Source: Nitrospira sp. CR1.1
GTDB lineage: Bacteria; Nitrospirota; Nitrospiria; Nitrospirales; Nitrospiraceae
DNA length: 64,000 nt
Assembly: GCA_014055465.1 (NCBI GenBank)
Contig: WIAF01000003.1
Span: forward strand, 372,001-436,000
Direction: 5' to 3'
Within the stretch, counting starts at the first letter, position 1, and each line of letters begins with the position of its first letter. The notes under the pieces are model-generated. The model made no database searches and was not told the DNA's origin. It was given only the letters and a program-made list of their open reading frames with translations. This document shows positions 1 through 64,000 of this stretch, one piece after another. A program made the translations under genes and the position numbers.

Positions 1-121
1 ACTGATAGGGCAACTCTTCCGTTCCGATTTCCACCAGCAGTTCTGTGGTGGCTGGAGCCTTGGGAGCTTTGACAACCTTGGAGCGTGGGGCAGTCTTGGT
101 CGTGGTCTTTTTGGATGGCAT
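1..121 (-). CDS. glyS: Glycyl-tRNA synthetase beta subunit, N-terminal fragment
   Basis: The ATG lies at 121-119 on the minus strand and the frame stays open to the window edge, so only about 40 codons are visible. After a Lys/Thr/Ala-rich start the translation reads LLVEIGTEELPYQ, the characteristic beginning of GlyS, the beta subunit of the heterotetrameric glycyl-tRNA synthetase. It lies 20 bp downstream of glyQ on the same strand, the usual glyQ-glyS order. The basic leader before the family motif is somewhat longer than in many GlyS proteins. Identification rests on the motif plus the neighbour. Confidence 0.9.
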   Translation of the reverse strand, partial: MPSKKTTTKTAPRSKVVKAPKAPATTELLVEIGTEELPYQ

Positions 122-141
122 CGTCAGCTACTGCCTGCGGA

Positions 142-1062
142 TCACTTGGTTGGAACGGGTGAATGAGCGCCGGCTCGCTTGCCGATCTGAGCCGATTGCT
201 TGATCAAGGGATAGCCCATCGCTTCGCGATCGGCCAGATACGATTCGGCGCAACGCCGCGCTAGCGCCCGCACCCTGGCGATATACGATGTCCGTTCGGT
301 CACGCTGATCGCCCCGCGCGCATCCAGCAAATTAAACATGTGCGAGGTCTTGATGCAGTAGTCGTAGGCCGGCAGCGTCAACTTCTTGTCCAGCAACCGC
401 TGGCACTCGCCCTCGAAGGCTTGGAACGTGGCCATGAGCATGGGCACCTCCCCCTCTTCGAAGTTGTACCGGGAAAACTCGACCTCACTGCGGTGATGCA
501 CGTCGCCGTAGGTCACGCCGTCGGTCCATTGGAGGTCGTAGACGTTATCGACCTGCTGCAGATACATGGCGATGCGTTCCGTGCCATACGTGATTTCGCC
601 GGTAATGGGATTGAGCGGGATCCCGCCGATCTCTTGAAAATAAGTGAACTGAGTGATCTCCATGCCGTCGAGGCGCACTTCCCAACCCAGCCCCCAGGCG
701 CCGAGCGTCGGCGATTCCCAATCATCCTGGACGAACCGAATATCGTGTTTCCTGGGATCGATGCCTAGCTGTTTGAGACTCTCCAGATAGAGGCCCTGAA
801 TATTGTCCGGGGCAGGTTTCAGCACCACCTGGTACTGATAGTAATGCTGCATGCGGTTGGGATTTTCGCCGTACCGTCCGTCGGTCGGGCGGCGGCAGGC
901 CTGCGGATAGGCGGCGCGCCAGGGCTCCGGGCCGAGGGAACGGAGAAATGTGGCGGGATGGAATGTCCCTGCACCCATTTCCAGGTCATAAGGTTGGTGA
1001 ATAACACACCCGCGATCGGCCCAAAAACGATGTAGGGTCAAAATGAGGTCTTGGAAATTCAC
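142..1062 (-). CDS. glyQ: Glycyl-tRNA synthetase alpha subunit
   Basis: The alpha subunit of the bacterial alpha2-beta2 glycyl-tRNA synthetase forms the aminoacylation site that activates glycine with ATP and charges tRNA-Gly in the cytoplasm. The protein begins [18 protein letters not shown] and contains [14 protein letters not shown] and [11 protein letters not shown], all signatures of class IIc GlyQ. I chose the GTG at 1062 (306 aa) because family members start exactly at this NFQDLI motif; an in-frame ATG at 1137 would add 25 atypical residues. The ribosome-binding site is weak. glyS follows after 20 bp, so the two are probably cotranscribed. Confidence 0.95.
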
Positions 1063-1636
1063 CGGATGTCCAGATCTAGCCGCAGGCTGCTCGTGGTAAC
1101 GGATGAAAATCACGCTGAAGCTAGCAAGAACCGTCACAGGGTGTCAAGAAACTGAGCGTCCGATTTCAATAGGTTGCATAGGCGATGCTGTGATAAGGAC
1201 CGCGCGGTTCGATTCTGTGGCCTCCGCCCCAAGGTGCTTGATTCATCAGGGCCAAGTGGTCTCAGCAATCTCTTCGTGGCGAGGGCGTTCTAGAACGCCC
1301 AGGTGAACGCACTGTTGCCTGTACGCTCCATGACAGTCACCATCCGGTTCACCCGCCTTCGTCCCACAGGGCCGCCCCTTAACCATACGTAGATGGATGC
1401 TCGTCACCTGCTCAACAGCTCCCGTGCGCTGTCCCCATTGTAGCCAATCGCGTTGAGTCCTTCGCACCTATAACGGTATTATGCGGGACTGTACAGCACG
1501 CTACCCCTGCGTTGGGGATAGAGTTGATACGTCAATGAATCAACACATGAATTGTGCGACAGCCGGCACGTAGTATCCGCGAACAATGCCGGCCAATATA
1601 TTCAAGCGTTAGATCTCTTGGAACGTTAGGATTCGA
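1063..1636. other. Intergenic stretch without a supported gene
   Basis: About 570 bp separate glyQ (leftward) from the next gene (rightward). Short reading frames exist on both strands but none resembles a known protein. The stretch contains an 18-bp perfect palindrome at 1283-1300 (half-site GGGCGTTC) and a 6-bp inverted repeat GTTGAT/ATCAAC near 1521-1542. Promoters for glyQ and the next gene must lie here, but I cannot place them with confidence. Confidence 0.5.
1283..1300. repeat. 18-bp perfect palindrome
   Basis: GGGCGTTCTAGAACGCCC reads the same on both strands. It lies between the divergent glyQ and 1637 genes. It could be an operator for a dimeric regulator or a chance structure; there is no further evidence. 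Confidence 0.5.
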
Positions 1637-2182
1637 ATGGATGCGAGCACCGACAATTTGGCTTTTTCGCCGCACCCCATTGAGGCCGTCGGCCTGAGAG
1701 CGGGTGAAGGGCCAGCGGTACAAGTTGCAATGGCAATCGTTCAGAGAACTACTGCACTGCGCGCTTACAACACCTTCTCAAGTGGCCGCGATTGGATGGA
1801 AAAACTATCGAGCGCTTACGTCGTTGCACTCGCCACGCGTTCGGCAGACACGTATCTGATGCAGCAGATTCAAAGTTGTATCGTCGAGGATGCCGCAATT
1901 GCCTGCGCGAAGTGTCGAAAGATAACCTTGAACATTAACGTGATCCGCTCACGGTTGTTTCCCAAATTAGCGATGCTGCGGGAATACGCAAACGCACTAA
2001 TCCACCACTTGGATCACCCGAGGAACCGGGGCATCGCGGAGTTGAACGTTCAGGGTGTTTTCGATTACTGTTACCATCTGTTTCAAGCGAACGCTGAACT
2101 ATTGTTCGGTCGTATTCCAGAAGGTTCATTTCCGTATATGAAATGCAAGGAATGCGGAGCGAAAAACGCGGACTGCCAATGA
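1637..2182 (+). CDS. Hypothetical protein, possibly HEPN/AbiU2-like
   Basis: This 181-residue soluble protein has no signal peptide or membrane segment. It starts at an ATG preceded by TTAGGA at good spacing. The centre is predicted helical, and residues around LREYANALIHHLDHP recall the short Arg...His helix of HEPN or AbiU2-type domains (R followed by H eight and nine residues later). That resemblance is only suggestive. The C-terminus has a Cys pair, MKCKECGAKNADC, after an isolated CAKC earlier, which might bind a metal. Base composition is lower in G+C than in the neighbouring housekeeping genes, as is common for acquired defence or toxin genes. Function unknown. Confidence 0.6.
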   Translation: MDASTDNLAFSPHPIEAVGLRAGEGPAVQVAMAIVQRTTALRAYNTFSSGRDWMEKLSSAYVVALATRSADTYLMQQIQSCIVEDAAIACAKCRKITLNINVIRSRLFPKLAMLREYANALIHHLDHPRNRGIAELNVQGVFDYCYHLFQANAELLFGRIPEGSFPYMKCKECGAKNADCQ

Positions 2183-2276
2183 AAGTATCCGTTCCAGCCT
2201 TTACCTCATGGTCAACAGGACCGCTGGCTCGCGTCGCTCGCCGAGGCCGACCACCAGGAACGATAGGCAAAGGGAT

Positions 2277-2304
2277 TTGAATCTGTTCGGTGCTGAGGTA
2301 TACT
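2277..2304 (+). promoter_or_regulatory. Sigma-70-type promoter of the toxin-antitoxin operon
   Basis: TTGAAT (2277-2282), a 16-bp spacer and TATACT (2299-2304) match the -35/-10 consensus well. The antitoxin ATG begins at 2311, only six bases after the -10 box, so the predicted transcript would start at or next to the start codon. Confidence 0.55.
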
Positions 2305-2310
2305 GAGCTC

Positions 2311-2529
2311 ATGTCGTTCAATCTCCCACTTAAAGCCATGAGCCTTCAAGAGAAGCTTGCTGCGATGGAGTCTCTATGGGAAGACCTTGCCCGTACCCCA
2401 GAGGCTATTGAGTCCCCTGCCTGGCACAAGGACATCCTCGATGAACGCCGCCAGCGGCTCGCCGAGGGGCAATCTCGATTCATTGATTGGGAGGCCGCCA
2501 AAGCGGACATCCGAAACAAGCTCTCGTGA
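2311..2529 (+). CDS. Antitoxin of a ParE/RelE-type toxin-antitoxin system
   Basis: A 72-residue protein (MSFNLPLKAMSLQEKLAAME...) with the layout of the addiction-module antitoxin family PF09720: an N-terminal stretch around KLAAMESLWEDL, then helical segments ending SRFIDWEAAKADIRNKLS, which normally wrap the toxin. It should neutralise the downstream toxin by direct binding and may autoregulate the operon. The stop overlaps the toxin start as GTGA, a typical translational coupling. I chose ATG 2311 over the upstream GTG 2290 because the -10 box at 2299-2304 lies between them. Confidence 0.85.
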   Translation: MSFNLPLKAMSLQEKLAAMESLWEDLARTPEAIESPAWHKDILDERRQRLAEGQSRFIDWEAAKADIRNKLS

Positions 2530-2828
2530 GAATCGAGCTTCTGGACGAAGCCCAGGATGATTTGATCCAGGGTTTCCACTTTTATGAAGACCGGGAAGCC
2601 GGTCTTGGGACCTACTTCCTAGACTGCTTATTCTCAGACATTGATTCCCTTCTCGTTTACGCCGGAATTCATCAAGTCATATACGGTCATCGCCGTTGCC
2701 TCTCCAAGTGCTTCCCTTTTGCCATCTATTACAGTGTGGAGGGAAATAATGTGGTTCGTGTGCATGCCGTATTGGATTGCCGGAGGAATCCGTTATGGAT
2801 CAGGAAACGATTGAAAAGAGATGGTTAA
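2526..2828 (+). CDS. ParE/RelE superfamily toxin
   Basis: A 100-residue protein starting at the GTG inside the antitoxin stop (GTGA). VRIELLDEAQDDLIQGFHFYE, followed later by HQVIYGHRRCLSKCFPFAIYYSVEGNNVVRVHAVLDCRRNP, fits the ParE/RelE fold (PF05016), whose members either poison gyrase (ParE) or cleave mRNA at the ribosome (RelE). The conserved pattern Arg, F-P-F-x-I-Y-Y, V-x-V-x-x-V-L-D-x-R-R-x-P favours the ParE/RelE branch usually paired with PF09720 antitoxins. The molecular target cannot be decided from sequence. Length is normal, so it looks intact. Confidence 0.85.
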   Translation: MRIELLDEAQDDLIQGFHFYEDREAGLGTYFLDCLFSDIDSLLVYAGIHQVIYGHRRCLSKCFPFAIYYSVEGNNVVRVHAVLDCRRNPLWIRKRLKRDG

Positions 2829-2874
2829 CCAGCCGCTCCCGCTCGCCGCCTGAAGCCGTGCCTAAGCTTGGATG

Positions 2875-3051
2875 TTAAGCACGCCATTCTCTCCTCGCTG
2901 ACACTTCCACGCGATTCACGGTAATCCGATTCCACACCGACTCCGCGCTCTCCACCTCCGGAAGATCCTGATTCAATTGATCGGTGAGTGCGAGCGGGAC
3001 TTCGATCGGGAGCCGTAGAAAATTCACCAAGGTGTTCTTGAATCGTGACAC
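2875..3051 (-). CDS. Short hypothetical ORF (58 aa)
   Basis: A GTG-started frame in the gap between the toxin and the Rrf2 gene, with an AAGGCGA stretch just before the start. The translation (MSRFKNTLVNFLRLPIEV... ending SARREWRA) has a protein-like composition with alternating hydrophobic and charged residues. No family is recognised. It could be a real small protein or the tail of a decayed gene. Confidence 0.3.
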   Translation of the reverse strand: MSRFKNTLVNFLRLPIEVPLALTDQLNQDLPEVESAESVWNRITVNRVEVSARREWRA

Positions 3052-3138
3052 TCGCCTTGTGCTGCGGCAACCTGCTGCAATTCATTGCCCTGTTCAACTG
3101 AAACTATATTGGCTAAGAAAAGAGACTCCACAAGGCGC

Positions 3139-3168
3139 TTGAATCAGGATATCCGCAAGGTTTATTCT
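3139..3168 (+). promoter_or_regulatory. Predicted promoter of the Rrf2-sulfate operon
   Basis: TTGAAT (3139-3144), an 18-bp spacer and TATTCT (3163-3168) form a plausible sigma-70 promoter about 40 bp upstream of the Rrf2 start codon. A perfect inverted repeat lies just downstream at 3189-3204. Confidence 0.45.
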
Positions 3169-3188
3169 TCCAGTTCTTGAGCAACTCA

Positions 3189-3204
3189 CTAGACAACTAT
3201 CTAG
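3189..3204. promoter_or_regulatory. Candidate Rrf2 operator
   Basis: CTAGA-N6-TCTAG is a perfect 5+5 inverted repeat that ends three bases before the regulator's ATG and lies downstream of the predicted promoter. Rrf2 proteins bind short dyads as dimers, so autoregulation and control of the sulfate operon is a natural inference. Confidence 0.4.
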
Positions 3205-3207
3205 GCC

Positions 3208-3648
3208 ATGAAGTTCTCCAAGAAGAGTGAATATGGACTCCGCGCGCTGCTCGAGCTCTGCGAGACCTACGGAGGCCGCGTGCTTCAGCGCCATGAGATT
3301 GCCGAGCGGCAGAACATTCCCGTGGAATTTCTCGAACAAATCCTGCTCGCCCTCAAACGCGCCGGGCTGCTGGCGAGCCGGCGCGGCATTCGTGGCGGCT
3401 ATTCGCTGATCAAGTCCCCGGAAGAGATCACGCTGGGCCAGGTCATCCGTATCCTGGACGGCCCTCTGGCCCCGATCAGCTGTGTCAGCAAAACCGCCTA
3501 TCAAAAATGTTCCGACTGCCCCTATGCCGCCAAACCGTCCTGCCCATTACAGCAGGCCATGGGGGAAGTGCGCGATGCGATTGCCAATATTCTCGACCAT
3601 TACACGTTGAGTCGATTCGCCCATAACAACCTGGTGAAAGGATCTTAA
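3208..3648 (+). CDS. Rrf2-family transcriptional regulator
   Basis: This 146-residue regulator begins MKFSKKSEYGLRALLEL, the Rrf2 winged-helix signature, with the recognition region RHEIAERQNIPVEFLEQILLALKRAGLL and a wing SRRGIRGGYSL. Cysteines at about 92, 101, 104 and 112 (C-x8-C-x2-C-x7-C) are placed as in cluster- or ligand-sensing Rrf2 members such as IscR and CysR/CymR-like proteins. The gene overlaps the sulfate-binding protein start by one base (TAATG), so it is the first gene of the sulfate operon. A role as a sulfur or cysteine-status sensor for that operon is inferred from position. Confidence 0.9.
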   Translation: MKFSKKSEYGLRALLELCETYGGRVLQRHEIAERQNIPVEFLEQILLALKRAGLLASRRGIRGGYSLIKSPEEITLGQVIRILDGPLAPISCVSKTAYQKCSDCPYAAKPSCPLQQAMGEVRDAIANILDHYTLSRFAHNNLVKGS

Positions 3649-4709
3649 TGCGTACCATCAACCACGCGGTGACGAGCTTGTTGGTCGCTGTCATGACGTA
3701 TGGAGCCTGGCTGACCGTCTCCGCCCCGGCACAGGCGGCAGAAACGCGCGATCTGATTTTGGCGGCCTATAGCGTGCCCAAAGAAGCCTACGAACGACGC
3801 ATCATTCCCGCCTTCCAACGTTTTTGGAAACAGAAGACCGGGCAGGATGTCCGCGTGCGCAGCTCCTATGGCGCCTCGGGCGCTCAGGCCCGCGCTATCA
3901 TCGGCGGATTCGATGCGGATGTCGCCGTGCTCTCGCTGGAGGGCGATGTCGATCAAGTCGTCAAAGCCGGCCTGATCACGCACGACTGGAGAAAGGCGCC
4001 GCATGGGGGCATGATCTCCGCCTCGGTCGTGGCCCTCGGCGTCCGGAAGGGCAATCCCAAAGGCGTGAAGGGCTGGGAAGACGCGGCGCGACCCGGCATC
4101 GAAGTCTTGTATCCGAATCCGAAAACGTCCGGCGGCGCCATGTGGGATGTGATCGCGATTTATGGCGCGGGGCTGAAACTCGCCGAACAACGAGCGGGAA
4201 AACCGGTTGCTCCGGACGCGGCTGCGACGCAGGCAGTCGACCTGCTCACGCGCATCCAGCGCAACGTGAAAGTCATGGACAAAAGCGGGCGAGAATCGGT
4301 AACGACCTTCGAGCGCGGCGTCGGCGATGTGATTGTGACCTATGAAAACGAATTGTTGCCGCGCGTAAAAAGCGGCCGCCCCTACGAAATCATCGTGCCG
4401 GACGAAACCGTCTGGATCGAAAACCCGGCGGCGGTGGTCGATACCTACGCCGATCGTCATAAGGCCAAGGATCTGGCCGACGCGTTCGTTGCCTTTCTCC
4501 ACGGACCGGAGGCGCAAGCCGCCTTTATTGAACTGGGGTTCCGCCCGTTGGACCGGGGCACAGCGGCCCCTGCATCGGCTTCCACACTGCCGCAACCGGC
4601 GCACCTGTTCACCATTGCAGAGCTCGGCGGATGGGAGTCAGTGAGCACCACACTCTTCGGCGCACAAGGTGTCTGGACGAAGATTGTCGAAGATGTGTCG
4701 AAACGGTAG
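3648..4709 (+). CDS. sbp: Sulfate/thiosulfate ABC transporter, periplasmic binding protein
   Basis: A 353-residue exported protein with a cleavable signal peptide (residues 1-31, ending SAPAQAAE). The mature part has the family motifs SYGASGAQARAII and YPNPKTSGGAMWD, equivalents of the sulfate-contacting loops of Sbp/CysP. It captures sulfate or thiosulfate in the periplasm and hands it to CysT/CysW. The start overlaps the Rrf2 stop, and the three other transporter genes follow directly. Whether it prefers sulfate or thiosulfate cannot be read from the sequence; molybdate is less likely because the flanking permeases are of Cys type. Confidence 0.9.
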   Translation: MRTINHAVTSLLVAVMTYGAWLTVSAPAQAAETRDLILAAYSVPKEAYERRIIPAFQRFWKQKTGQDVRVRSSYGASGAQARAIIGGFDADVAVLSLEGDVDQVVKAGLITHDWRKAPHGGMISASVVALGVRKGNPKGVKGWEDAARPGIEVLYPNPKTSGGAMWDVIAIYGAGLKLAEQRAGKPVAPDAAATQAVDLLTRIQRNVKVMDKSGRESVTTFERGVGDVIVTYENELLPRVKSGRPYEIIVPDETVWIENPAAVVDTYADRHKAKDLADAFVAFLHGPEAQAAFIELGFRPLDRGTAAPASASTLPQPAHLFTIAELGGWESVSTTLFGAQGVWTKIVEDVSKR

Positions 4710-4724
4710 GACGAGGAACGATCG

Positions 4725-5606
4725 TTGACCTCTCATCTGTTAATCAGCCTGGCACTACGGTCTGCGGCCGTTGGCTATGTGCTGCTCCTGATCTTTCTCC
4801 CTCTGGCGGCCCTCGCGCAACAGTCTGTCGCGGCGGGATGGGATCGCTTCATCCAGGATTTATCGGCGCCCCAAGCGGCGGCGGCGCTGTGGTTGACCAT
4901 TGAAACCGCGGCAATCGCCACCGCCATCAATGCCGTCTTCGGCACCATCTCGGCGCTCGTCTTGGTACGCTACGAATTTCCCGGCCGCTGGCTCTTGAAC
5001 GCGTTGGTCGATCTGCCATTCGCCATCCCCACCCTTGTCGCCGGATTGATGATTGCGGCGATTTATGGCCCGACGAGCGTCCTGGGTACCTGGCTCCAAC
5101 AGGGTGGGCTGACGGTGCTGTATAACCAGCCCGGCATCATTCTGGCGATGCTCTTTGTCACCATGCCCTTTACGATTCGCTCCCTGCAGCCGGTGTTGAT
5201 GGGATTGGAGCGCGATCAGGAGGAAGCGGCGTTCACCCTCGGAGCCAGCCCCTGGACCACCTTTTGGAAGGTCACGGTGCCGTCGGTCCTGCCCGGCCTG
5301 CTGACCGGCGTGTTCCTCACCTTTGTGCGAGCGCTGGGCGAATTTGGTTCCATCGTCATCGTCGCGGGCAATATCCCGATGAAGACACAGGTGGCCTCGG
5401 TCTATGTCTACGGAGAAATCGAGAGCTACAACCCGCAGGCAGCCACGTCCGTCTCAGTATTGATTCTGCTCATATCGTTTGTAGTGCTGTTGCTGCTGGA
5501 ACGGCTGACCCGGCGTCCGGGTGAACGGTTACCCAACCTGTTTCTCTGGTCGAGGCAAGATGACCAGCCGAGCCACGATTCCGCGCTGCCGACTGCTGCG
5601 CACTGA
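4725..5606 (+). CDS. cysT: Sulfate ABC transporter permease CysT
   Basis: An inner-membrane permease of 293 residues with about six hydrophobic segments. The EAA loop reads EEAAFTLGASPWTTFWKVT, followed by PSVLPGLLTGVFLTFVRALGEFG, the contact site for the CysA ATPase. It pairs with CysW to form the sulfate channel. The start is a TTG at 4725 preceded by CGAGGAA at good spacing; no ATG or GTG suits the hydrophobic N-terminus better. It lies 15 bp after sbp in the same operon. The first of the two permeases in such operons is CysT (CysU). Confidence 0.9.
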   Translation: MTSHLLISLALRSAAVGYVLLLIFLPLAALAQQSVAAGWDRFIQDLSAPQAAAALWLTIETAAIATAINAVFGTISALVLVRYEFPGRWLLNALVDLPFAIPTLVAGLMIAAIYGPTSVLGTWLQQGGLTVLYNQPGIILAMLFVTMPFTIRSLQPVLMGLERDQEEAAFTLGASPWTTFWKVTVPSVLPGLLTGVFLTFVRALGEFGSIVIVAGNIPMKTQVASVYVYGEIESYNPQAATSVSVLILLISFVVLLLLERLTRRPGERLPNLFLWSRQDDQPSHDSALPTAAH

Positions 5607-5654
5607 AGGGTGAACTGGGCTTGAAACCGTGGTGAACATAACGGGAGTGCGGGC

Positions 5655-6464
5655 ATGCGTTGGCTGTTGATCGGGATCGTCTGGGTCTACTTTCTGGTCC
5701 TTCTGGTGGGCCCGATCCTCTACATGGCCAGCCAGAGTTTCAGCGAGGGGCTGGCGGCGTTCTGGACGGAAATCTCGCGGCCGGAAGCGCTGCACGGATT
5801 CACGCTCACCGCTGAAATCACGCTGATCGTGCTCGTGCTGAACCTTATTTTCGGGACGATGACGGCGCTGGTGCTGGCGCGCCAACAATTCTGGGGCCGC
5901 AGTGTGGTGAGCGGCGTGATCGATTTGCCCTTTGCCGTCTCGCCCGTGATCTCAGGGTTCATGCTAATCCTGCTGTTCGGACCGGACACCATGCTGGGCG
6001 CATGGTTCGGCCAGGCTCATATCAAGGTGTTGTTCGCGTTGCCTGCGATGATTCTCGCCACGCTCTTCGTCACGTTTCCATTCATGGTGCGGGAACTCAC
6101 GCCACTGCTGCAAACACTGGGGACCGAAGAAGAAGAGGCTGCACGGACGTTAGGGGCCGGCGAGTGGCAGGTGTTTCTCAAGGTGACGCTGCCCGCATTG
6201 CGCTGGGGCCTGGTCTATGGCGCCACCCTCACGGTCGCGCGCGCGATCGGCGAATTCGGGGCCGTGCTCGTGGTCTCCGGCAATATCCTGTTGCTGACAC
6301 AGACCGCCACCTTGCATATTTACCAAAGCTATGTCGATTTCAACTATGTGGCGGCCAATGCCGTGGCATTGACCCTGCTCGCCGTTTCCTTCGCAATTCT
6401 CACGGTACTGGAAATTGCCAAGGCCCGGGCAGAAACAACCGTCGCGGAAGCGGGAGCGCAGTAA
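5655..6464 (+). CDS. cysW: Sulfate ABC transporter permease CysW
   Basis: A 269-residue membrane protein with a six-segment permease fold. The EAA loop EEEAARTLGAGEWQVFLKVT is followed by LPALRWGLVYGATLTVARAIGEFGAVLVVSGNI, typical of CysW. Together with CysT it makes the membrane channel for sulfate. The C-terminal tail is short and charged. It is placed between cysT and cysA with a five-base gap to cysA, so the four transporter genes should share one message under the Rrf2 gene's promoter. Confidence 0.9.
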   Translation: MRWLLIGIVWVYFLVLLVGPILYMASQSFSEGLAAFWTEISRPEALHGFTLTAEITLIVLVLNLIFGTMTALVLARQQFWGRSVVSGVIDLPFAVSPVISGFMLILLFGPDTMLGAWFGQAHIKVLFALPAMILATLFVTFPFMVRELTPLLQTLGTEEEEAARTLGAGEWQVFLKVTLPALRWGLVYGATLTVARAIGEFGAVLVVSGNILLLTQTATLHIYQSYVDFNYVAANAVALTLLAVSFAILTVLEIAKARAETTVAEAGAQ

Positions 6465-6468
6465 GCCG

Positions 6469-7566
6469 GTGAAAATAGAAGTGCGCGAACTCACAAAATC
6501 ATTCGGTTCCGCCAGGGCGGTGGGCGGCGTCTCCTTCGTGGTGAACGAAGGCGAACTGCTCGGGTTGCTAGGCCCCAGCGGCAGCGGCAAAACCACCGTG
6601 TTACGGTTGATTGCCGGCCTGGAAGCGCCGACCTCGGGCGAGATCTTCATCGACGGCAAGCGGGTCAATGACCTCACCGTGCAGGAGCGAAACATCGGCT
6701 TCGTCTTCCAACATTACGCCCTCTTCAAACACCTGACAGTGTTCGACAACATCGCCTTCGGCCTCAAGATCAAAAAATGGAACCGGCGGGATATCGAACA
6801 GCGTGTCCTGGAACTCCTGGCCTTGATGAGCCTGGATGGACTCGGCGGCCGCTACCCCCACCAGCTCTCCGGCGGGCAACGGCAGCGTGTCGCTATCGCC
6901 CGCGCCCTGGCCCCACGCCCGTCCGTGCTGCTGATGGATGAACCGTTCGGCGCGGTCGATGCGAAGGTCCGGCAGGAGTTGCGCGAGTGGCTGATTCGCC
7001 TCCACACGGATTTGAACGTGACCAGCCTGTTCGTGACGCACGATCAGGAGGAAGCCATGGAGGTGTCCGGGCGTATTATTGTGTTTTCCAAAGGCAAGCT
7101 GGAACAAGCCGGCTCCCCCGCGGATGTATATGAAGAGCCAGCCACCGAGTTCGTGGCGCGGTTTATCGGCTCGATGAATATCGTGGAAGGCGTGGTGCGG
7201 CGCAATCAAATCCAGGTCGGTTCGCTCGAATTTCCCGCCCCCGGGTTTTCAGACGGCCAGAAGTTGCAGGTCGGGTTCCGCCCCTATTACGTCAAGGTCG
7301 CGGAAGATCCCACGCGCTACCGTCAGCAGGCCAAGTTACGGCATATCTATTTTTTAGGCGTCGCCTACCGGCTTGAGATTGAGACCCCGGACGGACTGAT
7401 TCTCCGCTCGCGCATGAACAAGGAAGAATTTCGCCGCTGCAATTTTACGGTCGGGCAAGCGGTCTCTTTTGCCGTCACCCATTTTCGCATCCTGCCGCAA
7501 GAAGGCGCTGGACCCTCGATCGAGGCCAAACCCGGAAGCCCGGTCACCGGACCGCTGACGCCCTAG
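6469..7566 (+). CDS. cysA: Sulfate ABC transporter ATP-binding protein
   Basis: A 365-residue cytoplasmic ATPase that powers sulfate import. Walker A is GPSGSGKT (about 35-42), the signature is LSGGQRQRVAIARAL, Walker B is VLLMDEPFGAVD and the H-loop is VTHDQEEAME. A C-terminal regulatory or TOBE-like region follows from about residue 240. I chose the GTG at 6469, four bases after the cysW stop, because the family begins at IEVRELTKSFG; the frame opens earlier inside cysW. It closes the transporter operon. Confidence 0.93.
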   Translation: MKIEVRELTKSFGSARAVGGVSFVVNEGELLGLLGPSGSGKTTVLRLIAGLEAPTSGEIFIDGKRVNDLTVQERNIGFVFQHYALFKHLTVFDNIAFGLKIKKWNRRDIEQRVLELLALMSLDGLGGRYPHQLSGGQRQRVAIARALAPRPSVLLMDEPFGAVDAKVRQELREWLIRLHTDLNVTSLFVTHDQEEAMEVSGRIIVFSKGKLEQAGSPADVYEEPATEFVARFIGSMNIVEGVVRRNQIQVGSLEFPAPGFSDGQKLQVGFRPYYVKVAEDPTRYRQQAKLRHIYFLGVAYRLEIETPDGLILRSRMNKEEFRRCNFTVGQAVSFAVTHFRILPQEGAGPSIEAKPGSPVTGPLTP

Positions 7567-7610
7567 CACCGATCGTTCCAACTCCTCCTATCGTGGCCTT
7601 ACATTGTCAC

Positions 7611-7630
7611 GGCAGTGTCTTAACGCTGCC
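7611..7630 (+). terminator. Weak hairpin downstream of cysA
   Basis: GGCAGTG and CGCTGCC form a seven-pair stem (one G-T) around a six-base loop, 45 bp after the cysA stop. There is no T-run, so Rho-independent termination is uncertain. Confidence 0.3.
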
Positions 7631-7640
7631 TAGTTGCTGA

Positions 7641-7835
7641 GTGATCTTTGAGCGCAACATCGTGACACTTCAGCCGCATCACGCTGTCGAAATTCTCGCC
7701 TGCGGACAGGATGCCCTCAGTCGCTTCCTTCAGAATCAGGCGCTGCAAAATCAGCACAGCGGATGATCGCAGACGTATGTGAGGCTGGCCGCCGAAATCA
7801 CCATCGGCTTGTACGCACTCGCGATGGGATCGATC
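7641..7835 (+). pseudogene. Remnant of a GNAT acetyltransferase, TacT-toxin type
   Basis: In one frame the sequence reads EILACGQDALSRFLQNQALQNQHSG, then an in-frame TGA at 7764-7766, then SQTYVRLAAEITIGLYALAMGSIEQ. This matches the opening of TacT-like GNAT toxins, where Cys-Gly-x-x-x-Leu-x-x-Phe-Leu is followed by Q-N, then S-x-T-Y-V and the G-Y-Y-A-L strand. The acetyl-CoA-binding half is absent after about 7835. The premature stop plus the truncation indicate a dead gene. No RHH antitoxin remnant is visible upstream. Confidence 0.65.
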
Positions 7836-8056
7836 GAACAGGGCTGTGCTCTAGACGTTGCAGGCTGCCGACATTGCAGAAATTCACACCTTGGTGACCC
7901 ATGCCAAAGATAAGGTGCGAGATCGTTTTACGCGCGTGTTTGTTGTCTCCCCTCGCCGACCGATCCGTTGCATCTTGTTCTCCTGCTGAAAGATGTTCGA
8001 GAAATCGTTTTCTCGATTTATCTCAGATCCCGGCTCTCCCGTTTTGATGAACACGC
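7836..8056. other. Intergenic stretch without a supported gene
   Basis: The space between the GNAT remnant and the end of the glycoside-hydrolase-like gene holds no convincing coding frame. A hairpin CGAGAAA-TCGT-TTTCTCG lies at 7998-8015 and could help end transcription from either side, but it lacks a clear T-run. Confidence 0.4.
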
Positions 8057-9508
8057 CTAGTCTATCTTCCTGAGATACAGCAGCCCGCCGCCCGGGAAGG
8101 GTACGGTGAGCATGCGCTCGCCGCCGCCAATGAGGAGGTCCTCCTGGTTCGTGCGTCCGGTTTCGAACTCCATCCACTCCACGGTGAAGGGGCCGCTTGC
8201 GCCGCTTAAATTGATGGTCACCGGTCGGGTCCCCGTCCCATCGCCAGATTCCGCTGTCACGCCGCCAGCCGGGACATAAATCAAATATTCGCGCCCCCGA
8301 TCAGCAAGACAGTACCCGGTCGAGGCCAGTTCGCCTTGCGGAGTCACACGCCTCAGGTCCAGTCGTTCGGCCCACCGGCGCGCCTGTCCCATCGCCACGC
8401 GCGCGCGCTCGTGCTGCGGCTCATTCAAAACCGGCTCGCCGATCGTGAGCCCGTGCACCGCCTCGAGCGGATCCATATAAATGGGGTTGTATCCCCGAAA
8501 GAAACTTTCCCACACATAGTCCCGATCGCCGCCGATGCCGTGGATGTGGTCGGTGTCGAGGAGCATCACTTTGCTTCCGTCCGCGGCAGGAGGGTGACGG
8601 GCATACTTCGTGTAACCGCCCGGAGAGATCCAGTCGGCCTCACTCTCGAACAGGAAGCGGTTTTCACCACCGCCGAATTCTCCGAGTTGAAAGAAGGTCA
8701 TGCCGACCGGATGCGGCATGAAGCCGCGTTCACGCTCATAACGTTTGATGACGCGAATGAGGTGATATTGCCAGGCGACCGACTCGGGGGTCGCTTCATT
8801 CACCACCTCGTAGAGCACATTGTCCAGGTCATGAAGCGTTTCCAGCACCTGCTTCACATAGGCCTCCTGGACCTGCGATACCTGAACCCCTGGCGATCGA
8901 TGAACTTCCATACCCAGCCCATCGCCGTTGGCATCGCCGTCAATGCCGTTCACATTGTTGCTGCCGTTCAACGGATGCGCCTTCCACGCGTCCGGCGTCA
9001 CCACACTGAAGCCTTGAAAGAACATCACGGAGACATACATACCGCGTTGTCCCGCTTGTATGACTCTGGAGCGAAGCCGATCAAAATAGGCAGGGTTGAA
9101 GCGGGACAAATCGAGTCGTGGCCGGCCGTCCAGAGCAAGGCCCGGTCCCGTTCGCAGATACAGAAGTGGCTCGACATCATTTTCATTGGCCGGAGGATTC
9201 GCGAGCCATCCTCCCTCCAAACGAATCAATTCAGTCACCCACAAGCGAATGAAATTATGATGCAGGGACGCCAGCCGATCGAGGTAGGCCGGATAGGCGA
9301 ACGTCTGCGTAATATCCTGAAAGTTTTCCCACGAGTGGGAACCGGTCAGATACACGATCCGGTTGCCGGCATCGACAAAGTAGCGTGGATTGTCACGGGA
9401 CTGTCGCAGAGGGCCGCGGGTCTGCAGCGGCGGCGGATCATCCCCCGCCCGGAGATCCGCTTGGCCCGCTAGGCAGAGCAGTAGGACGGCCATGATATAT
9501 TTCAACAC
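8057..9508 (-). CDS. Exported glycoside-hydrolase-like protein (DUF4038/apiosidase-like)
   Basis: A 483-residue protein with an N-terminal signal sequence (LKYIMAVLLLCLAGQADLRA). The body shows an (alpha/beta)8-barrel glycosidase pattern: YLTGSHSWENFQD near the start, NFIRLWVTELIR, and NVLYEVVNEATPE, whose Asn-Glu is the typical acid/base position of clan GH-A. The C-terminus (FTVEWMEFETGR ... GGGLLYLRKI) looks like the small beta-domain PF12904 found after DUF4038 catalytic domains such as GH140 apiosidase. The substrate is unknown. I chose GTG 9508, preceded by AAGGAG, as it gives a clean signal peptide; the frame is open to 9592. Confidence 0.75.
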   Translation of the reverse strand: MLKYIMAVLLLCLAGQADLRAGDDPPPLQTRGPLRQSRDNPRYFVDAGNRIVYLTGSHSWENFQDITQTFAYPAYLDRLASLHHNFIRLWVTELIRLEGGWLANPPANENDVEPLLYLRTGPGLALDGRPRLDLSRFNPAYFDRLRSRVIQAGQRGMYVSVMFFQGFSVVTPDAWKAHPLNGSNNVNGIDGDANGDGLGMEVHRSPGVQVSQVQEAYVKQVLETLHDLDNVLYEVVNEATPESVAWQYHLIRVIKRYERERGFMPHPVGMTFFQLGEFGGGENRFLFESEADWISPGGYTKYARHPPAADGSKVMLLDTDHIHGIGGDRDYVWESFFRGYNPIYMDPLEAVHGLTIGEPVLNEPQHERARVAMGQARRWAERLDLRRVTPQGELASTGYCLADRGREYLIYVPAGGVTAESGDGTGTRPVTINLSGASGPFTVEWMEFETGRTNQEDLLIGGGERMLTVPFPGGGLLYLRKID

Positions 9509-9658
9509 CGTTTTCCACTCCTTCGAATACTGCACAGCTTCCTCCGCCGGACACCGCGCCTTGCGCAATCGAAAGCCGAGGCACAGATACAATAGGCACG
9601 AACAACGGTGATTCCCTCGCGAGGGCAGGCCCTGTCTTGGCGTGGTGGAACGGACGCC

Positions 9659-10558
9659 TTAGTAGTAGGTGATCCGGCGCTCGCGGACATGGGATTGTTT
9701 GATCCGAACTTCTTTATCACGCACCTCCCACCACTGAAACGTCTCGGTGATCCAGTTCCCCGCCGTATCGTAGTCATAGCGGTACGTCTTCCGGTCCGTG
9801 AGCCGTCTGCCGGCATCATAGATGCGTTCCTCGATCTGGCTGCCCCGCTCATCGTAGCGAAACTCCGAATGGCCATGCCTTCGCCCGCGCAGATCCGACA
9901 CGACTTTTTCCCGCACCTGTCCGCGATCGTCGTAGATGATCGTCACGTCGTGCCCCACATCGAACCGATCGCTTGTTACCACCTGATGACCGGCCGCGTC
10001 ATACCGATAATTCCGTTCGAATCGCTCCTGTACGAGACGCCCGGCGGCATCATACGCATAGAGGTTCCGGTTGACGACCTGCACCGCATTGTAATGCAGG
10101 CCACGCCTGAGCCGGTGAGAGTCGTCGTATACATACAGGGACACGTTTTCGAACGTCCCGTCGCCCCATGCCGCCAACTCGGCGGAGCGATTGCCCCGCG
10201 CATCATAGACCGCACGGGTCTCCTTCACGAGTTCGCCTCGCGCATCACGCACAACTTCGGCCAGACGGTTTCCGTCGTGATCGTAGACATAGGTAAATCG
10301 CAGCGGCCACAAACCTTGTGACGCATCCTTCCCACCCTGAATCCGTTCGAGAATACGGCCCTGCGGATCATACCGGTCAGTTTGCGTCAGGAGGCTGTCT
10401 GTTGTGTCAACGGATTGCACGGCTCCAATCAACCCGTCTTCTTCCCTGGCCGAGAGTTGGGCTGAGACGACAGGCAGCGGCAGGCCCGCCGTCATGAGGA
10501 TGACCAGGCAGAGGAGAAGAACGAGCGGACAAAGAAACGCCACATTCCGCCGAGGCCG
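9659..10558 (-). CDS. Exported YD/RHS-like repeat protein
   Basis: The mature protein is a series of YD-type repeats: FTYVYDHDGNRLAE, AVYDARGNRSAE, LYVYDDSHRLRR, LYAYDAAGRLVQE, YRYDAAGHQ, IIYDDRGQVREK and RYDYDTAGNW. Such repeats build beta-solenoid or shell structures in RHS and teneurin-like secreted proteins. There is no RHS core or toxin tip, and at about 300 residues it is short for the group. GTG 10558 gives MRPRRNVAFLCPLVLLLCL, a good signal peptide, but the start is uncertain: the frame extends to 10663 and the chosen start lies 62 bp after the fabI stop. Role unknown. Confidence 0.65.
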   Translation of the reverse strand, partial: RPRRNVAFLCPLVLLLCLVILMTAGLPLPVVSAQLSAREEDGLIGAVQSVDTTDSLLTQTDRYDPQGRILERIQGGKDASQGLWPLRFTYVYDHDGNRLAEVVRDARGELVKETRAVYDARGNRSAELAAWGDGTFENVSLYVYDDSHRLRRGLHYNAVQVVNRNLYAYDAAGRLVQERFERNYRYDAAGHQVVTSDRFDVGHDVTIIYDDRGQVREKVVSDLRGRRHGHSEFRYDERGSQIEERIYDAGRRLTDRKTYRYDYDTAGNWITETFQWWEVRDKEVRIKQSHVRERRITYY

Positions 10559-10619
10559 CACCTCGAGCGATCTGGAGACGACGCACAGCAGGGCTCGTGC
10601 GGACAGGGCTTCCGGTTTC

Positions 10620-11399
10620 CTACTCGGCGGACGCCAGGGAGCCGAGAATATGGTATCCCCCATCGACGTAGATCACCTCGCCGGTGATGCCGCGGCCTAA
10701 TGGACTCACGAGGAACAGCGCCGTATCGCCGACTTCGCCCTGTTCGGTCGCCCGTCGAAGCGGCGCGAATGCACGGTGGTGGTCCACCATTTTGCTGATC
10801 CCGGACACGCCGCGAGCCGCCAATGTTTTGATTGGTCCGGCGGAGACGGCATTCACCCGAATATTCTTCGGCCCGAGATCGTGGGCAAGGTACCGCACCG
10901 TCGCTTCAAGCGCGGCTTTGGCAACGCCCATGACATTATAATGCGGGACGACTCGCTCGCTGCCGAGATAGGTCAGCGTGACGACTGAACCGCCTTCCGT
11001 CATCAACGGCATCGCCGCACGCGTGACGGCGACGAGCGAATAGGCGCTCACGTCGAGGGCCGTCGCAAATCCCTGGCGGGTGGTGTTCACAAATTCTCCG
11101 GTCAGTTCCTCACGCGGAGCAAAGGCGAGCGAATGGACGACAAAATCCAATCGACCCAGTTTCCCGGCGGCCTGTTTCATCATCGCGTCGATCTGACTGT
11201 CATCTCCGACATCACAGACGCAGGCTGAAGCGCCCGGAAGGGTCTGGACTAATTCTTCGACGTTTTCGCGCAACCGTTCGTTCTGATAACTGAACAGCAT
11301 CTGCGCGCCTTCCCGCGCGGCGGCCTGCGCGATGGCCCAGGCGATACTATGCTTATTGGCCACACCGATGATCAGACCCTTTTTACCTTCTAGCAACAT
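10620..11399 (-). CDS. fabI: Enoyl-[acyl-carrier-protein] reductase (NADH)
   Basis: FabI carries out the last reduction of each fatty-acid elongation cycle, turning trans-2-enoyl-ACP into acyl-ACP with NAD(P)H in the cytoplasm. At 259 residues it has the normal length. GKKGLIIGVANKHSIAWAIA is the nucleotide-binding start, and catalytic Tyr154 and Lys161 lie in YNVMGVAK, with Tyr144 ten residues upstream, as in classical FabI. The end reads GEVIYVDGGYHILG. It stands alone between exported proteins. Confidence 0.95.
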   Translation of the reverse strand: MLLEGKKGLIIGVANKHSIAWAIAQAAAREGAQMLFSYQNERLRENVEELVQTLPGASACVCDVGDDSQIDAMMKQAAGKLGRLDFVVHSLAFAPREELTGEFVNTTRQGFATALDVSAYSLVAVTRAAMPLMTEGGSVVTLTYLGSERVVPHYNVMGVAKAALEATVRYLAHDLGPKNIRVNAVSAGPIKTLAARGVSGISKMVDHHRAFAPLRRATEQGEVGDTALFLVSPLGRGITGEVIYVDGGYHILGSLASAE

Positions 11400-11491
11400 A
11401 CCGGCTTGTGCTCCTTCGATGAGATGACACCCGATTGGGCGCTGAACATACCATGATTCGACCGCGGAGTGAATTGCGCTTCCTCTCCAAG

Positions 11492-11634
11492 GTGAGCAGG
11501 ATGGAGCTCCGTTTCAATTACGCCCCATTCTTACCCACCCAACCCCGGCTCGCGGAGCGAGGCCTTTGCCCATGCGAGGGCTTTCTGAAACCGCGCGTTG
11601 CGCGAGCAGGAAAGGGACCCTCCATCCTGCTCAC
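11492..11634. repeat. Long inverted repeat at the 3' end of an exported-protein gene
   Basis: Arms of 15 bp (GTGAGCAGGATGGAG at 11492-11506 and its exact complement at 11620-11634) enclose about 113 bp containing smaller hairpins such as CTCGC-GGA-GCGAG. The right arm includes the TGA stop of the minus-strand gene ending at 11631. The arm motif GGATGG and the stop-codon placement are shared with the elements at 33967, 38322 and 39835, although the interior differs. Confidence 0.7.
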
Positions 11635-12503
11635 AACTTCTTTCTCACCTCTTTCCAATCCTTCGCACCCCTGGCTTTGCGGGGCAATTCGCCCTTGGGC
11701 AATTCCGGCACCACCACCACCTCCATGCGATGCTGCAGCAGCATGTCCGCAAATGCTCTCGTGCGGCCGATGCCGGATTTCATGGCCGTCCAGCCATCGT
11801 TCTTCAAGGCATCGAGTGTTGCGCTCAGTCCTCCCGGCATCGGTGGCGCCACGAACCCGGTCGGAAACTGATGCGCCTTCAGCCACCGGCGCACCTGTCC
11901 AATGGATGCGTTCCCCATCGGCCCCTGTTCGTCGCCCGACACATAGACCACGTTGTAATAATACTGGGTCAGCCGGGATAATTCCTCGGCGGCTTCGGGA
12001 AAAGGCATTGGCGCCGTGGCATCCGCTGACCCGGTAACAGACGAGGCTGCCGCTGCCGACGACGTGGGTGCCGGTTGAACAAGCGCGGCTAGTTCCACGA
12101 CCAGAATCGGCCGCCGGCGTTCCCACACGCACAGCGTCGCGTCGACGTTCTCCGCCGCGATGGGAGCTTCCGCATCGACCGACACGCTGATCACATTCAT
12201 GCCCCGCATCTTCGCCAGATAGTCGAATGAAACCTGGCCGGTCTCATTGGTCTTGCCAATGGCAACTTCCCTGCCGTCGATCTGCAGATGCAGCACTACC
12301 CCGCCCAACGGCGGACTTGCGGCCCCCGTCTTCGCGGCGACCTGCGCCTCTATTCGAACCGCATGATTCGGCAAGGTCAGCACATCGCGCACCGTGAGCG
12401 TGCCGGGCAGCTTCTCGGCCGCTTCGCCCGTTGTCACAGCGGACACGATAGCAAACAGAACCAAGCAAATGGCGCGCAACCCCGGACGAACAAAATCTGA
12501 CAT
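11631..12503 (-). CDS. Exported protein: Ig-like domain plus LNS2/HAD-like C-terminal domain
   Basis: A 290-residue protein with a signal peptide (about 1-30, ending TTGEAAE). Residues about 32-140 look like a bacterial Ig-like beta sandwich (GVVLHLQIDGREVAIGKTNETGQVSFDYL). After an Ala/Ser linker, YYYNVVYVSGDE followed by QVRRWLKAHQFPTGFV resembles the second half of LNS2/App1-like HAD phosphatase domains, where a strand-Ser/Thr-Gly motif is followed by W-L-x-x-H-x-F-P-x-G. The first catalytic Asp motif of HAD enzymes is not obvious, so activity is uncertain. ATG 12503 was chosen for its GAGAAGG site and the signal sequence. The stop lies within an inverted repeat. Confidence 0.5.
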   Translation of the reverse strand: MSDFVRPGLRAICLVLFAIVSAVTTGEAAEKLPGTLTVRDVLTLPNHAVRIEAQVAAKTGAASPPLGGVVLHLQIDGREVAIGKTNETGQVSFDYLAKMRGMNVISVSVDAEAPIAAENVDATLCVWERRRPILVVELAALVQPAPTSSAAAASSVTGSADATAPMPFPEAAEELSRLTQYYYNVVYVSGDEQGPMGNASIGQVRRWLKAHQFPTGFVAPPMPGGLSATLDALKNDGWTAMKSGIGRTRAFADMLLQHRMEVVVVPELPKGELPRKARGAKDWKEVRKKL

Positions 12504-12542
12504 GGTGCGGTTGGCCTTCTCTGCTGAACAGCACATGCGTGC

Positions 12543-12785
12543 TTAGGAAAAGAGTCCGCGGTCGCGGCTGACGATCAGATAGGTATCTCCCATGCAGAAC
12601 AACACGAGGCCGAGCAATGGCACGAGGGCAAAGGAGAACCAGCTCGTCCACATGATAGTCAGCAGCCCACCCGCGACGAGCAGCGGCCCGCCTCGCTTTT
12701 CGCCGATATAGAGATGGCCGAGCCCGGGGATGAGAGACAAGGCCGCGGCACGGAGAGCATGGGATGGTTTTTCGAGGGGATCCAT
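12543..12785 (-). CDS. Small TM2-like membrane protein
   Basis: An 80-residue protein with two hydrophobic segments. The stretch ALSLIPGLGHLYIGEKRGG is the typical first half of small TM2-type membrane proteins (P-G-x-G-x-x-Y-x-G-x-x-x-G), followed by GPLLVAGGLLTIMW and LVPLLGLVLFCMGDTYLIV. Function is not known for the family. The ATG at 12785 begins just before the motif region; the frame extends to 12836, directly after the bcp stop, so the start could be earlier. Probably cotranscribed with bcp. Confidence 0.6.
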   Translation of the reverse strand: MDPLEKPSHALRAAALSLIPGLGHLYIGEKRGGPLLVAGGLLTIMWTSWFSFALVPLLGLVLFCMGDTYLIVSRDRGLFS

Positions 12786-12836
12786 AGGAGCCAACGAGGA
12801 GTCACCGGCGCAACCACTCCGCGATCCGGAGCGCAA

Positions 12837-13304
12837 CTACGCCTTCAGCGCTGCCAACACCTCATCCACATGACCCGGCACCTTGACTTTCCGGAAGGCG
12901 GCTTTGATCCGGCCCGTTGCGTCGATCACAAACGTACTGCGCTCAATACCCAGGTATTTGCGGCCGTACATGCTTTTTTCTTTGTAGACCTCATACGCCG
13001 TGCTCACTGCCGCATCTTCGTCGCTCAACAGCGCAAACGGCAAGCCGTACTTGGCGATAAACTTCTGATGGGAGGCCTTCCCGTCCTTGCTGACTCCCAG
13101 CACGACCGCCCCGGCCTTCTTAATCGGCGCCAGTGAATCCCGAAAATCGCAGGCCTCTTTCGTACAACCGGAGGTATCGTCTTTGGGATAAAAATAGAGC
13201 ACCACCTGTTTGCCCTTCAAGCTTTTGAGCGTCACGACAGTGCCGTCCTGATCCGGAAGGGAAAATTCCGGCGCCTTTGCCCCCACTGCTACTCCAATTG
13301 CCAT
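12837..13304 (-). CDS. bcp: Thioredoxin-dependent peroxiredoxin, BCP type
   Basis: A 155-residue atypical 2-Cys peroxiredoxin that reduces hydrogen peroxide and organic hydroperoxides using thioredoxin. The active site is DDTSGCTKEACDFRD, with peroxidatic Cys47 and resolving Cys52 five residues later, as in BCP/PrxQ proteins. VVLYFYPK precedes it and STFVIDATGRI follows, both standard. A thioredoxin gene occurs at 29065 in this window, but it is not linked. Normal length; cytoplasmic. Confidence 0.93.
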   Translation of the reverse strand: MAIGVAVGAKAPEFSLPDQDGTVVTLKSLKGKQVVLYFYPKDDTSGCTKEACDFRDSLAPIKKAGAVVLGVSKDGKASHQKFIAKYGLPFALLSDEDAAVSTAYEVYKEKSMYGRKYLGIERSTFVIDATGRIKAAFRKVKVPGHVDEVLAALKA

Positions 13305-13342
13305 GTCGCGTGTCTCTCCTTCTCAACTATCCTTCGTCGCCG

Positions 13343-13786
13343 TTACCGTGGTCCGCTGCCGATCGTGGGCCGGTTCGTTCCATAAGGATGTTCCCTTGCC
13401 GGCCCCTTTGGGGCCTCGGGGTTCCCGAACGGGCGCAATGCCGGGGAGTCCCAGATGACCTTGTCGCCGGGAGCCAGGTTCGCCGCCTCGATGAATTCCT
13501 GCCGGGCCTGATCGGTTTGCCCCAAGGCGTTCAACGCTAACCCGTAGTTGTAATGCGCCTGCCCGGAATCCGGTGCGGCTTTGATGGCCTGTCCGAAGAA
13601 CTCTTTGGCCTCAGCCATTTGGCCGGCCAGAAATGCCTGCCGCCCCTGGTTGTTCAGCGCGTTCGCATCGGCCTTGGCACCGTACGCCAGGTCGAGAGGC
13701 ACGAGCGGTTTCGGCTTCTCATGGGCACAGGCCGGAAACGACAGTACAACCACGGCTAGGGCTATCCACAGACTCGCTCTCATCAC
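13343..13786 (-). CDS. Exported TPR protein
   Basis: A 147-residue protein with a hydrophobic N-terminal export signal (about 1-21). A Cys at FPACAHEK could be a lipobox, but the preceding residues are not ideal for lipoprotein processing. Two tetratricopeptide-like repeats follow: ALNNQGRQAFLAGQMAEAKEF, then AHYNYGLALNALGQTDQARQEF. The tail is rich in Pro and Gly. Such proteins usually mediate protein contacts in the periplasm; no partner is evident. It lies 38 bp upstream of bcp on the same strand. Confidence 0.7.
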   Translation of the reverse strand: MMRASLWIALAVVVLSFPACAHEKPKPLVPLDLAYGAKADANALNNQGRQAFLAGQMAEAKEFFGQAIKAAPDSGQAHYNYGLALNALGQTDQARQEFIEAANLAPGDKVIWDSPALRPFGNPEAPKGPAREHPYGTNRPTIGSGPR

Positions 13787-13816
13787 ACCACCTCGTTGAT
13801 CTCGTTCGCCAGCGCG

Positions 13817-14125
13817 TCATGGCCTGGCGCGTTTTTTCTGTTCTTCCTCGGACGTTTTTCGATACATCACGTCCCATTCCGGACTGCCTTCCACAATCTG
13901 CTTCGAATAGGAGGCCAGTTTCGCCCGCACCTTCTTATCAATGTCCGCGTCCAGGGCGAGTTCCGCAGCGACCACTCGCTTGATCTCGCGCAAGATCTTC
14001 CCGTCCTCCTCAGTCAGCCTGCATTGAGCGCTTTTCTTCAACGCGCCAAGTATCAGATGGGCAAGATGGCTGGCTTTGTCGTCACTGATCACGGGTATGG
14101 CTCCAGTCCCGAGTGGTGCAGCCAC
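13817..14125 (-). CDS. DUF507 family protein (second of a pair)
   Basis: A 102-residue protein starting at a GTG immediately after the stop of the preceding DUF507 gene. Helical sequence SHLAHLILGALKKSAQCRLTEEDGKILREIKRVVAAELALDADIDKKVRAKLASYSKQIVEGSPEWDVMYRKT fits the DUF507 pattern, a family of unknown function usually found as tandem genes. It is soluble and charged, with no signal sequence. Translation is probably coupled to the upstream paralogue. The two proteins may form a heteromer; that is inference. Confidence 0.8.
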   Translation of the reverse strand: MAAPLGTGAIPVISDDKASHLAHLILGALKKSAQCRLTEEDGKILREIKRVVAAELALDADIDKKVRAKLASYSKQIVEGSPEWDVMYRKTSEEEQKKRARP

Positions 14126-14407
14126 TCATAAAATGATCCCGCGTTCGCGCACCAGCTTCTGCTTGATCATCGTGAACATCTTTTGATAGTCGACCTGCCC
14201 TTGCTCGATTTGCCGTTCGTAAGGCTGCATCATCCTACGCACCTCAGCATTGAGCCGGTCTTCCACCATCAGCTCCTCCGTCATCGTGTGTTCCAACGAC
14301 TCCCGAAGCGCCTTTCGATCTCCGGTGACCTCGAGATAGCTCAACTCATGCAAACGAGCGATCACCGAATCTGCCATATGATGAACCCGTTCCTTCGCCA
14401 GTCTCAT
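14126..14407 (-). CDS. DUF507 family protein (first of a pair)
   Basis: A 93-residue helical protein: MRLAKERVHHMADSVIARL at the start, then MTEELMVEDRLNAEVRRMMQPYERQIEQGQVDYQKMFTMIKQKLVRERGI. This is the canonical DUF507 form. Its stop and the GTG of the next DUF507 gene are directly adjacent. Function unknown. The gene lies 37 bp downstream of the cyclophilin-like gene and may share its transcript. Confidence 0.85.
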   Translation of the reverse strand: MRLAKERVHHMADSVIARLHELSYLEVTGDRKALRESLEHTMTEELMVEDRLNAEVRRMMQPYERQIEQGQVDYQKMFTMIKQKLVRERGIIL

Positions 14408-14444
14408 GGCAATCGCTCCCCTGCTCGGTTCGCCGCAAAAGACC

Positions 14445-14846
14445 CTACGCCGTCGGCTCTATTCTCTCCACCCGAATGGTGCTCGCGTTCATGGCCTGCC
14501 GAAGTGTCGCCGCGTCACCCAGAACCCGTCCGATGACGTTCACACGGTCGGCAGGCACAGGGTCAGCCCCCATGCTCATCGGCGTGCGTCCAAAGAAAAT
14601 CGCCAAGACCTGGCCGGCTCCCCAGAATGCCACGTCACCGATTTTGACTTGCGTCGTCGCTGTCTCTCGGTGATCTTTCACGCCAGGAATTTTAAAATAG
14701 AACTCTTCGCCCCACACATTCAACGGCCCCTCCGCCGGCAAGGCCCGATACAATTCTTCGGCTGTTCTCGTCCCCTTCAACTCGGCATCCAGCTTGACGC
14801 CGCCGACCGTGATTCGAATTCGTTTCACCGTGCCGTTCGTGGTCAT
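14445..14846 (-). CDS. Cyclophilin-like fold protein
   Basis: A 133-residue protein. Motifs GVKLDAELKGTRTAEELYRALP, VWGEEFYFKIP, GDVAFWGAGQVLAIFFGRTPMS and ADRVNVIGRV are those of the small cyclophilin-like family typified by Thermotoga TM1367. These share the cyclophilin beta-barrel but generally lack clear prolyl-isomerase residues, so the biochemical role is unknown. No export signal. It is followed by the two DUF507 genes on the same strand. Confidence 0.8.
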   Translation of the reverse strand: MTTNGTVKRIRITVGGVKLDAELKGTRTAEELYRALPAEGPLNVWGEEFYFKIPGVKDHRETATTQVKIGDVAFWGAGQVLAIFFGRTPMSMGADPVPADRVNVIGRVLGDAATLRQAMNASTIRVERIEPTA

Positions 14847-14978
14847 GACCCCTCATCTGTGCCGTGGTAGTCTCCGCCACACCATAATGACGAAACTCCG
14901 CACCAGTCGCGGACTCTAACTTGTTTATCCCTTGAAATCAAGGTTACAATCCTGTCTGAAAAATTCGCGCCCGCGCTT

Positions 14979-15752
14979 ATGCTGACGTCCACGTTTGTCC
15001 ATCTGAAAGGTATCGGCCCCTCGACTGAGCGGCGTCTGTGGGAAAACGGCATTGCCGATTGGTCGGCCTTTCGGCGTGAATCGCACCTGACCGGCATCGC
15101 CCCCGCGCGTAAAGCCGTCTACGATACAGAGCTGGCCCTTGCGCAGACCCACCTCGACCTCCATAACCCTCGCTATTTCGCAGACTGCCTGCACACCCGC
15201 GACCATTGGCGGCTATTTGAGACCTTCGGTGCGCGGGCTCTCTACCTCGACATTGAAACCACAGGGCTATCGGCCCGCGAGGGGCAAGTGACCATCGTCG
15301 GACTTCATCGCCAGGGGCGCATGCGCACCTTAATCCAAGGCCAATCGCTCACACAGGAAGCCATTCAAGATGAACTTGATCAGGCCGACCTGCTCGTCAC
15401 ATTTTTCGGGACGGTCTTCGATCTGCCATACCTGCAAACCTGCTTTAAAGGCTTGCGAGTGTCGATCCCTCATTTCGATCTCTGTTTTGCCGCCCGACGC
15501 GTCGGCTTGCAGGGAGGGTTGAAGTCCATCGAACGGGAGTTGGACATTGCACGGGAATCAGATCTGCTCCAGCTCGACGGATTGGAGGCGGTTCGGTTGT
15601 GGCAACGCTACCGCGCAGGCAACGACGCCGCCCTGGACCAGCTCGTTCGCTACAATGCGGCCGACACTCAAAACCTCGAGCCCCTCGCGGCCCGCCTCTA
15701 CGATCGGCTGGTCTTGCAATACGGGCCGCAGTCGCTCGGTCTGGTCGGTTAA
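14979..15752 (+). CDS. RNase H-fold 3'-5' exonuclease (YprB-like)
   Basis: A 257-residue protein. An N-terminal helix-hairpin-helix-like stretch (FVHLKGIGPSTERRLWENGI) precedes a DEDD-type exonuclease domain (PF13482). LYLDIETTGL supplies the first Asp-Glu, DLLVTFFGTVFDLPYL the second Asp region, and VRYNAADTQNL the last Asp. It probably trims single-stranded DNA or RNA in a metal-dependent manner. The following PP2C gene begins one base after its stop, so the two are cotranscribed. Confidence 0.82.
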   Translation: MLTSTFVHLKGIGPSTERRLWENGIADWSAFRRESHLTGIAPARKAVYDTELALAQTHLDLHNPRYFADCLHTRDHWRLFETFGARALYLDIETTGLSAREGQVTIVGLHRQGRMRTLIQGQSLTQEAIQDELDQADLLVTFFGTVFDLPYLQTCFKGLRVSIPHFDLCFAARRVGLQGGLKSIERELDIARESDLLQLDGLEAVRLWQRYRAGNDAALDQLVRYNAADTQNLEPLAARLYDRLVLQYGPQSLGLVG

Positions 15753-15753
15753 C

Positions 15754-16560
15754 GTGGCAACACCTCATGGCAGGTGGGAATGGACCGGATACGGGCAAAC
15801 CGACCGCGGACTGGTCCGCTCCAGCAATCAGGATGCATTCCTCGTCGACAACCGACGCCGGTTGTGGGCCGTAGCCGACGGCATGGGAGGACATCCCGGA
15901 GGAGACGTGGCCAGCCGGATCGTCATGGACACCCTCGCTGACTTTTCGCCCAGCCTCATTCGCGGCTCTGTGAACCCCAGCGACGACCAAGCCGGGCATC
16001 AATCCTTTCTCCTCACGACCATGGCGGAACAGGCCCATGCAGCCGTCCGCGCCTATGCCGATCGTCACCCGCCCTTCTACGGCATGGGAACCACATTGGT
16101 CATGGCACACCTGCTGCCTGAGCCCACCCCGCAGCTCCTGGTTCTCAATGTCGGCGACAGCCGGGCGTATCTGGTCAGAGCAGGACACATCACGCAAGTC
16201 ACGCGAGACCACACCCTTATTGCTGACTATGTCCGCGACGGTACTCTCACTCCAGAGCAGGCTGCCCGCCATCCGGACCGGCACGTCCTAACCAGGGCGA
16301 TAGGGCTTGACGTCACCGTGGACAGCGATCTCTTTACGCTCGAACTCCGCACCGGCGATCTGCTGCTGCTCTGTTCCGACGGCCTCAGCAACATGTTGCC
16401 TGACGAGCGCCTCTTGGAGATCGCGCACTCGCACAGAGACAATCCCCCCCTCACAACCCATGCCCTGATCCAAGCCGCAATTGATACGGGCGGCATCGAC
16501 AACATTACCGTGGTTGCCTGCACCGTGACCGGCACACCTGATCAGGGAAATATCCATTGA
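15754..16560 (+). CDS. PP2C-type Ser/Thr protein phosphatase
   Basis: A 268-residue metal-dependent phosphatase. The ordered motifs are QTDRGLVRSSNQDAFLVD, VADGMGGHPGGDVAS, GMGTTLVMA, NVGDSRAYLVR, LTRAIG, LLLLCSDGLSNML and GGIDNITVVA, with all aspartates that coordinate Mn/Mg present. It removes phosphate from Ser/Thr, typically opposing Hanks-type kinases. A kinase with its own PP2C partner lies at 57960-60202, so this is a second, unlinked phosphatase. The GTG at 15754 follows the exonuclease stop by one base; the frame is open further upstream inside that gene. Confidence 0.92.
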   Translation: MATPHGRWEWTGYGQTDRGLVRSSNQDAFLVDNRRRLWAVADGMGGHPGGDVASRIVMDTLADFSPSLIRGSVNPSDDQAGHQSFLLTTMAEQAHAAVRAYADRHPPFYGMGTTLVMAHLLPEPTPQLLVLNVGDSRAYLVRAGHITQVTRDHTLIADYVRDGTLTPEQAARHPDRHVLTRAIGLDVTVDSDLFTLELRTGDLLLLCSDGLSNMLPDERLLEIAHSHRDNPPLTTHALIQAAIDTGGIDNITVVACTVTGTPDQGNIH

Positions 16561-16629
16561 CACTGCCTCAAGGCACCAGGTAGCCTCAAGCCAGTGGCAC
16601 CCGCAGAGAGAGGCCTCCAAGGCCTTCAC

Positions 16630-17556
16630 ATGTTCACTTCTATGAACGCGCAACCGACTCACTATCGTCCATTCAGTATAGGCCTCCGAACGTGGCTTCT
16701 GGTCGGTCCGCTCATGGGAATGTTATGCATTCCTACAGCACGAGCCGAGGAGCCGCGTGATCCGGAGGCCACCCTGCGGACGCTCGTTCAGGCCAATGCC
16801 GAACGGGATCTTGCCACCATGTCGAAATACATGTCACATGACATGGATGCCACTGGGTATACGATTGACGGACGCAAGTACATCGGATGGCCGGATCTGG
16901 CCGCCGATATGCGCAGCGAGTTTGACTCGGTGGTCAAACTTGAAATTCCAATCACCAGCCTCCGCATGTGGACGAAAGGCGATGATATCGCCTGGTTCGC
17001 GATGGAATTGAACTATATTCGGTACAGCAACCCGGACGACCTTACCCAACGGATGGTCCTTCCCCTTCGAGAAACAGGCGTACTGGAGCGACGAAACGGC
17101 CGATGGATCCTCGTGGCCTGGCATGAATCGACACGCCATCATGACAGCGGAACGGAACAGACGGCGGCCAACCGCACGGCGCTGCTCCATCGCGCCTCGG
17201 ATACGCAGCCGGCTGTCCAGAACGGCGTCGACTTGAGCGGCGAATGGGAAGTGACGGAAATCGAGGATAATAAGAAATACGTTGCTACGTTGAATGCCCA
17301 GGGTAACGGTCCCTACACGTGGCAAGGCGGACAATTTTCCACCACCAGCTTTGACGATCGACGTTGGCAGGGCACGTGGAAACAACCGGGAAATGATCGC
17401 GAAGGCGCCTTTGAAGTCATTCTCTCGGAAGATGGCACCGAAGCAAGAGGCATTTGGTGGTATGTGCGTGTCGGCACCAGAGACAATATCCCGCCGCGGC
17501 AGCATGGCGGCAGCTACCTGTGGAAACGACTCACCCCGCCTCCGACGGCTCCTTAA
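16630..17556 (+). CDS. Exported protein with an NTF2/SnoaL-like domain
   Basis: A 308-residue protein with a signal peptide (about 1-38, ending CIPTARAEE). The first mature domain (ATLRTLVQANAERDLATMSKYMSHDM ... GWPDLAADM ... NGRWILVAWHES) has the SnoaL/nuclear-transport-factor-2 layout seen in ketosteroid isomerase-like proteins. The C-terminal part from about 200 (LSGEWEVTEIEDNKKYVATL ... GTWKQPG) looks like a beta-rich lipocalin-type domain. No enzyme residues are certain. ATG 16630 was chosen for the AAGG site; GTG 16594 and ATG 16642 are alternatives. Confidence 0.65.
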   Translation: MFTSMNAQPTHYRPFSIGLRTWLLVGPLMGMLCIPTARAEEPRDPEATLRTLVQANAERDLATMSKYMSHDMDATGYTIDGRKYIGWPDLAADMRSEFDSVVKLEIPITSLRMWTKGDDIAWFAMELNYIRYSNPDDLTQRMVLPLRETGVLERRNGRWILVAWHESTRHHDSGTEQTAANRTALLHRASDTQPAVQNGVDLSGEWEVTEIEDNKKYVATLNAQGNGPYTWQGGQFSTTSFDDRRWQGTWKQPGNDREGAFEVILSEDGTEARGIWWYVRVGTRDNIPPRQHGGSYLWKRLTPPPTAP

Positions 17557-17633
17557 CGGACGGGCGGTAACTCCCGACGGAGCTTCACACACACACCCAT
17601 GGACGGCCGGTCTGTTACAACGAGGAGGGGCCT

Positions 17634-18635
17634 ATGAATCGTGCGCTTCTATTGGCAGTCATGTTATTGAGCCTCACGAGTATGGTGTATGCCGACGGCG
17701 GACATGATCACCACGCCATTCCAACCATGCCGAGTTTAGGCGAGACGAGACTGACCATCGACGACCAGACCGTCACGCTCACATTCGGCCCTGTCGATCT
17801 CCCGACCGGTCACGACGGCGATCTGGCCTCCAGCATGCCGAAGAAGGTGTTCCAATTGCCGGAGGACACCTATATGGTCGGCTACAAGTCCGAAGTCTTC
17901 ACCAAGGATGGCAAGCCGCTCCCGAAGAATTACTTGCATCACATTCTGATGTTGAACAATGACAAGCCAAGCGTCTCGTGCGATGGAGAACCGTTATTTT
18001 TTGCCGGGGCCGGCCTGGAGATGACGGAAGCCCGTTTCCCGGACGGATACGGGGTGAAGTTGGGCAAAGGCCAAAACCTCATGTCCGTAGTTGCGTTTTA
18101 CCACAAGGCACCGCCGACGAAAGACGTGATGGCACGCTTCACGATGTATGTCGCCCCGAAGGGCACGAAGGTCCAGGAGATGGACGTCTACCAGGTGGGC
18201 GTGAACATCGTCTGCTACAGCAAATTCGCGCAACGAGGTTCAGACCAGACAGATGAAGGCATTGAGATTAAGCCCGGTGTCTCGGTGCTTTCCGCGCCCC
18301 TGAAATTCAACATGGATGGCTGCGTCAAGTTCGCCTATCCCCACGGGCATGACGAGCTACTCATGGTCGCGCTTGAGAATACGACTTCAAAGGAAACGCT
18401 CCTCCGCACCGTTCCCGAGGTAGATGCCGACGGCACGTTCCGGGACTTCCGTCCCCATCAGGTCTACCGGGATGGTAAAGGATTTCCGGTGACGAAGCAG
18501 GACGACTACGAGATGGTGATGGTTCACCATCACCTTCTGCAAAACCCCAATATTCAACATGGCATGGGGAACTATCTGCTTTATATGACGCCTGGCGCTT
18601 GTCAGCAGGCATCGACCACGGCCTCGGCGCACTAA
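17634..18635 (+). CDS. Exported PHM/Nod19-like putative copper-binding protein
   Basis: A 333-residue protein with a signal peptide (1-20, ending MVYA) and a very good ribosome-binding site (GAGGAGGGG). A His-rich start (GGHDHHAIP) precedes a beta-sandwich. LPKNYLHHILMLNNDKPSVSC resembles the copper-binding His-His strand of peptidylglycine monooxygenase-type domains and the plant Nod19 family; YPHGHDELLMVALE supplies an H-x-H pair and MVMVHHHLLQNP a further cluster. This suggests a periplasmic mono- or dicopper protein, either an oxygenase-like enzyme or a copper carrier. Assignment is by motif only. Confidence 0.6.
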   Translation: MNRALLLAVMLLSLTSMVYADGGHDHHAIPTMPSLGETRLTIDDQTVTLTFGPVDLPTGHDGDLASSMPKKVFQLPEDTYMVGYKSEVFTKDGKPLPKNYLHHILMLNNDKPSVSCDGEPLFFAGAGLEMTEARFPDGYGVKLGKGQNLMSVVAFYHKAPPTKDVMARFTMYVAPKGTKVQEMDVYQVGVNIVCYSKFAQRGSDQTDEGIEIKPGVSVLSAPLKFNMDGCVKFAYPHGHDELLMVALENTTSKETLLRTVPEVDADGTFRDFRPHQVYRDGKGFPVTKQDDYEMVMVHHHLLQNPNIQHGMGNYLLYMTPGACQQASTTASAH

Positions 18636-18650
18636 TCGGAACCGTTGAGC

Positions 18651-18680
18651 GCCCACCACAGGACGATTGCTGTGGTGGGC
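18651..18680. terminator. Strong hairpin after the PHM-like gene
   Basis: GCCCACCACAG pairs perfectly with CTGTGGTGGGC (11 bp) around an 8-base loop, 15 bp after the stop codon. There is no following T-run. It can act as a transcript-stabilising or terminating structure. Confidence 0.5.
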
Positions 18681-19001
18681 CAGGCCCAACCAGACATCAG
18701 TCCTGGCAGACTAGACACACCAGGCCTGGCTCCAATCTGAACACTTTCCTCACCTTCACGCCACGCCGGCCCACTTCAGTTTTGACGCTCGAATCAAATT
18801 TCCCCTACAGAAGTGGAACCGCCCCCTCGGGCGGCGGACTGGGATTATCAGGAAGGTGTATGATATTGAACCAGTCATGCAGTGCACTCAGTTCGGGAAG
18901 GACAGATTTGTTCGCCTGAGAGGGAGGGTATGCTCAGCACTGTACGGTGGCGCGTTTCCCGTGGCGCAGATAGCTACCGGGCATATTGAACGCGCCCCTG
19001 C
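18681..19001. other. Upstream region of the large regulatory fusion gene
   Basis: About 320 bp with no coding frame of note. A CCGCCC/GGGCGG hairpin lies near 18822-18840 and a TATGAT element near 18857-18862 could be a -10 box, but no matching -35 was found. No -24/-12 (sigma-54) element was seen here. Confidence 0.35.
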
Positions 19002-22000
19002 ATGAAGACCATGAGATCTTCCATGTCCTTGCCCGAACCCTCGCTTCATATCCTCCTCATCAATGAGAATCCAGACGAAATCAAGTTGGTGACAACCAGC
19101 TTGAGAAGCTTTTTCGCCGGCTGTCGCATCGAAGCCGGATACTCGTCCGAAGAAGCCCTCGCATTCAGCCGTCAGGGCGACTGGCATATCATCCTTATTG
19201 ATCAGGATCTGAGTCCGGAACGGGGCCTGGACCTACTTGCTCGCCTCCGTCGCAATGCTCCCTACGCCGCGATCCTACTCCAGACCAACGAGAATGACTC
19301 ACAAACTGCCGTCCACGCACTGCAGCACGGCGCCGACTTTTTGCTGTTCAAACGATCTCCCGGCTTTATCACTGAACTCCTTTTTTCGGTACAGGAAGCC
19401 CTTGAAAAACGTGACTTGCAAATGAAGCTGGACCACACGTTTCAACGGCATTTGCGTGTGATCGAAACACTGAGCGATTTATCATACGAACTCGACGCGG
19501 ACGGCCGCTTTGTGTATGTGAGTCCGACTGTCACGGCTATGCTTGGGTATACCGCGGATGAACTCGCCGGTCGACACTACTCCCTCTTGCTTCCTCCTCA
19601 CCAGGAACCAACCGCACGGTTCCGATTGAATGAGCGCCGGGCAGGCAGCCGTTCAATTCGCCGAATGGAATGCACGTTGTACCGGAAATCCCTTCCGGAT
19701 ACGCCGCCGGAACCCATCACCGTAGAAATCACAGCAAAAGGACTCTTCGATTCCACCAACCGCTACCTGGGAACCGTCGGCTTGCTACGCGATCTGTCTC
19801 AACAGAAAGCTCAACAGAACCGCCTGGCTGAACTGGAATCGCGCCTTCAGGAGACCAACCGCCAACTCGCCCTCTCGCGTGAGGCGGCCCGGGTCTCCCG
19901 CCAATTGCAACAGCCCCTCACCTCTTTGCTGCAAGACTCACAACGATTGCTAACATCGATCCAACACAGCCGGATCGAGCAACATGTTGAAACGATGATC
20001 GCTCAGGCTTCGCAAGCAAGCCAACTTGGCCAGCAGTTGGCAGCAGCGATTCACGCCCGCCCCATGGAATTTGTTCCTCTCGACCTGAACGACGTACTTC
20101 AGACGGTTGTCCAGACTGCACAAGATGAGACAGAAGACACACGCGTACGGCTCACCACTTATTATGCAGGCAATCTTCCAGTCATACTTGGTTCGCGTCC
20201 GGCATTAGAAAACCTCGCGCACATCTTGCTCGCCTATGCGCGTCAATACACCTTTCACAACTTGCCCCCCAGGCTTATCCTGAAAACCACCGCACTGGCC
20301 ATGGAAAGCCGTGGGGCTGCTTCACAGGAAGCGGCATCGCACCCGCGGCATGTCCCTACATATGCAAGCTTTACCATTCGAGGGATGGTCGGCGATCTAC
20401 GCCAGCCTCCGGATAACAGACTAGGCCAGGATCGTTCGGCGGAAGGATTTTTTCAAGCACACCAGATTGTTCAGGCACATCGAGGCGCCATCGAGGTCGA
20501 ACATACGCCCGACAGCGGTTTGGCGATCACGGTTCGCATCCCTGCTTCGGAGGACTTTTCGCTCGCGCCGCAGCCTCGTGAATCACCGGCCCCGACCACC
20601 TCGTCTACCCGGTTTGATGGTCACAATCCCGCCCGATCCATCCCAGGACAACGTCCTGAACGTCGCCGATCAGAACGCAAGCCATTCTCCTTACCCGTTC
20701 AATTGTCGATCGGGGGCACAACCCTTCGCGGGCTATTGCGCAATATGAGTACCGAAGGGGCGCTCCTGACTATCCAGGGATTGGAGGCGTCCATCCACCT
20801 GCAGCCGGCCTATGTCGTCATTAAGACCCCAGTGAGCTTCCTGGAACTTCAAGGCGTGGTGCATGAACGACCGTCCGCGGATTTGCCTCTGCCAACTATC
20901 AAAGACTTCGTGATTTCTTTTTTCCCCGCCGCCGAACATGAGCTCAATGTCCTCAGATCGCTGCTTGATGGCCTAAAGGACGGCTCGACACAGATCACCT
21001 TCGAAGGATTGATTCTTCCTTCGCCTCCAGCAACCGTGAGCCGCCAAACCGGTCTCATTTCATCCATGCCCATGCCGGAAGACCGGCGCGAAGCCGTTCG
21101 ACTGAACGTGTCCTGTCTCGTTCACGTGACTGAATCCCAGGCCTCCTCATCGCACTCGTCCGGCCGGATCCTCAATCTAAGCCTGAACGGAGCCTGCATT
21201 GATCTGCCTGGAGAGGCCATCTTATCCGGAAATCCGCAGGTCATCCGCCTGACTCTTGATGAATCGATTGAGATGGTATCCGTAACGGGCGCCCATCAAG
21301 CGCAGAAGGCCAACCAACCATTAACGGCGCAGATCATCTGGAAACGTCCGGCGCAACTGATGCCGACAACCAGCCGTGCAGCATCAGGAGAACAACGGCA
21401 ACAAATCGGGATACGCTTTGACGGTCTGTCCTCCCCGCACGAATACAAACTTCGTGGCATCATGGAACCCGGGTTCCGCGCGGGTCAGAATTTCGCCGAA
21501 CGGCAGGCTGACGCTCCCGTACTCACGGACTCACACAGCCTGCGAAACCGTGAAGGGCACACGATTGCGTTACAGCATGATTTCCCCACACTCGGCGGCG
21601 GAGAGCATGATCCGCTGGTGCTGCTCTGCCCGGAGTACGGCACAACGCAGCACGCCTACGTAGCCCTGGCGTATACATTGGCCGGCCGCGGGTTTCATGT
21701 GCTGCGATACGATCACAGCCGCCATATCGGGCTTAGTGACGGCGACCCGTCGCAAACCACGTTCACTTCGCTGGAAGACGACCTTGATGCCGTGCTGACC
21801 TTCGCCCAGGAAAATTGGCCCCAAAGGCCTCTGACCCTCCTGGCATCGGACCTCCTCGGTCGTATCGCGCTGCGAAGAGGTGATTGGCACAGACGGCTTC
21901 GTCGCCTGATTCTTCTCAATCCGACACTCGACCTCGGACAGTGCCTGATAACCCTGCACCATCGAGATTTGTTACGCGAACATCTGGACGGCGCGCGCCT

Positions 22001-23219
22001 GGGACTGGGCAATCTGCTCGGTATTCCGCTCGACATTGACCATTTTCTGGCCGACGCGGTGGCCGCACAATATACCGATGTGACTGTGCTACGAGATGAA
22101 CTCGCGCAGTGCGGAACGGACGTGGTCGTCATAACCGGCGGGCAAGATGGCACTGACTGTTCGATTCCGGCCCCTGCCCCAAATCTTTTGAACGAGGTGC
22201 TCTCTCAGCTGGGGGCAAACGGCAGGAAAGTGATGCTACCGTCGTCCGTCCTGACTGCTGGACGGATTCCATCGTCGACTCTGCGCGCAAGTTGGCAGCA
22301 ACTTTCACACCTCTGCCACGCGGGGCAGGCGATTCACGAACCTAGTCCCACAATGCTTCCGGCGCTCTCACGCGCAACGTCCACTCGTGCCCGATTCGAA
22401 CGCGATCAACTCCACCACAAACAGGCCATTGGTACCGCGAGCAACGAACGACTCTGGTCAGCGCTCACCGATCTCACATGTGCCATGGATGAGCTGCCGG
22501 CACATTGGCACTCGATCGATCAGCTCTACCAACTCCTGCAACCACTCGATGGAAACCTCGGGCTTCTGGATATCGGCTGCGGGATGCATTCTTTCGCCCG
22601 GTTGCTCCTCCTGAACCTTTCGTATCGCCTACGCGCCCAAACGTGGCCCCATGCCAAACCCCTCCGGTATGTCGGCATCGACTTCTCCTCCACCGCGTTG
22701 CATGCGGCGCGGATCTCAGCACAGGAGGCCAGACAGCACCTGGATAAGCTGTTTTCGGAGCGCCTCTCCATACCGGCACCCATCACCCAGCAATGGGTGC
22801 TCGGCCGATCGTCAGAAGCACTGCCTTTTCCCGACCATTCATTTGACCGTGTGGTGGCAAATCTCTCGCCAAGTTTTGCGCGGTCACCGATGCACACGCT
22901 GCGAGAACTCTTCCGCGTGCTTCGCCCCGGCGGAAAACTTATTTTGAACGTCTTCACCCCTGCCACTGATTTAGCCCGCCTCTACAGGCCTGCCGTACAT
23001 GAACTTGGCCTAGACGCATTTTCGGGAGCGCCCCGCCTGGCCTTACACCGCATGGCACAGTGCCGTGTTGCACTACGTACAGGACAAGTGCATACGTTCG
23101 AAGAAGAGAGCCTGACCATTCAGCTCTCCCGCTTCACACCTATTACACCGCGACTCGTTCGCGCTCTCTCCGGGCAGATGTTGCTCGCCGCCGCTGAAAA
23201 ACCGGATTCCTCTGGCTGA
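19002..23219 (+). CDS. REC-PAS-pseudokinase-PilZ-PilZ-LuxD-like-methyltransferase fusion
   Basis: 1405 residues in one open frame. REC: about 14-135, with acceptor Asp67 (LIDQDL) and Lys117, but the acidic pocket is N-E-N. PAS: about 155-268. A kinase-like region follows: the H-box position reads VSRQLQQPLTSLL, with Arg300 replacing the His, and the ATPase half (360-513) lacks N and G1 boxes. PilZ 1: about 551-650 (R555-x3-R559, NMSTEG). PilZ 2: about 692-820 (R696-x3-R700, NLSLNG). LuxD-like acyltransferase: about 845-1110 (GFHVLRYDHSRHIGLSDG, nucleophile Ser949), but the catalytic His position is Val1083. Methyltransferase: about 1145-1400 (LLDIGCG; ELFRVLRPGGKLIL). It probably couples c-di-GMP and phosphorylation to methyl transfer on an unknown acceptor. 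Confidence 0.85.
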   Translation: MKTMRSSMSLPEPSLHILLINENPDEIKLVTTSLRSFFAGCRIEAGYSSEEALAFSRQGDWHIILIDQDLSPERGLDLLARLRRNAPYAAILLQTNENDSQTAVHALQHGADFLLFKRSPGFITELLFSVQEALEKRDLQMKLDHTFQRHLRVIETLSDLSYELDADGRFVYVSPTVTAMLGYTADELAGRHYSLLLPPHQEPTARFRLNERRAGSRSIRRMECTLYRKSLPDTPPEPITVEITAKGLFDSTNRYLGTVGLLRDLSQQKAQQNRLAELESRLQETNRQLALSREAARVSRQLQQPLTSLLQDSQRLLTSIQHSRIEQHVETMIAQASQASQLGQQLAAAIHARPMEFVPLDLNDVLQTVVQTAQDETEDTRVRLTTYYAGNLPVILGSRPALENLAHILLAYARQYTFHNLPPRLILKTTALAMESRGAASQEAASHPRHVPTYASFTIRGMVGDLRQPPDNRLGQDRSAEGFFQAHQIVQAHRGAIEVEHTPDSGLAITVRIPASEDFSLAPQPRESPAPTTSSTRFDGHNPARSIPGQRPERRRSERKPFSLPVQLSIGGTTLRGLLRNMSTEGALLTIQGLEASIHLQPAYVVIKTPVSFLELQGVVHERPSADLPLPTIKDFVISFFPAAEHELNVLRSLLDGLKDGSTQITFEGLILPSPPATVSRQTGLISSMPMPEDRREAVRLNVSCLVHVTESQASSSHSSGRILNLSLNGACIDLPGEAILSGNPQVIRLTLDESIEMVSVTGAHQAQKANQPLTAQIIWKRPAQLMPTTSRAASGEQRQQIGIRFDGLSSPHEYKLRGIMEPGFRAGQNFAERQADAPVLTDSHSLRNREGHTIALQHDFPTLGGGEHDPLVLLCPEYGTTQHAYVALAYTLAGRGFHVLRYDHSRHIGLSDGDPSQTTFTSLEDDLDAVLTFAQENWPQRPLTLLASDLLGRIALRRGDWHRRLRRLILLNPTLDLGQCLITLHHRDLLREHLDGARLGLGNLLGIPLDIDHFLADAVAAQYTDVTVLRDELAQCGTDVVVITGGQDGTDCSIPAPAPNLLNEVLSQLGANGRKVMLPSSVLTAGRIPSSTLRASWQQLSHLCHAGQAIHEPSPTMLPALSRATSTRARFERDQLHHKQAIGTASNERLWSALTDLTCAMDELPAHWHSIDQLYQLLQPLDGNLGLLDIGCGMHSFARLLLLNLSYRLRAQTWPHAKPLRYVGIDFSSTALHAARISAQEARQHLDKLFSERLSIPAPITQQWVLGRSSEALPFPDHSFDRVVANLSPSFARSPMHTLRELFRVLRPGGKLILNVFTPATDLARLYRPAVHELGLDAFSGAPRLALHRMAQCRVALRTGQVHTFEEESLTIQLSRFTPITPRLVRALSGQMLLAAAEKPDSSG

Positions 23220-23325
23220 AACAATAGGGCGCATATATACTTCTCTCACTAGCGCAATACGCGCAGTGGGTCAGTCGACACCACGGTAAACCCGGTGTCT
23301 GGATTGGTATTCCTCCCACGGGACT

Positions 23326-24609
23326 ATGACGCTCCACCCCAACAGCCGGCACACGCCCGTTCTTTCAGGGTCCATGGAAATCATTCGACTGGTCGGTGAC
23401 TTTGCTGAAACCCTGGGAGCCGCGCGGGACCTCTCACGTCTCGGGAACCCGATTGTGAGGACACTCTCGCAACATACTCGCCTGCAAGAAGCGGCAGTAT
23501 GGATACGAGAGTCCGAAGACGGCCAGTATCGTCTCCTCGCATCCCATGGACACAGCGATTTCTCATCACTACCGCCGGCGTTGACCAGCGATCACCCCCT
23601 CGTCACAGGTCTTTCAGGGAAGCCATATATGTTTCATGACGACCACAAACCGTCTTCTCCGGTTGGCCTGGCCATGACGGCGGTCCGTGCAACCCTCTGT
23701 CTCGCGTTACGGAACAAGGGACGGCTCCTCGGGCTGTGCACCCTGGGGCCAGTCAACACGGATACGCGCCTCGATGAAGACGCCATGGTCCTCGGCGAAA
23801 CGATCGCGCGTATCGCAGGCAACAGCCTCGATCACCTCCTGACACAAAACGACCTCCGTCGCTCCTCCACCTTGATGAGACGGACAGACCGACTACGTTC
23901 TTTGGAAATCATGGCCGGCGGGTTTGCTCATGAAATCCGCAATCCGCTCACCTCCATCAAGACTTTTGTCCAACTGGCCCCCCAGCGGCAGCAGGATCCG
24001 GTCTTCATCAACGAGTTCAGCAAACTGGCCCTAGAAGACATTCACCGCATCGAACGCCTGCTCCATGAGATTCTCGACTATGCCAGCTACATGACCCCTC
24101 ACCCCACTGAAGTCGACCTGAACGAACTCGTCGCCTCCTGCATCGGCTTCGTCTCGTCGAGCGCGGCGCACCGTGGCATTCAATTACAGACTCACCTGGC
24201 GCCTCAGCTCCCTCCACTCTCGCTTGATCGACAACAAATCAAGCAAGTCCTGTTGAATCTGCTGCTGAATGCCCTGGATGCGATGCCGAACGGCCACGGG
24301 ATCATTCAAATCCATACGCATCTTCTGTCGCAAGCCGGCAACCCACCGTGGGTGCAATTGCAGGTCAAGGACGAAGGATGCGGTATCCCGCCCGATCACC
24401 TGGAACATATTTTTGATCCTTTTTTCAGCACGAAACATTCCAATAGCGCCAGTGACGGAGCCGGACTCGGGCTGACTACCGCACATCAGATTGTCCGGGA
24501 ACATGGCGGCGCCATCACGGTTGAAAGCCGCGTGGGAGCGGGCTCCACATTCTCCGTGAATCTTCCGGTTCAGGATACATGCCCCACAGTGTCAGCAGCA
24601 CGGGAGTAA
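23326..24609 (+). CDS. GAF-domain sensor histidine kinase
   Basis: A 427-residue soluble kinase without transmembrane segments. A GAF domain spans about 25-175, followed by HisKA with His202 in GGFAHEIRNPLTSIK. The ATPase domain has the N box NLLLNALDAM, G1 VKDEGCGIP, F DPFFSTK and G2 GAGLGL. The ordered boxes resemble NtrB/ZraS-type partners of NtrC regulators. The stop lies one base before the response-regulator start, so the pair is cotranscribed. The signal sensed by the GAF domain is unknown. Unlike the preceding fusion protein, its catalytic motifs are all intact, so it may be the phosphodonor for all REC domains in this block. Confidence 0.92.
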   Translation: MTLHPNSRHTPVLSGSMEIIRLVGDFAETLGAARDLSRLGNPIVRTLSQHTRLQEAAVWIRESEDGQYRLLASHGHSDFSSLPPALTSDHPLVTGLSGKPYMFHDDHKPSSPVGLAMTAVRATLCLALRNKGRLLGLCTLGPVNTDTRLDEDAMVLGETIARIAGNSLDHLLTQNDLRRSSTLMRRTDRLRSLEIMAGGFAHEIRNPLTSIKTFVQLAPQRQQDPVFINEFSKLALEDIHRIERLLHEILDYASYMTPHPTEVDLNELVASCIGFVSSSAAHRGIQLQTHLAPQLPPLSLDRQQIKQVLLNLLLNALDAMPNGHGIIQIHTHLLSQAGNPPWVQLQVKDEGCGIPPDHLEHIFDPFFSTKHSNSASDGAGLGLTTAHQIVREHGGAITVESRVGAGSTFSVNLPVQDTCPTVSAARE

Positions 24610-24610
24610 C

Positions 24611-26023
24611 ATGAAAAAACGAGTACTACTTGTCGATGATGAGCCGCGTGTCCGGGCCTCGCTGAGAACGGTGCTGGAACCAACGTACGAGATCCTCGAA
24701 GCGGCGGATGCGGCCGAGGGCCTCAGACGTTTCAAACACGATGCCCCCGATCTGGTTCTCCTGGATGTCATCCTCCCGGGAACGGACGGGCTATCCGCCC
24801 TCCAGACGATGCGAACCGAGAATCGAGCCGTCCCGGTGATTATGTTGACAGGGACCAAAGCCGTTAAAACAGCCGTCGATGCGATGAAGCTCGGGGCCGC
24901 CGACTATCTGTCCAAACCGTTCGACGTCGACGAACTTCAAATTGTCATCGAACGAACGCTGGGCAAGCAGGAGTTGGAGCAGGAAGTCCGTCAATTGCGC
25001 GCCCAGGTTGTGCAACGGTATGCCTTCCATAACCTCATCGGCAAAAGCCCCTCCATGCAGGAAATTTACGCCAAAATCGAACAGGTGGCCGATAGTCGCA
25101 CCACCGTGCTGGTCACCGGCGAGAGCGGAACCGGAAAAGAACTGGTCGCCAAAGCGATTCACTACAACAGCGCCAGGCGGGAACGCCCATTCATCGCACT
25201 CAATTGCGCAGCCTTGCCTGAAACGCTCATCGAAAGCGAGTTGTTCGGCCATGAGAAAGGGTCGTTCACCGATGCCACGGCACGACGAGTGGGCCAGTTC
25301 GAATTGGCGCACACGGGCACGCTGTTTCTGGACGAAATCGGCGACCTTAGTCCGGCCACGCAGGCGAAGCTCTTGCGGGTGTTGCAGGAACGGGAATTTA
25401 CGAGGGTCGGCGGAGTGCAATCCATCAAGGTCGATGTCCGGATCGTCGCTGCGACCAACAAAAACCTCGATGAGATGGTCAGAAAAAATCTGTTCCGCGA
25501 GGACCTGTATTACCGTATCAACGTCATTGCGCTCTACCTCCCGCCGTTGCGCGAACGAGGGGAAGACATTGCGCTTCTGGCCAAGCACTTTCTCTCAAAA
25601 CGCATCGAAGAAGAAAAACGTCCGTCCCAGGAATTCACCAAAGACGCGCTCGAATTGATTTCACATTATCCGTGGCCTGGGAACGTGCGCGAGATGGAAA
25701 ACATCATCGAACAGGCATTCATCTGGTCGAAAGGCTCCCCGGTCATCACACCCGAGCATTTGCCGAACATCTTGCGAACGGATACCCGCTCGTCGTCGCT
25801 CCGGGATGACACACTCGCGGGGCGATTATCGCTGGAAAAGGCCGTCATGGAGTTCGAACGCGAAATCATTCTGGATGCGCTCAAGCGAACGACATACGTA
25901 CAAACTCATGCGGCCGCCATGCTGGGCATCAGCCGTCGCATGCTGAAGTATCGCATGGACACATTGGGAATCAGCAGGCCGGACACCGGAGGACAGGCCG
26001 AGACTCAAATGCCTCAGGAATGA
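24611..26023 (+). CDS. NtrC-family sigma-54-dependent response regulator
   Basis: 470 residues: REC (1-120, acceptor Asp52, Lys102), AAA+ activator domain (about 140-380; Walker A GESGTGKE at 170-177, Walker B FLDEIGD) and a Fis-type helix-turn-helix (about 425-455, HAAAMLGISRRMLKYRMDTLG). The sigma-54 contact loop reads GSFTDA (217-222) rather than GAFTGA. It should activate sigma-54 promoters after phosphorylation by the adjacent kinase. The next gene has a matching -24/-12 promoter, so it is the most likely target. AlgB, ZraR and AtoC are relatives, but no specific name is warranted. Confidence 0.93.
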   Translation: MKKRVLLVDDEPRVRASLRTVLEPTYEILEAADAAEGLRRFKHDAPDLVLLDVILPGTDGLSALQTMRTENRAVPVIMLTGTKAVKTAVDAMKLGAADYLSKPFDVDELQIVIERTLGKQELEQEVRQLRAQVVQRYAFHNLIGKSPSMQEIYAKIEQVADSRTTVLVTGESGTGKELVAKAIHYNSARRERPFIALNCAALPETLIESELFGHEKGSFTDATARRVGQFELAHTGTLFLDEIGDLSPATQAKLLRVLQEREFTRVGGVQSIKVDVRIVAATNKNLDEMVRKNLFREDLYYRINVIALYLPPLRERGEDIALLAKHFLSKRIEEEKRPSQEFTKDALELISHYPWPGNVREMENIIEQAFIWSKGSPVITPEHLPNILRTDTRSSSLRDDTLAGRLSLEKAVMEFEREIILDALKRTTYVQTHAAAMLGISRRMLKYRMDTLGISRPDTGGQAETQMPQE

Positions 26024-26149
26024 CACACCCTGACACACAAGCCTCTGCACATGTCTCATATTTTTTTGAGTACGAGCCCCACGCATCAAACTTCTTGTGG
26101 CCTGAAGTAGAGAGACCTGCTATAAATTGCCAAGTGATGTATCCGTACG

Positions 26150-26165
26150 CGGCACAGGTTTTGCG
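26150..26165 (+). promoter_or_regulatory. Sigma-54 (-24/-12) promoter before the HD-GYP gene
   Basis: CGGCACAGGTTTTGCG carries GG (26151-26152) and GC (26163-26164) separated by exactly ten bases, close to the consensus TGGCAC-N5-TTGC. Transcription would begin near 26176, about 30 bp before the ATG at 26210. It lies directly behind the sigma-54 activator gene. An upstream activator site could not be defined. Confidence 0.65.
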
Positions 26166-26209
26166 TTTCGTCTTTCCTGAAGTTCGCAATGCACCCGGGA
26201 GCGCTCTGG

Positions 26210-27352
26210 ATGGGAACTCAGGCATCAGCTGAACAGATCAGCGTAAAACCGTCGGTCCTCGTCGTCGATGATGAAACAGGCCCGCGAGACGCGCTGAAAG
26301 TTATTCTTCGCCCCTTCTTCACCATCCACTCCGCTGACACCGCCAAATCCGCCCTCCGGGTTCTGAAGGACCAGCACATCGACCTCATCACGCTGGATCA
26401 GAAATTACCCGACCGCCAGGGTATCGACCTGCTGCAGGACATCAAGCAGGATTACGCAGACATCGAAGTCATCATCATTACGGGATACGGCAGCCTGAAG
26501 TCTGCCATGGAAGGCATCCGGCACGGGGCGGCCGGCTATCTGCTCAAGCCCTTCAACGTCACCGAACTCATCACGCTGATCAACCAGACCTTGGAGAAAA
26601 AGCAGCGGCTCGACTATTTGCGATCGTTTTTAAAAACTTCGACCGCCTTGTGGGGCAACGAACAGGAAGCAGCGCAAGCGTGGAAGGATCTGCAATCGAA
26701 CTATTTCGCGATCGGCAATGCCTCAACTGAAGCACAGAGAAGTGCGGCGGACGTCACGGCGCTCATTCCATTATTATCCGATTTGCTCGAAGCCAAGGAC
26801 CGGCAACTCCTCAACCATTGCAGCCGAGTCAGTTTCTATGCGTCGCTTCTGGCCAACCAGCTGACACTCCCGCTGCCGGACCAGAAGGCCTTGGCGCTGG
26901 GAGCCTTTCTCCATGATATCGGCAAGATCAGCCTCGCCAATTACAAGTATTCGGCGGATGACGATGAAAGCCTGAAAGCCAGCACTCATGCGAGAGACTG
27001 TTTCGAAGCGGGAGCCCGGATGCTGTTACCGCTCGGGTTTCAAGCGGAGGTCGGGCAAATCGTGGTCTATCATCAGGAACGCTTCGACGGTGTGGGCAAT
27101 CCACACGGCCTCGAAGGCGAAGGCATCCCGCTTCTGGCACGTATCGTCGCCATCGCCCAGGCATTCGACAACCTGACGGTAGACATGCCTGGACACCAGC
27201 CGACATCCATCGATGAGGCGATTCGACAGATCCTTCTGCAAGCCGATACCCACTTCGACCCCAGACTGACAGAGCTCTTTGCCCAAGTGGTGCGGGAGTG
27301 CAAGTCTTCTCTGCCGGCCCTGGCGATCGCCAAAACCTCGCCCACAAACTGA
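26210..27352 (+). CDS. Response regulator with a degenerate HD-GYP domain
   Basis: 380 residues from ATG 26210 (GGGAG site; ATG 26189 is an alternative). REC at about 15-125 has Asp63 in TLDQKLP. The C-terminal domain has the HD pair at about 235-236 (FLHDIGKIS), H-x-R-D-C-F-E-A-G, and YHQERFDGVGNPHGL at about 287-301. The family form is HHE...DGxGYP, so one metal-binding His is Gln and the GYP Tyr is Asn. HD-GYP enzymes hydrolyse c-di-GMP; here activity may be altered and the protein could act as a sensor or a divergent hydrolase. It is transcribed behind a predicted sigma-54 promoter. Confidence 0.88.
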   Translation: MGTQASAEQISVKPSVLVVDDETGPRDALKVILRPFFTIHSADTAKSALRVLKDQHIDLITLDQKLPDRQGIDLLQDIKQDYADIEVIIITGYGSLKSAMEGIRHGAAGYLLKPFNVTELITLINQTLEKKQRLDYLRSFLKTSTALWGNEQEAAQAWKDLQSNYFAIGNASTEAQRSAADVTALIPLLSDLLEAKDRQLLNHCSRVSFYASLLANQLTLPLPDQKALALGAFLHDIGKISLANYKYSADDDESLKASTHARDCFEAGARMLLPLGFQAEVGQIVVYHQERFDGVGNPHGLEGEGIPLLARIVAIAQAFDNLTVDMPGHQPTSIDEAIRQILLQADTHFDPRLTELFAQVVRECKSSLPALAIAKTSPTN

Positions 27353-27360
27353 CCCTGCCG

Positions 27361-29046
27361 TTACCGCCGATCCTTCGCGCTCGCAATCATTTCAGCCGCC
27401 GCCGCGCGCGCATTCTTGGTCACCGTGACTCCGGCCAACATCCGCGCAACTTCTTGTTCCTGTTCGTCCAGGCTCAGCTGGCGAACCTGCGTGACTGTTC
27501 GATTGTGCCGAACCTGCTTTTCCACCAGATAATGCGCATGCGCCTGAGACCCCACCTGCGGAAGATGCGTGACGCACAACACCTGATGGTGCCGGCTGAG
27601 ATCCCTGAGCCGCGCGCCCATCACCTCGGCAACCGCTCCCCCGACACCGGCATCCACTTCATCAAAAATCAGGACAGGCACTCGATCGCTCTCAGCCAAA
27701 ATGGTTTTCAACGCCAGCATGACCCGCGAAAGTTCTCCCCCCGAGGCCACCCGAGCCAGCGGCCTGAGCGGCTCTCCGGGATTTGCTGAAAACATAAACT
27801 CGACCGTATCCTGCCCCGTCTGACCAAAGGGCGCATCACCAGACAGGCGCGAGACCTCCACCGCAAAGCGCGTCCGCTCCATCCGGAGCGCCGACAATTC
27901 CTTCATCACCTGAGCCATGAATTTCTTGGCGGCCTCAAGCCGCTTGCGAGACAGACGCCCGGCAATGTCGAGCAGGCTGGATCGTCCCTGCTCGACCGCG
28001 CGCGTCAGCTGCTGCAGGCGAGTTTCCGCATCGTCCAATTGAGAGAGTTGAGCGCGCAGGGAATCCTGCAAGGTCAGCACGGCATCGAGCGAACCGCCAT
28101 ACTTCTTGATGAGGCGATGCAACCGGTCCAGCCGCTGTTCGATCTCCAACAACCGGCCAGGATTGGCCTCCACGCGATCACGGTAGCGGCGAACTTGTTC
28201 AGCCAGGTCCCTCAAAGGGACGACCGCTTCATCCACAGTCCTGGCCCATTCGAGCGTCGTGGCGTCGATCGACTCCATTTTTGATGCGAGCTTCCGCGCA
28301 CCAGCCAGTAGACTCAAGACTCCTTGGTCGCCGGCATAGAGCATCTCATGGAGTTGGTCCGACAATTCTCCGAGTTGCTGGCTGTGCATCAACCGCGGAC
28401 GCTCCTGCTCGAGCCGCGCATCTTCACCCGCCTCGATCCCCGCATCTGCAATCTCCTGGAATTGAAACCGCAGGAGATCCTCCCGCTCCCGCCGCTGCGC
28501 GATGTGTGCGGTCAGCGTCTCTAGTTCGGCCACCCGGTCCTGCCACTGCCGATAGGCACGCTGATATTCCTGCCGAAGCACGTGAAGTTTTCCGAATGCG
28601 TCCAACGCGTCCATCTGAGCTGACGGCGACAACAGCGACTGCTGTTCGTGTTGTCCGTGCACGTCGACCAATGCGCCGCCCAGTTCCTCCAAAAGATGGA
28701 CAGGGCAGAGACTGCCGTTCAGATACGTCCTGTTGCGGCCCGTACGTGAGATGACTCGTCGAATGAGAATGTCCGTCTCGCCGGCGCGCGCAAATCCTTT
28801 GTTGTGCAACAACTCAAGGAGAGGATGATTCGGCGTTAGCAAAAATGCCGCTTCAAGCTCGGCTTCTTCGGCCTGGGCACGAACGTGATCGGCAGACGCG
28901 CGTCCTCCGACGAGGAGAGTGACGGCATCGATGAGGAGGGATTTTCCGGCGCCGGTTTCACCGGTAAACACCATGAAACCGGCGCCAAAGGTAACGGCTA
29001 GCTGCTCGATGACACCAAAATTCGAGATGCGCAGCTCGGTCAGCAT
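27361..29046 (-). CDS. recN: DNA repair protein RecN
   Basis: A 561-residue SMC-like ATPase acting in double-strand break repair. Walker A GETGAGKS at about 29-36, a long helical central region (about 150-380) and the C-terminal signature ARVASGGELSRVMLALK with Walker B VLIFDEVDAGVGG are all diagnostic. It ends only eight bases from the HD-GYP stop, so the two genes converge tightly. Length and motifs are normal. In most bacteria recN is SOS-regulated; no LexA box was identified here. Confidence 0.95.
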   Translation of the reverse strand: MLTELRISNFGVIEQLAVTFGAGFMVFTGETGAGKSLLIDAVTLLVGGRASADHVRAQAEEAELEAAFLLTPNHPLLELLHNKGFARAGETDILIRRVISRTGRNRTYLNGSLCPVHLLEELGGALVDVHGQHEQQSLLSPSAQMDALDAFGKLHVLRQEYQRAYRQWQDRVAELETLTAHIAQRREREDLLRFQFQEIADAGIEAGEDARLEQERPRLMHSQQLGELSDQLHEMLYAGDQGVLSLLAGARKLASKMESIDATTLEWARTVDEAVVPLRDLAEQVRRYRDRVEANPGRLLEIEQRLDRLHRLIKKYGGSLDAVLTLQDSLRAQLSQLDDAETRLQQLTRAVEQGRSSLLDIAGRLSRKRLEAAKKFMAQVMKELSALRMERTRFAVEVSRLSGDAPFGQTGQDTVEFMFSANPGEPLRPLARVASGGELSRVMLALKTILAESDRVPVLIFDEVDAGVGGAVAEVMGARLRDLSRHHQVLCVTHLPQVGSQAHAHYLVEKQVRHNRTVTQVRQLSLDEQEQEVARMLAGVTVTKNARAAAAEMIASAKDRR

Positions 29047-29064
29047 GCTGCTGAGAATGTGGCG

Positions 29065-29412
29065 CTAGGCAGCGCCGGAATGTTGAGCAAGGAGCGTATC
29101 GATGATCTCTTTAAACTGGCGCTTGGGACGCGCGCCGACCAGCCGTTCTACGGCCTGACCATTCTTGAAAAACAGAATGGTTGGAATGCTCATCACTTGA
29201 TAACGACCGGCGATTTCCGGGTTTTCATCAGTATTGAGTTTACGAACCTTCACTTTGCCCGCATATTCCGTTGCAAGTTCATCAACGATCGGAGCGACCA
29301 TCTGACAGGGGCCGCACCACACCGCCCAAAAATCCACCATGACCAGTTCGGACGCCTTCATGACATCCTCATCCCACGTTGCATCAGTCGCTTTCAACGC
29401 ATCGCCTCCCAC
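29065..29412 (-). CDS. trxA: Thioredoxin
   Basis: A 115-residue protein-disulfide reductase with the WCGPC active site (Cys33, Cys36) and the cis-proline loop MSIPTILFF. Normal thioredoxin length. The start is GTG 29412, supported by a near-perfect AGGAGG site five bases upstream; no better ATG exists. It lies 18 bp upstream of recN on the same strand, suggesting cotranscription. Likely substrates include peroxiredoxin BCP and ribonucleotide reductase, as known for the family. Confidence 0.95.
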   Translation of the reverse strand: MGGDALKATDATWDEDVMKASELVMVDFWAVWCGPCQMVAPIVDELATEYAGKVKVRKLNTDENPEIAGRYQVMSIPTILFFKNGQAVERLVGARPKRQFKEIIDTLLAQHSGAA

Positions 29413-29513
29413 AATATCCTCCTTCTCTCCACACGTACGGCTGGCTTGTCCACTCCTGAAGCGGCTTCAGGCACAGTTGGTCATCCTATAACATGGTTTT
29501 GCGGAGAGTCAAA

Positions 29514-30080
29514 TCACGGCCTCGCCCATTGCCATTGAGGAGGAGCCGCCGACCACCAATCATCCGGTCTTGCCTGCCGCCATGCCGTCTGCACCTGCCA
29601 CAGCTGTTTGACCAGTGGCTCGTCCAGGCGCGCGGCCATGGCGGCGGTCACGTCGGCCTGTCGCTGCACGGCCTGCTGGATCACCTCTTTGGCAATCCGC
29701 GCCAGAACATCCGGCGGATCAAGCAGATCCTCGACTCGCCCCGTGGACAAATTCAGATACAGCTGCTCAACTCGAACCCATTGATCGGTGTTCGCCAAAT
29801 GTTGCAGATAGCCGTCGAGAGCATGGTACGCATAGGTCAGATAAACATAACTTCGAGCGGACGGCGCATCCTTTACTTCCGCCTGACAGGCCTCCAGCGC
29901 CTGGCGGTAGTCCCCGGCCCGGAGGAACACGGCTGCCCGTTCTAAGTGCACTGTCTGTTCTGTGGCGGACAGAGCGGGCGGCCAGATCTCCTGTCCGGCA
30001 ATCGCCAACAACAGAAGGCCGGTTGCGAGAACAGGACGCCGGCTGCGCCGGATCACGATTACGTGCTTCATTCCGGTCAT
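29514..30080 (-). CDS. Exported protein of unknown function
   Basis: A 188-residue protein with an N-terminal basic stretch (VIVIRRSRRP) and hydrophobic segment (VLATGLLLLAIAGQEIW) consistent with a signal peptide. The mature part is helical and TPR-like at ERAAVFLRAGDYRQALEACQAE, with a Trp-rich C-terminus. It may be a periplasmic adaptor. ATG 30080, with an AGGAG site upstream, is preferred over the longer open frame that runs into lptD; ATG 30071 is an alternative. It follows lptD by 53 bp. Confidence 0.6.
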   Translation of the reverse strand: MTGMKHVIVIRRSRRPVLATGLLLLAIAGQEIWPPALSATEQTVHLERAAVFLRAGDYRQALEACQAEVKDAPSARSYVYLTYAYHALDGYLQHLANTDQWVRVEQLYLNLSTGRVEDLLDPPDVLARIAKEVIQQAVQRQADVTAAMAARLDEPLVKQLWQVQTAWRQARPDDWWSAAPPQWQWARP

Positions 30081-30133
30081 TCGGGCGAATCTCCTGACGG
30101 GTTCCCGGTGGAGATTTCCACCTGAGAGGGTAC

Positions 30134-32620
30134 CTAATAACGACCCATCGGCATCGACTGCACAGGAAGCGCATTTTGCACTCGGCCGTAAGGACCGCCC
30201 GGCGCAGCCCATGGCAACCCGCGATCACCCACCAGCAACGGACCCAGGATGGTCCTCGCCACGATCGTTCCGAAGTTTTCCGTCCAGCCGATCCCCGTCA
30301 TACTGAACATGAAGGAATAACTCTGCCGATCCGGGAATTGCAGGTAGTACAACCCGAGCGACCAGCACTTGCACGGGTTTTGATAGAGCGCCACCACATC
30401 GAATTCCGGGCTGCGCCCGCCTTTGACATCGTAATACCCCTTCGCGCCAATGGTCCAGCCCCAGGGCGTCCGGAATCCTCCGCCGGCCGTGGCGAACTGA
30501 ATTTCCTTGGTGGGCGCATACACCTCGTTGAAGGAAACCGGATTCCAGATATCGCCGCGTCGCACTCGATTCCCGTCATGGCTGAATCGTTGTCCGACCT
30601 CAATGTACCAATAATTCGATTGCTGGACCCGGAGGTCCGTATTCCACTGACTGAACGTCCCTCGGTACGGATCCAGAAAGGCATCCACCGACAGATAGGA
30701 ATTGGTCGGCGGCAACATTTGGCCCGACGTCAGATTCTTTCCAAGCCCCTCGTTGATCCCGGGAGGCCGGAAAAATTCCGGCGCCGTATTGCCGATCACC
30801 GCGCGCATCCAGACATCAGACATTTTGCGCCCCTGCACGTCTACCGTCGCAGGCTGCAAGGGCTGTGTCAAGGAACCCAGGAACGGCAACACGCCGGGGG
30901 TAAACTCCCGCGCGCGGGTCTGCACCGCCCCCACATGATAGCTTTGCGCGACGGTCAGATCCAGCCAGTTGAAGCTTTGCCCGTTGAGCTGTTGTTCCAA
31001 TAACTTCGTGCGGAGCGCGTAGGTCAGCAAATTTTTCTTAGGGATGTCATCGATTTGATCAATCTGCGCGATCTTGCTCTGATCGCTTCCCGGCACGTAT
31101 TCATACATGACGCTCGGTTCGATCGTGTGAAGAAAACTCCCGCCCTCTCCGCCAGTATACCGGCGGCTTAACTTTGACGAAGCATCCAATGCGGCCCAGA
31201 ACGTCTCGCGATGCAGCGGGCTGGCCTCCTGAATCCCACGCGTGTAATAGAGTTCCTTGAATTTGAAGTGCGGCGTCAGGCCGACCACGTGCCCGATATC
31301 CATCACATCAGTGGTCACTCCCGGCATGAAATCCATCCGATTCACCGCAAACCCCTGTTCGCGGTAAAAGTTCACGAAGTTCGTGTCAAGGTTCAGGAGG
31401 AACGGCATCCCGAACGGCGACGTGTTCGGCAACACATACCCCACCTCGGGAAGCCGCTGGAACGTGTCGGGGCCGCCGGAGTTCAACGGCTGCAGATACT
31501 GGCCCAAGAAATAGGCGCTCCCGTATGGAAGCCGCTGGGTCGCGAGGAGGGAGGATTCACCGCTGGGGGACGCGCGCTGGGTACCGGAGTTACTGAGTTG
31601 CTGTAGATACTGCCGGTCCGAGACAAAGGACGCTTGTCCTCTGACCAGTAACGAGTCCGTCACCTGCTGGACATGTTGGCCGCTGATCAACCCGCGCAAA
31701 CGCCGCTCATCCGAGCTGACCTGATCCACGCCCGACACATTCGGCAGTTTGGTCTGCTGCAGGAAACTTGCAAACCACTGCCCGCTGGATCGCCGATCGA
31801 GGTAGTAGCGATAGGTGAAATCGCTGCCGTAGCCGAGGTTGTTGTAGTACGAAGGCGCGATGGTCAGATCCTGGCTGGGGTTGATCGCCCAGAAATACCC
31901 CTGCTGATAGTGCAAGCCGAACCGGTTATCGTAGCCGGGCGTAGGGATGAGAAAGCCGCTATGCCGGTTGCTCAGCGGATACGTCAGGGTCGGCACAGGA
32001 ATGAGCGGCGTATCGTTCGCACAGAGCCACGCGCGCTTCATGCCGATGCTTTCCCCCGCGTTCACATCGAGGTCCTCGAAGGTGAATCGCCAGGCGGGCA
32101 CTTCGCCCTCCTTCGCATCGCAATTGGTAAACGTGCCTTCCTTGATCCGGTAGTGATCTTCTGAGAGTCTTCGGATGCTCCGGCCGGTGAAAAACGAATT
32201 GCTCGGCCGGATAAACATCGAGCCGTTGGCGACGACGCCGCCTTCGGTGTTCACATTCAATTCCAGGCGTTCCGATTTGAGATCGGAGTTCGAATCCCAG
32301 AAATGCACGTGGCCCGTCGCGGTCAGCCTGCCGGGCAATGCGTTGATCGTCACGTGGTCGGCAGTCAGCCGTAACGTTCCTTGCGTGACCACCACGGATC
32401 CATCCGCCTCGTAGACCTCCTGTTCCTGCAGATGATCGATGCGCTCGGCGGTGACCGTGAGAGGCTGGTTTGCGGGCGAAGCCACGGTCGCAGTTGATTG
32501 TCCTCGCGCCAAAGGCGTGAAGAACACCAGCAGACCAATAAGAATGGACAGGCGCAGGATGGACGGGAAACGGCTAATCAGGCGCTTCCAGGGTGAAACC
32601 GGATGACGGTCTGGCCCCAT
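30134..32620 (-). CDS. lptD: LPS-assembly protein LptD
   Basis: An 828-residue outer-membrane protein that inserts lipopolysaccharide into the outer leaflet together with LptE. After a signal peptide (ILIGLLVFFTPLARGQS) comes an OstA beta-jellyroll (LTVTAERIDHLQEQEVYEADGSVVVTQGTLRL ...), with a Cys in TNCDAKEGEVPAWRF, then a long beta-barrel with repeated aromatic strands ending in a YGRVQN...MGRY tail. The size and order match LptD. ATG 32620 lies one base after the folC stop; a GTG at 32629 would overlap it. This shows an LPS-bearing outer membrane. Confidence 0.92.
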   Translation of the reverse strand: MGPDRHPVSPWKRLISRFPSILRLSILIGLLVFFTPLARGQSTATVASPANQPLTVTAERIDHLQEQEVYEADGSVVVTQGTLRLTADHVTINALPGRLTATGHVHFWDSNSDLKSERLELNVNTEGGVVANGSMFIRPSNSFFTGRSIRRLSEDHYRIKEGTFTNCDAKEGEVPAWRFTFEDLDVNAGESIGMKRAWLCANDTPLIPVPTLTYPLSNRHSGFLIPTPGYDNRFGLHYQQGYFWAINPSQDLTIAPSYYNNLGYGSDFTYRYYLDRRSSGQWFASFLQQTKLPNVSGVDQVSSDERRLRGLISGQHVQQVTDSLLVRGQASFVSDRQYLQQLSNSGTQRASPSGESSLLATQRLPYGSAYFLGQYLQPLNSGGPDTFQRLPEVGYVLPNTSPFGMPFLLNLDTNFVNFYREQGFAVNRMDFMPGVTTDVMDIGHVVGLTPHFKFKELYYTRGIQEASPLHRETFWAALDASSKLSRRYTGGEGGSFLHTIEPSVMYEYVPGSDQSKIAQIDQIDDIPKKNLLTYALRTKLLEQQLNGQSFNWLDLTVAQSYHVGAVQTRAREFTPGVLPFLGSLTQPLQPATVDVQGRKMSDVWMRAVIGNTAPEFFRPPGINEGLGKNLTSGQMLPPTNSYLSVDAFLDPYRGTFSQWNTDLRVQQSNYWYIEVGQRFSHDGNRVRRGDIWNPVSFNEVYAPTKEIQFATAGGGFRTPWGWTIGAKGYYDVKGGRSPEFDVVALYQNPCKCWSLGLYYLQFPDRQSYSFMFSMTGIGWTENFGTIVARTILGPLLVGDRGLPWAAPGGPYGRVQNALPVQSMPMGRY

Positions 32621-32621
32621 C

Positions 32622-33926
32622 TCAACCACGAACAGGTGAGAGGGAGTCCCCTCGAAGAAGGGCCTTGATCTCGCCGACCAGCATCAAGGAGCCCGTGACA
32701 CAAATCAGATCGGACGCAGCGGCTGAATGCTTGGCCATGGCCAAGGCATCCGACGGGGTCGGCGCGACCTGCGCGAACGGTGCGTCGTCTTCGAGCAATA
32801 GACGGAGTTCCGCCCCGGTCGCGGCGCGCGGCAGATCCGCCTGCGTGAGGATCAGTGTATCGATCAGCGGCAGGAGCGGCGCAAGAAATGCTCGCGGATG
32901 TTTATCGCGCATCATCCCCACGATCAGGCTGACGCGCGCCGCAGGCCTCACACGCCGCCACTCGGCCAGATATTCAGCAAGGACCGCCGCAGCGGCGGGA
33001 TTATGCGCCCCGTCCACCATCACCGTCGGCTCCTGACCGACAATCTCCAACCGGCCTTCCCACACAACCTGCTGCAGGCCGGCACGTACCGCCGTCTCAG
33101 ACACCGTGACCCCCTTCTCATGAGCGAGTTCGATCAGAGCCAGGGAGCAGGCGAGGTTGTCGATTTGAAATCGACCTTGTAAGGGACAGGTGAGATGCTC
33201 AGCCCGCAGCGAGAGCCCGGTGTACCGGCAATCGGCCGGGGAGGCTCCTTCACAACGGAAGTCACGTTCCAGACGAAAGACCGTGGCGCCGACCATCGCC
33301 GCGCGGTCCTCGATCACCCGACAGGCCGGCTCGCCGATGCGGCCCAGCACCACCGGTACTCCCGGCTTGATAATTCCCGCCTTCTCCATCGCAATGGCTT
33401 CAATCGTGGCCCCCAGATAGGCCTCATGATCGAGTCCGATCGTCGTAATGGCGGCTGCGAGCGGCTCCACGACGTTCGTGGCGTCGAACCGTCCCCCCAA
33501 GCCGACTTCGAGCACAACCACATCCACCTGACATTCCGCAAAATAGTGGAAGGCCAGCGCCGTGGTGAACTCAAAAAATGTCGGGGCCAGATCAGGCCGA
33601 GAGGCCGTGCGCAACAATTCCACCCCATCGATCACGCGCGACTCGGGGATCATCCCGCCATTGACGCGAATCCGCTCGCGAAAGTCGATCAGGTGCGGCG
33701 AGGTATAGAGCCCCACCCGACGGCCGGAGGCCTGCAGGATCGACGCAGCCATCGCGGCAGTCGAGCCCTTTCCGTTTGTCCCGCCGATGTGCAACACCGG
33801 ATATCGACGATGGGGATCGCCCACCCGCCCGAGCAGGGCGCGAATCGTGTCGAGCCCCAACTTGATCCCGTGCTGTTGCAAGCCATACAGAAATTGCACA
33901 GTGGAGGAATAGGTCATCGTGGTCAT
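32622..33926 (-). CDS. folC: Dihydrofolate/folylpolyglutamate synthase
   Basis: A 434-residue Mur-ligase-fold enzyme that adds glutamate to dihydropteroate and to folates using ATP. The P-loop GGTNGKGSTAAM, the SPHLIDFRERIRVNG loop and VMVDGAHNPAAA near residue 300 are diagnostic. Full length. It probably shares a transcript with lptD, whose start abuts its stop. Upstream toward accD lies a long inverted-repeat element rather than a tight junction. Confidence 0.94.
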   Translation of the reverse strand: MTTMTYSSTVQFLYGLQQHGIKLGLDTIRALLGRVGDPHRRYPVLHIGGTNGKGSTAAMAASILQASGRRVGLYTSPHLIDFRERIRVNGGMIPESRVIDGVELLRTASRPDLAPTFFEFTTALAFHYFAECQVDVVVLEVGLGGRFDATNVVEPLAAAITTIGLDHEAYLGATIEAIAMEKAGIIKPGVPVVLGRIGEPACRVIEDRAAMVGATVFRLERDFRCEGASPADCRYTGLSLRAEHLTCPLQGRFQIDNLACSLALIELAHEKGVTVSETAVRAGLQQVVWEGRLEIVGQEPTVMVDGAHNPAAAAVLAEYLAEWRRVRPAARVSLIVGMMRDKHPRAFLAPLLPLIDTLILTQADLPRAATGAELRLLLEDDAPFAQVAPTPSDALAMAKHSAAASDLICVTGSLMLVGEIKALLRGDSLSPVRG

Positions 33927-33966
33927 TCGAGAGACTCACCTAGCATGGTGAAATCGAAGCTTCCAT

Positions 33967-34089
33967 CAGGATGCGCAAAAAGATCCTTCAACAAGGCCGC
34001 AGCGAACATGGGGAGAGGCGTACGTTGTTGGTACGTCGAGCCGCCGCGCAGAGCAAGAACGCCGCTGGAGGATCTTGTTGCGCATCCTG
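33967..34089. repeat. Long palindromic intergenic element A
   Basis: Arms of 21 bp (CAGGATGCGCAAAAAGATCCT at 33967-33987 and a complement at 34069-34089, 20 of 21 matching) flank an interior with AAGGCCGCAGC, GTACG...GTACGTCGAGCC and GAACGCCGCTGG. The right arm ends at the base next to the accD stop codon. Shared core blocks with the elements at 38322 and 39835 define one family. Confidence 0.85.
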
Positions 34090-34926
34090 CTAGAAATGTC
34101 CGACCAGCGTGCTCACCGCCTCTTTCAACTGCTTCCGTTCAACGATCATGTCGATCATCCCGTGGTCGAGCAAAAACTCGGCGCGCTGAAACTGATCCGG
34201 CAATTGCTGCTTGATGGTCTGCTCAATGACGCGGGGACCGGCGAATCCGATCAATGCTTTCGGTTCGGCAATGATCACATCACCCAGCATGGCAATACTT
34301 GCCGTCACGCCACCGAAGGTCGGGTCGGCCAGTATTGAGATGAAGGGTAGCTTGGCCTCGCCCAATTTCGCGACCGCCGCGGACGTTTTCGCCATTTGCA
34401 TGAGCGACAGAATGCCCTCCTGCATACGGGCGCCGCCGGAAGCCGTCACGAGGATCAACGGAGTCCGCGCTTCCAAGGCGCGATCGACCGCGCGGCAGAT
34501 TTTTTCTCCCACCACGGAGCCCATACTACCGCCCATAAACCCGAAATCGAACACGCAGAGCGCCACCTTCCGCCCATTGATGACACCCTGGCCGATGACC
34601 ATGGCGTCTTTCCGCCCCGTCTTCTCCTGTTGCGCCTTGATCCGGTCTTTATAGGTGCGGGTATCCTGAAACTGCAGCGGGTCCTGCGGCTCCAGCTCGG
34701 GGTCCCACTCTTTGAACGTGCCGAGATCGACCAGCAGATTGATGCGTTCAATGACCGAGATGGGAAAATGATAATCGCACTTCGGGCAGACCTTGTTGTT
34801 GCGGTCAACCTCTTTGCGATAGACGATCTCCCGGCAATGATTACACTTCAGCCACATTCCCTCCGCCGTTTTCGAGCGTTTGGGGGGCTCTGCTTCCTCG
34901 GTTTTGCCTTTTTTAAACCAAGCCAT
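34090..34926 (-). CDS. accD: Acetyl-CoA carboxylase carboxyltransferase beta subunit
   Basis: A 278-residue subunit of the carboxyltransferase that makes malonyl-CoA for fatty-acid synthesis. An N-terminal zinc ribbon has Cys28, 31, 47 and 50 (CNHC ... CPKC), followed by the crotonase-type carboxyltransferase core ([54 protein letters not shown]). Normal length. The stop codon abuts a palindromic element. accA was not found in this window. Confidence 0.95.
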
Positions 34927-34936
34927 CTGTGCTCAC

Positions 34937-35725
34937 CTATAGTACGAGGGTTTGGCCCTCTTCAAGCGCGGTCAAATGCCGAATGCCGAGTCGTCCGAGC
35001 TCCTGCCGAATCTGTGCGCGAAACCGCGGCTTCAAATGGTACGCATAGACCGGCAACTCCGGTCTCGCCATCTTGGCGAACTCCTCAGCCAGCAATGCCG
35101 GTGTGAGATGTTTCGCAACCCGTGCCAAGTCGGCCATTTCGTCGGGAAACGAACTTTCGATAAAGGCCGCTTGCAATCCGTGCAGGCCCCCGGCCGCCTG
35201 CCAGAGCGCGTCCGTCTGATAGGTGTCGCCGCTAAAAAGAACCGTCCGGGTCCCCTCGCGGAGAAGAAACCCCACCGTCGGCACCACATGGTTCACCGGA
35301 ATCGGCGTCACCCCCAGCCCGCCGAGCATGGTCTCCTGTCCTGGGGAAAGTTCGCGGGACACGAAAACAGGCCTGGCAGGATTGGGCAGTCGAAAAAAGT
35401 CCGGATAGACCGTATCGTTAAAAATGTGCTTGCGCAACCCGTCCAGAACTTCAGGAATCGCCGCGACGACGACCGGCTCTTCGATCTCGCCGACCAAATT
35501 GTCGGCCAATGTCGGCAACTCGCGAATGTGATCAAAATGCAGGTGAGTCAGCAGCACCCCCCGGATGCGCCGTTGCTCCTCCAGAAAAAGCCTGGACCCG
35601 ACCGTTCCGGCATCCACCAGCAGCTCATCATTGATCAGAAAGCCGCAGGTCCCGCACTGAACCGGCCCCGTCTCGCCTGGGATCAGCTGCCCCGACCCAT
35701 GGCACCCCAACACCCGAACATTCAT
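34937..35725 (-). CDS. Metallo-beta-lactamase-fold protein, class II cAMP phosphodiesterase-like
   Basis: A 262-residue hydrolase with the metal-binding motif THLHFDHI, a second site near NHVVPTVGF, and FSGDTY. The order and the ELPTLADNLVG segment resemble PF02112, class II 3',5'-cyclic-nucleotide phosphodiesterases, but many MBL proteins look alike and the substrate is not fixed by sequence. It is cytoplasmic. It lies 10 bp upstream of accD on the same strand, so it may be transcribed with it. Confidence 0.65.
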   Translation of the reverse strand: MNVRVLGCHGSGQLIPGETGPVQCGTCGFLINDELLVDAGTVGSRLFLEEQRRIRGVLLTHLHFDHIRELPTLADNLVGEIEEPVVVAAIPEVLDGLRKHIFNDTVYPDFFRLPNPARPVFVSRELSPGQETMLGGLGVTPIPVNHVVPTVGFLLREGTRTVLFSGDTYQTDALWQAAGGLHGLQAAFIESSFPDEMADLARVAKHLTPALLAEEFAKMARPELPVYAYHLKPRFRAQIRQELGRLGIRHLTALEEGQTLVL

Positions 35726-35928
35726 GGCCGTGGCTTTCCGGACCTGCCCCGGCGTTTCGGCATTCCTTCACAGTCTTGTAGACGAGTCCTCCACACTGGG
35801 CGGCAGAATACCATACCTCTGAAAAAGGCGCACACAGATTTACAGAGGTCATTCTTCAACCGGGGCTGGTCAAGAAGAGAGGGAGCCTGCTTGCGCGAGC
35901 GCAGGAGACTCGTTGACAAACCGGGTGG

Positions 35929-36639
35929 CTACGACCAGCCACCGCCCAGGCCGATTCGAACCATCATCACCACACCCAGGCCGATGCTGGCGAGACAGGC
36001 GAGTCCCTGCACCATCCAATAGGCGCGTGGTCCGACGGTCACGGAATAGATCACCGGGAGGCTGAGCACCGCCCCGACCCCCGCCATGCCGAGAATGGAC
36101 CCGACACCGAATACGACAATATAACCGATCCCCTGGCCGATGCCCGTGACCGTGGACAACACCACCAACATCAACGCGGCCGAACCGGCCAGTCCATGCG
36201 CCATCCCGATCACCAGGGGCCGCATCGATCCCTGATACCAATGCCCATGGGTGTGATCAGCCCGCACGTGGTGACTATGCAAATGCACGTGCGGCTGCCC
36301 CCCATGCTCATGTGTGTGCACATGCCACTGCTCACGATACATCCGGCGAGCCAAGGACAGTCCCAGCGCCACCAGCATCCCTCCGACGGCAAACTCAAAC
36401 AGGTTCGCCATGGATTCGGGAATCGTGAGGTTCAAGGCCAGCAAGAGGGTCCCGACGCACAATAGCATTAGCGTGTGGCCAAGACCCCAGAACAATCCGA
36501 TCGCCGTGGACGCCTGTACGGTGGGTCGCTCGGCCAGCACCGTCGAAAGCGCGGCTAGGTGATCCGCGTCCAGGGCATGACGAAGCCCCAGCACGAATCC
36601 AAGACTGAGTATGGTCAGGGTATGAGGATCAAACATCAC
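35929..36639 (-). CDS. NicO/UreH-type nickel or cobalt permease
   Basis: A 236-residue membrane protein with about six hydrophobic segments. RHALDADHLAAL is the metal-selective motif of NiCoT/NicO/UreH transporters, and GMAHGLAGSAAL is the second conserved motif. A His-rich cytoplasmic loop (HVHTHEHGGQPHVHLHSHHVRADHTHGH) between them probably buffers the metal. It moves Ni2+ or Co2+, direction uncertain. It follows moaA by 56 bp on the same strand, so it may be transcribed with the molybdopterin genes. Confidence 0.85.
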   Translation of the reverse strand: MMFDPHTLTILSLGFVLGLRHALDADHLAALSTVLAERPTVQASTAIGLFWGLGHTLMLLCVGTLLLALNLTIPESMANLFEFAVGGMLVALGLSLARRMYREQWHVHTHEHGGQPHVHLHSHHVRADHTHGHWYQGSMRPLVIGMAHGLAGSAALMLVVLSTVTGIGQGIGYIVVFGVGSILGMAGVGAVLSLPVIYSVTVGPRAYWMVQGLACLASIGLGVVMMVRIGLGGGWS

Positions 36640-36695
36640 TGCTCACGGAGAGGTGCGTCGGCCGATCCGGCAACGGGAGCAGCACACACGGACGG

Positions 36696-37760
36696 TCATC
36701 CCCCTCGCGCATGCATTTCCAGGTGGGGATCTTCACGGAGCCGGTTGATTTCAATGAGGCGTTGTTCACGCAGCCCCAACACTTCCAGCGCCTTGCGTTC
36801 TTCCGCGCCTCGATCAGCCCGTCCCTCCCAGGCCGCGATGATCAGCGCTTTCAGTTCGTCCCGGGTGCGGCCCTGCCGGAGCGGCGCGCGGAGATCCAGG
36901 CCGTCCTTCGCATAGAGACAGAGGTACCACATGCCGTCCGCCGTCAACCGGCTGCGATCACAGGAACGACAGAATGGCGTGGTGGTCGAGGGAATGATGC
37001 CGAAGGTGGTCCCATCCGGCAACACAAACCGCTCTGCCGGTGCGACGCTATTCTCCACAACCGGTTGGACGTCGCCATAGTGGCGGCCGATCAGGTCCAG
37101 CATCTCCGCCCTCGACAGCACTTGCTTCATGGACCAATCCGTCGCGCCGCCGACATCCATATATTCGATGAACCGCACCTCACCGCCAACCGTTTTTCCG
37201 TACTCGATGAGGTCGATGAGTTCATCGTCGTTATAGCCCTTGATGACCACGGTGTCGAACTTCAGCGATGGAAACCCGGCTTGCACCACCGCCTTGATGC
37301 CGTCAAACACCTGGTGATGGAGATCCCGCTTGGTCAGGGTCCGGAATCGGTCGGCGCGGAGGGTGTCCAGGCTGATGGTCACGCGATTCAGTCCGGCAAA
37401 CGAGAGATCCGCGGCCTGGTCTGCCATGAGGACGCCGTTGCTGGTGAGGGCAATCTCGGTGATTCGGCGATTTTCTGACAGCTGCCTGACAAATCTCGGC
37501 AGATCCCGCCGCAACAGCGGCTCCCCGCCCGTGAGACGAACCTTGTCCACGCCTAACTCGGTAAAAACCGCCGTGAGCTCGGCCATCTCCTCGAAGGTCA
37601 GAATGGTATCGCGCGGCAACCAGGCGTAATCATCTTCGGGCATACAATACTTGCACCGAAGGTTACAGCGGTCGGTCACGGAGAGGCGCAGGCTGCGGAG
37701 CGGACGCCCCAACCGGTCGTAGATCGTGGGAGCGGGTGTATCGAGCGCGCTGTGGTCCAT
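36696..37760 (-). CDS. moaA: GTP 3',8-cyclase MoaA
   Basis: A 354-residue radical SAM enzyme that converts GTP to 3',8-cH2GTP, the first step of molybdenum cofactor synthesis. N-terminal Cys32, 36 and 39 (CNLRCKYC) hold the SAM cluster; the C-terminal cluster is FCRSCDRSRLTADGMWYLCLY. It ends in Gly-Gly, as required for activity. It lies 48 bp downstream of moaE on the minus strand. Length and motifs are complete. Confidence 0.96.
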   Translation of the reverse strand: MDHSALDTPAPTIYDRLGRPLRSLRLSVTDRCNLRCKYCMPEDDYAWLPRDTILTFEEMAELTAVFTELGVDKVRLTGGEPLLRRDLPRFVRQLSENRRITEIALTSNGVLMADQAADLSFAGLNRVTISLDTLRADRFRTLTKRDLHHQVFDGIKAVVQAGFPSLKFDTVVIKGYNDDELIDLIEYGKTVGGEVRFIEYMDVGGATDWSMKQVLSRAEMLDLIGRHYGDVQPVVENSVAPAERFVLPDGTTFGIIPSTTTPFCRSCDRSRLTADGMWYLCLYAKDGLDLRAPLRQGRTRDELKALIIAAWEGRADRGAEERKALEVLGLREQRLIEINRLREDPHLEMHARGG

Positions 37761-37808
37761 AGTAACTCGAGGGCGAAGGCCCCTTCCCCTGTGGCCGGTC
37801 CGGAGTGG

Positions 37809-38282
37809 CTACGGGTGCTCCTCGACCCACACCTCTCCTTCGGGGGTGTGTTCGAGTTTCCAAATCGGCGTGATTTGCTTCAATTCGTCAATAGCCCATT
37901 TACAGGCCTGAAAGGCCTCGGCTCGATGCTCCGCGCCGGCGATAATCAACACAATGTTGTCGCCGATGCCGATCTCGCCGTACCGGTGCAGGATCAACAG
38001 TTCGATGATGCCAAAATCCTTCAGCGCGCGTTCGCGAATCTCACGCAATTTTTTCTGCGCCATGCCCTCGTAATGCTCGAAGGTGATGCCATCGACATCC
38101 TTGCCCTTCGAACGATCCCTGGCAGTCCCGAGAAAAATCGCAATGCCGCCGATGCGCTTGGAACGCGCGCGCACACGGCGGAGTTCTTCGTCGATCGAAA
38201 AATCTTCGCGCTGTACCCGCACCAGCATTGCGTCATCGCCGGTAACGGGCTGGTCGGCTTTCGTGACCTGTTCAAGACTCAT
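37809..38282 (-). CDS. moaE: Molybdopterin synthase catalytic subunit MoaE
   Basis: A 157-residue protein that, with MoaD thiocarboxylate, converts cyclic pyranopterin monophosphate to molybdopterin. GGIAIFLGTARDRSKGKDVDGITFEHYEGMA and HRYGEIGIGDNIVLIIAGAEHRAEAFQACKWAIDELKQITPIWKLE are standard, and the catalytic lysines are present. An N-terminal extension of about 20 residues is unusual but not disruptive. It is separated from moaD by 150 bp containing palindromic element B. Confidence 0.95.
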   Translation of the reverse strand: MSLEQVTKADQPVTGDDAMLVRVQREDFSIDEELRRVRARSKRIGGIAIFLGTARDRSKGKDVDGITFEHYEGMAQKKLREIRERALKDFGIIELLILHRYGEIGIGDNIVLIIAGAEHRAEAFQACKWAIDELKQITPIWKLEHTPEGEVWVEEHP

Positions 38283-38321
38283 CGATTATGTCCCTCCGGT
38301 TTGCCATGGGTTCTCTCAGGA

Positions 38322-38441
38322 AGGATGCTCAACAAGCCTGTCCGGCAAGGCCGCAGCACGCGCAGAGGCCGAGGGTACGATTTGGGTACGTCGAGCCGAC
38401 GCGCAACGCGCGAACGCCGCTGGCAGGCTTGTTCACCATCC
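38322..38441. repeat. Long palindromic intergenic element B, overlapping the moaD stop
   Basis: Left arm GGATGCTCAACAAGCCTG (38322-38339) and right arm at 38424-38441 are complementary at 16 of 18 positions. The interior has CAAGGCCGCAGC, GGTACG...GTACGTCGAGCC and GAACGCCGCTGG, shared with the elements at 33967 and 39835. The right arm contains the moaD stop and its last two codons, Gly-Trp. Confidence 0.85.
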
Positions 38442-38696
38442 GTCACTCCCACCGGCAAACGGCGGTAATAAAGCAATTTCATCCCCATCCTGCACTTCAA
38501 GGTCCTCATGCGCAATATCCTGATTGACCGACACGAGGACTTTCTTCTTCTGCAGCAATTCGCCGATCTTCGGGTAGGCGGCCTCGATCACCGCCACCAA
38601 ATCCTTCACACGCCGGCCATCGGGCAAGGCCAGCGAGAGGGCGCCTTGATTGCCCGCCAACATTTTTGTCATCCCGAACAGGCGCACCGTCACCAT
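38433..38696 (-). CDS. moaD: Molybdopterin synthase sulfur carrier subunit MoaD, C-terminally extended
   Basis: An 87-residue ubiquitin-fold protein (VRLFGMTKMLAGN ... VNQDIAHEDLEVQDGDEIALLPPFAGG). MoaD must end in Gly-Gly so that its C-terminus can be adenylated and thiocarboxylated. Here Gly82-Gly83 are followed by Ser-Asp-Gly-Trp before the stop. The Gly-Trp codons and the stop lie in palindromic element B, so an insertion probably replaced the original end. The protein may need trimming, or may be impaired. The start is ATG 38696 (no strong RBS); the frame is open into moaC. Confidence 0.9.
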   Translation of the reverse strand: MVTVRLFGMTKMLAGNQGALSLALPDGRRVKDLVAVIEAAYPKIGELLQKKKVLVSVNQDIAHEDLEVQDGDEIALLPPFAGGSDGW

Positions 38697-38731
38697 GGTA
38701 CCGCTCCATTCTGATAGGCAACGGCCGCCCC

Positions 38732-39232
38732 TTACACGGGAACCGGGCGTTGATAGGTGCCGGATTTCCCGCCGGACTTGGTCAATAAACAGATCTCGCC
38801 GAAGCTCATCCCTCGATCCACCGCCTTGCACATATCATAGATCGTCAACGCGGCCACCGAGGCGGCCGTCATGGCTTCCATTTCGACGCCCGTCGGCCCC
38901 GTGGTCTTGGCCGTGGCCGTAATCAGAATCGAGCAGCGTCCCTCGCGATCCGGCTGAGTGATTTCTTGAAAGGAAATATCGACGCTCGTCAACATAATGG
39001 GATGGCACATGGGAATCAGATCCGGCGTCTTCTTCGCCCCCATCACACCCGCCACCTGGGCAACGGACAACACATCGCCCTTGGTGATCTTTCCTTGCTG
39101 AATCTTTTCAAGGGTTTCCGGCTGAAGAAACACGATGGCTTGCGCGGTGGCCAGTCGCTCAGTCGAGGCCTTGGCCCCGACATCGACCATCCGTGCCCGC
39201 CCTGATTCGTTGAAATGCGTAAACTCGGCCAT
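38732..39232 (-). CDS. moaC: Cyclic pyranopterin monophosphate synthase MoaC
   Basis: A 166-residue protein that turns 3',8-cH2GTP into cyclic pyranopterin monophosphate. Motifs include FNESGRARMVDVG, KGDVLSVAQVAGVMGAKKTPDLIPMCHPI, and TGPTGVEMEAMTAASVAALTIYDMCKAVDRGM with the active-site residues; the C-terminal KSGG is present. It is the first gene of the moaC-moaD-moaE-moaA group and lies 35 bp upstream of moaD. Confidence 0.96.
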   Translation of the reverse strand: MAEFTHFNESGRARMVDVGAKASTERLATAQAIVFLQPETLEKIQQGKITKGDVLSVAQVAGVMGAKKTPDLIPMCHPIMLTSVDISFQEITQPDREGRCSILITATAKTTGPTGVEMEAMTAASVAALTIYDMCKAVDRGMSFGEICLLTKSGGKSGTYQRPVPV

Positions 39233-39445
39233 TCTTTATGCCAAATCAGCTGGTTGTCGCATCAAAACCGCCGAATTATAGGAGCCGGTGAAAATGGGAG
39301 TCAAGCCACGTGCGGGGAACACCCCTCGGTAACCATGTGCCACGAGGTCACTCTTCTCCCAGGAGCCACCGCCCCGGTGCAATGCCGTCCGGGATCGAGT
39401 ACAGTGGGCCACTGCTACACACTTGTGTCGGGGGGTGAAAGACGC

Positions 39446-39757
39446 ATGTCGATGTTGAAACGCCCGGAATTGGAAAAAGATAACCCCGTGGCTCCCCAGA
39501 TCTATGTCGGGCCGCGAAGAAAGCGGGCCATGGCGCGCGCGGCTTCGTTCGAGCCAAGGGGGGAGCAAGACGGAATCACAGCCAGGCTGCAACGGTTGGT
39601 AGAGGCGGCGGAGCAATTCGTACACAGCATGCCGCCGGTGCAGGAAACAGACAGGGAACGCACCGCGCTGCTGGAAGCGATTTCCCACGCCCAAGGCTGT
39701 CTATCGATTGAGGACGGCCATGTGACGCGCTCACGGCGGGCTTCAAAAAAACGCTAG
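39446..39757 (+). CDS. Hypothetical protein
   Basis: A 103-residue charged soluble protein (MSMLKRPELEKDNPVAPQIYVGPRRKRAMARAASF ... SRRASKKR), rich in Arg, Lys and Ala with a predicted helical middle (ARLQRLVEAAEQFVHSM). No family is recognised. ATG 39446 follows GGGGTGAAAG at reasonable spacing; the frame is open further upstream into the divergent moaC promoter region. A strong hairpin follows at 39770-39797, supporting a genuine transcript end. Confidence 0.55.
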   Translation: MSMLKRPELEKDNPVAPQIYVGPRRKRAMARAASFEPRGEQDGITARLQRLVEAAEQFVHSMPPVQETDRERTALLEAISHAQGCLSIEDGHVTRSRRASKKR

Positions 39758-39769
39758 CCCATAAACAAC

Positions 39770-39797
39770 GGGGGCAGCCACCCGTGTGACTGCCCCC
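39770..39797 (+). terminator. Hairpin after the hypothetical gene
   Basis: GGGGGCAG and CTGCCCCC form a perfect 8-bp stem with a 12-base loop, 12 bp after the stop codon. The following AATAGCAATA is A-rich rather than a T-run, so factor-independent termination is uncertain. Confidence 0.45.
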
Positions 39798-39834
39798 AAT
39801 AGCAATACCGATCCGTTCACAATTCTCGAGGCCC

Positions 39835-39958
39835 GCGGGATGTTCAAAAATCCGGTCCAGCAAGGCCGCAACGAGGGAAGAGGTGAGCCCTACTCGTGCC
39901 GTACGTTGATCCTCTGAACGACGTGAGAACGAAGCTGGCGGGCTGTTTCAACATTCCG
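39835..39958. repeat. Long palindromic intergenic element C
   Basis: Left arm from 39835 (GCGGGATGTTCAAAAATCC) and right arm ending at 39959 are complementary at about 15 of 19 positions. The core has CAGCAAGGCCGCAACG and GAACGAAGCTGG, matching the blocks in elements A and B. The right arm abuts, sharing one base with, the TAG stop of the Tim44-like gene. Confidence 0.75.
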
Positions 39959-40990
39959 CTATGACACCTGCTGAATGGCTGACAAGAGCCACTTCCCCGC
40001 CCCGAACCGCATGAAGGTCCACACTTCCGTCGTTTCGACCGGCAGTTCAGCATTACCCTCGACGATGTACCCCGGTTCACCCGGCTGCTTCGCGAGAGAA
40101 ATGGTGTAATCCCTGGCGCTCCAGCCAAGACTGACCGTGGCATACTGCGTCGCGCCTTCGCTCCAGGACTCGCGGACTTCCGCCCGTCCCAGGACCACCT
40201 CTTCCACACGATTCGCGACACCCTCGCTGGCCTGCTCGGCCAGACCGGTGCTGAAATAGTCCAACATTTCGGGTGTGACCAGTCGCCGCAAGCCCGCCAG
40301 ATCCTGTTGGCTCCAGGCCGTTTGAATATCCGTCAGCGCCTGCTGAAACGCCGCCTTATCTGCCGGGGTGATCTCGTCTTCAACAGCGGCCGCCCCGAAT
40401 CCTGCGCGCGACGATTCGGCCAGCAGCGAGCCGCTCGCGGCACTGGTTCGAGAAAGACCGGAAAAATTGGGCGCCGGCGTCCGCCGTGGTCGCATGTACC
40501 ACCAGAGCGCCGCGCCGCCCATCACCATCAGCAGCAACATCATGCCACTGGAGCTGGAGCCTGAGCCGCCCGCCGCCTGCTCCCCTTCACCACCTTCAGT
40601 TGTGCGCGCGCTTGTGTCGGTCGCGCCAAAAATCATGTGTCCCAGCCACGTTCCCGCGAGACCACCGGCGATGCCGGCGAGGAGCGGATTGCGCTGAATC
40701 CATGACGGCTGCGCCGCAGGCGCCGGTCGGGATGCACTTGAGGGGTTGCCAGCCATCGAAGGCGGCGGGGCTGTCGAAGGCCTGGCCGTGGTGGATTGCT
40801 CAATCGGCTTGGCGCCATTGTCCTGGTACGTTCGCGATCCGCGACTGCCCATGCTCCCTGACGAACCACTGCTGCGCGATCCGCTGGAGAATCCTCCACC
40901 TGATCCCCCTCGCGCCTTCGCGAAAGAAATCGTCGGCACGCCGACCAACATCACCACGAGACATGCGGCTAGAAGCTTGGTTGTGTTCAA
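39959..40990 (-). CDS. Tim44-like domain membrane protein
   Basis: A 343-residue protein with a signal or anchor (LLAACLVVMLVGVPTISFAKA), a Gly/Ser-rich low-complexity stretch, a Pro-rich linker, and two further hydrophobic segments (NPLLAGIAGGLAGTWLGHMIFGA; GMMLLLMVMGGAALWWYMRP). The C-terminal domain, from about 215, has the Tim44/MBA1 alpha-beta layout (AFQQALTDIQTAWSQQDLAGLRRLVTPEMLDYF ... VWTFMRFGAGKWLLSAIQQV). Bacterial members are of unknown role at the inner membrane. TTG 40990, preceded by AAAGGA, was chosen; the frame is open to 41017. Confidence 0.8.
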   Translation of the reverse strand: MNTTKLLAACLVVMLVGVPTISFAKARGGSGGGFSSGSRSSGSSGSMGSRGSRTYQDNGAKPIEQSTTARPSTAPPPSMAGNPSSASRPAPAAQPSWIQRNPLLAGIAGGLAGTWLGHMIFGATDTSARTTEGGEGEQAAGGSGSSSSGMMLLLMVMGGAALWWYMRPRRTPAPNFSGLSRTSAASGSLLAESSRAGFGAAAVEDEITPADKAAFQQALTDIQTAWSQQDLAGLRRLVTPEMLDYFSTGLAEQASEGVANRVEEVVLGRAEVRESWSEGATQYATVSLGWSARDYTISLAKQPGEPGYIVEGNAELPVETTEVWTFMRFGAGKWLLSAIQQVS

Positions 40991-41197
40991 GTTGATATCC
41001 TTTCGCCAAACGATCAAGTCATTTCCATGCTGACTACTCCATCATCCTAGCAGGCTGGAACGGAGAACACCAACCGGTCAGCCAGTCCCACGACGCGAAG
41101 GCATGACGCGTGGCGTTCCGGTAAGGTAGCCTACACGCATGGCATGCAGTCAAGAGCAGTGAGCCGCGCTGCGACATTCCCAGAGAAAGGTGACGTC

Positions 41198-41347
41198 GTG
41201 AAACCAGGGTATCGCCTGATCGTGGTGGATAAAGATGGGGTGCTGGTCTCAGAATTTCAACTGACCGAGCAGGCGCTCGCTAGGCCCGAAGCCTTCGTGG
41301 CCGCGCTCAAGGACTCCATCGAGGAGATCGAGAACGCGGAACCGTGA
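41198..41347 (+). CDS. Small hypothetical protein (49 aa)
   Basis: GTG 41198 is preceded by AGAAAGG at ideal spacing. The product (VKPGYRLIVVDKDGVLVSEF ... IEEIENAEP) has a beta-beta-alpha character with a negatively charged tail. No family is recognised. It lies between the Tim44-like gene's promoter region and the CRISPR trailer. The frame opens at 41144, which would add 18 residues with no better start site. Confidence 0.45.
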   Translation: MKPGYRLIVVDKDGVLVSEFQLTEQALARPEAFVAALKDSIEEIENAEP

Positions 41348-41449
41348 AGGCTAAGGCTGCATGATCATCTGACGATACTAACCTCGATCATTCTCTCGAA
41401 CGCTCCATAAATCTCTGTGCTACCTGGTCTGGCTCCCGGTGGCTATATT

Positions 41450-41478
41450 AAAGTGCTTCCCACCAGCGTGAGGAACAC
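41450..41478 (-). repeat. Degenerate CRISPR repeat at the trailer end
   Basis: Aligned with the array repeat, 19 of 29 positions match, with the strongest agreement in the last third (GAGGAACAC). The gap to the first perfect repeat is 33 bp, close to the 32-bp spacers. It is the expected decayed oldest repeat. Confidence 0.5.
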
Positions 41479-41511
41479 GTGTGTCCTCCATGTACGGAAT
41501 GACCCGCCAAC

Positions 41512-44102
41512 CGGTTCATCCCCACTCGCGCGGGGAACACTAAAAAAACTCGTACGCTATCACCCCGAACTACGGTTCATCCCCACTCGCGCGGGGAACA
41601 CAAGAGCGGCACCGGCAAAACCACGCCGATTGTCCGGTTCATCCCCACTCGCGCGGGGAACACAATTACATAGGGCGATACAAGAAAAAGAAAGCCGGTT
41701 CATCCCCACTCGCGCGGGGAACACATTCACCGCCTGCACCACAAGAATCTGGATCTCGGTTCATCCCCACTCGCGCGGGGAACACTCGTTCACGGCTCTC
41801 GCCTATACGTTCACGTACGGTTCATCCCCACTCGCGCGGGGAACACGGTTTTATCGAACACGATCTTGACGACATCCACGGTTCATCCCCACTCGCGCGG
41901 GGAACACGTTAACGGGCAGATCCCGCACTATGACCCGGCGGTTCATCCCCACTCGCGCGGGGAACACAGACAAGCGATGAGTTATCGCAATTCGAAACTC
42001 GGTTCATCCCCACTCGCGCGGGGAACACAAGGCCAAACCGAGAAGTGGTTAGGTGAGCATCGGTTCATCCCCACTCGCGCGGGGAACACTGGTGCCTGTT
42101 TACCGTGGAACGTTACGCGGGCGGTTCATCCCCACTCGCGCGGGGAACACTAAATTCCCTGGCGCTTGGCCATGCACGATCTCGGTTCATCCCCACTCGC
42201 GCGGGGAACACGCATATTCGCCGACTGGAATCCCGCCAAATCACGGTTCATCCCCACTCGCGCGGGGAACACGGATAATAATCGTTGCATACTCCACCGT
42301 TCGCCGGTTCATCCCCACTCGCGCGGGGAACACTCAGCGAACCCAAGCACCATCTCCCGAAAATCCGGTTCATCCCCACTCGCGCGGGGAACACAAATCC
42401 ACGGTGTACTCGACTTCCCCGGTTTCCGGTTCATCCCCACTCGCGCGGGGAACACCAATCGCGAGCGCGCATCGAAGAGAACCGCGGCGGTTCATCCCCA
42501 CTCGCGCGGGGAACACGTTCCATCCCCGCGACTTCAGTCCGAACGGGTCGGTTCATCCCCACTCGCGCGGGGAACACGGCAATGCGAATGGCTCCCGCGT
42601 AATCAGTGTCGGTTCATCCCCACTCGCGCGGGGAACACCTGGCCGTTGACCCGGGCAGTGAGTCGTGACACGGTTCATCCCCACTCGCGCGGGGAACACG
42701 GCCAGGACGCGAACGAGGTCCTAGAGGAAGTCGGTTCATCCCCACTCGCGCGGGGAACACGTACATACAAAGGCTCTCACGCGCACTCGCGTCGGTTCAT
42801 CCCCACTCGCGCGGGGAACACCCTCGCACTGTTGCCCTATGAGGGAGAATATTAGGTTCATCCCCACTCGCGCGGGGAACACGTGGCCCCCAATTCGCCG
42901 AGGTACTGTTCGAACGGTTCATCCCCACTCGCGCGGGGAACACTACGCCGAGATAACCTGTGGTGGTTGCGCGATCGGTTCATCCCCACTCGCGCGGGGA
43001 ACACATATGCAGAACTGGACAGAGAAAATACGGCAGCGGTTCATCCCCACTCGCGCGGGGAACACGCAATGTGCCCCTTGTCCGGGCGGTGTCGATTCGG
43101 TTCATCCCCACTCGCGCGGGGAACACGAGACGGTCAGCAGCTGGCGCGTCTGCAGATCCGGTTCATCCCCACTCGCGCGGGGAACACGTCAAGGACATAT
43201 TTTTGACGCGTCAATAATCCGGTTCATCCCCACTCGCGCGGGGAACACATTCGAGACGCCTACGGGGTGCATCAGTACTACGGTTCATCCCCACTCGCGC
43301 GGGGAACACGGCAATGTTGCGGGAAAGGTGCTGAATCATGACGGTTCATCCCCACTCGCGCGGGGAACACGCCAGCAACAGGGCGCATAATAGTAACGCC
43401 ACCGGTTCATCCCCACTCGCGCGGGGAACACCACCACGGCCGCAAGGTCATCCGTCACGATGCCGGTTCATCCCCACTCGCGCGGGGAACACAACGCGGA
43501 GATCATAGAAGGCCCGCTCCAAGACGGTTCATCCCCACTCGCGCGGGGAACACCCCATCATGATCGTGGTGATTTGATCCCAGGTCGGTTCATCCCCACT
43601 CGCGCGGGGAACACTTAAAAGCACAGAAGCCTGAAGAAAGGCGTCTCGGTTCATCCCCACTCGCGCGGGGAACACATCGTCTGCCCCGGCGTCACGAAGA
43701 GTACAGCCGGTTCATCCCCACTCGCGCGGGGAACACAAGGTCCAACCGTCTCAGTTCGCCATCGACGACGGTTCATCCCCACTCGCGCGGGGAACACTGG
43801 TGCCTGTTTACCGTGGAACGTTACGCGGGCGGTTCATCCCCACTCGCGCGGGGAACACACGGCTCCGGCGTTGCTGCCCGCTGACTGGCCCGGTTCATCC
43901 CCACTCGCGCGGGGAACACGGGAGGATTGCATGCGAGGACTCACCCGCCTACGGTTCATCCCCACTCGCGCGGGGAACACGACTAACGATTAGCCCACAG
44001 GAGGAACTATGGCGGTTCATCCCCACTCGCGCGGGGAACACTATATCCAGCCGGCCAAGTTTTTGGTGGGTGGCGGTTCATCCCCACTCGCGCGGGGAAC
44101 AC
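41512..44102 (-). CRISPR. Type I-E CRISPR array, 43 repeats and 42 spacers
   Basis: A 29-bp repeat (CGGTTCATCCCC ... CGCGGGGAACAC on this strand, GTGTTCCCCGCGCGAG... on the other) recurs every 61 bp from 41512 to 44074, giving 32-bp spacers. The reverse-strand form is the classic I-E repeat, so crRNA transcription runs leftward from the cas2 side. All copies seen are identical except the one at 42854, whose first base on this strand is A rather than C. Spacers at 42090-42121 and 43798-43829 are identical. Spacer sources could not be searched. Reading frames across the array (HPHSRGEH repeats) are artefacts. Confidence 0.99.
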
Positions 44103-44182
44103 ACTTCCTTCATCACATTGATCTACCAGGACAAATCATTGCCCATAAATTCTACCGACTAACTTCGCGGCAAGACCCCCAG
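44103..44182 (-). promoter_or_regulatory. CRISPR leader
   Basis: About 80 bp between the newest repeat and the cas2 stop, visibly richer in A+T than the flanks (for example AATCATTGCCCATAAATTC). Its position next to cas2 and the leader-proximal repeat makes it the integration leader and probable array promoter. On the minus strand TAGAAT could be a -10 box, but no well-spaced -35 is evident. An IHF site could not be assigned. Confidence 0.6.
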
Positions 44183-45395
<1,213 letters not shown>

Positions 45396-45419
45396 GCTGG
45401 GACTCCAACTTTCTTCGCC

Positions 45420-46094
45420 TCAAGGTAGCGGCGCCACGGACAGGAGCCCAAGTCCCAACGCTTTGCCATGTCCGATACCTGCCTGCAGCACTTTCACAAA
45501 TGCATCCGCGTCGGTGACTGTGATCACACCATCATACAAGACCGAGAATATGCGGATACTGTTTCCGTGATGCTGTCGGCCACTCAGCATCCGTTCTTGA
45601 GAAACCCGTACATCAGCCCGCTCTTGCCCTGTTTCCGAAGAATCGAAGGAGTACGGTTGTGGAAGCACAAACCCATGCGATTGCCCTTTTCGCTGAATCC
45701 AGCGTTCCTGCTCCAGGAGCTGAAGCAACCCGAGCCGCTTACCATTTCGAGTAACGCACGGATTCGCCCGCAACCTAAATCGAAAGCGCTGGCCGACAGT
45801 GAGTGCGTCGAGCTTTAGGCGGCTCTTCAGATCAATGGGGGGGTCAGCATGGGACAGCCAACCTTTTACGCCAATGCCATCCCAGTCTGGAATCGTGCGG
45901 CTTTGGACAAGCACGCGCGGGCATCCATCGGACCCGGTTTCCGGCTCAAGTCGCCACAGAATTTCTCCTTCGGGACATTTTTGGTCTGGTGGACTGAATG
46001 CTCGGCACAAGGTCGCATGTAGCTGATAGGGGTCAGCCAAATCACGTCTGGCCTCACGGCAGCGTGGGTCAAGGTGGATTCTATGGAGAAACAT
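45420..46094 (-). CDS. cas6e: CRISPR pre-crRNA endonuclease Cas6e (CasE)
   Basis: A 224-residue RAMP-fold nuclease that cuts within the repeat hairpin and stays bound to the 3' handle of the crRNA. The N-terminus FLHRIHLDPRCREARRDLADPYQLHATLCRAF carries the catalytic-region His and Tyr, and the C-terminal Gly-rich loop is AGIGHGKALGLGLLSVAP. It overlaps cas5e by 14 bp. The order cse1-cse2-cas7-cas5-cas6e is that of type I-E Cascade. Confidence 0.95.
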   Translation of the reverse strand: MFLHRIHLDPRCREARRDLADPYQLHATLCRAFSPPDQKCPEGEILWRLEPETGSDGCPRVLVQSRTIPDWDGIGVKGWLSHADPPIDLKSRLKLDALTVGQRFRFRLRANPCVTRNGKRLGLLQLLEQERWIQRKGQSHGFVLPQPYSFDSSETGQERADVRVSQERMLSGRQHHGNSIRIFSVLYDGVITVTDADAFVKVLQAGIGHGKALGLGLLSVAPLP

Positions 46095-46776
46095 GAGTCA
46101 CCTCTTTCGGAAAAGGGATCCATTCCGAGCACACAAACCGAGCGCCGAATTGCCGTTCAGCAAAGGAGGACAGCAGCTGGTCCATTTTGAGGACACCAGA
46201 GCCATCCCCGGATTCCAGGGAGATCAATAGTTTCTCAGGAAGCGCTTCCCATTTCCGTGGTGTAGCAATCCACGGCCACCGTGCGAAAGCCTCGCTCAGC
46301 GGAGCATCCTGCACTCCATGCTCCATCCAGATCGGCTCGGAAGGCACATAGGATTTCCGCCCCAGAGCCAGCGGCCAGACAGGATCACGCAACGCAGCGT
46401 GAACTCTCTCTAGAAGCGCACGGTCATTACCAGCCAACCCAACTAGGAATGCGGCATCCGCAAGGTAAAACCGATGAGAGACGACTCCATCCTTGGACTG
46501 AGTTCCATCCGCCTTGATGATAGAGTCATTTCCAGCGCATCCCGCTGTCTGGTACTCTCGCTTAGGAACTCCAGGCCGGTCGTGACGAACCCCCATCGAC
46601 AAATGAGTGAGCGGCTGAAGATCGTCCCAGTTCTCACGGTCAATTCCCATCGCAGCAGCGAGTAAACCCACGACACCAGACTTGCTAGGTTCCTTCCCAG
46701 TATCACGCTGGTCAAAACGGCTGGTGGTCCCCCACGACTGCATGGGGCCGACCAGTCGAAGCAACAGGGTGGGCAT
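46081..46776 (-). CDS. cas5e: Cascade subunit Cas5e (CasD)
   Basis: A 231-residue RAMP protein that caps the 5' handle of the crRNA in Cascade. The start TLLLRLVGPMQSWGTTSRFDQRDTGKEPSKSGVVGLLAAAMG is the Cas5e signature, including the W-G-T-x-S-R motif and the S-K-S-G-V-x-G-L loop. It begins three bases after the cas7e stop. Length normal. Confidence 0.95.
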   Translation of the reverse strand: MPTLLLRLVGPMQSWGTTSRFDQRDTGKEPSKSGVVGLLAAAMGIDRENWDDLQPLTHLSMGVRHDRPGVPKREYQTAGCAGNDSIIKADGTQSKDGVVSHRFYLADAAFLVGLAGNDRALLERVHAALRDPVWPLALGRKSYVPSEPIWMEHGVQDAPLSEAFARWPWIATPRKWEALPEKLLISLESGDGSGVLKMDQLLSSFAERQFGARFVCSEWIPFPKEVTHVSP

Positions 46777-46779
46777 GAT

Positions 46780-47940
46780 TTACTCCTTCACGGCAGCGAG
46801 ACTTTTCTCCAGCAATTCCTTCAAGCTGTTCACCGAGGTTCCAAAGCCATCGAGTTTGGTCTCCGTGAGATTCAATACAAAGGTCTGTCCGTCACCGCCA
46901 TACACAGCTCTGAGCTTCTTTGATTTATCGACCAGCTTCTCTGCGGACACCTTGGTAAGTGATTCATCCTTGCGAACACGAAGGGCTGTTTCAAAGGCAT
47001 TGGCAAGATTAGACGGCGCCGTATTGCGACGAATGGACACCGCCACAAACTCAGGCTGATTGTGTGCTGCAAAGGTGTTTTGTTTGCCGGTCGGTTCGGC
47101 AACAACGAAACCTTCCAGAAATGCCTTCAACCCTTTCTCCGCAAGCTCTGCGTCACTTTGCAGATTGTCGTTTAGTTTCTCCCAATCGACCACGGCATAG
47201 CGATAAAAACAGGCCGAGTTGAACTCAACAGTTCCCATCATATCTGCGCCAGCCGTGTCCTCCGGCTTCAAATCATCCACGGCCGTATAAAAATCGAACT
47301 CCCGCTCGACCGCATGGGTCGAAATCGCGTGGGCCACTTGGCAGGCAGCGTGCTGATTCTTCTCCGGCATATCTGCAAGCATGCGCCCAAAGAGCGCCAC
47401 ATCAAGGGCCTGGCCGCCATCAAATACTTTGTCGAGCGCCTTCTTGAGTTCAGGATCAGCGCCTTGAGCAGCTTGCTTCTTAGCTTTTCCGGCCTTCTTG
47501 CCCTCTACAGGAGATGCATTGGTTGCACTAATGGACTTCCATTTCTCATGGATGATTTCGGCAATGCTGGAGATTTCTCGCTCTCCTAAAAACACCAGAT
47601 ACTCGCTTTTTCCATCCTCCTTGATAGAGAGCTCCATTGCGGCTAGGGCCTGGCGTGTTTTCTCGTCAGCCTCGGCTTCATTATGTCCTTTCTCGACAAG
47701 AGATTTGATTATTCGCTCCAGGATACGTTTTGTACGGTGGGCCAGATCATCTGAGACCAGAGCCCCATTCTCGACCAATCCTTTGAAGTGTTGACGCACC
47801 GCTCGCTTCAGACACTGGCTGGAGACGCGTGCACGGCGACTGCCACCAAACCAAGCATCTTTGGGAGCGCCGGTATCATCGCGGTTCAAATTTGAGGGAG
47901 CAAAATTTTGCAGCGCGTGAATCTCGACCAAGGTCTTCAT
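46780..47940 (-). CDS. cas7e: Cascade backbone subunit Cas7e (CasC)
   Basis: A 386-residue protein; six copies polymerise along the crRNA spacer. The N-terminus EIHALQNFAPSNLNRDDTGAPKDAWFGGSRRARVSSQCLKRAVRQHF is diagnostic, and GADMMGTVEFNSACFYRYAVVDWEKL follows in the middle. The start overlaps the cse2 stop (ATGA). Slightly longer than the E. coli protein, with a Lys/Ala-rich insertion near 165-175 (EGKKAGKAKKQAAQG). Confidence 0.95.
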   Translation of the reverse strand: MKTLVEIHALQNFAPSNLNRDDTGAPKDAWFGGSRRARVSSQCLKRAVRQHFKGLVENGALVSDDLAHRTKRILERIIKSLVEKGHNEAEADEKTRQALAAMELSIKEDGKSEYLVFLGEREISSIAEIIHEKWKSISATNASPVEGKKAGKAKKQAAQGADPELKKALDKVFDGGQALDVALFGRMLADMPEKNQHAACQVAHAISTHAVEREFDFYTAVDDLKPEDTAGADMMGTVEFNSACFYRYAVVDWEKLNDNLQSDAELAEKGLKAFLEGFVVAEPTGKQNTFAAHNQPEFVAVSIRRNTAPSNLANAFETALRVRKDESLTKVSAEKLVDKSKKLRAVYGGDGQTFVLNLTETKLDGFGTSVNSLKELLEKSLAAVKE

Positions 47941-48455
47941 GCTGGTAGTTCCTCCTGACTAATAGGTTGTGCTTCTGTGTTATCGTTCAAGGTTCGATAG
48001 AAATCTTGTGCCCAGGCATTCTGGGTTCGCTTTTGTTCATCGTTCCAACACAGAAGACCGGTTAGAAGCGCATCAAAATCTATGGACTGTTCTTTAAGCA
48101 GCGCCATCATCTGACGCAGATGGTGTGGCAGCTGATCGCCGTCGGAATCAAGCAGTGTGATAAAGCGTCGTTCTACGCTGGTGGACCCACTAGCCGCCTG
48201 GTAAGCCGCGCAGGCCGTTCCAACAGTCGTTCCGCCATCCAGCCGTCCTTCTCGTAAGTGGGCTGCCCAAAGACCTGCGACCAGGTAGTACATCTCTCTC
48301 CGCCATGAATTACTTTCGGCCTTTATAAACGGCTCAACATAAGGATAGGCAGGCACGAAAGTCCCCGGATCAAACGCCAAGCTACGCCGTAGCACGGCTC
48401 GAACTTTGGTGTCCTTTTTGTTCAGACCCTCCAACCACTCGATGAATCTGCTCAT
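47937..48455 (-). CDS. cse2: Cascade small subunit Cse2 (CasB)
   Basis: A 172-residue helical protein. FIEWLEGLNKKDTKVRAVLRRSLAFDPGTFVPAYPYVEPF is the typical Cse2 beginning, and SVERRFITLLDSDGDQLPHHLRQMMALLKEQSIDFDALL matches its helical core. Two copies bind the non-target DNA strand in Cascade. It starts 10 bp after the cse1 stop and ends inside the cas7e start. Confidence 0.93.
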   Translation of the reverse strand: MSRFIEWLEGLNKKDTKVRAVLRRSLAFDPGTFVPAYPYVEPFIKAESNSWRREMYYLVAGLWAAHLREGRLDGGTTVGTACAAYQAASGSTSVERRFITLLDSDGDQLPHHLRQMMALLKEQSIDFDALLTGLLCWNDEQKRTQNAWAQDFYRTLNDNTEAQPISQEELPA

Positions 48456-48465
48456 GCTCCCTCCA

Positions 48466-49965
48466 TTACCGGTGTTTGAGGATTTCCTCGTCGAGTTCTC
48501 TTAGTTTGGCTCGTATAGGCCCTTCGGCTTTTACTAGCGCCCGTATGGCCCATGCATCGCCCATAGACACCGAAGCGCGATGCTGACCCCAGGATTGGGC
48601 CACGGCATCTCGCACTGACCTGAGCCACTGACAAAGAATTTCATCAGGTTCTCGGTTGAGCTTGTATTCTTGAAGCATCTCGTGGAAGCGTGATTCCAAA
48701 ACAGACCAATACCAAGAGTGGATGGGCATCTGTTGCACAATGCTTTGAATGTCTTTCTTGTCAGGTAGCCTGTTGCCACGGCTCAACACATCCCGGGCAA
48801 AATTCCTTGACGCTATCCACAAAGCCTTCTGGGATTCCTCTGCCCATAGAAGGAGCGTTTTAATGTCATGTCGGATGGTCTTGTTAGATCCTATGGCTAA
48901 GGGAAGGATAAATTGTTCCATCCGCCAAAAATCTACGTTTGCATTGGGGGGCGTGTATCGCAACCCAAGCACGAACACTGTTTTCGGAAACCCATCAGGG
49001 TTTGGGCCTGCTAGACGAAGAGCGTGCTGGATCGTTTGAGGCGCTAAACCGATCTCATCAGGCAGTAGTGAATCAAAATCCCGCCAAGTTCCTCTATCGG
49101 TTCTAAATTGGACCGGCAACTTTCCATGCTCTTTATCGACCTTATAGGGTTGCATTGGATCTGGCTGCCTAGATGGATTATCAAATCCTAGTCCCGCAAC
49201 AAACCTCACTGATGCCACCCTGCCTGATGGCAGTTCTTCTAGCAAAATGAGACGAGGTTGCCACGAATAGAGATCCGCGTATCCCATGGATGGCCGTTTC
49301 GGCCTGGCCAATGGAAGAGGCTCAGGATTGCGCTCCCAGAGAGCTGAGTCTGCCATCTGGACTTCTCGATTTGGATATGGAATGAGCGCATAGCAAAGTG
49401 TGTCATGGAGAGTTGATCCAAGAGGGATACACAACATTGCATTGGGTGACGGGGACGGGTAATAGCCTCTTCCTCCGGAAATTGAGAAACCCATGGTAGT
49501 AATCAGCCACCGGCCGCACTCCTCAGGCTCTCGTGAACCTGGGCGATTCGTATCTGTGTGATCAAACAATACCTTGTTAGATGTCGCATTAAATTCGACC
49601 GTGAGTTTCGTCCAAGGCTCAATCTCATCTTTAGAGACATGATGGTTTTGTCCAAACGGATACTTCTCATCGAACAGCCAAAACCGTTCACGCCATTTGT
49701 TTAGATACGCCGTGATTTTCTCCTTCGGTAGACCATCCTTAAACAACTTTTTGGCTTGATCAATATCGGTTGGCCCCTCAAGTGCACGGTACAGGACGGC
49801 GAGCAAGAATCGGTGCAGACCAGCCACAACCAGCGGTGATTGATGTTCGATGGCCGCAATCTCCTTGGCTCGGAGCAGAGCATCTTGGATGCCCAGTTCC
49901 ACACTGTTTCCATCGAGAAATCGAACGGGAATCCATTTCTCATCAATCAGATTGAATCGGCTCAT
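48466..49965 (-). CDS. cse1: Cascade large subunit Cse1 (Cas8e, CasA)
   Basis: A 499-residue protein that recognises the PAM and recruits Cas3. FNLIDEKWIPVRFLDGNSVELGIQDALLRAKEIAAIEHQSPLVVAGLHRFLLAVLYRAL is the standard Cas8e start; WLITTMGFSISGGRGYYPSPS and a helical C-terminal bundle follow. It overlaps the cas3 stop as ATGA. Base composition is clearly lower in G+C than in neighbouring housekeeping genes. Confidence 0.95.
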   Translation of the reverse strand: MSRFNLIDEKWIPVRFLDGNSVELGIQDALLRAKEIAAIEHQSPLVVAGLHRFLLAVLYRALEGPTDIDQAKKLFKDGLPKEKITAYLNKWRERFWLFDEKYPFGQNHHVSKDEIEPWTKLTVEFNATSNKVLFDHTDTNRPGSREPEECGRWLITTMGFSISGGRGYYPSPSPNAMLCIPLGSTLHDTLCYALIPYPNREVQMADSALWERNPEPLPLARPKRPSMGYADLYSWQPRLILLEELPSGRVASVRFVAGLGFDNPSRQPDPMQPYKVDKEHGKLPVQFRTDRGTWRDFDSLLPDEIGLAPQTIQHALRLAGPNPDGFPKTVFVLGLRYTPPNANVDFWRMEQFILPLAIGSNKTIRHDIKTLLLWAEESQKALWIASRNFARDVLSRGNRLPDKKDIQSIVQQMPIHSWYWSVLESRFHEMLQEYKLNREPDEILCQWLRSVRDAVAQSWGQHRASVSMGDAWAIRALVKAEGPIRAKLRELDEEILKHR

Positions 49966-52628
49966 GCGCTCTCCTTCGGCTCATACACCAGTCCTACGTC
50001 GTTATCGAGTCGTACATTAGCATCCTCAATCCATCGTCCATCCGCGTTCAATTGCAGTGGGAAACAGTTGCGCAAGAGCGGCGACTCCTTCCAGCCTTCC
50101 GGCATTCCCACCTTTCTCAGTTTTTGAACTACACCATTGCGTGCGAGACTCAAGGCTCGTAGGAACCACATTTTGGATCGGTCGAAATCTGGGGTGATTT
50201 TGAGGTCGAAGCTGTCCTCTTCCCATAGGGGAATCACAACAACCGAATCTTCACCCAGCCTGGTCTGGGCCATGAGGGTTCGATGCACGCCAGGTTCATC
50301 TTCGTCGTAGAGTACAAATCGCGCAGGATCATTCCATGACGCGTCATCGGGAAAGCCTATGATGGCCTGATTCGCCTGCCCTGTATGAGCGATTGTCTTT
50401 CCATCACTGGTCATCAAGGCTTTGTCCAATCGCTCCTGCGTTAACTCCGGCACATCTACCTTCTCTTCGTAGACAGCTTCCACAAGATGATCGATCTCAT
50501 CCGGAAGCGTGATTAGCTGCTTCCCTCTCATAAGACTCCACGTACGCAACAGAACATCTTCGCGATAGACCGCGCCCCACCAGAGAGGCTTTCCGAAGGA
50601 GGGTGGCTCACTGCCGGTTAACCCAGCGACCAGAAAGGTGGGTTCTGAGACTGGCCGATTTGGTCGCGCATGCCTCCACAAACGCCCAGCCCGCTGCAAC
50701 AGGAGATCGATCGGTGCAAGGTCGGTCGCAATGACATCAAAATCCAAATCCAGGCTTTGTTCTGCGACCTGGGTAGCAATAAGGATTTTCCTGCCACTTC
50801 GAGCCCCCAGCCTCCCAAAAGACTCCAAAGCCTGTTCTTCTCGCTGTTGTCGTCTGTCTGCCGGGAAGCGTGCATGAAAGAGAATCACTTCTGTGCCGTC
50901 CAAGAGACGTTTGCCAGTACGCTGACCTTCGCGCATCAGCAGCTCACCGTCCGGAAATAGCCGATAGAGGTCCTGGGCTCGCTGTACTGTGTTGAGCAAC
51001 GCCAAGCCCATCCCGCCCCGAGTAAGACGTGTTTCTAGCTCGATATGCATGGCGGACAAGTCTGGGTCGATGGCCTCTAGGCGCACCGCCTGCCGACGGG
51101 CTGGATCAGCCCGAAAGGACTTCTGCTGTACTTTGTGTCCTTGCTGAAAAACCGACAGTCGAGGGTATTCCGCCTCTTGCTCAGGCAACTTGCTAGTTAC
51201 AACTGTCGCCAGCTTACGGCGAATGGATGGAGGTAGAGTGGCGGACAGAAGAATTATCGATGATCCTAGTGCAAGGAGCCAGCGAAGGAGATGGAGAAGC
51301 AATGTGCCGGTATAGGCGTCATAGGCATGGATTTCATCAAAGACAACGACCCTATTTGCAAGGCCCCAGAGACGCACGAAGTTGTGCCGAACCGGAAGAA
51401 TCGGCAACAGCGCTTGGTCCACCGTCCCGACGCCATACTCAGACAGTAGTGCCCGCTTCTTGTTCGTGAACCATTCTCCGGCTCGAACTTGCCCCTCCTT
51501 CTCGTCCCATATGCCGGACGGCTTCAATTGTTGGAATGCTTCATTGAGTAATGTCCCGCCATGCACGAGCTGAAAATCAAGCTGCCGGCTCATTCCTTGA
51601 CCATTTAGAAACTTCAGGGTTCGTTCAAACATGGCATTGCCAGTCGCCTTGGTCGGTAGGGCGATGTACAGCCCTCGATGCCCGAACCGGCGCTGAAGTT
51701 CTAGATGAGCAAAAAAGGCAGCTTCCGTCTTGCCTTCGCCCATCGGGGCCTCAAGCAACAGAATAGCGGGGGGCTTTAACTCGGTGAGCGCTTCGGCAAC
51801 CGCCTGCTGTAAGGGACGTGGCGCGAAGCCAAATACATCCTGGAAGGATTGTGGTTTTGAAGCCAATGGGCATTTAGGTTCCCATCCGATTGCATTCAAG
51901 GCTTGCTCGGCACAGACTCTCCTCTCTTCAAACCAAGATTCCAGGTTGTCACAATCGGCAGGGCTTCCAAATGCAAACCACTCTTCATTCGAACCGATCC
52001 AATCGGCAAAACTGGTAAGTCCCGCCAGCAACATAAAGTCGGGACCGGAAAGGCTTTCTTTCATTGGGATGAATGTTGGCTTCAGGACTTCTATGAGCGC
52101 GTTTACAATTTCATGCCGCGCTTTAGTCCACCCATCTTTTCCAATGGCATGCCTGTCTCCACTCAAACGGTCAAGGGTGCTTGGGGACGCCCGTTCTCCA
52201 TGATGACACCCAACCGCATCGGCTACTAACTCCGATAACTCGTGTGGCCACCCTTGTTCCTGAAGCCACCCTGACAACGCAATCTGGCTGACAAACGCAT
52301 GGTTGATGTCAGTGTTTGGGCTTTTCCCTGCATCCAGTCCAGATAGGTTTCTCCATTTACATTGAAAACCCGGACACGCCTTCCCCAAGTCATGGCAGGC
52401 AATCAAAAACAACAACCACGGTCTGGCTTGCTCCCAATTCAGCCCCAAGACTGCCGCCATTCTTGCGCGAGTCGATTCAGGCTCACGGGCCAGAACTACC
52501 TCAGCACTTGCCGCTACATCCAACATGTGAAGAGGAAGAGGATGCCACCCACTCTCATCAGTCTTTGAAGATTTTGCCCAGAAATGTGTCAGCGCTTTGT
52601 CCATAGCTAATTGCCAGAATTGCATCAC
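49962..52628 (-). CDS. cas3: CRISPR-associated helicase-nuclease Cas3
   Basis: 888 residues: an HD nuclease (His79-Asp80 in ACHDLGK, then GCHHGERASP at about 140-150) and an SF2 helicase (Walker A APMGEGKT at about 294-301, DEIH in VVFDEIHAYDAYTG, motif VI region near LLQRAGRLWRH). It degrades DNA marked by Cascade. All key motifs are intact. The start overlaps the stop of a small upstream gene (ATGA). Cse1 is translated from its tail in the same way. Confidence 0.96.
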   Translation of the reverse strand: MMQFWQLAMDKALTHFWAKSSKTDESGWHPLPLHMLDVAASAEVVLAREPESTRARMAAVLGLNWEQARPWLLFLIACHDLGKACPGFQCKWRNLSGLDAGKSPNTDINHAFVSQIALSGWLQEQGWPHELSELVADAVGCHHGERASPSTLDRLSGDRHAIGKDGWTKARHEIVNALIEVLKPTFIPMKESLSGPDFMLLAGLTSFADWIGSNEEWFAFGSPADCDNLESWFEERRVCAEQALNAIGWEPKCPLASKPQSFQDVFGFAPRPLQQAVAEALTELKPPAILLLEAPMGEGKTEAAFFAHLELQRRFGHRGLYIALPTKATGNAMFERTLKFLNGQGMSRQLDFQLVHGGTLLNEAFQQLKPSGIWDEKEGQVRAGEWFTNKKRALLSEYGVGTVDQALLPILPVRHNFVRLWGLANRVVVFDEIHAYDAYTGTLLLHLLRWLLALGSSIILLSATLPPSIRRKLATVVTSKLPEQEAEYPRLSVFQQGHKVQQKSFRADPARRQAVRLEAIDPDLSAMHIELETRLTRGGMGLALLNTVQRAQDLYRLFPDGELLMREGQRTGKRLLDGTEVILFHARFPADRRQQREEQALESFGRLGARSGRKILIATQVAEQSLDLDFDVIATDLAPIDLLLQRAGRLWRHARPNRPVSEPTFLVAGLTGSEPPSFGKPLWWGAVYREDVLLRTWSLMRGKQLITLPDEIDHLVEAVYEEKVDVPELTQERLDKALMTSDGKTIAHTGQANQAIIGFPDDASWNDPARFVLYDEDEPGVHRTLMAQTRLGEDSVVVIPLWEEDSFDLKITPDFDRSKMWFLRALSLARNGVVQKLRKVGMPEGWKESPLLRNCFPLQLNADGRWIEDANVRLDNDVGLVYEPKESA

Positions 52629-52870
52629 TCAGCAGAGATGTTCTCCCACAGCCCCGTGAGGTCTCCCTCAGAAAGTTCCGGCAACGTGCGACAGGCGTGA
52701 AAGTTTCGCATGCCCTTCTCGTCCAGCAGCGGTGGTACACGTGTCGTCTGTTTCGGTTTCGGCTTCGACTCTGCTGCGGCACTTGTTGTGATCGATTTCG
52801 AAATGCCGACGAGTATCACGGCAACTGCCGCGTTACAGAGGCGGCGCCGGTTGATGCCGTCTGCGTGCAT
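52625..52870 (-). CDS. Small putative exported protein upstream of cas3
   Basis: An 81-residue protein with an excellent AGGAGGAGA ribosome-binding site and an ATG at 52870. GINRRRLCNAAVAVILVGI resembles a Tat-type or Sec signal (double Arg then a hydrophobic run), with cleavage plausible after TTSAAAE. The mature part is short: KPKPKQTTRVPPLLDEKGMRNFHACRTLPELSEGDLTGLWENISAE. No family is recognised. Its TGA overlaps the cas3 ATG (ATGA), so it is the first gene of the cas transcript and translationally coupled to cas3. A passenger gene inherited with the promoter is an alternative to a CRISPR role. Confidence 0.65.
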   Translation of the reverse strand: MHADGINRRRLCNAAVAVILVGISKSITTSAAAESKPKPKQTTRVPPLLDEKGMRNFHACRTLPELSEGDLTGLWENISAE

Positions 52871-53048
52871 GGTTCTCCTCCTGCTGTGAATGGGCGGCGA
52901 TCCACTACCCAGCTTGTGTCTGCGGGAAAACGCCGCCGCACTGTAGCAAGAACCGCGACGCTCGTCTCGTGCAAAGTCCGTCATTTCATCCTAGATAAAT
53001 GCCTAGGGGCCCCTCATCTAGTGAAGCGTCTCTCGTCTTGCAGGCAGA

Positions 53049-53062
53049 TGTTCAATTGAACA
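53049..53062. promoter_or_regulatory. 14-bp palindrome in the cas-caspase intergenic region
   Basis: TGTTCAATTGAACA is a perfect dyad and part of a short A+T-rich run with a direct repeat ATTGAACATT. It could be a regulator site for either divergent gene; no regulator is known for it. Confidence 0.35.
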
Positions 53063-53289
53063 TTGAGAACTGAGCATTGAACATTTCGGGGAGGCCCGAA
53101 CGACGCTTCACGACCTCCCCCCTCGTACCCTCGGCCATACGCTATCAGCTCTTCATCGTGGCTCCGCGACCTTAGCACTGCGGTGTGACATCCGGGGTCA
53201 CAGTTTGGGGCAATGTCATTTTCTTCTCATGACACAGCTTTCCCAGCCCCGACCCGCATGAAATACCAGCATTCGCCCCGCTCACTCCG

Positions 53290-53318
53290 TTGACAGATTT
53301 CTGCTTAAGGGCTACCGT
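53290..53318 (+). promoter_or_regulatory. Predicted promoter of the caspase-family gene
   Basis: TTGACA (53290-53295) matches the -35 consensus exactly; a 17-bp spacer leads to TACCGT (53313-53318), a weak -10. Transcription would start about 60 bp before the ATG. Confidence 0.4.
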
Positions 53319-53382
53319 ACCGCCATCTTTTTGGCTTCGTCCTATTCATCCTGACCGTGTCCCGCCGACCAAGGAGGTACGT

Positions 53383-54294
53383 ATGGCAAAGACCACGTCG
53401 TCATCCAGCAGTAAACCGAAGGGCCTCTCCCTGCACATCGGCCTGAACGCCGTGAGCCCCGCCGCCTACGGTGGATGGAGCGGCGACCTGGCGGCCTGTG
53501 AGTTCGACGCCAAGGACATGGCGGCCATTGCCAAATCGCAGGGCATGAAGTCCACCGTGCTCCTGACCAAGCAGGGCACGCGGGCGAAGATGCTGACTGC
53601 GATGCGCAAGGCCGCCAAGCAACTGCGGAAAGGCGATCTCTTTTTTCTGACCTATTCGGGCCACGGCGGACAGGTGCCCGACGTCACCGGGGAGGAAACG
53701 GACAAGCAGGACGAAACCTGGTGCCTGTACGACGGCCAGTTGATCGACGATGAGTTGTATTTCGAATTGAGCCGCTTTGCGTCGGGGGTGCGAATCCTCG
53801 TGTTATCGGACAGCTGCCACAGCGGCACAGTCACCCGGGCCGTGCCGCCCCCGCTTGATCGGACCAACGTGGCGGGACGCTCAAAAATGATGCCCCCTGC
53901 CGTCGCCATCCGCACCTATCGCGAACATCAGGCGTTCTACAACAAATTGCAGCACGATGTGGCAAAGGCCGCCGGCAAGGCTGCCGCCGCGGATCCGGAC
54001 AGTGTGCTAGCCCAACTGGCCGTGAGCCCGCGTTTGACCGCAATCGCGAAGAAATTCAACGCCTCCGTGGTCCTCATCTCCGGCTGCCAGGATAACCAGA
54101 CCTCGATGGACGGCGAGCACAACGGCGCATTCACCGAGCAGCTACTGAAGGTGTGGAATCATGCGACCTACAAGGGGACCTATGCCAAGTTCCATGCGGC
54201 GGTGAAGGCGGGGCTTCCGGCCAGCCAGACACCGAACCTGTTTACGCTCGGGGCGGCGGCGCGCTTTCTCCGCCAGCAGCCATTCAGCGTATAA
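53383..54294 (+). CDS. Caspase-family (C14) protease, metacaspase-like
   Basis: A 303-residue protein with the caspase fold and the catalytic dyad His94 (YSGHGGQ) and Cys145 (SDSCHSGT). The N-terminal strand [19 protein letters not shown], then [20 protein letters not shown] is typical. It is a single domain with no signal peptide or sensor module. Metacaspases cleave after Arg/Lys and bacterial ones are linked to regulated death or proteolysis; the substrate here is unknown. ATG 53383 has a perfect AAGGAGG site. It is divergent from the cas operon, separated by about 510 bp. Confidence 0.88.
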
Positions 54295-54339
54295 GGGCAG
54301 CCCGGCGCGCGACTCGCCATCGCACAGGAGGGCAGGCTC

Positions 54340-54858
54340 ATGACCATGAGACACTTCGTGCACATCGCAGCGATCATTGGCGTGCTCGCCGTGTCTGGCT
54401 CCACTGAAGCCGCGGAATTGGCCGGCGCATGGAAAGGCGTGCTGAGCAGCCCGGACGGCAGCCGGGCTGAAGTCCAGATCGATTTCAGCCCGCAGGGCCT
54501 GCCCCTCTATTCTTATACCAACAACCAGGGCGTGACACGCCAGGTGGAATTATCACACGTCGGGCAAACGATAGAATACGTACCTCCCGGCGGGGGTGTG
54601 CAACGGATGACCGTGAAGCGATTCGAGCGGGGACCGGGGCGGGTGTCGATCAGCATGATCGGGTCCTTCGAACGCGCCAGTCAGGGCTATATGGACCAAC
54701 GGCAGGAAGCCGCCTTATTTGAGTACACGCTGGTGCCGGAAGGGATGAACATGCGCGTGACCACGCGAACGGCTTCCCACTTCGGCGATAAGGATTTCAT
54801 TGTCGGTGGAGACCCGAGCTCCGTCGTGGCCGAAGGCGTGCTGCAACGGCTGCGCTGA
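54340..54858 (+). CDS. Exported hypothetical protein
   Basis: A 172-residue protein with a signal peptide (AAIIGVLAVSGSTEAAE) and a mature beta-rich domain (LAGAWKGVLSSPDGSRAEVQIDFSP ... LFEYTLVPEGMNMRVTTRT), similar in feel to lipocalin-like DUF domains. AGGAGGG precedes the ATG. It lies 45 bp after the caspase gene on the same strand and may be cotranscribed. No family name is assigned. Confidence 0.6.
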   Translation: MTMRHFVHIAAIIGVLAVSGSTEAAELAGAWKGVLSSPDGSRAEVQIDFSPQGLPLYSYTNNQGVTRQVELSHVGQTIEYVPPGGGVQRMTVKRFERGPGRVSISMIGSFERASQGYMDQRQEAALFEYTLVPEGMNMRVTTRTASHFGDKDFIVGGDPSSVVAEGVLQRLR

Positions 54859-55027
54859 ATGGCAGCGCACGACAGGCGCGTCGCCTGTTGGTGACAGCTG
54901 CCCGCCGCCGGCTGACCTATTCGGAACATGTCGATCTCAAGGTTCTTCCGTGACCGGTACGCCACGGCCTGAGTGCTTCCCCCCGTTCATACGCGCAATC
55001 CGCAGACGTTGAAGAGACGCAGCCCGA

Positions 55028-55267
55028 ATGACTGACAAACCCGCACGCTCCTTGTCCGAATCACTCACCCTCGAACGACGCATGGCCTTTTACGAACGCC
55101 ATAAGCCCGTCGCCGTCTTCATGATCCTCGTCGTGTTCCTGCTCCCCTTCGCCGGTCTGTTCGTGTATGGCCTGCTCGGCGCAGTGGTGAGCGTGATCAT
55201 GTCCGTCTTGGGGTATTACCTGACCCCCTACTTGATGGAGCGTCTGGGCCTGTCGGCACACCGTTAG
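55028..55267 (+). CDS. Small membrane protein
   Basis: A 79-residue protein with two hydrophobic segments (VAVFMILVVFLLPFAGLFVYGLL and AVVSVIMSVLGYYLTPYLM) and a basic cytoplasmic N-terminus (LTLERRMAFYERHKP). No family recognised. It starts at ATG 55028 with a weak site upstream. About 170 bp separate it from the previous gene. Confidence 0.5.
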   Translation: MTDKPARSLSESLTLERRMAFYERHKPVAVFMILVVFLLPFAGLFVYGLLGAVVSVIMSVLGYYLTPYLMERLGLSAHR

Positions 55268-55397
55268 GCGCGCAGAACCCATACGGGTAAAACTACCGAG
55301 CCGGCGCCCGCAGAAATTCCGTCTTTTCTATTCTGATTCCGCAACCTGCCCTACAATGCCTCCTGAAGAAGATAGGGTCACCACTGGAGGTAGCCGA

Positions 55398-55883
55398 ATG
55401 TTTTCCCCCGCGCGCGTCTTCACTTCGAAAAACCGTCGCACCCCTCTGCCGATCATTCCCCGCCGGCCGGCCGGTCAGTCGATAGACGAACAGATCCGGG
55501 CAGTACAATCGGCATGGGCTGATGTGTTGTCGCTGCCCCTGTGCCTGGCGGTCCTGGCATGCTATGAATGGTGGCGGTGGTTGTTCTCGCTTCCCCCGAA
55601 TCCGTGGCTGCTGACCGTGGTCGCAGCCGTGGCCGTTCACGCCGCCCGTCGACGCCGCAAACTGTACCGATCGGAGCTGATGCACCTACGTCATGCCTCC
55701 CCCGCGCAACCGGCCACGAATCAATTGCGGGACCTGCTGCGCGCCGTGGGCCTTCGTCTCGCGCAGGACGTGACAGTGCGCCGTGCCCCTGCGGCCATGG
55801 CCGCCTCACTCCGTCGCTTCCTGTCACCGGCCAACGGTCTCGCCAAACGGCTCGCCACGGCATTCATGAATCATCCTGGATAG
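55398..55883 (+). CDS. Membrane protein of unknown function
   Basis: A 161-residue protein with two central hydrophobic segments (LSLPLCLAVLACYEWWRWLFSL and PWLLTVVAAVAVHAA) flanked by a very basic stretch (RRRRKLYRSELMHLRH). The C-terminus is Arg-rich. ATG 55398 follows GGAGG at good spacing; the frame opens at 55356. It is not recognised as a known family. Confidence 0.5.
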   Translation: MFSPARVFTSKNRRTPLPIIPRRPAGQSIDEQIRAVQSAWADVLSLPLCLAVLACYEWWRWLFSLPPNPWLLTVVAAVAVHAARRRRKLYRSELMHLRHASPAQPATNQLRDLLRAVGLRLAQDVTVRRAPAAMAASLRRFLSPANGLAKRLATAFMNHPG

Positions 55884-55904
55884 GCCCCGCAAGCTGCGTT
55901 TCAC

Positions 55905-55950
55905 TTGTTACGTTCCCGTTTTTCGTTTCACGTCTTACGTCCCCCTACCT
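55905..55950. repeat. Tandem TTTCAC-TTACGT repeat before folB
   Basis: GTTTCACTTGTTACGT and GTTTCACGTCTTACGT form two imperfect direct copies, 30 bp apart, immediately upstream of the predicted folB promoter. They could be regulator sites or a decayed short repeat. Confidence 0.35.
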
Positions 55951-55953
55951 TGC

Positions 55954-55983
55954 TTGACAGTCCGAAAGCCCATCTACGACAAT
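55954..55983 (+). promoter_or_regulatory. Candidate promoter of the folB fusion gene
   Basis: TTGACA (55954-55959) and GACAAT (55978-55983) are separated by 18 bp; TACGAC with a 15-bp spacer is an alternative -10. The ATG at 55990 lies about seven bases downstream of the -10, so the message would have almost no leader. Confidence 0.35.
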
Positions 55984-55989
55984 GCCGCC

Positions 55990-56928
55990 ATGGCAGAGCG
56001 GATCGTCATCGAACGCCTGGAGTTCTACGGCCGTTGCGGAGTGACGGAAGAAGAACGCCAAAAACCCCAGCTGATCGCCGTCGATCTCGAACTGGACGCA
56101 GCGGTTGAGGCCGCGACCGTGTCGGATCGCCTGCATGACACGATCGATTACGCGCGGGTGGCTGAACGGATCGTAGCCCTCAGCACCAGCCACACCTGCC
56201 GGCTTCTGGAAACCCTTGCCGAGCAGTTGGTTGGAATGTTGTTCGACGAATTTCCGGCTGATCGCGTCCGCATCTGGATTCGAAAACTCCATGCCCCGCT
56301 GGCCATGGTCGCCGGGTCAGTCGGTATCCGGTTTGAGCGCACACGCGCCGCGCACCAGGCAAAGCATCAGCACCCGAGCCCTGCCCCCTTTCTCGTGCAG
56401 CAACTCGCGCGTCTGCCCAAGGGCGACATCCTGGATGTCGCCGCCGGTCGCGGGCGCAATGCCTTGTATCTCCTTGCCCAAGGATCGCAGGTTGAGGCCA
56501 TCGACCGGGACGCCGACGCCCTGACCGCATTGGAAGCGGCTGCGGGAACGCAGCGTCTCTTCGGCCTCACGACGCGCATGCTCGATCTGGAAGCCTCGGC
56601 GGATCACCCGCCCAGCTTAGGCCGGCACCGGTATGATGCCATCATCGTCTTTTTTTACCTGCATCGCCCGCTGTTCCCGGTCATCCTTGATGCCTTGAAA
56701 CCGCACGGCATCCTTCTGTACGAAACCTTTACCATCGACAATTACTTCCGCCATCAGCATCCCCGCCGGTGGGAGTTCTGCCTGGCGCAGAACGAACTCC
56801 TCCGTCTGACCTCTCCGCTACGCGTCCTCCACTACGATGAGGGCGAACATGACGGAGGCCATGGCAGCGGGCCATGCTACACCGCACGACTGGTCGCGCA
56901 GAAAGCGGGGCCGGAGACATCACCATGA
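55990..56928 (+). CDS. folB: FolB (dihydroneopterin aldolase)-methyltransferase fusion
   Basis: 312 residues. Residues 1-118 are FolB: IVIERLEFYGRCGVTEEERQKPQLIAVDLELD, then DYARVAERIVALSTSHTCRLLETLAEQL and VRIWIRKLHAPLAMVAGSVGI, which makes hydroxymethyl-dihydropterin for folate synthesis. After a short His/Pro linker comes a class I methyltransferase (about 130-312) with DILDVAAGRGRNALYLLAQG and PHGILLYETFTIDNY, resembling TehB-like enzymes. The fusion is unusual. ATG 55990 begins at the FolB motif; a TTG at 55954 lies in the promoter. The stop overlaps the next gene's ATG (ATGA). Confidence 0.88.
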   Translation: MAERIVIERLEFYGRCGVTEEERQKPQLIAVDLELDAAVEAATVSDRLHDTIDYARVAERIVALSTSHTCRLLETLAEQLVGMLFDEFPADRVRIWIRKLHAPLAMVAGSVGIRFERTRAAHQAKHQHPSPAPFLVQQLARLPKGDILDVAAGRGRNALYLLAQGSQVEAIDRDADALTALEAAAGTQRLFGLTTRMLDLEASADHPPSLGRHRYDAIIVFFYLHRPLFPVILDALKPHGILLYETFTIDNYFRHQHPRRWEFCLAQNELLRLTSPLRVLHYDEGEHDGGHGSGPCYTARLVAQKAGPETSP

Positions 56929-57773
56929 GCCGCATCGATCTTCATCTGCACACCACCCACTCAGACGGCAGTTTTTCCACAGGCGAGGTCATGGCTTTTG
57001 CCAAGCAGGCGGGTCTCACGGCGCTTGCGATCACGGATCACGACATCGTCAACGGCATTCCCGAAGCCACCGCTCTCGGACAAGAGCTCGGCATCGAGGT
57101 GGTTCCGGGCGTCGAAATCAGTTCGCGGCTCGGGGACAACGAACTCCACATCCTCGGGTATTATTTCAACTGGACCGATCCCCTGTTGGCGCAACGTCTG
57201 CGGACCCTGCGCGAGAGCCGCCACTTGCGAAACCCCAAGATTGTCCAGCGTCTCAACGAGCTGGGTATTCCCATCACCTATGACGAAGTGCGGGCTCTGG
57301 CAGGCACGGAATCCGTGGGACGTCCGCACATCGCCCGACTTCTGATGGAGAAAAACGTCGTCACGTCGGCGAAAGAAGCCTTCGACCGGTATCTGGCCAA
57401 CGGCCGCCCGGCCTTTGTCGACCGCGAATTACCCGAACCGGCCGAAGCGGTGCGATGGATTCGCGAAGCCGGCGGCGTGCCGGTGCTCGCTCACCCGACG
57501 TGGGTGAGAACATCGGCCGATGGGTTACGCACGTTGGTCCGCGAACTGAAAGCCGCTGGCTTGGGAGGGATTGAAGTCCATTACAGCACCCATACGCCCA
57601 GCCAAACCACCGAATACCTGGATCTGGCCAAACAGTGCGATCTGCTCGTGACCGGCGGCAGCGATTTTCACGGCGTCACCAAGCCGGATATCGACGTCGG
57701 GATCGGGCGCGGCCAGCTCAAAGTCTCCGGAAAGCTGCTCGATCCGCTCAGAAAAGACGCCACCTGGTCCTAA
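56925..57773 (+). CDS. PHP-domain phosphoesterase (RNase AM/YciV-like)
   Basis: A 282-residue PHP-fold hydrolase: IDLHLHTTHSDGSFS, AITDHDIVNGIPEA, VEISS, VLAHPTWVR and VTGGSDFHG are the metal-binding motifs in order. Relatives hydrolyse 3'-phosphoadenosine-type bisphosphates and trim RNA 5' ends (YciV/Rnm). It is translationally coupled to the FolB fusion by an ATGA overlap. A very strong hairpin follows the stop. Confidence 0.85.
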   Translation: MSRIDLHLHTTHSDGSFSTGEVMAFAKQAGLTALAITDHDIVNGIPEATALGQELGIEVVPGVEISSRLGDNELHILGYYFNWTDPLLAQRLRTLRESRHLRNPKIVQRLNELGIPITYDEVRALAGTESVGRPHIARLLMEKNVVTSAKEAFDRYLANGRPAFVDRELPEPAEAVRWIREAGGVPVLAHPTWVRTSADGLRTLVRELKAAGLGGIEVHYSTHTPSQTTEYLDLAKQCDLLVTGGSDFHGVTKPDIDVGIGRGQLKVSGKLLDPLRKDATWS

Positions 57774-57812
57774 CCCGCCTGATTCACGACGGTTCGTCAT
57801 GAATCAGGCGGG
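57774..57812. terminator. Very strong hairpin after the PHP gene
   Basis: CCCGCCTGATTCA pairs perfectly with TGAATCAGGCGGG (13 bp) and the loop contains a further GACG/CGTC pairing. It starts at the base after the TAA. No T-run follows, so it may act as a stabiliser or a terminator of an unusual type. Confidence 0.55.
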
Positions 57813-57903
57813 CGAAGGTCTTCTCGCCGCTCCATACGCCGCTCGTTTCCCTGACGGGGCAGAGCCATTCCCCATCCTGCCGGTGCATGATTCCCTCGTT
57901 TCG

Positions 57904-57931
57904 TTGACAGGGTAAGACCTTCCGTTACACT
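57904..57931 (+). promoter_or_regulatory. Promoter of the kinase-phosphatase-FHA operon
   Basis: TTGACA (57904-57909), a 16-bp spacer and TACACT (57926-57931) form a good sigma-70 promoter; transcription would start near 57938, about 22 bp before the ATG. Confidence 0.55.
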
Positions 57932-57959
57932 GGGACACAACGACGCGTCGCGCCAACAC

Positions 57960-59369
57960 ATGACCACATCCTGGGGCTGGATCGGCCCGTATTTCATCGT
58001 CATTCTCCTTGCGGTTCTGGTCGGGCCCTTTCTCGCGACCCTCCCGCTGTTTACCCACACCTTCATCCGGCCCTTGGGCATGAATGCCGCGCAAGCCGTA
58101 CGGTTGATCGCCGACGGTATTTGCCTGCTCATGATCTGGGGCGCGGCCTCGCGCGCCAGACACGATCTCAAAGACAACGGCAAGGGCCAAACATTTCTTC
58201 GCGCCATCCTGTTCCCATCGGCATTGTTTCTGATCGTCATCGCGGCGGGCCAGGCCTATGAAGCGCACGGCATTTCCGTACTCGGCCCGCCCCGACAGCC
58301 GCTCTACAATTGGTTGATCACAGGCGGCCTGATCGGCTCGGCCACATGGCTCACGTTTGCCTGGGTCCGGCATGTCGACGCCCTGACCAGAATGTTTGCC
58401 GGACGCCCCCGCCGCCGGCCAGCCGTCGAAGACCGGGCGCAAAACGGCAAGGCCGGCGATGTAGGCGCAGCCGATGAAGCCGTCTCACCCGCCCCAACCC
58501 GCCCCGGTGCCAGCGTCGCCCTGCGCAATGGAAGCGGCGTGCCCGCCACGTTGGGCCGATATCAGGTGCTCAAGGAACTGGGCCGTGGCGCCATGGGCGT
58601 GGTCTACCTGGGGAAGGATCCGACGATCCAACGTTTTGTCGCCATCAAAACCATGCGGCTGGACGACATCGACAAGGACGACGAACTGAAAGAATTCCGG
58701 GATCGGTTCTTTCGTGAAGCCGAATCGACCGGACGTCTCTCCCATCCGAATATCATCACGGTCTACGACGCCGGCGAGCAGGACGGCCTGGCCTACATCG
58801 CCATGGAGTATCTCGAGGGGGTGCTCCTCAACTGTTACTGCCAGAAAACGACGCTGGTGCCAGCCAAGCAGGCCCTGCAGATTGTCGCAACCGTCGCCGA
58901 CGCGCTGGACTATGCTCACAGTCAGGGTGTCATTCACCGTGACGTCAAACCGCCGAATATCATGATCCTCAAGCAACGCCTGGTGAAAGTCATGGACTTC
59001 GGCATCGCCAAGATGGCCAGCGCTTCGAAAACGCAAAGCAGCATGATTGTCGGGACGCCGCGGTACATGTCGCCGGAACAGGCCACCGGGAAAGATGTGG
59101 ACGGCCGGTCCGATGTCTTTTCCCTGGGTGTCGTGCTCTTCGAACTCTTGAGCGGGGAACGGCCATTCGACGCCGAGAACATGCCGGCGCTGGTCATGCG
59201 CATCGCCAAGGCCCCGCACGCTCCGTTGATGAAATACCGCCGCGACCTGCCGACGCGCGTCCAAAGTATTCTGGACCGGGCGCTGCAGAAAGAGATTCAG
59301 AACCGCTACCGGTACGCCGGCGACATGGCGCAAGACCTCCGCGACGTCTTCCAGGTGATGCCGAGATAA
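57960..59369 (+). CDS. Membrane Hanks-type Ser/Thr protein kinase
   Basis: 469 residues. The N-terminus has about four membrane segments (roughly 10-30, 45-62, 80-98, 118-138), then a linker, then a kinase domain from about 199: GRGAMGVVY (P-loop), Lys230, HRDVKPPNIMIL (catalytic loop), DFGIAKMAS, GTPRYMSPEQATG and DVFSLGVVLFELLSG. All catalytic residues are present. Unlike PknB, the membrane part precedes the kinase and there are no PASTA domains. The next genes, PP2C and FHA, form the classic kinase-phosphatase-reader set. Confidence 0.93.
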   Translation: MTTSWGWIGPYFIVILLAVLVGPFLATLPLFTHTFIRPLGMNAAQAVRLIADGICLLMIWGAASRARHDLKDNGKGQTFLRAILFPSALFLIVIAAGQAYEAHGISVLGPPRQPLYNWLITGGLIGSATWLTFAWVRHVDALTRMFAGRPRRRPAVEDRAQNGKAGDVGAADEAVSPAPTRPGASVALRNGSGVPATLGRYQVLKELGRGAMGVVYLGKDPTIQRFVAIKTMRLDDIDKDDELKEFRDRFFREAESTGRLSHPNIITVYDAGEQDGLAYIAMEYLEGVLLNCYCQKTTLVPAKQALQIVATVADALDYAHSQGVIHRDVKPPNIMILKQRLVKVMDFGIAKMASASKTQSSMIVGTPRYMSPEQATGKDVDGRSDVFSLGVVLFELLSGERPFDAENMPALVMRIAKAPHAPLMKYRRDLPTRVQSILDRALQKEIQNRYRYAGDMAQDLRDVFQVMPR

Positions 59370-59377
59370 CCCCGCCT

Positions 59378-60202
59378 ATGCACAGCTGGCACGTCACACA
59401 TGGAGCAGCCTCGGATGTCGGCCTGGTCCGCCGCCTCAACGAAGACCGGTACCATGCCGATCCGGCCGCCGGGCTGTTTCTCGTATGCGACGGCATGGGC
59501 GGCCACCGGGCTGGCGAAATTGCCAGCAGCCGCACGGTTGAGATTATTCCCCGCCACTTGGCGGAAGCGGAGGCGGACCCGTCCCTGCCGCTGATCGGGC
59601 TGTCCCGACCAGAGTTCTCACCCGCCACCAATCGGCTGGCGAGCGCGGTGCGGCTCGCCAATCACCGGGTGCATCAGGAAGCGGCACGCCGCGCGGAATA
59701 CGCCGGTATGGGGACCACGGTGGTCGCAGCCCGGCTCGCCGGGGCAACGCTGTCGATCGCCCACGTCGGCGACAGCCGGCTCTATGTGATTCGCGACGGC
59801 GCAGTGCGGTTGTTGACCGTGGATCATTCGCTGGTTCAAGAACAGGTACAGTCCGGGCTTCTGGCCGCCGCGGATTCAGCGCGCGCCGCACACCGGCATG
59901 TGCTCACCCGCGCGGTCGGCGTGCATCCCCTGGTGGACGTCGAATTGGGAGAACTTCCGGTATTGACCGGCGATATCCTGCTGCTCTGTTCGGATGGATT
60001 AACCGCCGGAGTGTCCGCCGAGGTCCTCCTGCGCGTCACCCAGGAATCGACCGACCCGCAGGTCATCGCAAACCGTCTTATCGCTCTCTCGAATGCCGCC
60101 GGCGGCAGCGACAATGCCACCGTCATCGTGGCGCTGGTGACGCAGCGGCACACAGGCTTCTGGAATCGCATCTACGCGCAGTTGCTCTCGCCCCCTGCAT
60201 AA
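59378..60202 (+). CDS. PP2C-type protein phosphatase of the kinase operon
   Basis: 274 residues with GLVRRLNEDRYHAD, LVCDGMGGHRAGEIAS, GMGTTVVAA, HVGDSRLYVIRDG, LLLCSDGLTAGV and GGSDNATVIVA, carrying all metal ligands. It should reverse phosphorylation by the neighbouring kinase. It starts eight bases after the kinase stop. A C-terminal hydrophobic tail (TGFWNRIYAQLLSPPA) might touch the membrane. Confidence 0.93.
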   Translation: MHSWHVTHGAASDVGLVRRLNEDRYHADPAAGLFLVCDGMGGHRAGEIASSRTVEIIPRHLAEAEADPSLPLIGLSRPEFSPATNRLASAVRLANHRVHQEAARRAEYAGMGTTVVAARLAGATLSIAHVGDSRLYVIRDGAVRLLTVDHSLVQEQVQSGLLAAADSARAAHRHVLTRAVGVHPLVDVELGELPVLTGDILLLCSDGLTAGVSAEVLLRVTQESTDPQVIANRLIALSNAAGGSDNATVIVALVTQRHTGFWNRIYAQLLSPPA

Positions 60203-60223
60203 ACAGTCTGTGAAGGAGCCTCC

Positions 60224-60949
60224 ATGTCCCGGCAGCACCAGGCACCACCCCTACTCCTCGTGAGGGCGCCCCATGGCGGCACGAGAGAATGCGAGATTAC
60301 CCGCACGCCCTTCACGATCGGGCGAACGCATGACAACGACCTCTGCCTGGAAGATCCGGCGGTCTCCGCCCACCATGCCCGCATCGTCAACATTCAGGAC
60401 GTACTGTTTCTCGAAGACCTCAAGAGCACCAACGGGAGTTTCGTGAACGAACAGCCCATCGACCGACGGCAGCTTCAGGATGCGGACGGCATTCGGCTTG
60501 GCGCCCACCGGTTGATGTTTCGTGACAAGCAGGGAACCGCAACGGAACAGGCGATCGCCGGCGAAAGGCTCGTAGCCGATGAGACGATCGTCGTGCCATC
60601 CCCGGCTGGAAGCGAACCTCCGGCCCCCGCCTGCAAGGTGGGTATCGTGGAAATTCTCTCGGGCAAGACCGGGCAGTCTCACTACCCCCTGACCAGACAT
60701 GTCTCACTGATCGGCGCGCAGGATGATGCCGTGATCACCCTCACGGGCTGGTTTGCCCCGAAAACCGCCGCCGTGATCAGTCGCCGGGGAGAGGCGTATG
60801 TGGTCAGCCAGACGGAAAGCGGGAAACGGATTCTGGTCAATGGCCGGCTAATTCAGCGGGAACATGCGCTTCGCCATGGAGATGTGGTGGAAGTCGCGGG
60901 GATTACGATGCGCTTTGTGCTGCGCGACGAACGGAGCCACGCCGCCTGA
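60224..60949 (+). CDS. FHA-domain protein
   Basis: 241 residues. The first FHA domain (about 15-105) has FTIGRTHDNDLCLEDPAVSAHHARI and LKSTNGSFVNEQPI, with the Gly-Arg, Ser/His and Asn-Gly phosphothreonine-binding residues. A second domain (about 140-235) resembles FHA in its strands (VSLIGAQDDAVITL ... SGKRILVNGRLIQREHALRHGD) but lacks the binding Arg and Ser-x-x-His, so it is probably structural. It reads phosphorylated partners of the kinase. It starts 21 bp after the phosphatase. Confidence 0.9.
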   Translation: MSRQHQAPPLLLVRAPHGGTRECEITRTPFTIGRTHDNDLCLEDPAVSAHHARIVNIQDVLFLEDLKSTNGSFVNEQPIDRRQLQDADGIRLGAHRLMFRDKQGTATEQAIAGERLVADETIVVPSPAGSEPPAPACKVGIVEILSGKTGQSHYPLTRHVSLIGAQDDAVITLTGWFAPKTAAVISRRGEAYVVSQTESGKRILVNGRLIQREHALRHGDVVEVAGITMRFVLRDERSHAA

Positions 60950-61558
60950 CTAATTGAGCAGACGACCGCGCTTGGGGAGGAATTGAAAACATTGATCGGA
61001 CACTTCCTGCGCATGCGACTCCAGGCATTGAAGCAGGATCTCCCCGCCCTCTGACGTCGCCTCGCGACAAAACTGCCGCCGGTCCGCTTCGCACGCCATC
61101 CGAAGGTGCTGCCAGTTCTCCTTCATGCGCGCCAGCTTGTCGCGCAGCATCGGCCGGCACGGCAGCGAGAGCTGAGCCGCCTTCCGTTGCAAACACGCAC
61201 GCCGGTCCCCCTCCTCTTCGGGACAGAGCGCATCCATTTCGAGATCGCATTTGACCTCTCGCCCGATCGGCGCCCGTACAACCTCGGCGGCGGGTGGAGC
61301 TGAGGGTTGGGGCTGAACGACTGGCGGCTCCACCGGCCCAGTTCCCGGCTGAGGAGACCCGTCAATGACAGTCCGGACAGGAAGAGACGTGGTCGAAGGA
61401 GAGGAAACCGGAGGCGAGGGATTCGAGACCGGCATGGCCTCCGGCAGAGCCTCGCTTTGCGGCAGGATAAAAATGACGAGTCCCCAGACACCGCCCAGGA
61501 CCAGACAACTGAGGAGGGTCACCAACACGACAGCGCCGATTCGCGATGGGCCAGCCAA
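60950..61558 (-). CDS. Single-pass protein with cysteine-rich GLG1-like repeats
   Basis: 202 residues: a membrane segment (GAVVLVTLLSCLVLGGVWGLVIFIL), a Pro/Ser/Val-rich periplasmic linker (about 35-95), and a Cys-rich part with two repeats of the form C-x-x-D/E ... C ... A-C-L-x-x-K/C (CDLEMDALCPEEEGDRRACLQRK ... CEADRRQFCREATSEGGEILLQCLESH), like the repeats of Golgi apparatus protein 1. Disulfides are likely. It converges with the FHA gene with no gap. Role unknown. Confidence 0.65.
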   Translation of the reverse strand: MAGPSRIGAVVLVTLLSCLVLGGVWGLVIFILPQSEALPEAMPVSNPSPPVSSPSTTSLPVRTVIDGSPQPGTGPVEPPVVQPQPSAPPAAEVVRAPIGREVKCDLEMDALCPEEEGDRRACLQRKAAQLSLPCRPMLRDKLARMKENWQHLRMACEADRRQFCREATSEGGEILLQCLESHAQEVSDQCFQFLPKRGRLLN

Positions 61559-61683
61559 GCAACTCCTCTATGAGAGTGTCCGAACCCGATCCGTCAGCAG
61601 AACGCTGCGGCGTGGAGCGGCCCTCTTACCGTCTGCCCGAGATGGAGACGGCGCTGCGAACAGTCGTCCCGCTCCAGCGGGGG

Positions 61684-62697
61684 TCAGTTCTCCGGCGCTT
61701 CGACGATGTGATTCTCAAAGCGGGTGCAGCCCTCGGCAAGCAGACGATTCGTCAGCATTTCCCCCGGCCACTCGATCGGAAGGTCGGCCGTAAAGACCCA
61801 GACGTCGGGCGAGGTCCATACCGGACCGTGGTCCTCCGGCAACTCGGGATCGAAGAGATCGGTCCAGACCGGCATATACACCCCGTTCCCGCATTGCGTG
61901 TGCAGGTGAACGATGGTGCGGGCCCGCACCATCGGATCGAGGTCACGCCAGACGGCAGCGGTTTCGTCAGCCAGCCGGTGCAGCCGCACGGCATTCTGGG
62001 CATCGAACAGCGCATACGACGCGTAGACCGGCACCTCCAGGGTGTCCGGGGCCAGCGCCAGCTCGGCACATTGCGCCACGAGGCCTTCGAGCAAAGCGCG
62101 CCGTTCCGGTTCTTCCAACGAATCGGGCAACCCCGGATCAGGCATCCCGATCAGCTGGAAAAAGAGGAACGCCGTGTTTTCAACCGGGGGATAGAGCCGC
62201 GAGGCAATGGCCTGGGTGCGTTGGGAATCGGCAATACTCGCGAGATGCTCGTTCAACGTTTGCAGCGTCAATCCTTCGAGCGTCGCGTCGGTCAGCAGGC
62301 GGGGCTCGACACGCACCACCACGCCGGCCGGAATCTGGAGATGCCGATGGAGCAGATCGGCCGTCGCCACGGGGTCGATCTTCAACCCGAGCGGTTGTCC
62401 CAGGTTGGCCTGAAGCGGCAACTCCAGGGCCGCCATCAATGCATAGGCGGTTTTATCCTCATCGGGTCCGTCCATGATCACGGCGCAGGACGCCTCCGCG
62501 ACCAGATCGAACATCCATTCGGCCATCTCCTCGTCGAGCGCGGCCAGCACGGTCAGGAGATCCTGCTCCCGCCCCTGCTCGATGAATGCTTGCAGGGTAT
62601 CGATCGCGGCGTCGGTATCGCCGTGATCATGGCGCCGGGCGTTGATGAGGTGGATCAAATCTCGCGTCAGCGGGTCCGGTCGTGACCAACTCAACAT
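61684..62697 (-). CDS. Hypothetical protein
   Basis: A 337-residue acidic, largely helical soluble protein (MLSWSRPDPLTRDLIHLINARRHDHGD ... FTADLPIEWPGEMLTNRLLAEGCTRFENHIVEAPEN). No motif for a known family could be recognised. No signal peptide or membrane segment. It is read toward the GLG1-like gene and ends about 125 bp upstream of it. Confidence 0.6.
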   Translation of the reverse strand: MLSWSRPDPLTRDLIHLINARRHDHGDTDAAIDTLQAFIEQGREQDLLTVLAALDEEMAEWMFDLVAEASCAVIMDGPDEDKTAYALMAALELPLQANLGQPLGLKIDPVATADLLHRHLQIPAGVVVRVEPRLLTDATLEGLTLQTLNEHLASIADSQRTQAIASRLYPPVENTAFLFFQLIGMPDPGLPDSLEEPERRALLEGLVAQCAELALAPDTLEVPVYASYALFDAQNAVRLHRLADETAAVWRDLDPMVRARTIVHLHTQCGNGVYMPVWTDLFDPELPEDHGPVWTSPDVWVFTADLPIEWPGEMLTNRLLAEGCTRFENHIVEAPEN

Positions 62698-62846
62698 AGC
62701 TGGCCTCCCAGGTCGATGCGAGTTTGCGTTGCGAGGTCGTCGTTCATCCTGTTGTCCATGTTGCCAAACTTTCCAGAACGTGGCAAGCGCGAATGCGGTT
62801 CTTCATCGCTCGGAGGGAGCATCGCGACCCGATGAGGGTCGGGCCG

Positions 62847-63260
62847 TCATTCTCCGATCACCTTCACTAGTACGCGCTTGCGCCGCCGCCCGTCAAACTC
62901 ACCGTAAAAAATTTGTTCCCAGGGACCGAAGTCCAGTTTCCCGTCCGTGATCGCGACCACCACTTCCCGCCCCATCAGCTGTCGTTTGATGTGCGCATCG
63001 CCGTTGTCCTCACCCGTGTTGTTGTGACGATAGGTCGCCTCGTGCGGCGCGAGCCGTTCCAGGAAGGTGTCATAATCGTGCAACAATCCCGCCTCGTCGT
63101 CGTTGACATAGACGCTGGCGGTGATATGCATGGCATTCACCAGCACCAGACCTTCGCGCACGCCGCTCTTCCGCACGGCGGCCTCAACCTGTGCCGTGAT
63201 ATTCAGATAGGCGCGCCTGGTGGCCGTCTCAAACCAGAGCTCTTCCCGATAAGATCGCAT
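62847..63260 (-). CDS. YjbQ/UPF0047 family protein
   Basis: 137 residues. [32 protein letters not shown] and [61 protein letters not shown] are hallmark UPF0047 segments, including a His/Asp cluster for metal. Members have weak thiamine-phosphate synthase activity; the true role is not established. It ends about 150 bp before the hypothetical gene downstream on the minus strand. Confidence 0.85.
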
Positions 63261-63465
63261 CTGCCTCCGCGCACGGGTGGAGCGCGATTCTGCAACGGGG
63301 ATGTTCGAACTTGCAAGCCCTTGTGCCTCTACGCGGCGGCCTGGCGGACGTGCCTCGGGAACCGTCGCCGGCTCGCCTGCACATCGTACTCGTCGCTCTC
63401 CGGAGATCCCGCATATGATGCACAGGGAAAGGGATGACGTCCTGCCGTCGTTTTTTCAAACACAA

Positions 63466-63494
63466 TTGACAGGCTGGGAAACGGGTGATAAGTA
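63466..63494 (+). promoter_or_regulatory. Predicted promoter of the terminal gene
   Basis: TTGACA (63466-63471), a 17-bp spacer and TAAGTA (63489-63494) lie about 50 bp upstream of the ATG. A second TATGAT-like element occurs near 63518. Confidence 0.4.
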
Positions 63495-63544
63495 CCTACG
63501 ATTAGACCGATTCTTGTTATGATTCCGAATGAGGAGGTCCTCCG

Positions 63545-64000
63545 ATGGCAAGCCAGCCCGAACCTGATTTGGAATTCACCGATGAAGACTTGGATCAACC
63601 CGTGCCGCCTCCGACCCCTCCGATGAATGCGCCCAAGCGATCGAACAAAGGTCCGCTCATCTGGATACTTCTGTTCTTGCTGGTGGGAGGCATCGGCTAT
63701 GTGGCCATGGATCCAGACGCGGCTATGCAATTGATCCAGCCGTATCTGGACGGCGTGACGGAAACCAGCCAACCGGTGGCTCAGCGACCGCCTGCTCCCG
63801 CCCCGAAACCGGCCGCGGACCCGGTGCCCACACCGGCGCCGGCGGCTCCCCCTGCGGTGGTCGATAGCGCGCCGCCTGCGGCAATGGAAACGCCTGCTCC
63901 GATGCCGGCTGCCGCGGTGCCCGCTCCCGCTCCGGCGGGTAAACCGGCGCCCTCGCCAGTGAGAGTCGCCGCTCCGTTGTATGCAGAGGGCCAGCGGGTG
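63545..64000 (+). CDS. Membrane protein with a Pro/Ala-rich tail, cut by the window end
   Basis: The frame opens at ATG 63545 after GAGGAGG and stays open to the edge (152 codons visible). It has an acidic cytoplasmic start (MASQPEPDLEFTDEDLDQPVPP), one hydrophobic segment (GPLIWILLFLLVGGIGYVAM) and then a long Pro/Ala-rich periplasmic stretch. The last visible residues (VRVAAPLYAEGQRV) might open an SH3-like domain. It resembles TonB- or SPOR-type spanning proteins only in general layout. Confidence 0.6.
   Translation, partial: MASQPEPDLEFTDEDLDQPVPPPTPPMNAPKRSNKGPLIWILLFLLVGGIGYVAMDPDAAMQLIQPYLDGVTETSQPVAQRPPAPAPKPAADPVPTPAPAAPPAVVDSAPPAAMETPAPMPAAAVPAPAPAGKPAPSPVRVAAPLYAEGQRV

Follow-up and report, generated by a model that had tools for sequence, protein, structure and literature searches.

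The window analysed here, a 64,000-nucleotide stretch of the Nitrospira sp. CR1.1 genome, encodes a protein in which signalling domains are joined to a methyltransferase and to a homolog of LuxD, the myristoyl-ACP thioesterase/acyltransferase of luminous bacteria (PF02273, NF052253, PDB 1THT). This raises the question of whether it is a regulated acyl enzyme or a signalling protein that was once an enzyme. We favour, at a probability of roughly 0.6, a reading in which active relatives of this protein, together with 7TM histidine kinases, are candidate synthases and sensors of an acyl signal comparable to PhcB-PhcS, and the window protein is a dead descendant gated by its REC and PilZ domains. 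The locus and its domains are as follows:

17634..18635, plus strand: conserved upstream neighbour, 333 aa, with no match in Pfam or NCBIfam
19002..23219, plus strand: the long-form protein, REC-PAS-pseudoHK-PilZ-PilZ-pseudoLuxD-methyltransferase, 1405 aa, a single ATG frame
19050..19355, plus strand: REC domain, residues 17-118 (Pfam)
19455..19793, plus strand: PAS domain, residues 152-264 (Pfam)
19845..20552, plus strand: histidine-kinase-like core, residues 282-517 (hhalign against the neighbouring kinase)
20658..20981, plus strand: PilZ domain 1, about residues 553-660, RxxxR and NxSxxG intact
21081..21452, plus strand: PilZ domain 2, residues 694-817, motifs intact
21534..22331, plus strand: alpha/beta-hydrolase domain resembling LuxD, about residues 845-1110, with its catalytic triad lost
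22359..23201, plus strand: class I methyltransferase domain, about residues 1120-1400 (Pfam, motifs)
23326..24609, plus strand: soluble GAF-HisKA-HATPase histidine kinase with no membrane segment, the partner in every long-form locus
24611..26023, plus strand: NtrC-type sigma54 response regulator, with 88-97% identity within the genus
26189..27352, plus strand: REC-HD-GYP response regulator of the c-di-GMP phosphodiesterase type, with a sigma54-like site 39 bp upstream

The single 1405-residue frame and the domain order proposed in the first-pass annotation were both borne out by Pfam, hhalign and motif comparisons. The REC, PAS and PilZ domains (the last in two stretches, 48.6 bits), Hydrolase_4, Acyl_transf_2 and Methyltransf_11 (residues 1189-1315) all scored above curated Pfam cutoffs. 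The REC domain retains the phospho-acceptor Asp67 together with Thr95 and Lys117, and has Asn21-Glu22 in place of the acidic pair. Both PilZ domains carry intact versions of the c-di-GMP-binding motifs RxxxR and (D/N)xSxxG, as previously claimed (RRSER and NMSTEG in PilZ1, REAVR and NLSLNG in PilZ2), which at the motif level predicts binding of this nucleotide. Alignment of residues 282-517 with the genuine kinase encoded next door (hhalign, 98.5%, 209 columns) placed Arg300 on the phospho-His of its AHEIRNPL motif and revealed the absence of the N, G1 and G2 boxes, upholding the earlier view of a kinase-like core without its phosphoacceptor or ATPase boxes. In one relative (L062) the phospho-His of this core is retained. 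We do not claim that the core derives from the adjacent kinase, as better matches to it were found among the other kinases of the genome. AlphaFold structure predictions from three-sequence alignments gave mean pLDDT values of 30 for residues 548-1405 and 42 for residues 1-545, and were uninformative because the sequences were too few.

The resemblance to LuxD reflects true homology: a profile of the triad-intact relatives ranked 1THT as the top PDB chain (E=2.8e-33). The match of the window protein itself to Acyl_transf_2 (29.4 bits, cutoff 20.3) covers only profile positions 37-116 of 294, and its domain was aligned to 1THT via these relatives. In this alignment the column of the nucleophile Ser114 is occupied by Asp950 (codon 21849-21851), so that Ser949, earlier named as the retained nucleophile, is merely the residue preceding it. 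The catalytic His is indeed lost, as had been stated, though at Thr1085 in the His241 column rather than at Val1083. The acid loop is rebuilt and varies in sequence among members of the clade, all 29 of which lack the triad and have Asp for Ser. In the methyltransferase domain motif I has changed from GCGNG to GCGMH and the post-II motif from AD to GR, while Asp1227 of motif II is kept, with which the domain could still bind SAM; in sister genera these motifs are eroded further (D to G, GCG to GVG). The proposal of a gated enzyme on an acyl substrate is thus upheld in one half only: gating through REC and PilZ is plausible from the motifs, and enzymatic activity is unsupported, with the triad gone and the SAM motifs eroded. 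A conserved pseudoenzyme descended from an active LuxD-methyltransferase is the best explanation of these sequence features, and its LuxD part may merely bind an acyl group as a candidate ligand. An identity with the BioH-BioC pair of biotin synthesis, weighed because of the hydrolase-methyltransferase order, was rejected, as the LuxD family scores and the 1THT match were far higher and BioC reached 34 bits against a cutoff of 185. With the NCBIfam LuxD model the active relatives scored 84-98 bits and the window protein 29, against a cutoff of 420.

Each of the 29 Nitrospira genomes searched has the long-form gene, with 47-78% identity and conserved synteny. Its frame is open, at 1402-1453 aa, everywhere except in two fragmented assemblies, and the gene also occurs in other genera of the family. 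Its presence in every genome and the conserved synteny therefore dispose of the concern, raised in the first-pass annotation, that a frame error might have joined separate genes. Its order with the kinase, which begins 109 bp downstream, the NtrC-type regulator and the HD-GYP protein is constant throughout the family; no sigma54 promoter was found when the sequence ahead of the long-form gene was searched. Across the domains of the window protein dN/dS is about 0.03-0.2, with REC the most constrained (0.03-0.055) and PilZ 2 the fastest evolving. The dead domains are under purifying selection (0.12-0.21), 2-4 fold relaxed relative to the active paralog, a second, triad-intact copy of PilZ-PilZ-LuxD-methyltransferase architecture that is present in 26 of the 29 genomes. 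Of the 345 Nitrospirota genomes sampled, 78 carry a dead or an active form.

A systematic search for relatives within Nitrospirota showed that the active forms belong to the LuxD family (81-97 bits, profile positions 20-253 of 294), and that they keep the Ser114/Asp211/His241 triad of 1THT along with complete SAM motifs. At 27 of 28 triad-intact loci the LuxD-methyltransferase is followed by a 7TM-type histidine kinase, and in one genome (L105) the two are fused into a LuxD-MTase-7TM-GAF-HisKA-HATPase protein of 1640 aa, succeeded by NtrC and HD-GYP genes. Counting transmembrane segments by plain hydropathy, we found 25 membrane and no soluble kinases beside loci with the Ser-Asp-His triad; the kinases of L039, L064, L070, L121 and L123 exceed the HisKA_7TM cutoff, and in L103 and L104 the 7TM reading frame starts directly downstream. 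The short form is encoded at G000 contig 2, 223.4-226.3 kb, and at L039:8946-11747, and the L039 kinase, of 1001 aa, at L039:5907-8909. Conversely, all 30 loci with Ser replaced by Asp have a soluble adjacent kinase from which the membrane part is missing. The association of triad with kinase type is strong (Fisher p=3e-16) when loci are treated as independent despite their shared descent. Ser was lost twice independently, in a clade of 29 and in L065, and the kinase is soluble in both. There are exceptions: in L066 Ser is replaced by Asn, yet the kinase, 2.1 kb away, is still membrane-bound, and in L115 the triad is intact with no kinase adjoining. The L108 and L109 versions are degenerate, and in neither case did a kinase of this kind turn up. 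In L103 a REC-PAS unit is fused to a triad-intact enzyme accompanied by a 7TM kinase, and by this architecture it is a link between the active enzyme and the window-type protein. A ketoacyl synthase lies directly upstream in L123 and L124, a PilZ-KAS III protein sits between enzyme and kinase in L066, and an acyl-CoA dehydrogenase is also among the neighbors of these loci. Within family f3, each of the eight active genes is preceded by a sigma54-like site, as is L105.

These observations point to a mechanism in which the LuxD part of the active module would release an acyl chain from ACP or CoA and the methyltransferase would methylate it. By family matches the latter is of the UbiE/BioC/ArsM type and not of the cyclopropane-synthase type; the simplest such product, a methyl ester, remains a guess because the domain passes no curated NCBIfam cutoff. 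The membrane kinase would then sense the product and act on the sigma54 regulator and the HD-GYP phosphodiesterase. Sequence comparison shows that in the window lineage the enzyme was fused to REC-PAS before the triad was lost, and that the adjacent kinase is without its 7TM sensor. The window protein would now make nothing, integrating c-di-GMP through PilZ, phosphorylation through REC and the input of PAS, perhaps with an acyl ligand bound in the dead LuxD pocket, and it would signal to the soluble downstream kinase, probably by contact through the pseudokinase core.

The RpfF-RpfC-RpfG system of DSF fatty-acid signalling likewise unites an acyl signal enzyme, a membrane kinase and an HD-GYP regulator in one operon; unlike here, its synthase is an unrelated crotonase-fold enzyme and its kinase belongs to a separate family. 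Another parallel in gene arrangement is PhcB-PhcS-PhcR of Ralstonia, which mediates quorum sensing by 3-hydroxy fatty acid methyl esters (PMC11960443, PMC8578825). There too a methyltransferase gene adjoins those for a sensor histidine kinase and receiver proteins, and an acyl substrate is expected; the Nitrospirota module differs in adding a LuxD acyl-release domain and PilZ, and in having sigma54 and HD-GYP outputs instead of PhcA. It differs from LuxD in the fusion to PilZ and methyltransferase domains, with no luxC/luxE context seen.

That the window protein might still be an enzyme, using Asp950 as nucleophile in the manner of haloalkane dehalogenases or keeping an active methyltransferase under PilZ/REC control, strikes us as improbable. 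The alpha/beta-hydrolase fold does include enzymes with an Asp nucleophile, the Asp is fixed in the clade rather than freely varying, and the methyltransferase retains GxG and Asp1227; however, hydrolases of this kind also need the lost His, the acid loop is rebuilt and variable, and the methyltransferase decays further in sister genera. Less probable still is the view that triad loss and a soluble kinase came together by chance in a single ancestor, with the window protein a relic in slow decay. A single event does account for most of the 30 loci, the correlated losses of Ser and membrane kinase have no more than two origins, and the dead domains are under relaxed selection. Against this stand L065 as the second origin, the full-length frames in all complete Nitrospira genomes and other genera, the conserved synteny and the low dN/dS throughout.

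The likeliest of the alternatives, though we still consider it improbable, is that the LuxD-methyltransferase/7TM-kinase module serves a membrane or storage lipid such as a methyl-branched fatty acid, the kinase sensing membrane state rather than a secreted signal. The ketoacyl synthase and acyl-CoA dehydrogenase neighbors are as compatible with lipid synthesis as with signal synthesis, and 11-methyl-hexadecanoic acid is a marker lipid of Nitrospira. Yet an enzyme paired one to one with a sensor kinase, and in one case fused to it, is typical of signalling, as are PilZ domains on a synthase, and by its family matches the methyltransferase is not of the cyclopropane-synthase type. We retain the signal synthase and sensor as the preferred reading of the active module, which looks like an undescribed bacterial lipid-signal system. 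Only tentatively do we extend it to an acyl-signal system of Nitrospirota whose LuxD-methyltransferase, under c-di-GMP control and in some cases equipped with a ketoacyl synthase of its own, produces a methylated acyl signal for the adjoining 7TM kinase. In Nitrospira a duplicate of the synthase would then have become a receptor inside the cell, or a regulator, for a kinase that has lost its membrane sensor, with gating by c-di-GMP and phosphorylation.

Nitrospira performs much of the nitrite oxidation on Earth, and comammox, and to our knowledge no acyl signal from such a module is known for it. Our literature search found no paper linking LuxD to Nitrospira and none combining it with PilZ and a methyltransferase. 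The LuxD-methyltransferase and 7TM kinase form a named synthase-sensor pair that is amenable to testing in E. coli, with no need for Nitrospira genetics. Active enzyme with membrane kinase, then active enzyme fused to REC, and finally dead enzyme with soluble kinase form a series that can be read as a case of a signal synthase turning into a signalling protein.

The window kinase and sigma54 regulator also resemble PrsK/PrsR (TIGR02916, TIGR02915) of the PEP-CTERM/exosortase system (PMC1569441), scoring 107.8 and 440 bits against these models; unlike true members they are under the cutoffs (300 and 502.6), with no exosortase seen nearby. A scan of genome contigs yielded two near relatives only, viral contigs gave weak methyltransferase matches only, and a plasmid search recovered one LuxD match, in an E. 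coli record.

The long form recurs as an uninterrupted gene in nearly all genus genomes searched. In the window it and its partners occupy the following positions:

19002-23219, forward strand: long-form gene, a single open frame of 1405 aa
23326-24609, forward strand: soluble GAF-HisKA-HATPase kinase
26189-27352, forward strand: REC-HD-GYP regulator

Searches with the C-terminal half of the window protein recovered the same gene in all 29 genus genomes searched. All are open frames of 1402-1453 aa except in two fragmented assemblies, and because the frame recurs in this way a sequencing error can be excluded. The nearest named records are those of Nitrospira sp. UBC2 and S2bin.16 (76-78% identity). 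The Pfam scan recovered, all above cutoff, REC, PAS, two PilZ stretches, an alpha/beta hydrolase and a class I methyltransferase, with the LuxD family PF02273 at 29.4 bits (cutoff 20.3), in support of the REC, PAS, PilZ, LuxD-like and methyltransferase calls of the first-pass annotation. The REC domain retains Asp67, Thr95 and Lys117, its acidic pair being Asn-Glu. The kinase-like core had no match in the Pfam scan; compared profile to profile with the genuine kinases, it aligns across 209 columns (98.5% probability), and Arg300 falls on the phospho-His as originally proposed. A relative from another genus (L062) retains this histidine (LSHDIQTPL) with a sub-threshold HisKA match.

A profile built from triad-intact relatives was searched against the PDB. 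The best match was Vibrio harveyi LuxD (1THT, E=2.8e-33), whose Ser114, Asp211 and His241 align with ATS-L, D-AWV and LH-R of the relatives. Asp950 occupies the nucleophile column of the window protein, and Ser949, earlier taken for the retained nucleophile, is the adjacent residue; the His is indeed lost, its aligned column being Thr1085 rather than Val1083; and the acid loop is rebuilt. Across the long-form clade Asp occupies the nucleophile position in 29/29 rows and His is kept in 0/29. In the methyltransferase, GCGNG is changed to GCGMH and AD to GR, Asp1227 is retained, and the motifs are eroded further in sister genera. Judged by its triad positions the LuxD part is predicted to be dead, and we place the probability that the window protein is a pseudoenzyme at about 0.9. 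Both domains nonetheless remain under purifying selection: dN/dS is 0.12-0.21 in the LuxD part (0.056-0.066 in the active paralogue) and 0.125-0.19 in the methyltransferase (0.03-0.05), with REC the lowest among long-form domains (0.026-0.055).

The active paralogue is a second copy found in 26/29 genus genomes, a PilZ-LuxD-methyltransferase protein of ~815-1000 aa without REC and PAS, in which the LuxD match (86 bits) spans most of the family profile, the triad is intact and the SAM motifs are complete. The CR1.1 copy lies on contig 2, 36 bp upstream of a 1001-aa kinase combining HisKA_7TM, GAF, HisKA and HATPase. Near the active short form at locus L039 are two Pup-ligase genes (L039:13676-15160 and 17219-18736) with an AAA ATPase, a bacterial proteasome locus conserved genus-wide.

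A systematic search of Nitrospirota found either form in 78 of 345 genomes, PF02273 being absent from 14 control genomes, and neighborhoods were read at 66 loci. By simple hydropathy, 25 of 28 triad-intact proteins are followed on the same strand by a kinase with at least three hydrophobic segments; in two others (L103, L104) a 7TM frame starts downstream before the contig ends, and L115 is the sole case with no downstream kinase. HisKA_7TM exceeded cutoff in all six scanned kinases of triad-intact loci, and at L105 the entire set is one 1640-aa protein, PilZ-PilZ-LuxD-methyltransferase-7TM-GAF-HisKA-HATPase (L105:7883-12805), followed by a sigma54 regulator and an HD-GYP regulator. The Asp-nucleophile proteins are paired in 30/30 cases with a kinase lacking a membrane part, one of which scores a single segment by hydropathy. 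Triad state and kinase type are associated at Fisher p = 3e-16, but the loci are related by descent: according to the tree Ser was lost twice separately, once in the 29-member long-form clade (support 100/98) and once in L065. The L066 protein, with Asn at the nucleophile position and a kinase that is still membrane-bound, is a counter-example or an intermediate. These sequence patterns show that the membrane part of the kinase was lost together with catalysis and that enzyme and kinase are coupled; the window protein itself is probably linked to its downstream kinase.

Other loci trace a probable history of the long architecture: a separate REC-PAS-PilZ gene precedes an active enzyme (L064); REC-PAS is fused to an active enzyme (L103); REC is fused and Ser replaced by Asn (L066); and REC-PAS is fused to a triad-dead protein without the ATPase-like part (L061). 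The window-type protein has a full pseudokinase core in addition, and its order of long form, histidine kinase, NtrC-type regulator and HD-GYP regulator is maintained throughout the family. In every case the long form is closely preceded by a gene for a 333-aa protein (17634-18635 in the window), 71-95% identical in all long-form loci covering it, with no match in Pfam or NCBIfam.

Several neighborhoods hint at the chemistry. A ketoacyl synthase directly precedes the LuxD-methyltransferase at L123 and L124, followed by a 7TM kinase and a second kinase, with L123 adding an HD-GYP regulator. A gene for a PilZ-KAS III (3-oxoacyl-ACP synthase III) fusion separates the enzyme from the membrane kinase at L066 (7161-8756) and L106 (6936-8498), the REC-PAS-PilZ-methyltransferase protein beside the latter being without the LuxD part. 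The tight cluster L119:5885-12986, encoding an acyl-CoA dehydrogenase followed by a PilZ-hydrolase-methyltransferase, a hybrid kinase and a kinase, is a distant version of the module. In Ralstonia the methyltransferase PhcB makes, and the kinase PhcS senses, fatty acid methyl esters (PMC11960443). By analogy with this methyltransferase-kinase pairing, the active module might both make and sense an acyl product, though we hold its handling of an acyl signal only tentatively. The window protein would supply an internal sensor in place of its kinase's membrane sensor, integrating c-di-GMP, phosphorylation, PAS input and perhaps a bound acyl chain, the last of which we consider rather unlikely.

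A sigma54-like site (TGGCA[CT]-N5-TTGCT or close) lies upstream of 8/8 active genes of family f3 and of the L105 fusion (p 0.004-0.043 each against same-locus controls), the latter having a consensus site 31 bp upstream; none was found upstream of the long-form gene. Elsewhere in the window, a partly genus-conserved sigma54-like site, CGGCACAGGTTTTGCG (26134-26149), lies 39 bp upstream of the HD-GYP regulator.

Follow-up and report, generated by a model that had tools for sequence, protein, structure and literature searches.

The question raised by this locus is why a MoaD protein contains residues beyond the Gly-Gly that is expected to be its mature C-terminus. The window (the whole stretch of 64,000 nucleotides of Nitrospira sp. 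CR1.1 DNA that was analysed) was found to contain the following moa features:

38433..38696, minus strand: moaD, sulfur carrier and small subunit of molybdopterin synthase, 87 aa (ThiS PF02597, solved relatives, Gly-Gly in 94 family loci)
38448..38453, minus strand: Gly82-Gly83 codons, expected mature C-terminus with a predicted cut after Gly83 (aligned with solved chain ends)
38433..38447, minus strand: tail S-D-G-W and stop TGA, putatively left over from an earlier MoaD-MoaE linker, with a palindromic element providing its end
38732..39232, minus strand: moaC (Pfam MoaC, 187.4 bits)
37809..38282, minus strand: moaE, large subunit of molybdopterin synthase (Pfam MoaE, 119.1 bits)
36696..37760, minus strand: moaA (Pfam Radical_SAM and Mob_synth_C)

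The translation of moaD was found to end in ALLPPFAGG-SDGW-stop, with the tail codons AGT GAC GGA TGG TGA. The original observation of four residues past the Gly-Gly was confirmed: Gly82-Gly83 occupy 38453-38448, followed by SDGW and the stop at 38447-38433, and the Gly-Gly is not last in the primary translation. The match to Pfam ThiS (PF02597; 54.9 bits against a cut-off of 22.5) stopped exactly at residue 83, and all eight solved MoaD-like chains matched by the protein ended exactly at the Gly83 position; the C-terminal tail is therefore unusual among characterised MoaDs. The best solved relatives of the 87-aa protein were MoaD chains. The NCBIfam moaD equivalog TIGR01682 scored 47.7 bits, below its cut-off of 66.15, and was still the best-matching family; despite this score, the name MoaD is supported by the place of the gene in the operon, which contained the order moaC-moaD-moaE-moaA and a complete moaA-C-D-E set. 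The moaE gene was the sole MoaE match in the genome. In most relatives it continues MoaD in frame; in the window moaD and moaE were found to be split, the fused architecture of the MoaX type being absent. A CRISPR array was also found in the window at ~41512-44000, containing at least 40 units of 61 nt with the repeat CGGTTCATCCCCACTCGCGCGGGGAACAC, a type I-E-like sequence.

A palindromic repeat was found at the moaD-moaE junction, followed by two further copies elsewhere in the window:

38322..38441, minus strand: palindromic repeat at the moaD-moaE junction, 120 nt (model R1, 109.7 bits)
33968..34087, minus strand: second copy of the element, outside moaD
39838..39955, minus strand: third copy of the element, outside moaD

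The first nine bases of the junction element were GGA TGG TGA, encoding the G, the W and the stop of moaD, and the S and D codons were found just outside it; the last two codons and the stop lie within the palindromic element (38322-38441), as had been claimed. The RNA fold z-score of the junction element was -3.8. The genome contained at least 105 copies, a lower bound obtained with 150 of 2363 candidates scored. The element fits a REP-type repeat, with many dispersed palindromic copies that were mostly intergenic in the 30 neighbourhoods examined. In two of these 30 copies (L256 and L257), a long adjacent ORF was found to terminate at a stop codon inside the element, and moaD is not the sole gene ended by it.

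Codons after the Gly-Gly were found in all 30 moaD loci of the genus (29 genomes). Ten of these loci contained the element at the moaD-moaE junction, with the tails SDGW, SDGC, SEGC or SAGC or a 21-residue read-through (G009), and one contained a remnant of it (G005). Short tails were found without the element in 18 of the 30 loci (NR, NQ, NS, SR, GGH, SGHR, NHRSTR and SHRSTR). One locus, that of G021, contained no stop, and MoaD was found to run into MoaE as a full fusion; its linker (L020) contained GAG in place of the TAG stop of the sister G020, which re-creates the fusion. The ribosome-binding site of moaE was still present at the G021 junction despite the fusion.

Insertion damage by the element was ruled out as the cause of the tail, since element-free relatives carry tails too. 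The claim that an insertion had rewritten a normal Gly-Gly end did not hold, the element-free relatives being either tailed (18 of the 30) or fused. The check originally set, for the same SDGW tail in such relatives, had a mixed outcome: tails were present, but in other sequences. The element supplies only the particular last residues (GW or GC) and the stop, in some lineages. Impairment of MoaD, and with it of the cofactor pathway, by its insertion is extremely improbable. A tail left untrimmed would block adenylation by MoeB, and the last codons do come from the element, but element-free tails were found throughout the genus, a single MoaE and the complete moaA-C-D-E operon were retained, and a molybdenum enzyme is needed for nitrite oxidation in Nitrospira. 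The dN/dS between the moaD of the window and its genus relatives was ~0.02-0.06 (pairs with measurable dS), which points to strong purifying selection on a MoaD that is in all probability functional. The option of an impaired cofactor pathway is contradicted by these values and by the genus-wide invariant Gly-Gly, and the pathway is most likely intact.

The Gly-Gly was conserved at the junction in all 94 loci of the family, including two whose alignment rows were clipped by local alignment and in which it was read directly. MoaD and MoaE were fused in one frame in 57 of the 94 loci and split in 37 (22 genera). The cultured N. moscoviensis (NZ_CP011801.1) was found to contain fused MoaD-MoaE, and Ca. 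N. defluvii (FP929003.1) contained a split pair with the element and the tail SEGC. Fusion was the usual state in the family outside the genus of the window, and MoaD-MoaE fusions recurred in other families of the phylum. Some unfused outgroup genes of the phylum were found to contain tails (S, QL, SATH, SGQLRST and 13 residues), and three unfused outgroup MoaDs ended exactly at Gly-Gly. The tails are best read as linker stumps because element-free tails are present genus-wide and fusion is present in the family and the phylum. Among the papers available to the search, no description of a MoaD-MoaE fusion, or of the element, in Nitrospira was found.

Repeated splitting was observed on the tree of MoaD and MoaE, on which no fewer than nine changes of the fused or split label were required, each of them forced by branches with good support. 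The tree was built without an outgroup root and midpoint-rooted for drawing. The prevalence of fusion, the linker-like tails and G021 suggest that the direction was from fused to split; a split-first order is formally possible, given that some distant unfused MoaDs end at Gly-Gly and that the tree has no outgroup root. The state counts on the tree suggest many independent insertions of the element. Split junction alleles with the element were found to be near-identical in distant lineages (G037/G089 and G100/G077; loci L094/L056 and L055/L057), the close sisters of which were fused. As these alleles look shared, a transfer of the split form between lineages is no less likely than many independent insertions, and spread by recombination may account for part of the fused/split changes. 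In the protein model of the fused N. moscoviensis form, residues 79-89, containing Gly82-Gly83 and the linker, had pLDDT below 50 and were found between two folded domains, and the model is consistent with a linker accessible to a protease.

Two further ThiS-like proteins were found in the genome, one at C1:390322 and one, CysO-like, on C19. The first (L002:1501-1773; G000:C1:390322) was a MoaD-like, family-conserved protein of 90 residues with the end DGxGGSGLxPSF, and contained no free Gly-Gly; this conserved tail argues against it as the carrier. The CysO-like protein is encoded in a different operon. The genome search yielded these two and no second canonical MoaD, so that the suggestion of another MoaD was rejected. 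The C19 operon contained, in order, a cysteine-synthase-like gene, a MoeB, a threonine-synthase-like gene, the CysO-like carrier, a second MoeB and a JAMM protein of 177 residues. The rhodanese domain was absent from both MoeB paralogues.

The CysO-like carrier was found to end exactly in GG in the genus of the window and to match a SAMP1-like profile, and it might on these grounds serve MoaE in place of a MoaD that is only structural or dispensable. Such a substitution is very unlikely, for no locus has lost the Gly-Gly of MoaD, purifying selection on MoaD is strong, and most relatives carry MoaD fused to MoaE. The CysO-like carrier itself contained a residue past GG in other genera, where it ended in GGR, GGN or GGC (L123, L125, L126, L128-L132, L219 and L220), and mycobacterial CysO, when assayed in E. 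coli, did not substitute for MoaD (PMC3227635). The CysO-like carrier is the obvious partner of the C19 JAMM, which counts against MoaD as a substrate of that JAMM; the extra residue is in keeping with a JAMM cleaving behind Gly-Gly.

The C19 JAMM was found to match Prok-JAB with 66.9 bits and to contain a complete motif, E32 followed by H112-S-H114-x7-S122-x2-D125 (HSHPx6SxxD), which was invariant in 10 aligned proteins. Its AlphaFold model had a pLDDT of 75.1, and the nearest solved folds were those of P. furiosus JAMM1 (5ld9 and 5lda, E 6.9e-9), alone and in the SAMP2 complex. The desampylase equivalog NF041370 scored 53.6 bits against a cut-off of 130, and the protein is a relative, not an equivalog, of the haloarchaeal desampylase. 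A strong JAMM match was present in 89 of the 98 family genomes, the other nine being incomplete genomes, partial matches or G014. In the genus, JAMM was not found in G002, G009 and G014. The contig of G002 ends inside the MoeB immediately upstream of the expected JAMM place; G009 and G014 lack both MoeBs too, so that the operon is absent in its entirety from their assemblies. The three genomes are thus weakened as JAMM-less counter-examples, and the absence fits assembly gaps. A 778-residue E2-E1-JAB triple-module protein was also found in the genome (L048:3184-7702; G000:C10, ~49-54 kb), flanked by one ORF resembling a metallo-beta-lactamase and one resembling a patatin, in a cluster similar to bacterial ubiquitin-like anti-phage clusters.

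Trimming after Gly83 could instead be the work of another peptidase, either a general carboxypeptidase or an unidentified endoprotease, since the JAMM gene lies outside the moa operon, was not found in the three genomes above, and the protease for mycobacterial MoaX was not identified (PMC4326299). This alternative is unlikely. Where no JAMM was found, the MoeBs were absent as well or the contig broke off, and nearly every genome of the family has a JAMM. Enzymes of this class have been proven to process MoaD-MoaE in Deinococcus and SAMP1-MoaE in Haloferax, and a carboxypeptidase would be unable to free MoaE from the fused form. Trimming by a protease, for which a JAMM with the full motif is present in the genome, was the best supported of the three options originally offered for the tail, and that part of the original interpretation stood while the insertion-rewrite part did not. 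The tail is probably what remains of the linker after a MoaD-MoaE fusion was split, with the standalone MoaD still a pro-protein trimmed by the C19 JAMM.

Pro-forms of this kind are known in the ThiS family, where QbsE and HcyS contain one or two residues past Gly-Gly that are removed by an operon-encoded JAMM; they belong to other pathways, and their tails are short and fixed, not fission remnants. M. tuberculosis MoaX is cut between Gly82 and Ser83, and the cut is needed for activity (PMC4326299). An activity that cleaves MoaX is absent from E. coli (PMC3227635, PMC4326299). MoaX contains MoaD and MoaE in one chain with an internal Gly-Gly, as do relatives of the gene in the window, and the residue after its cleaved Gly-Gly is Ser, with which the tail in the window likewise starts; the gene in the window is, however, split, with only a four-residue stump after Gly-Gly. 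In Deinococcus, DRJAMM (DR0402) cleaves MoaD-MoaE (DR2607), and the mutant accumulates cPMP (PMC8832034). This JAMM/MPN+ protease is also encoded apart from the MoaD-MoaE gene and frees the glycine end of MoaD, but its substrate is a fusion, whereas the proposed substrate in the window is a free MoaD whose tail is short and variable. In Haloferax, HvJAMM1 cleaves a fusion of SAMP1 to MoaE precisely behind the C-terminal glycine of SAMP1, a ubiquitin-like carrier, and so activates and restores MPT synthase (PMC4443979); that linear fusion was artificial, the natural target being isopeptide-linked SAMP1-MoaE. The mycobacterial CysO-MoeZ-Mec+ cysteine pathway, in which the same E1 serves CysO and MoaD (PMC3227635), contains a carrier, an E1-like enzyme, a JAMM and cysteine-synthase-type genes, as does the C19 operon. 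It differs in that the C19 JAMM is proposed to act on MoaD too, and in the two MoeB paralogues without the rhodanese domain. The wide occurrence of Ubl-MoaE fusions among bacteria was known earlier (PMC4443979), and according to a proposal in a 2006 survey ThiS or MoaD could be freed from fusions by JAB proteins (PMC1779556). The mechanism is thus already known, and the lineage of free yet tailed MoaDs is a new form of it.

In the ancestor of the Nitrospira lineage, MoaD and MoaE would have been one fused protein, matured by a cut after the junction Gly-Gly. In the genus of the window, a stop codon in the linker would have split the gene and left a few linker codons on moaD, and in some sublineages a palindromic repeat in the linker would provide the stop (here G-W-stop). 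The maturation step would have been retained, with the C19 JAMM/MPN+ metalloprotease most likely removing Ser-Asp-Gly-Trp after Gly83, followed by adenylation of the freed glycine by MoeB for thiocarboxylation. Tail sequence and length could then drift freely (0 to ~20 residues, a tail of 55, or the entire MoaE), because the protease would cut after Gly-Gly whatever comes next. A wider form of this proposal can be offered only tentatively: that throughout the genus the standalone MoaD is an obligate pro-protein and relies entirely on a JAMM carried over from the fused stage, and that a mobile palindromic repeat has acted as an agent of protein fission by inserting repeatedly into the linker, or spreading through it, at the processing site.

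If the tailed MoaD is trimmed in this manner, bacterial JAMM maturation would extend beyond fused MoaD-MoaE, free MoaDs could be pro-proteins, and annotation pipelines would be wrong to regard residues past Gly-Gly as damage or mistakes. Close relatives, with their fused, split, tailed and re-fused alleles, form a natural series on the tolerance of fission where the processing protease is already there. A major group of nitrite oxidisers would then depend for its cofactor on a deubiquitinase-like protease.
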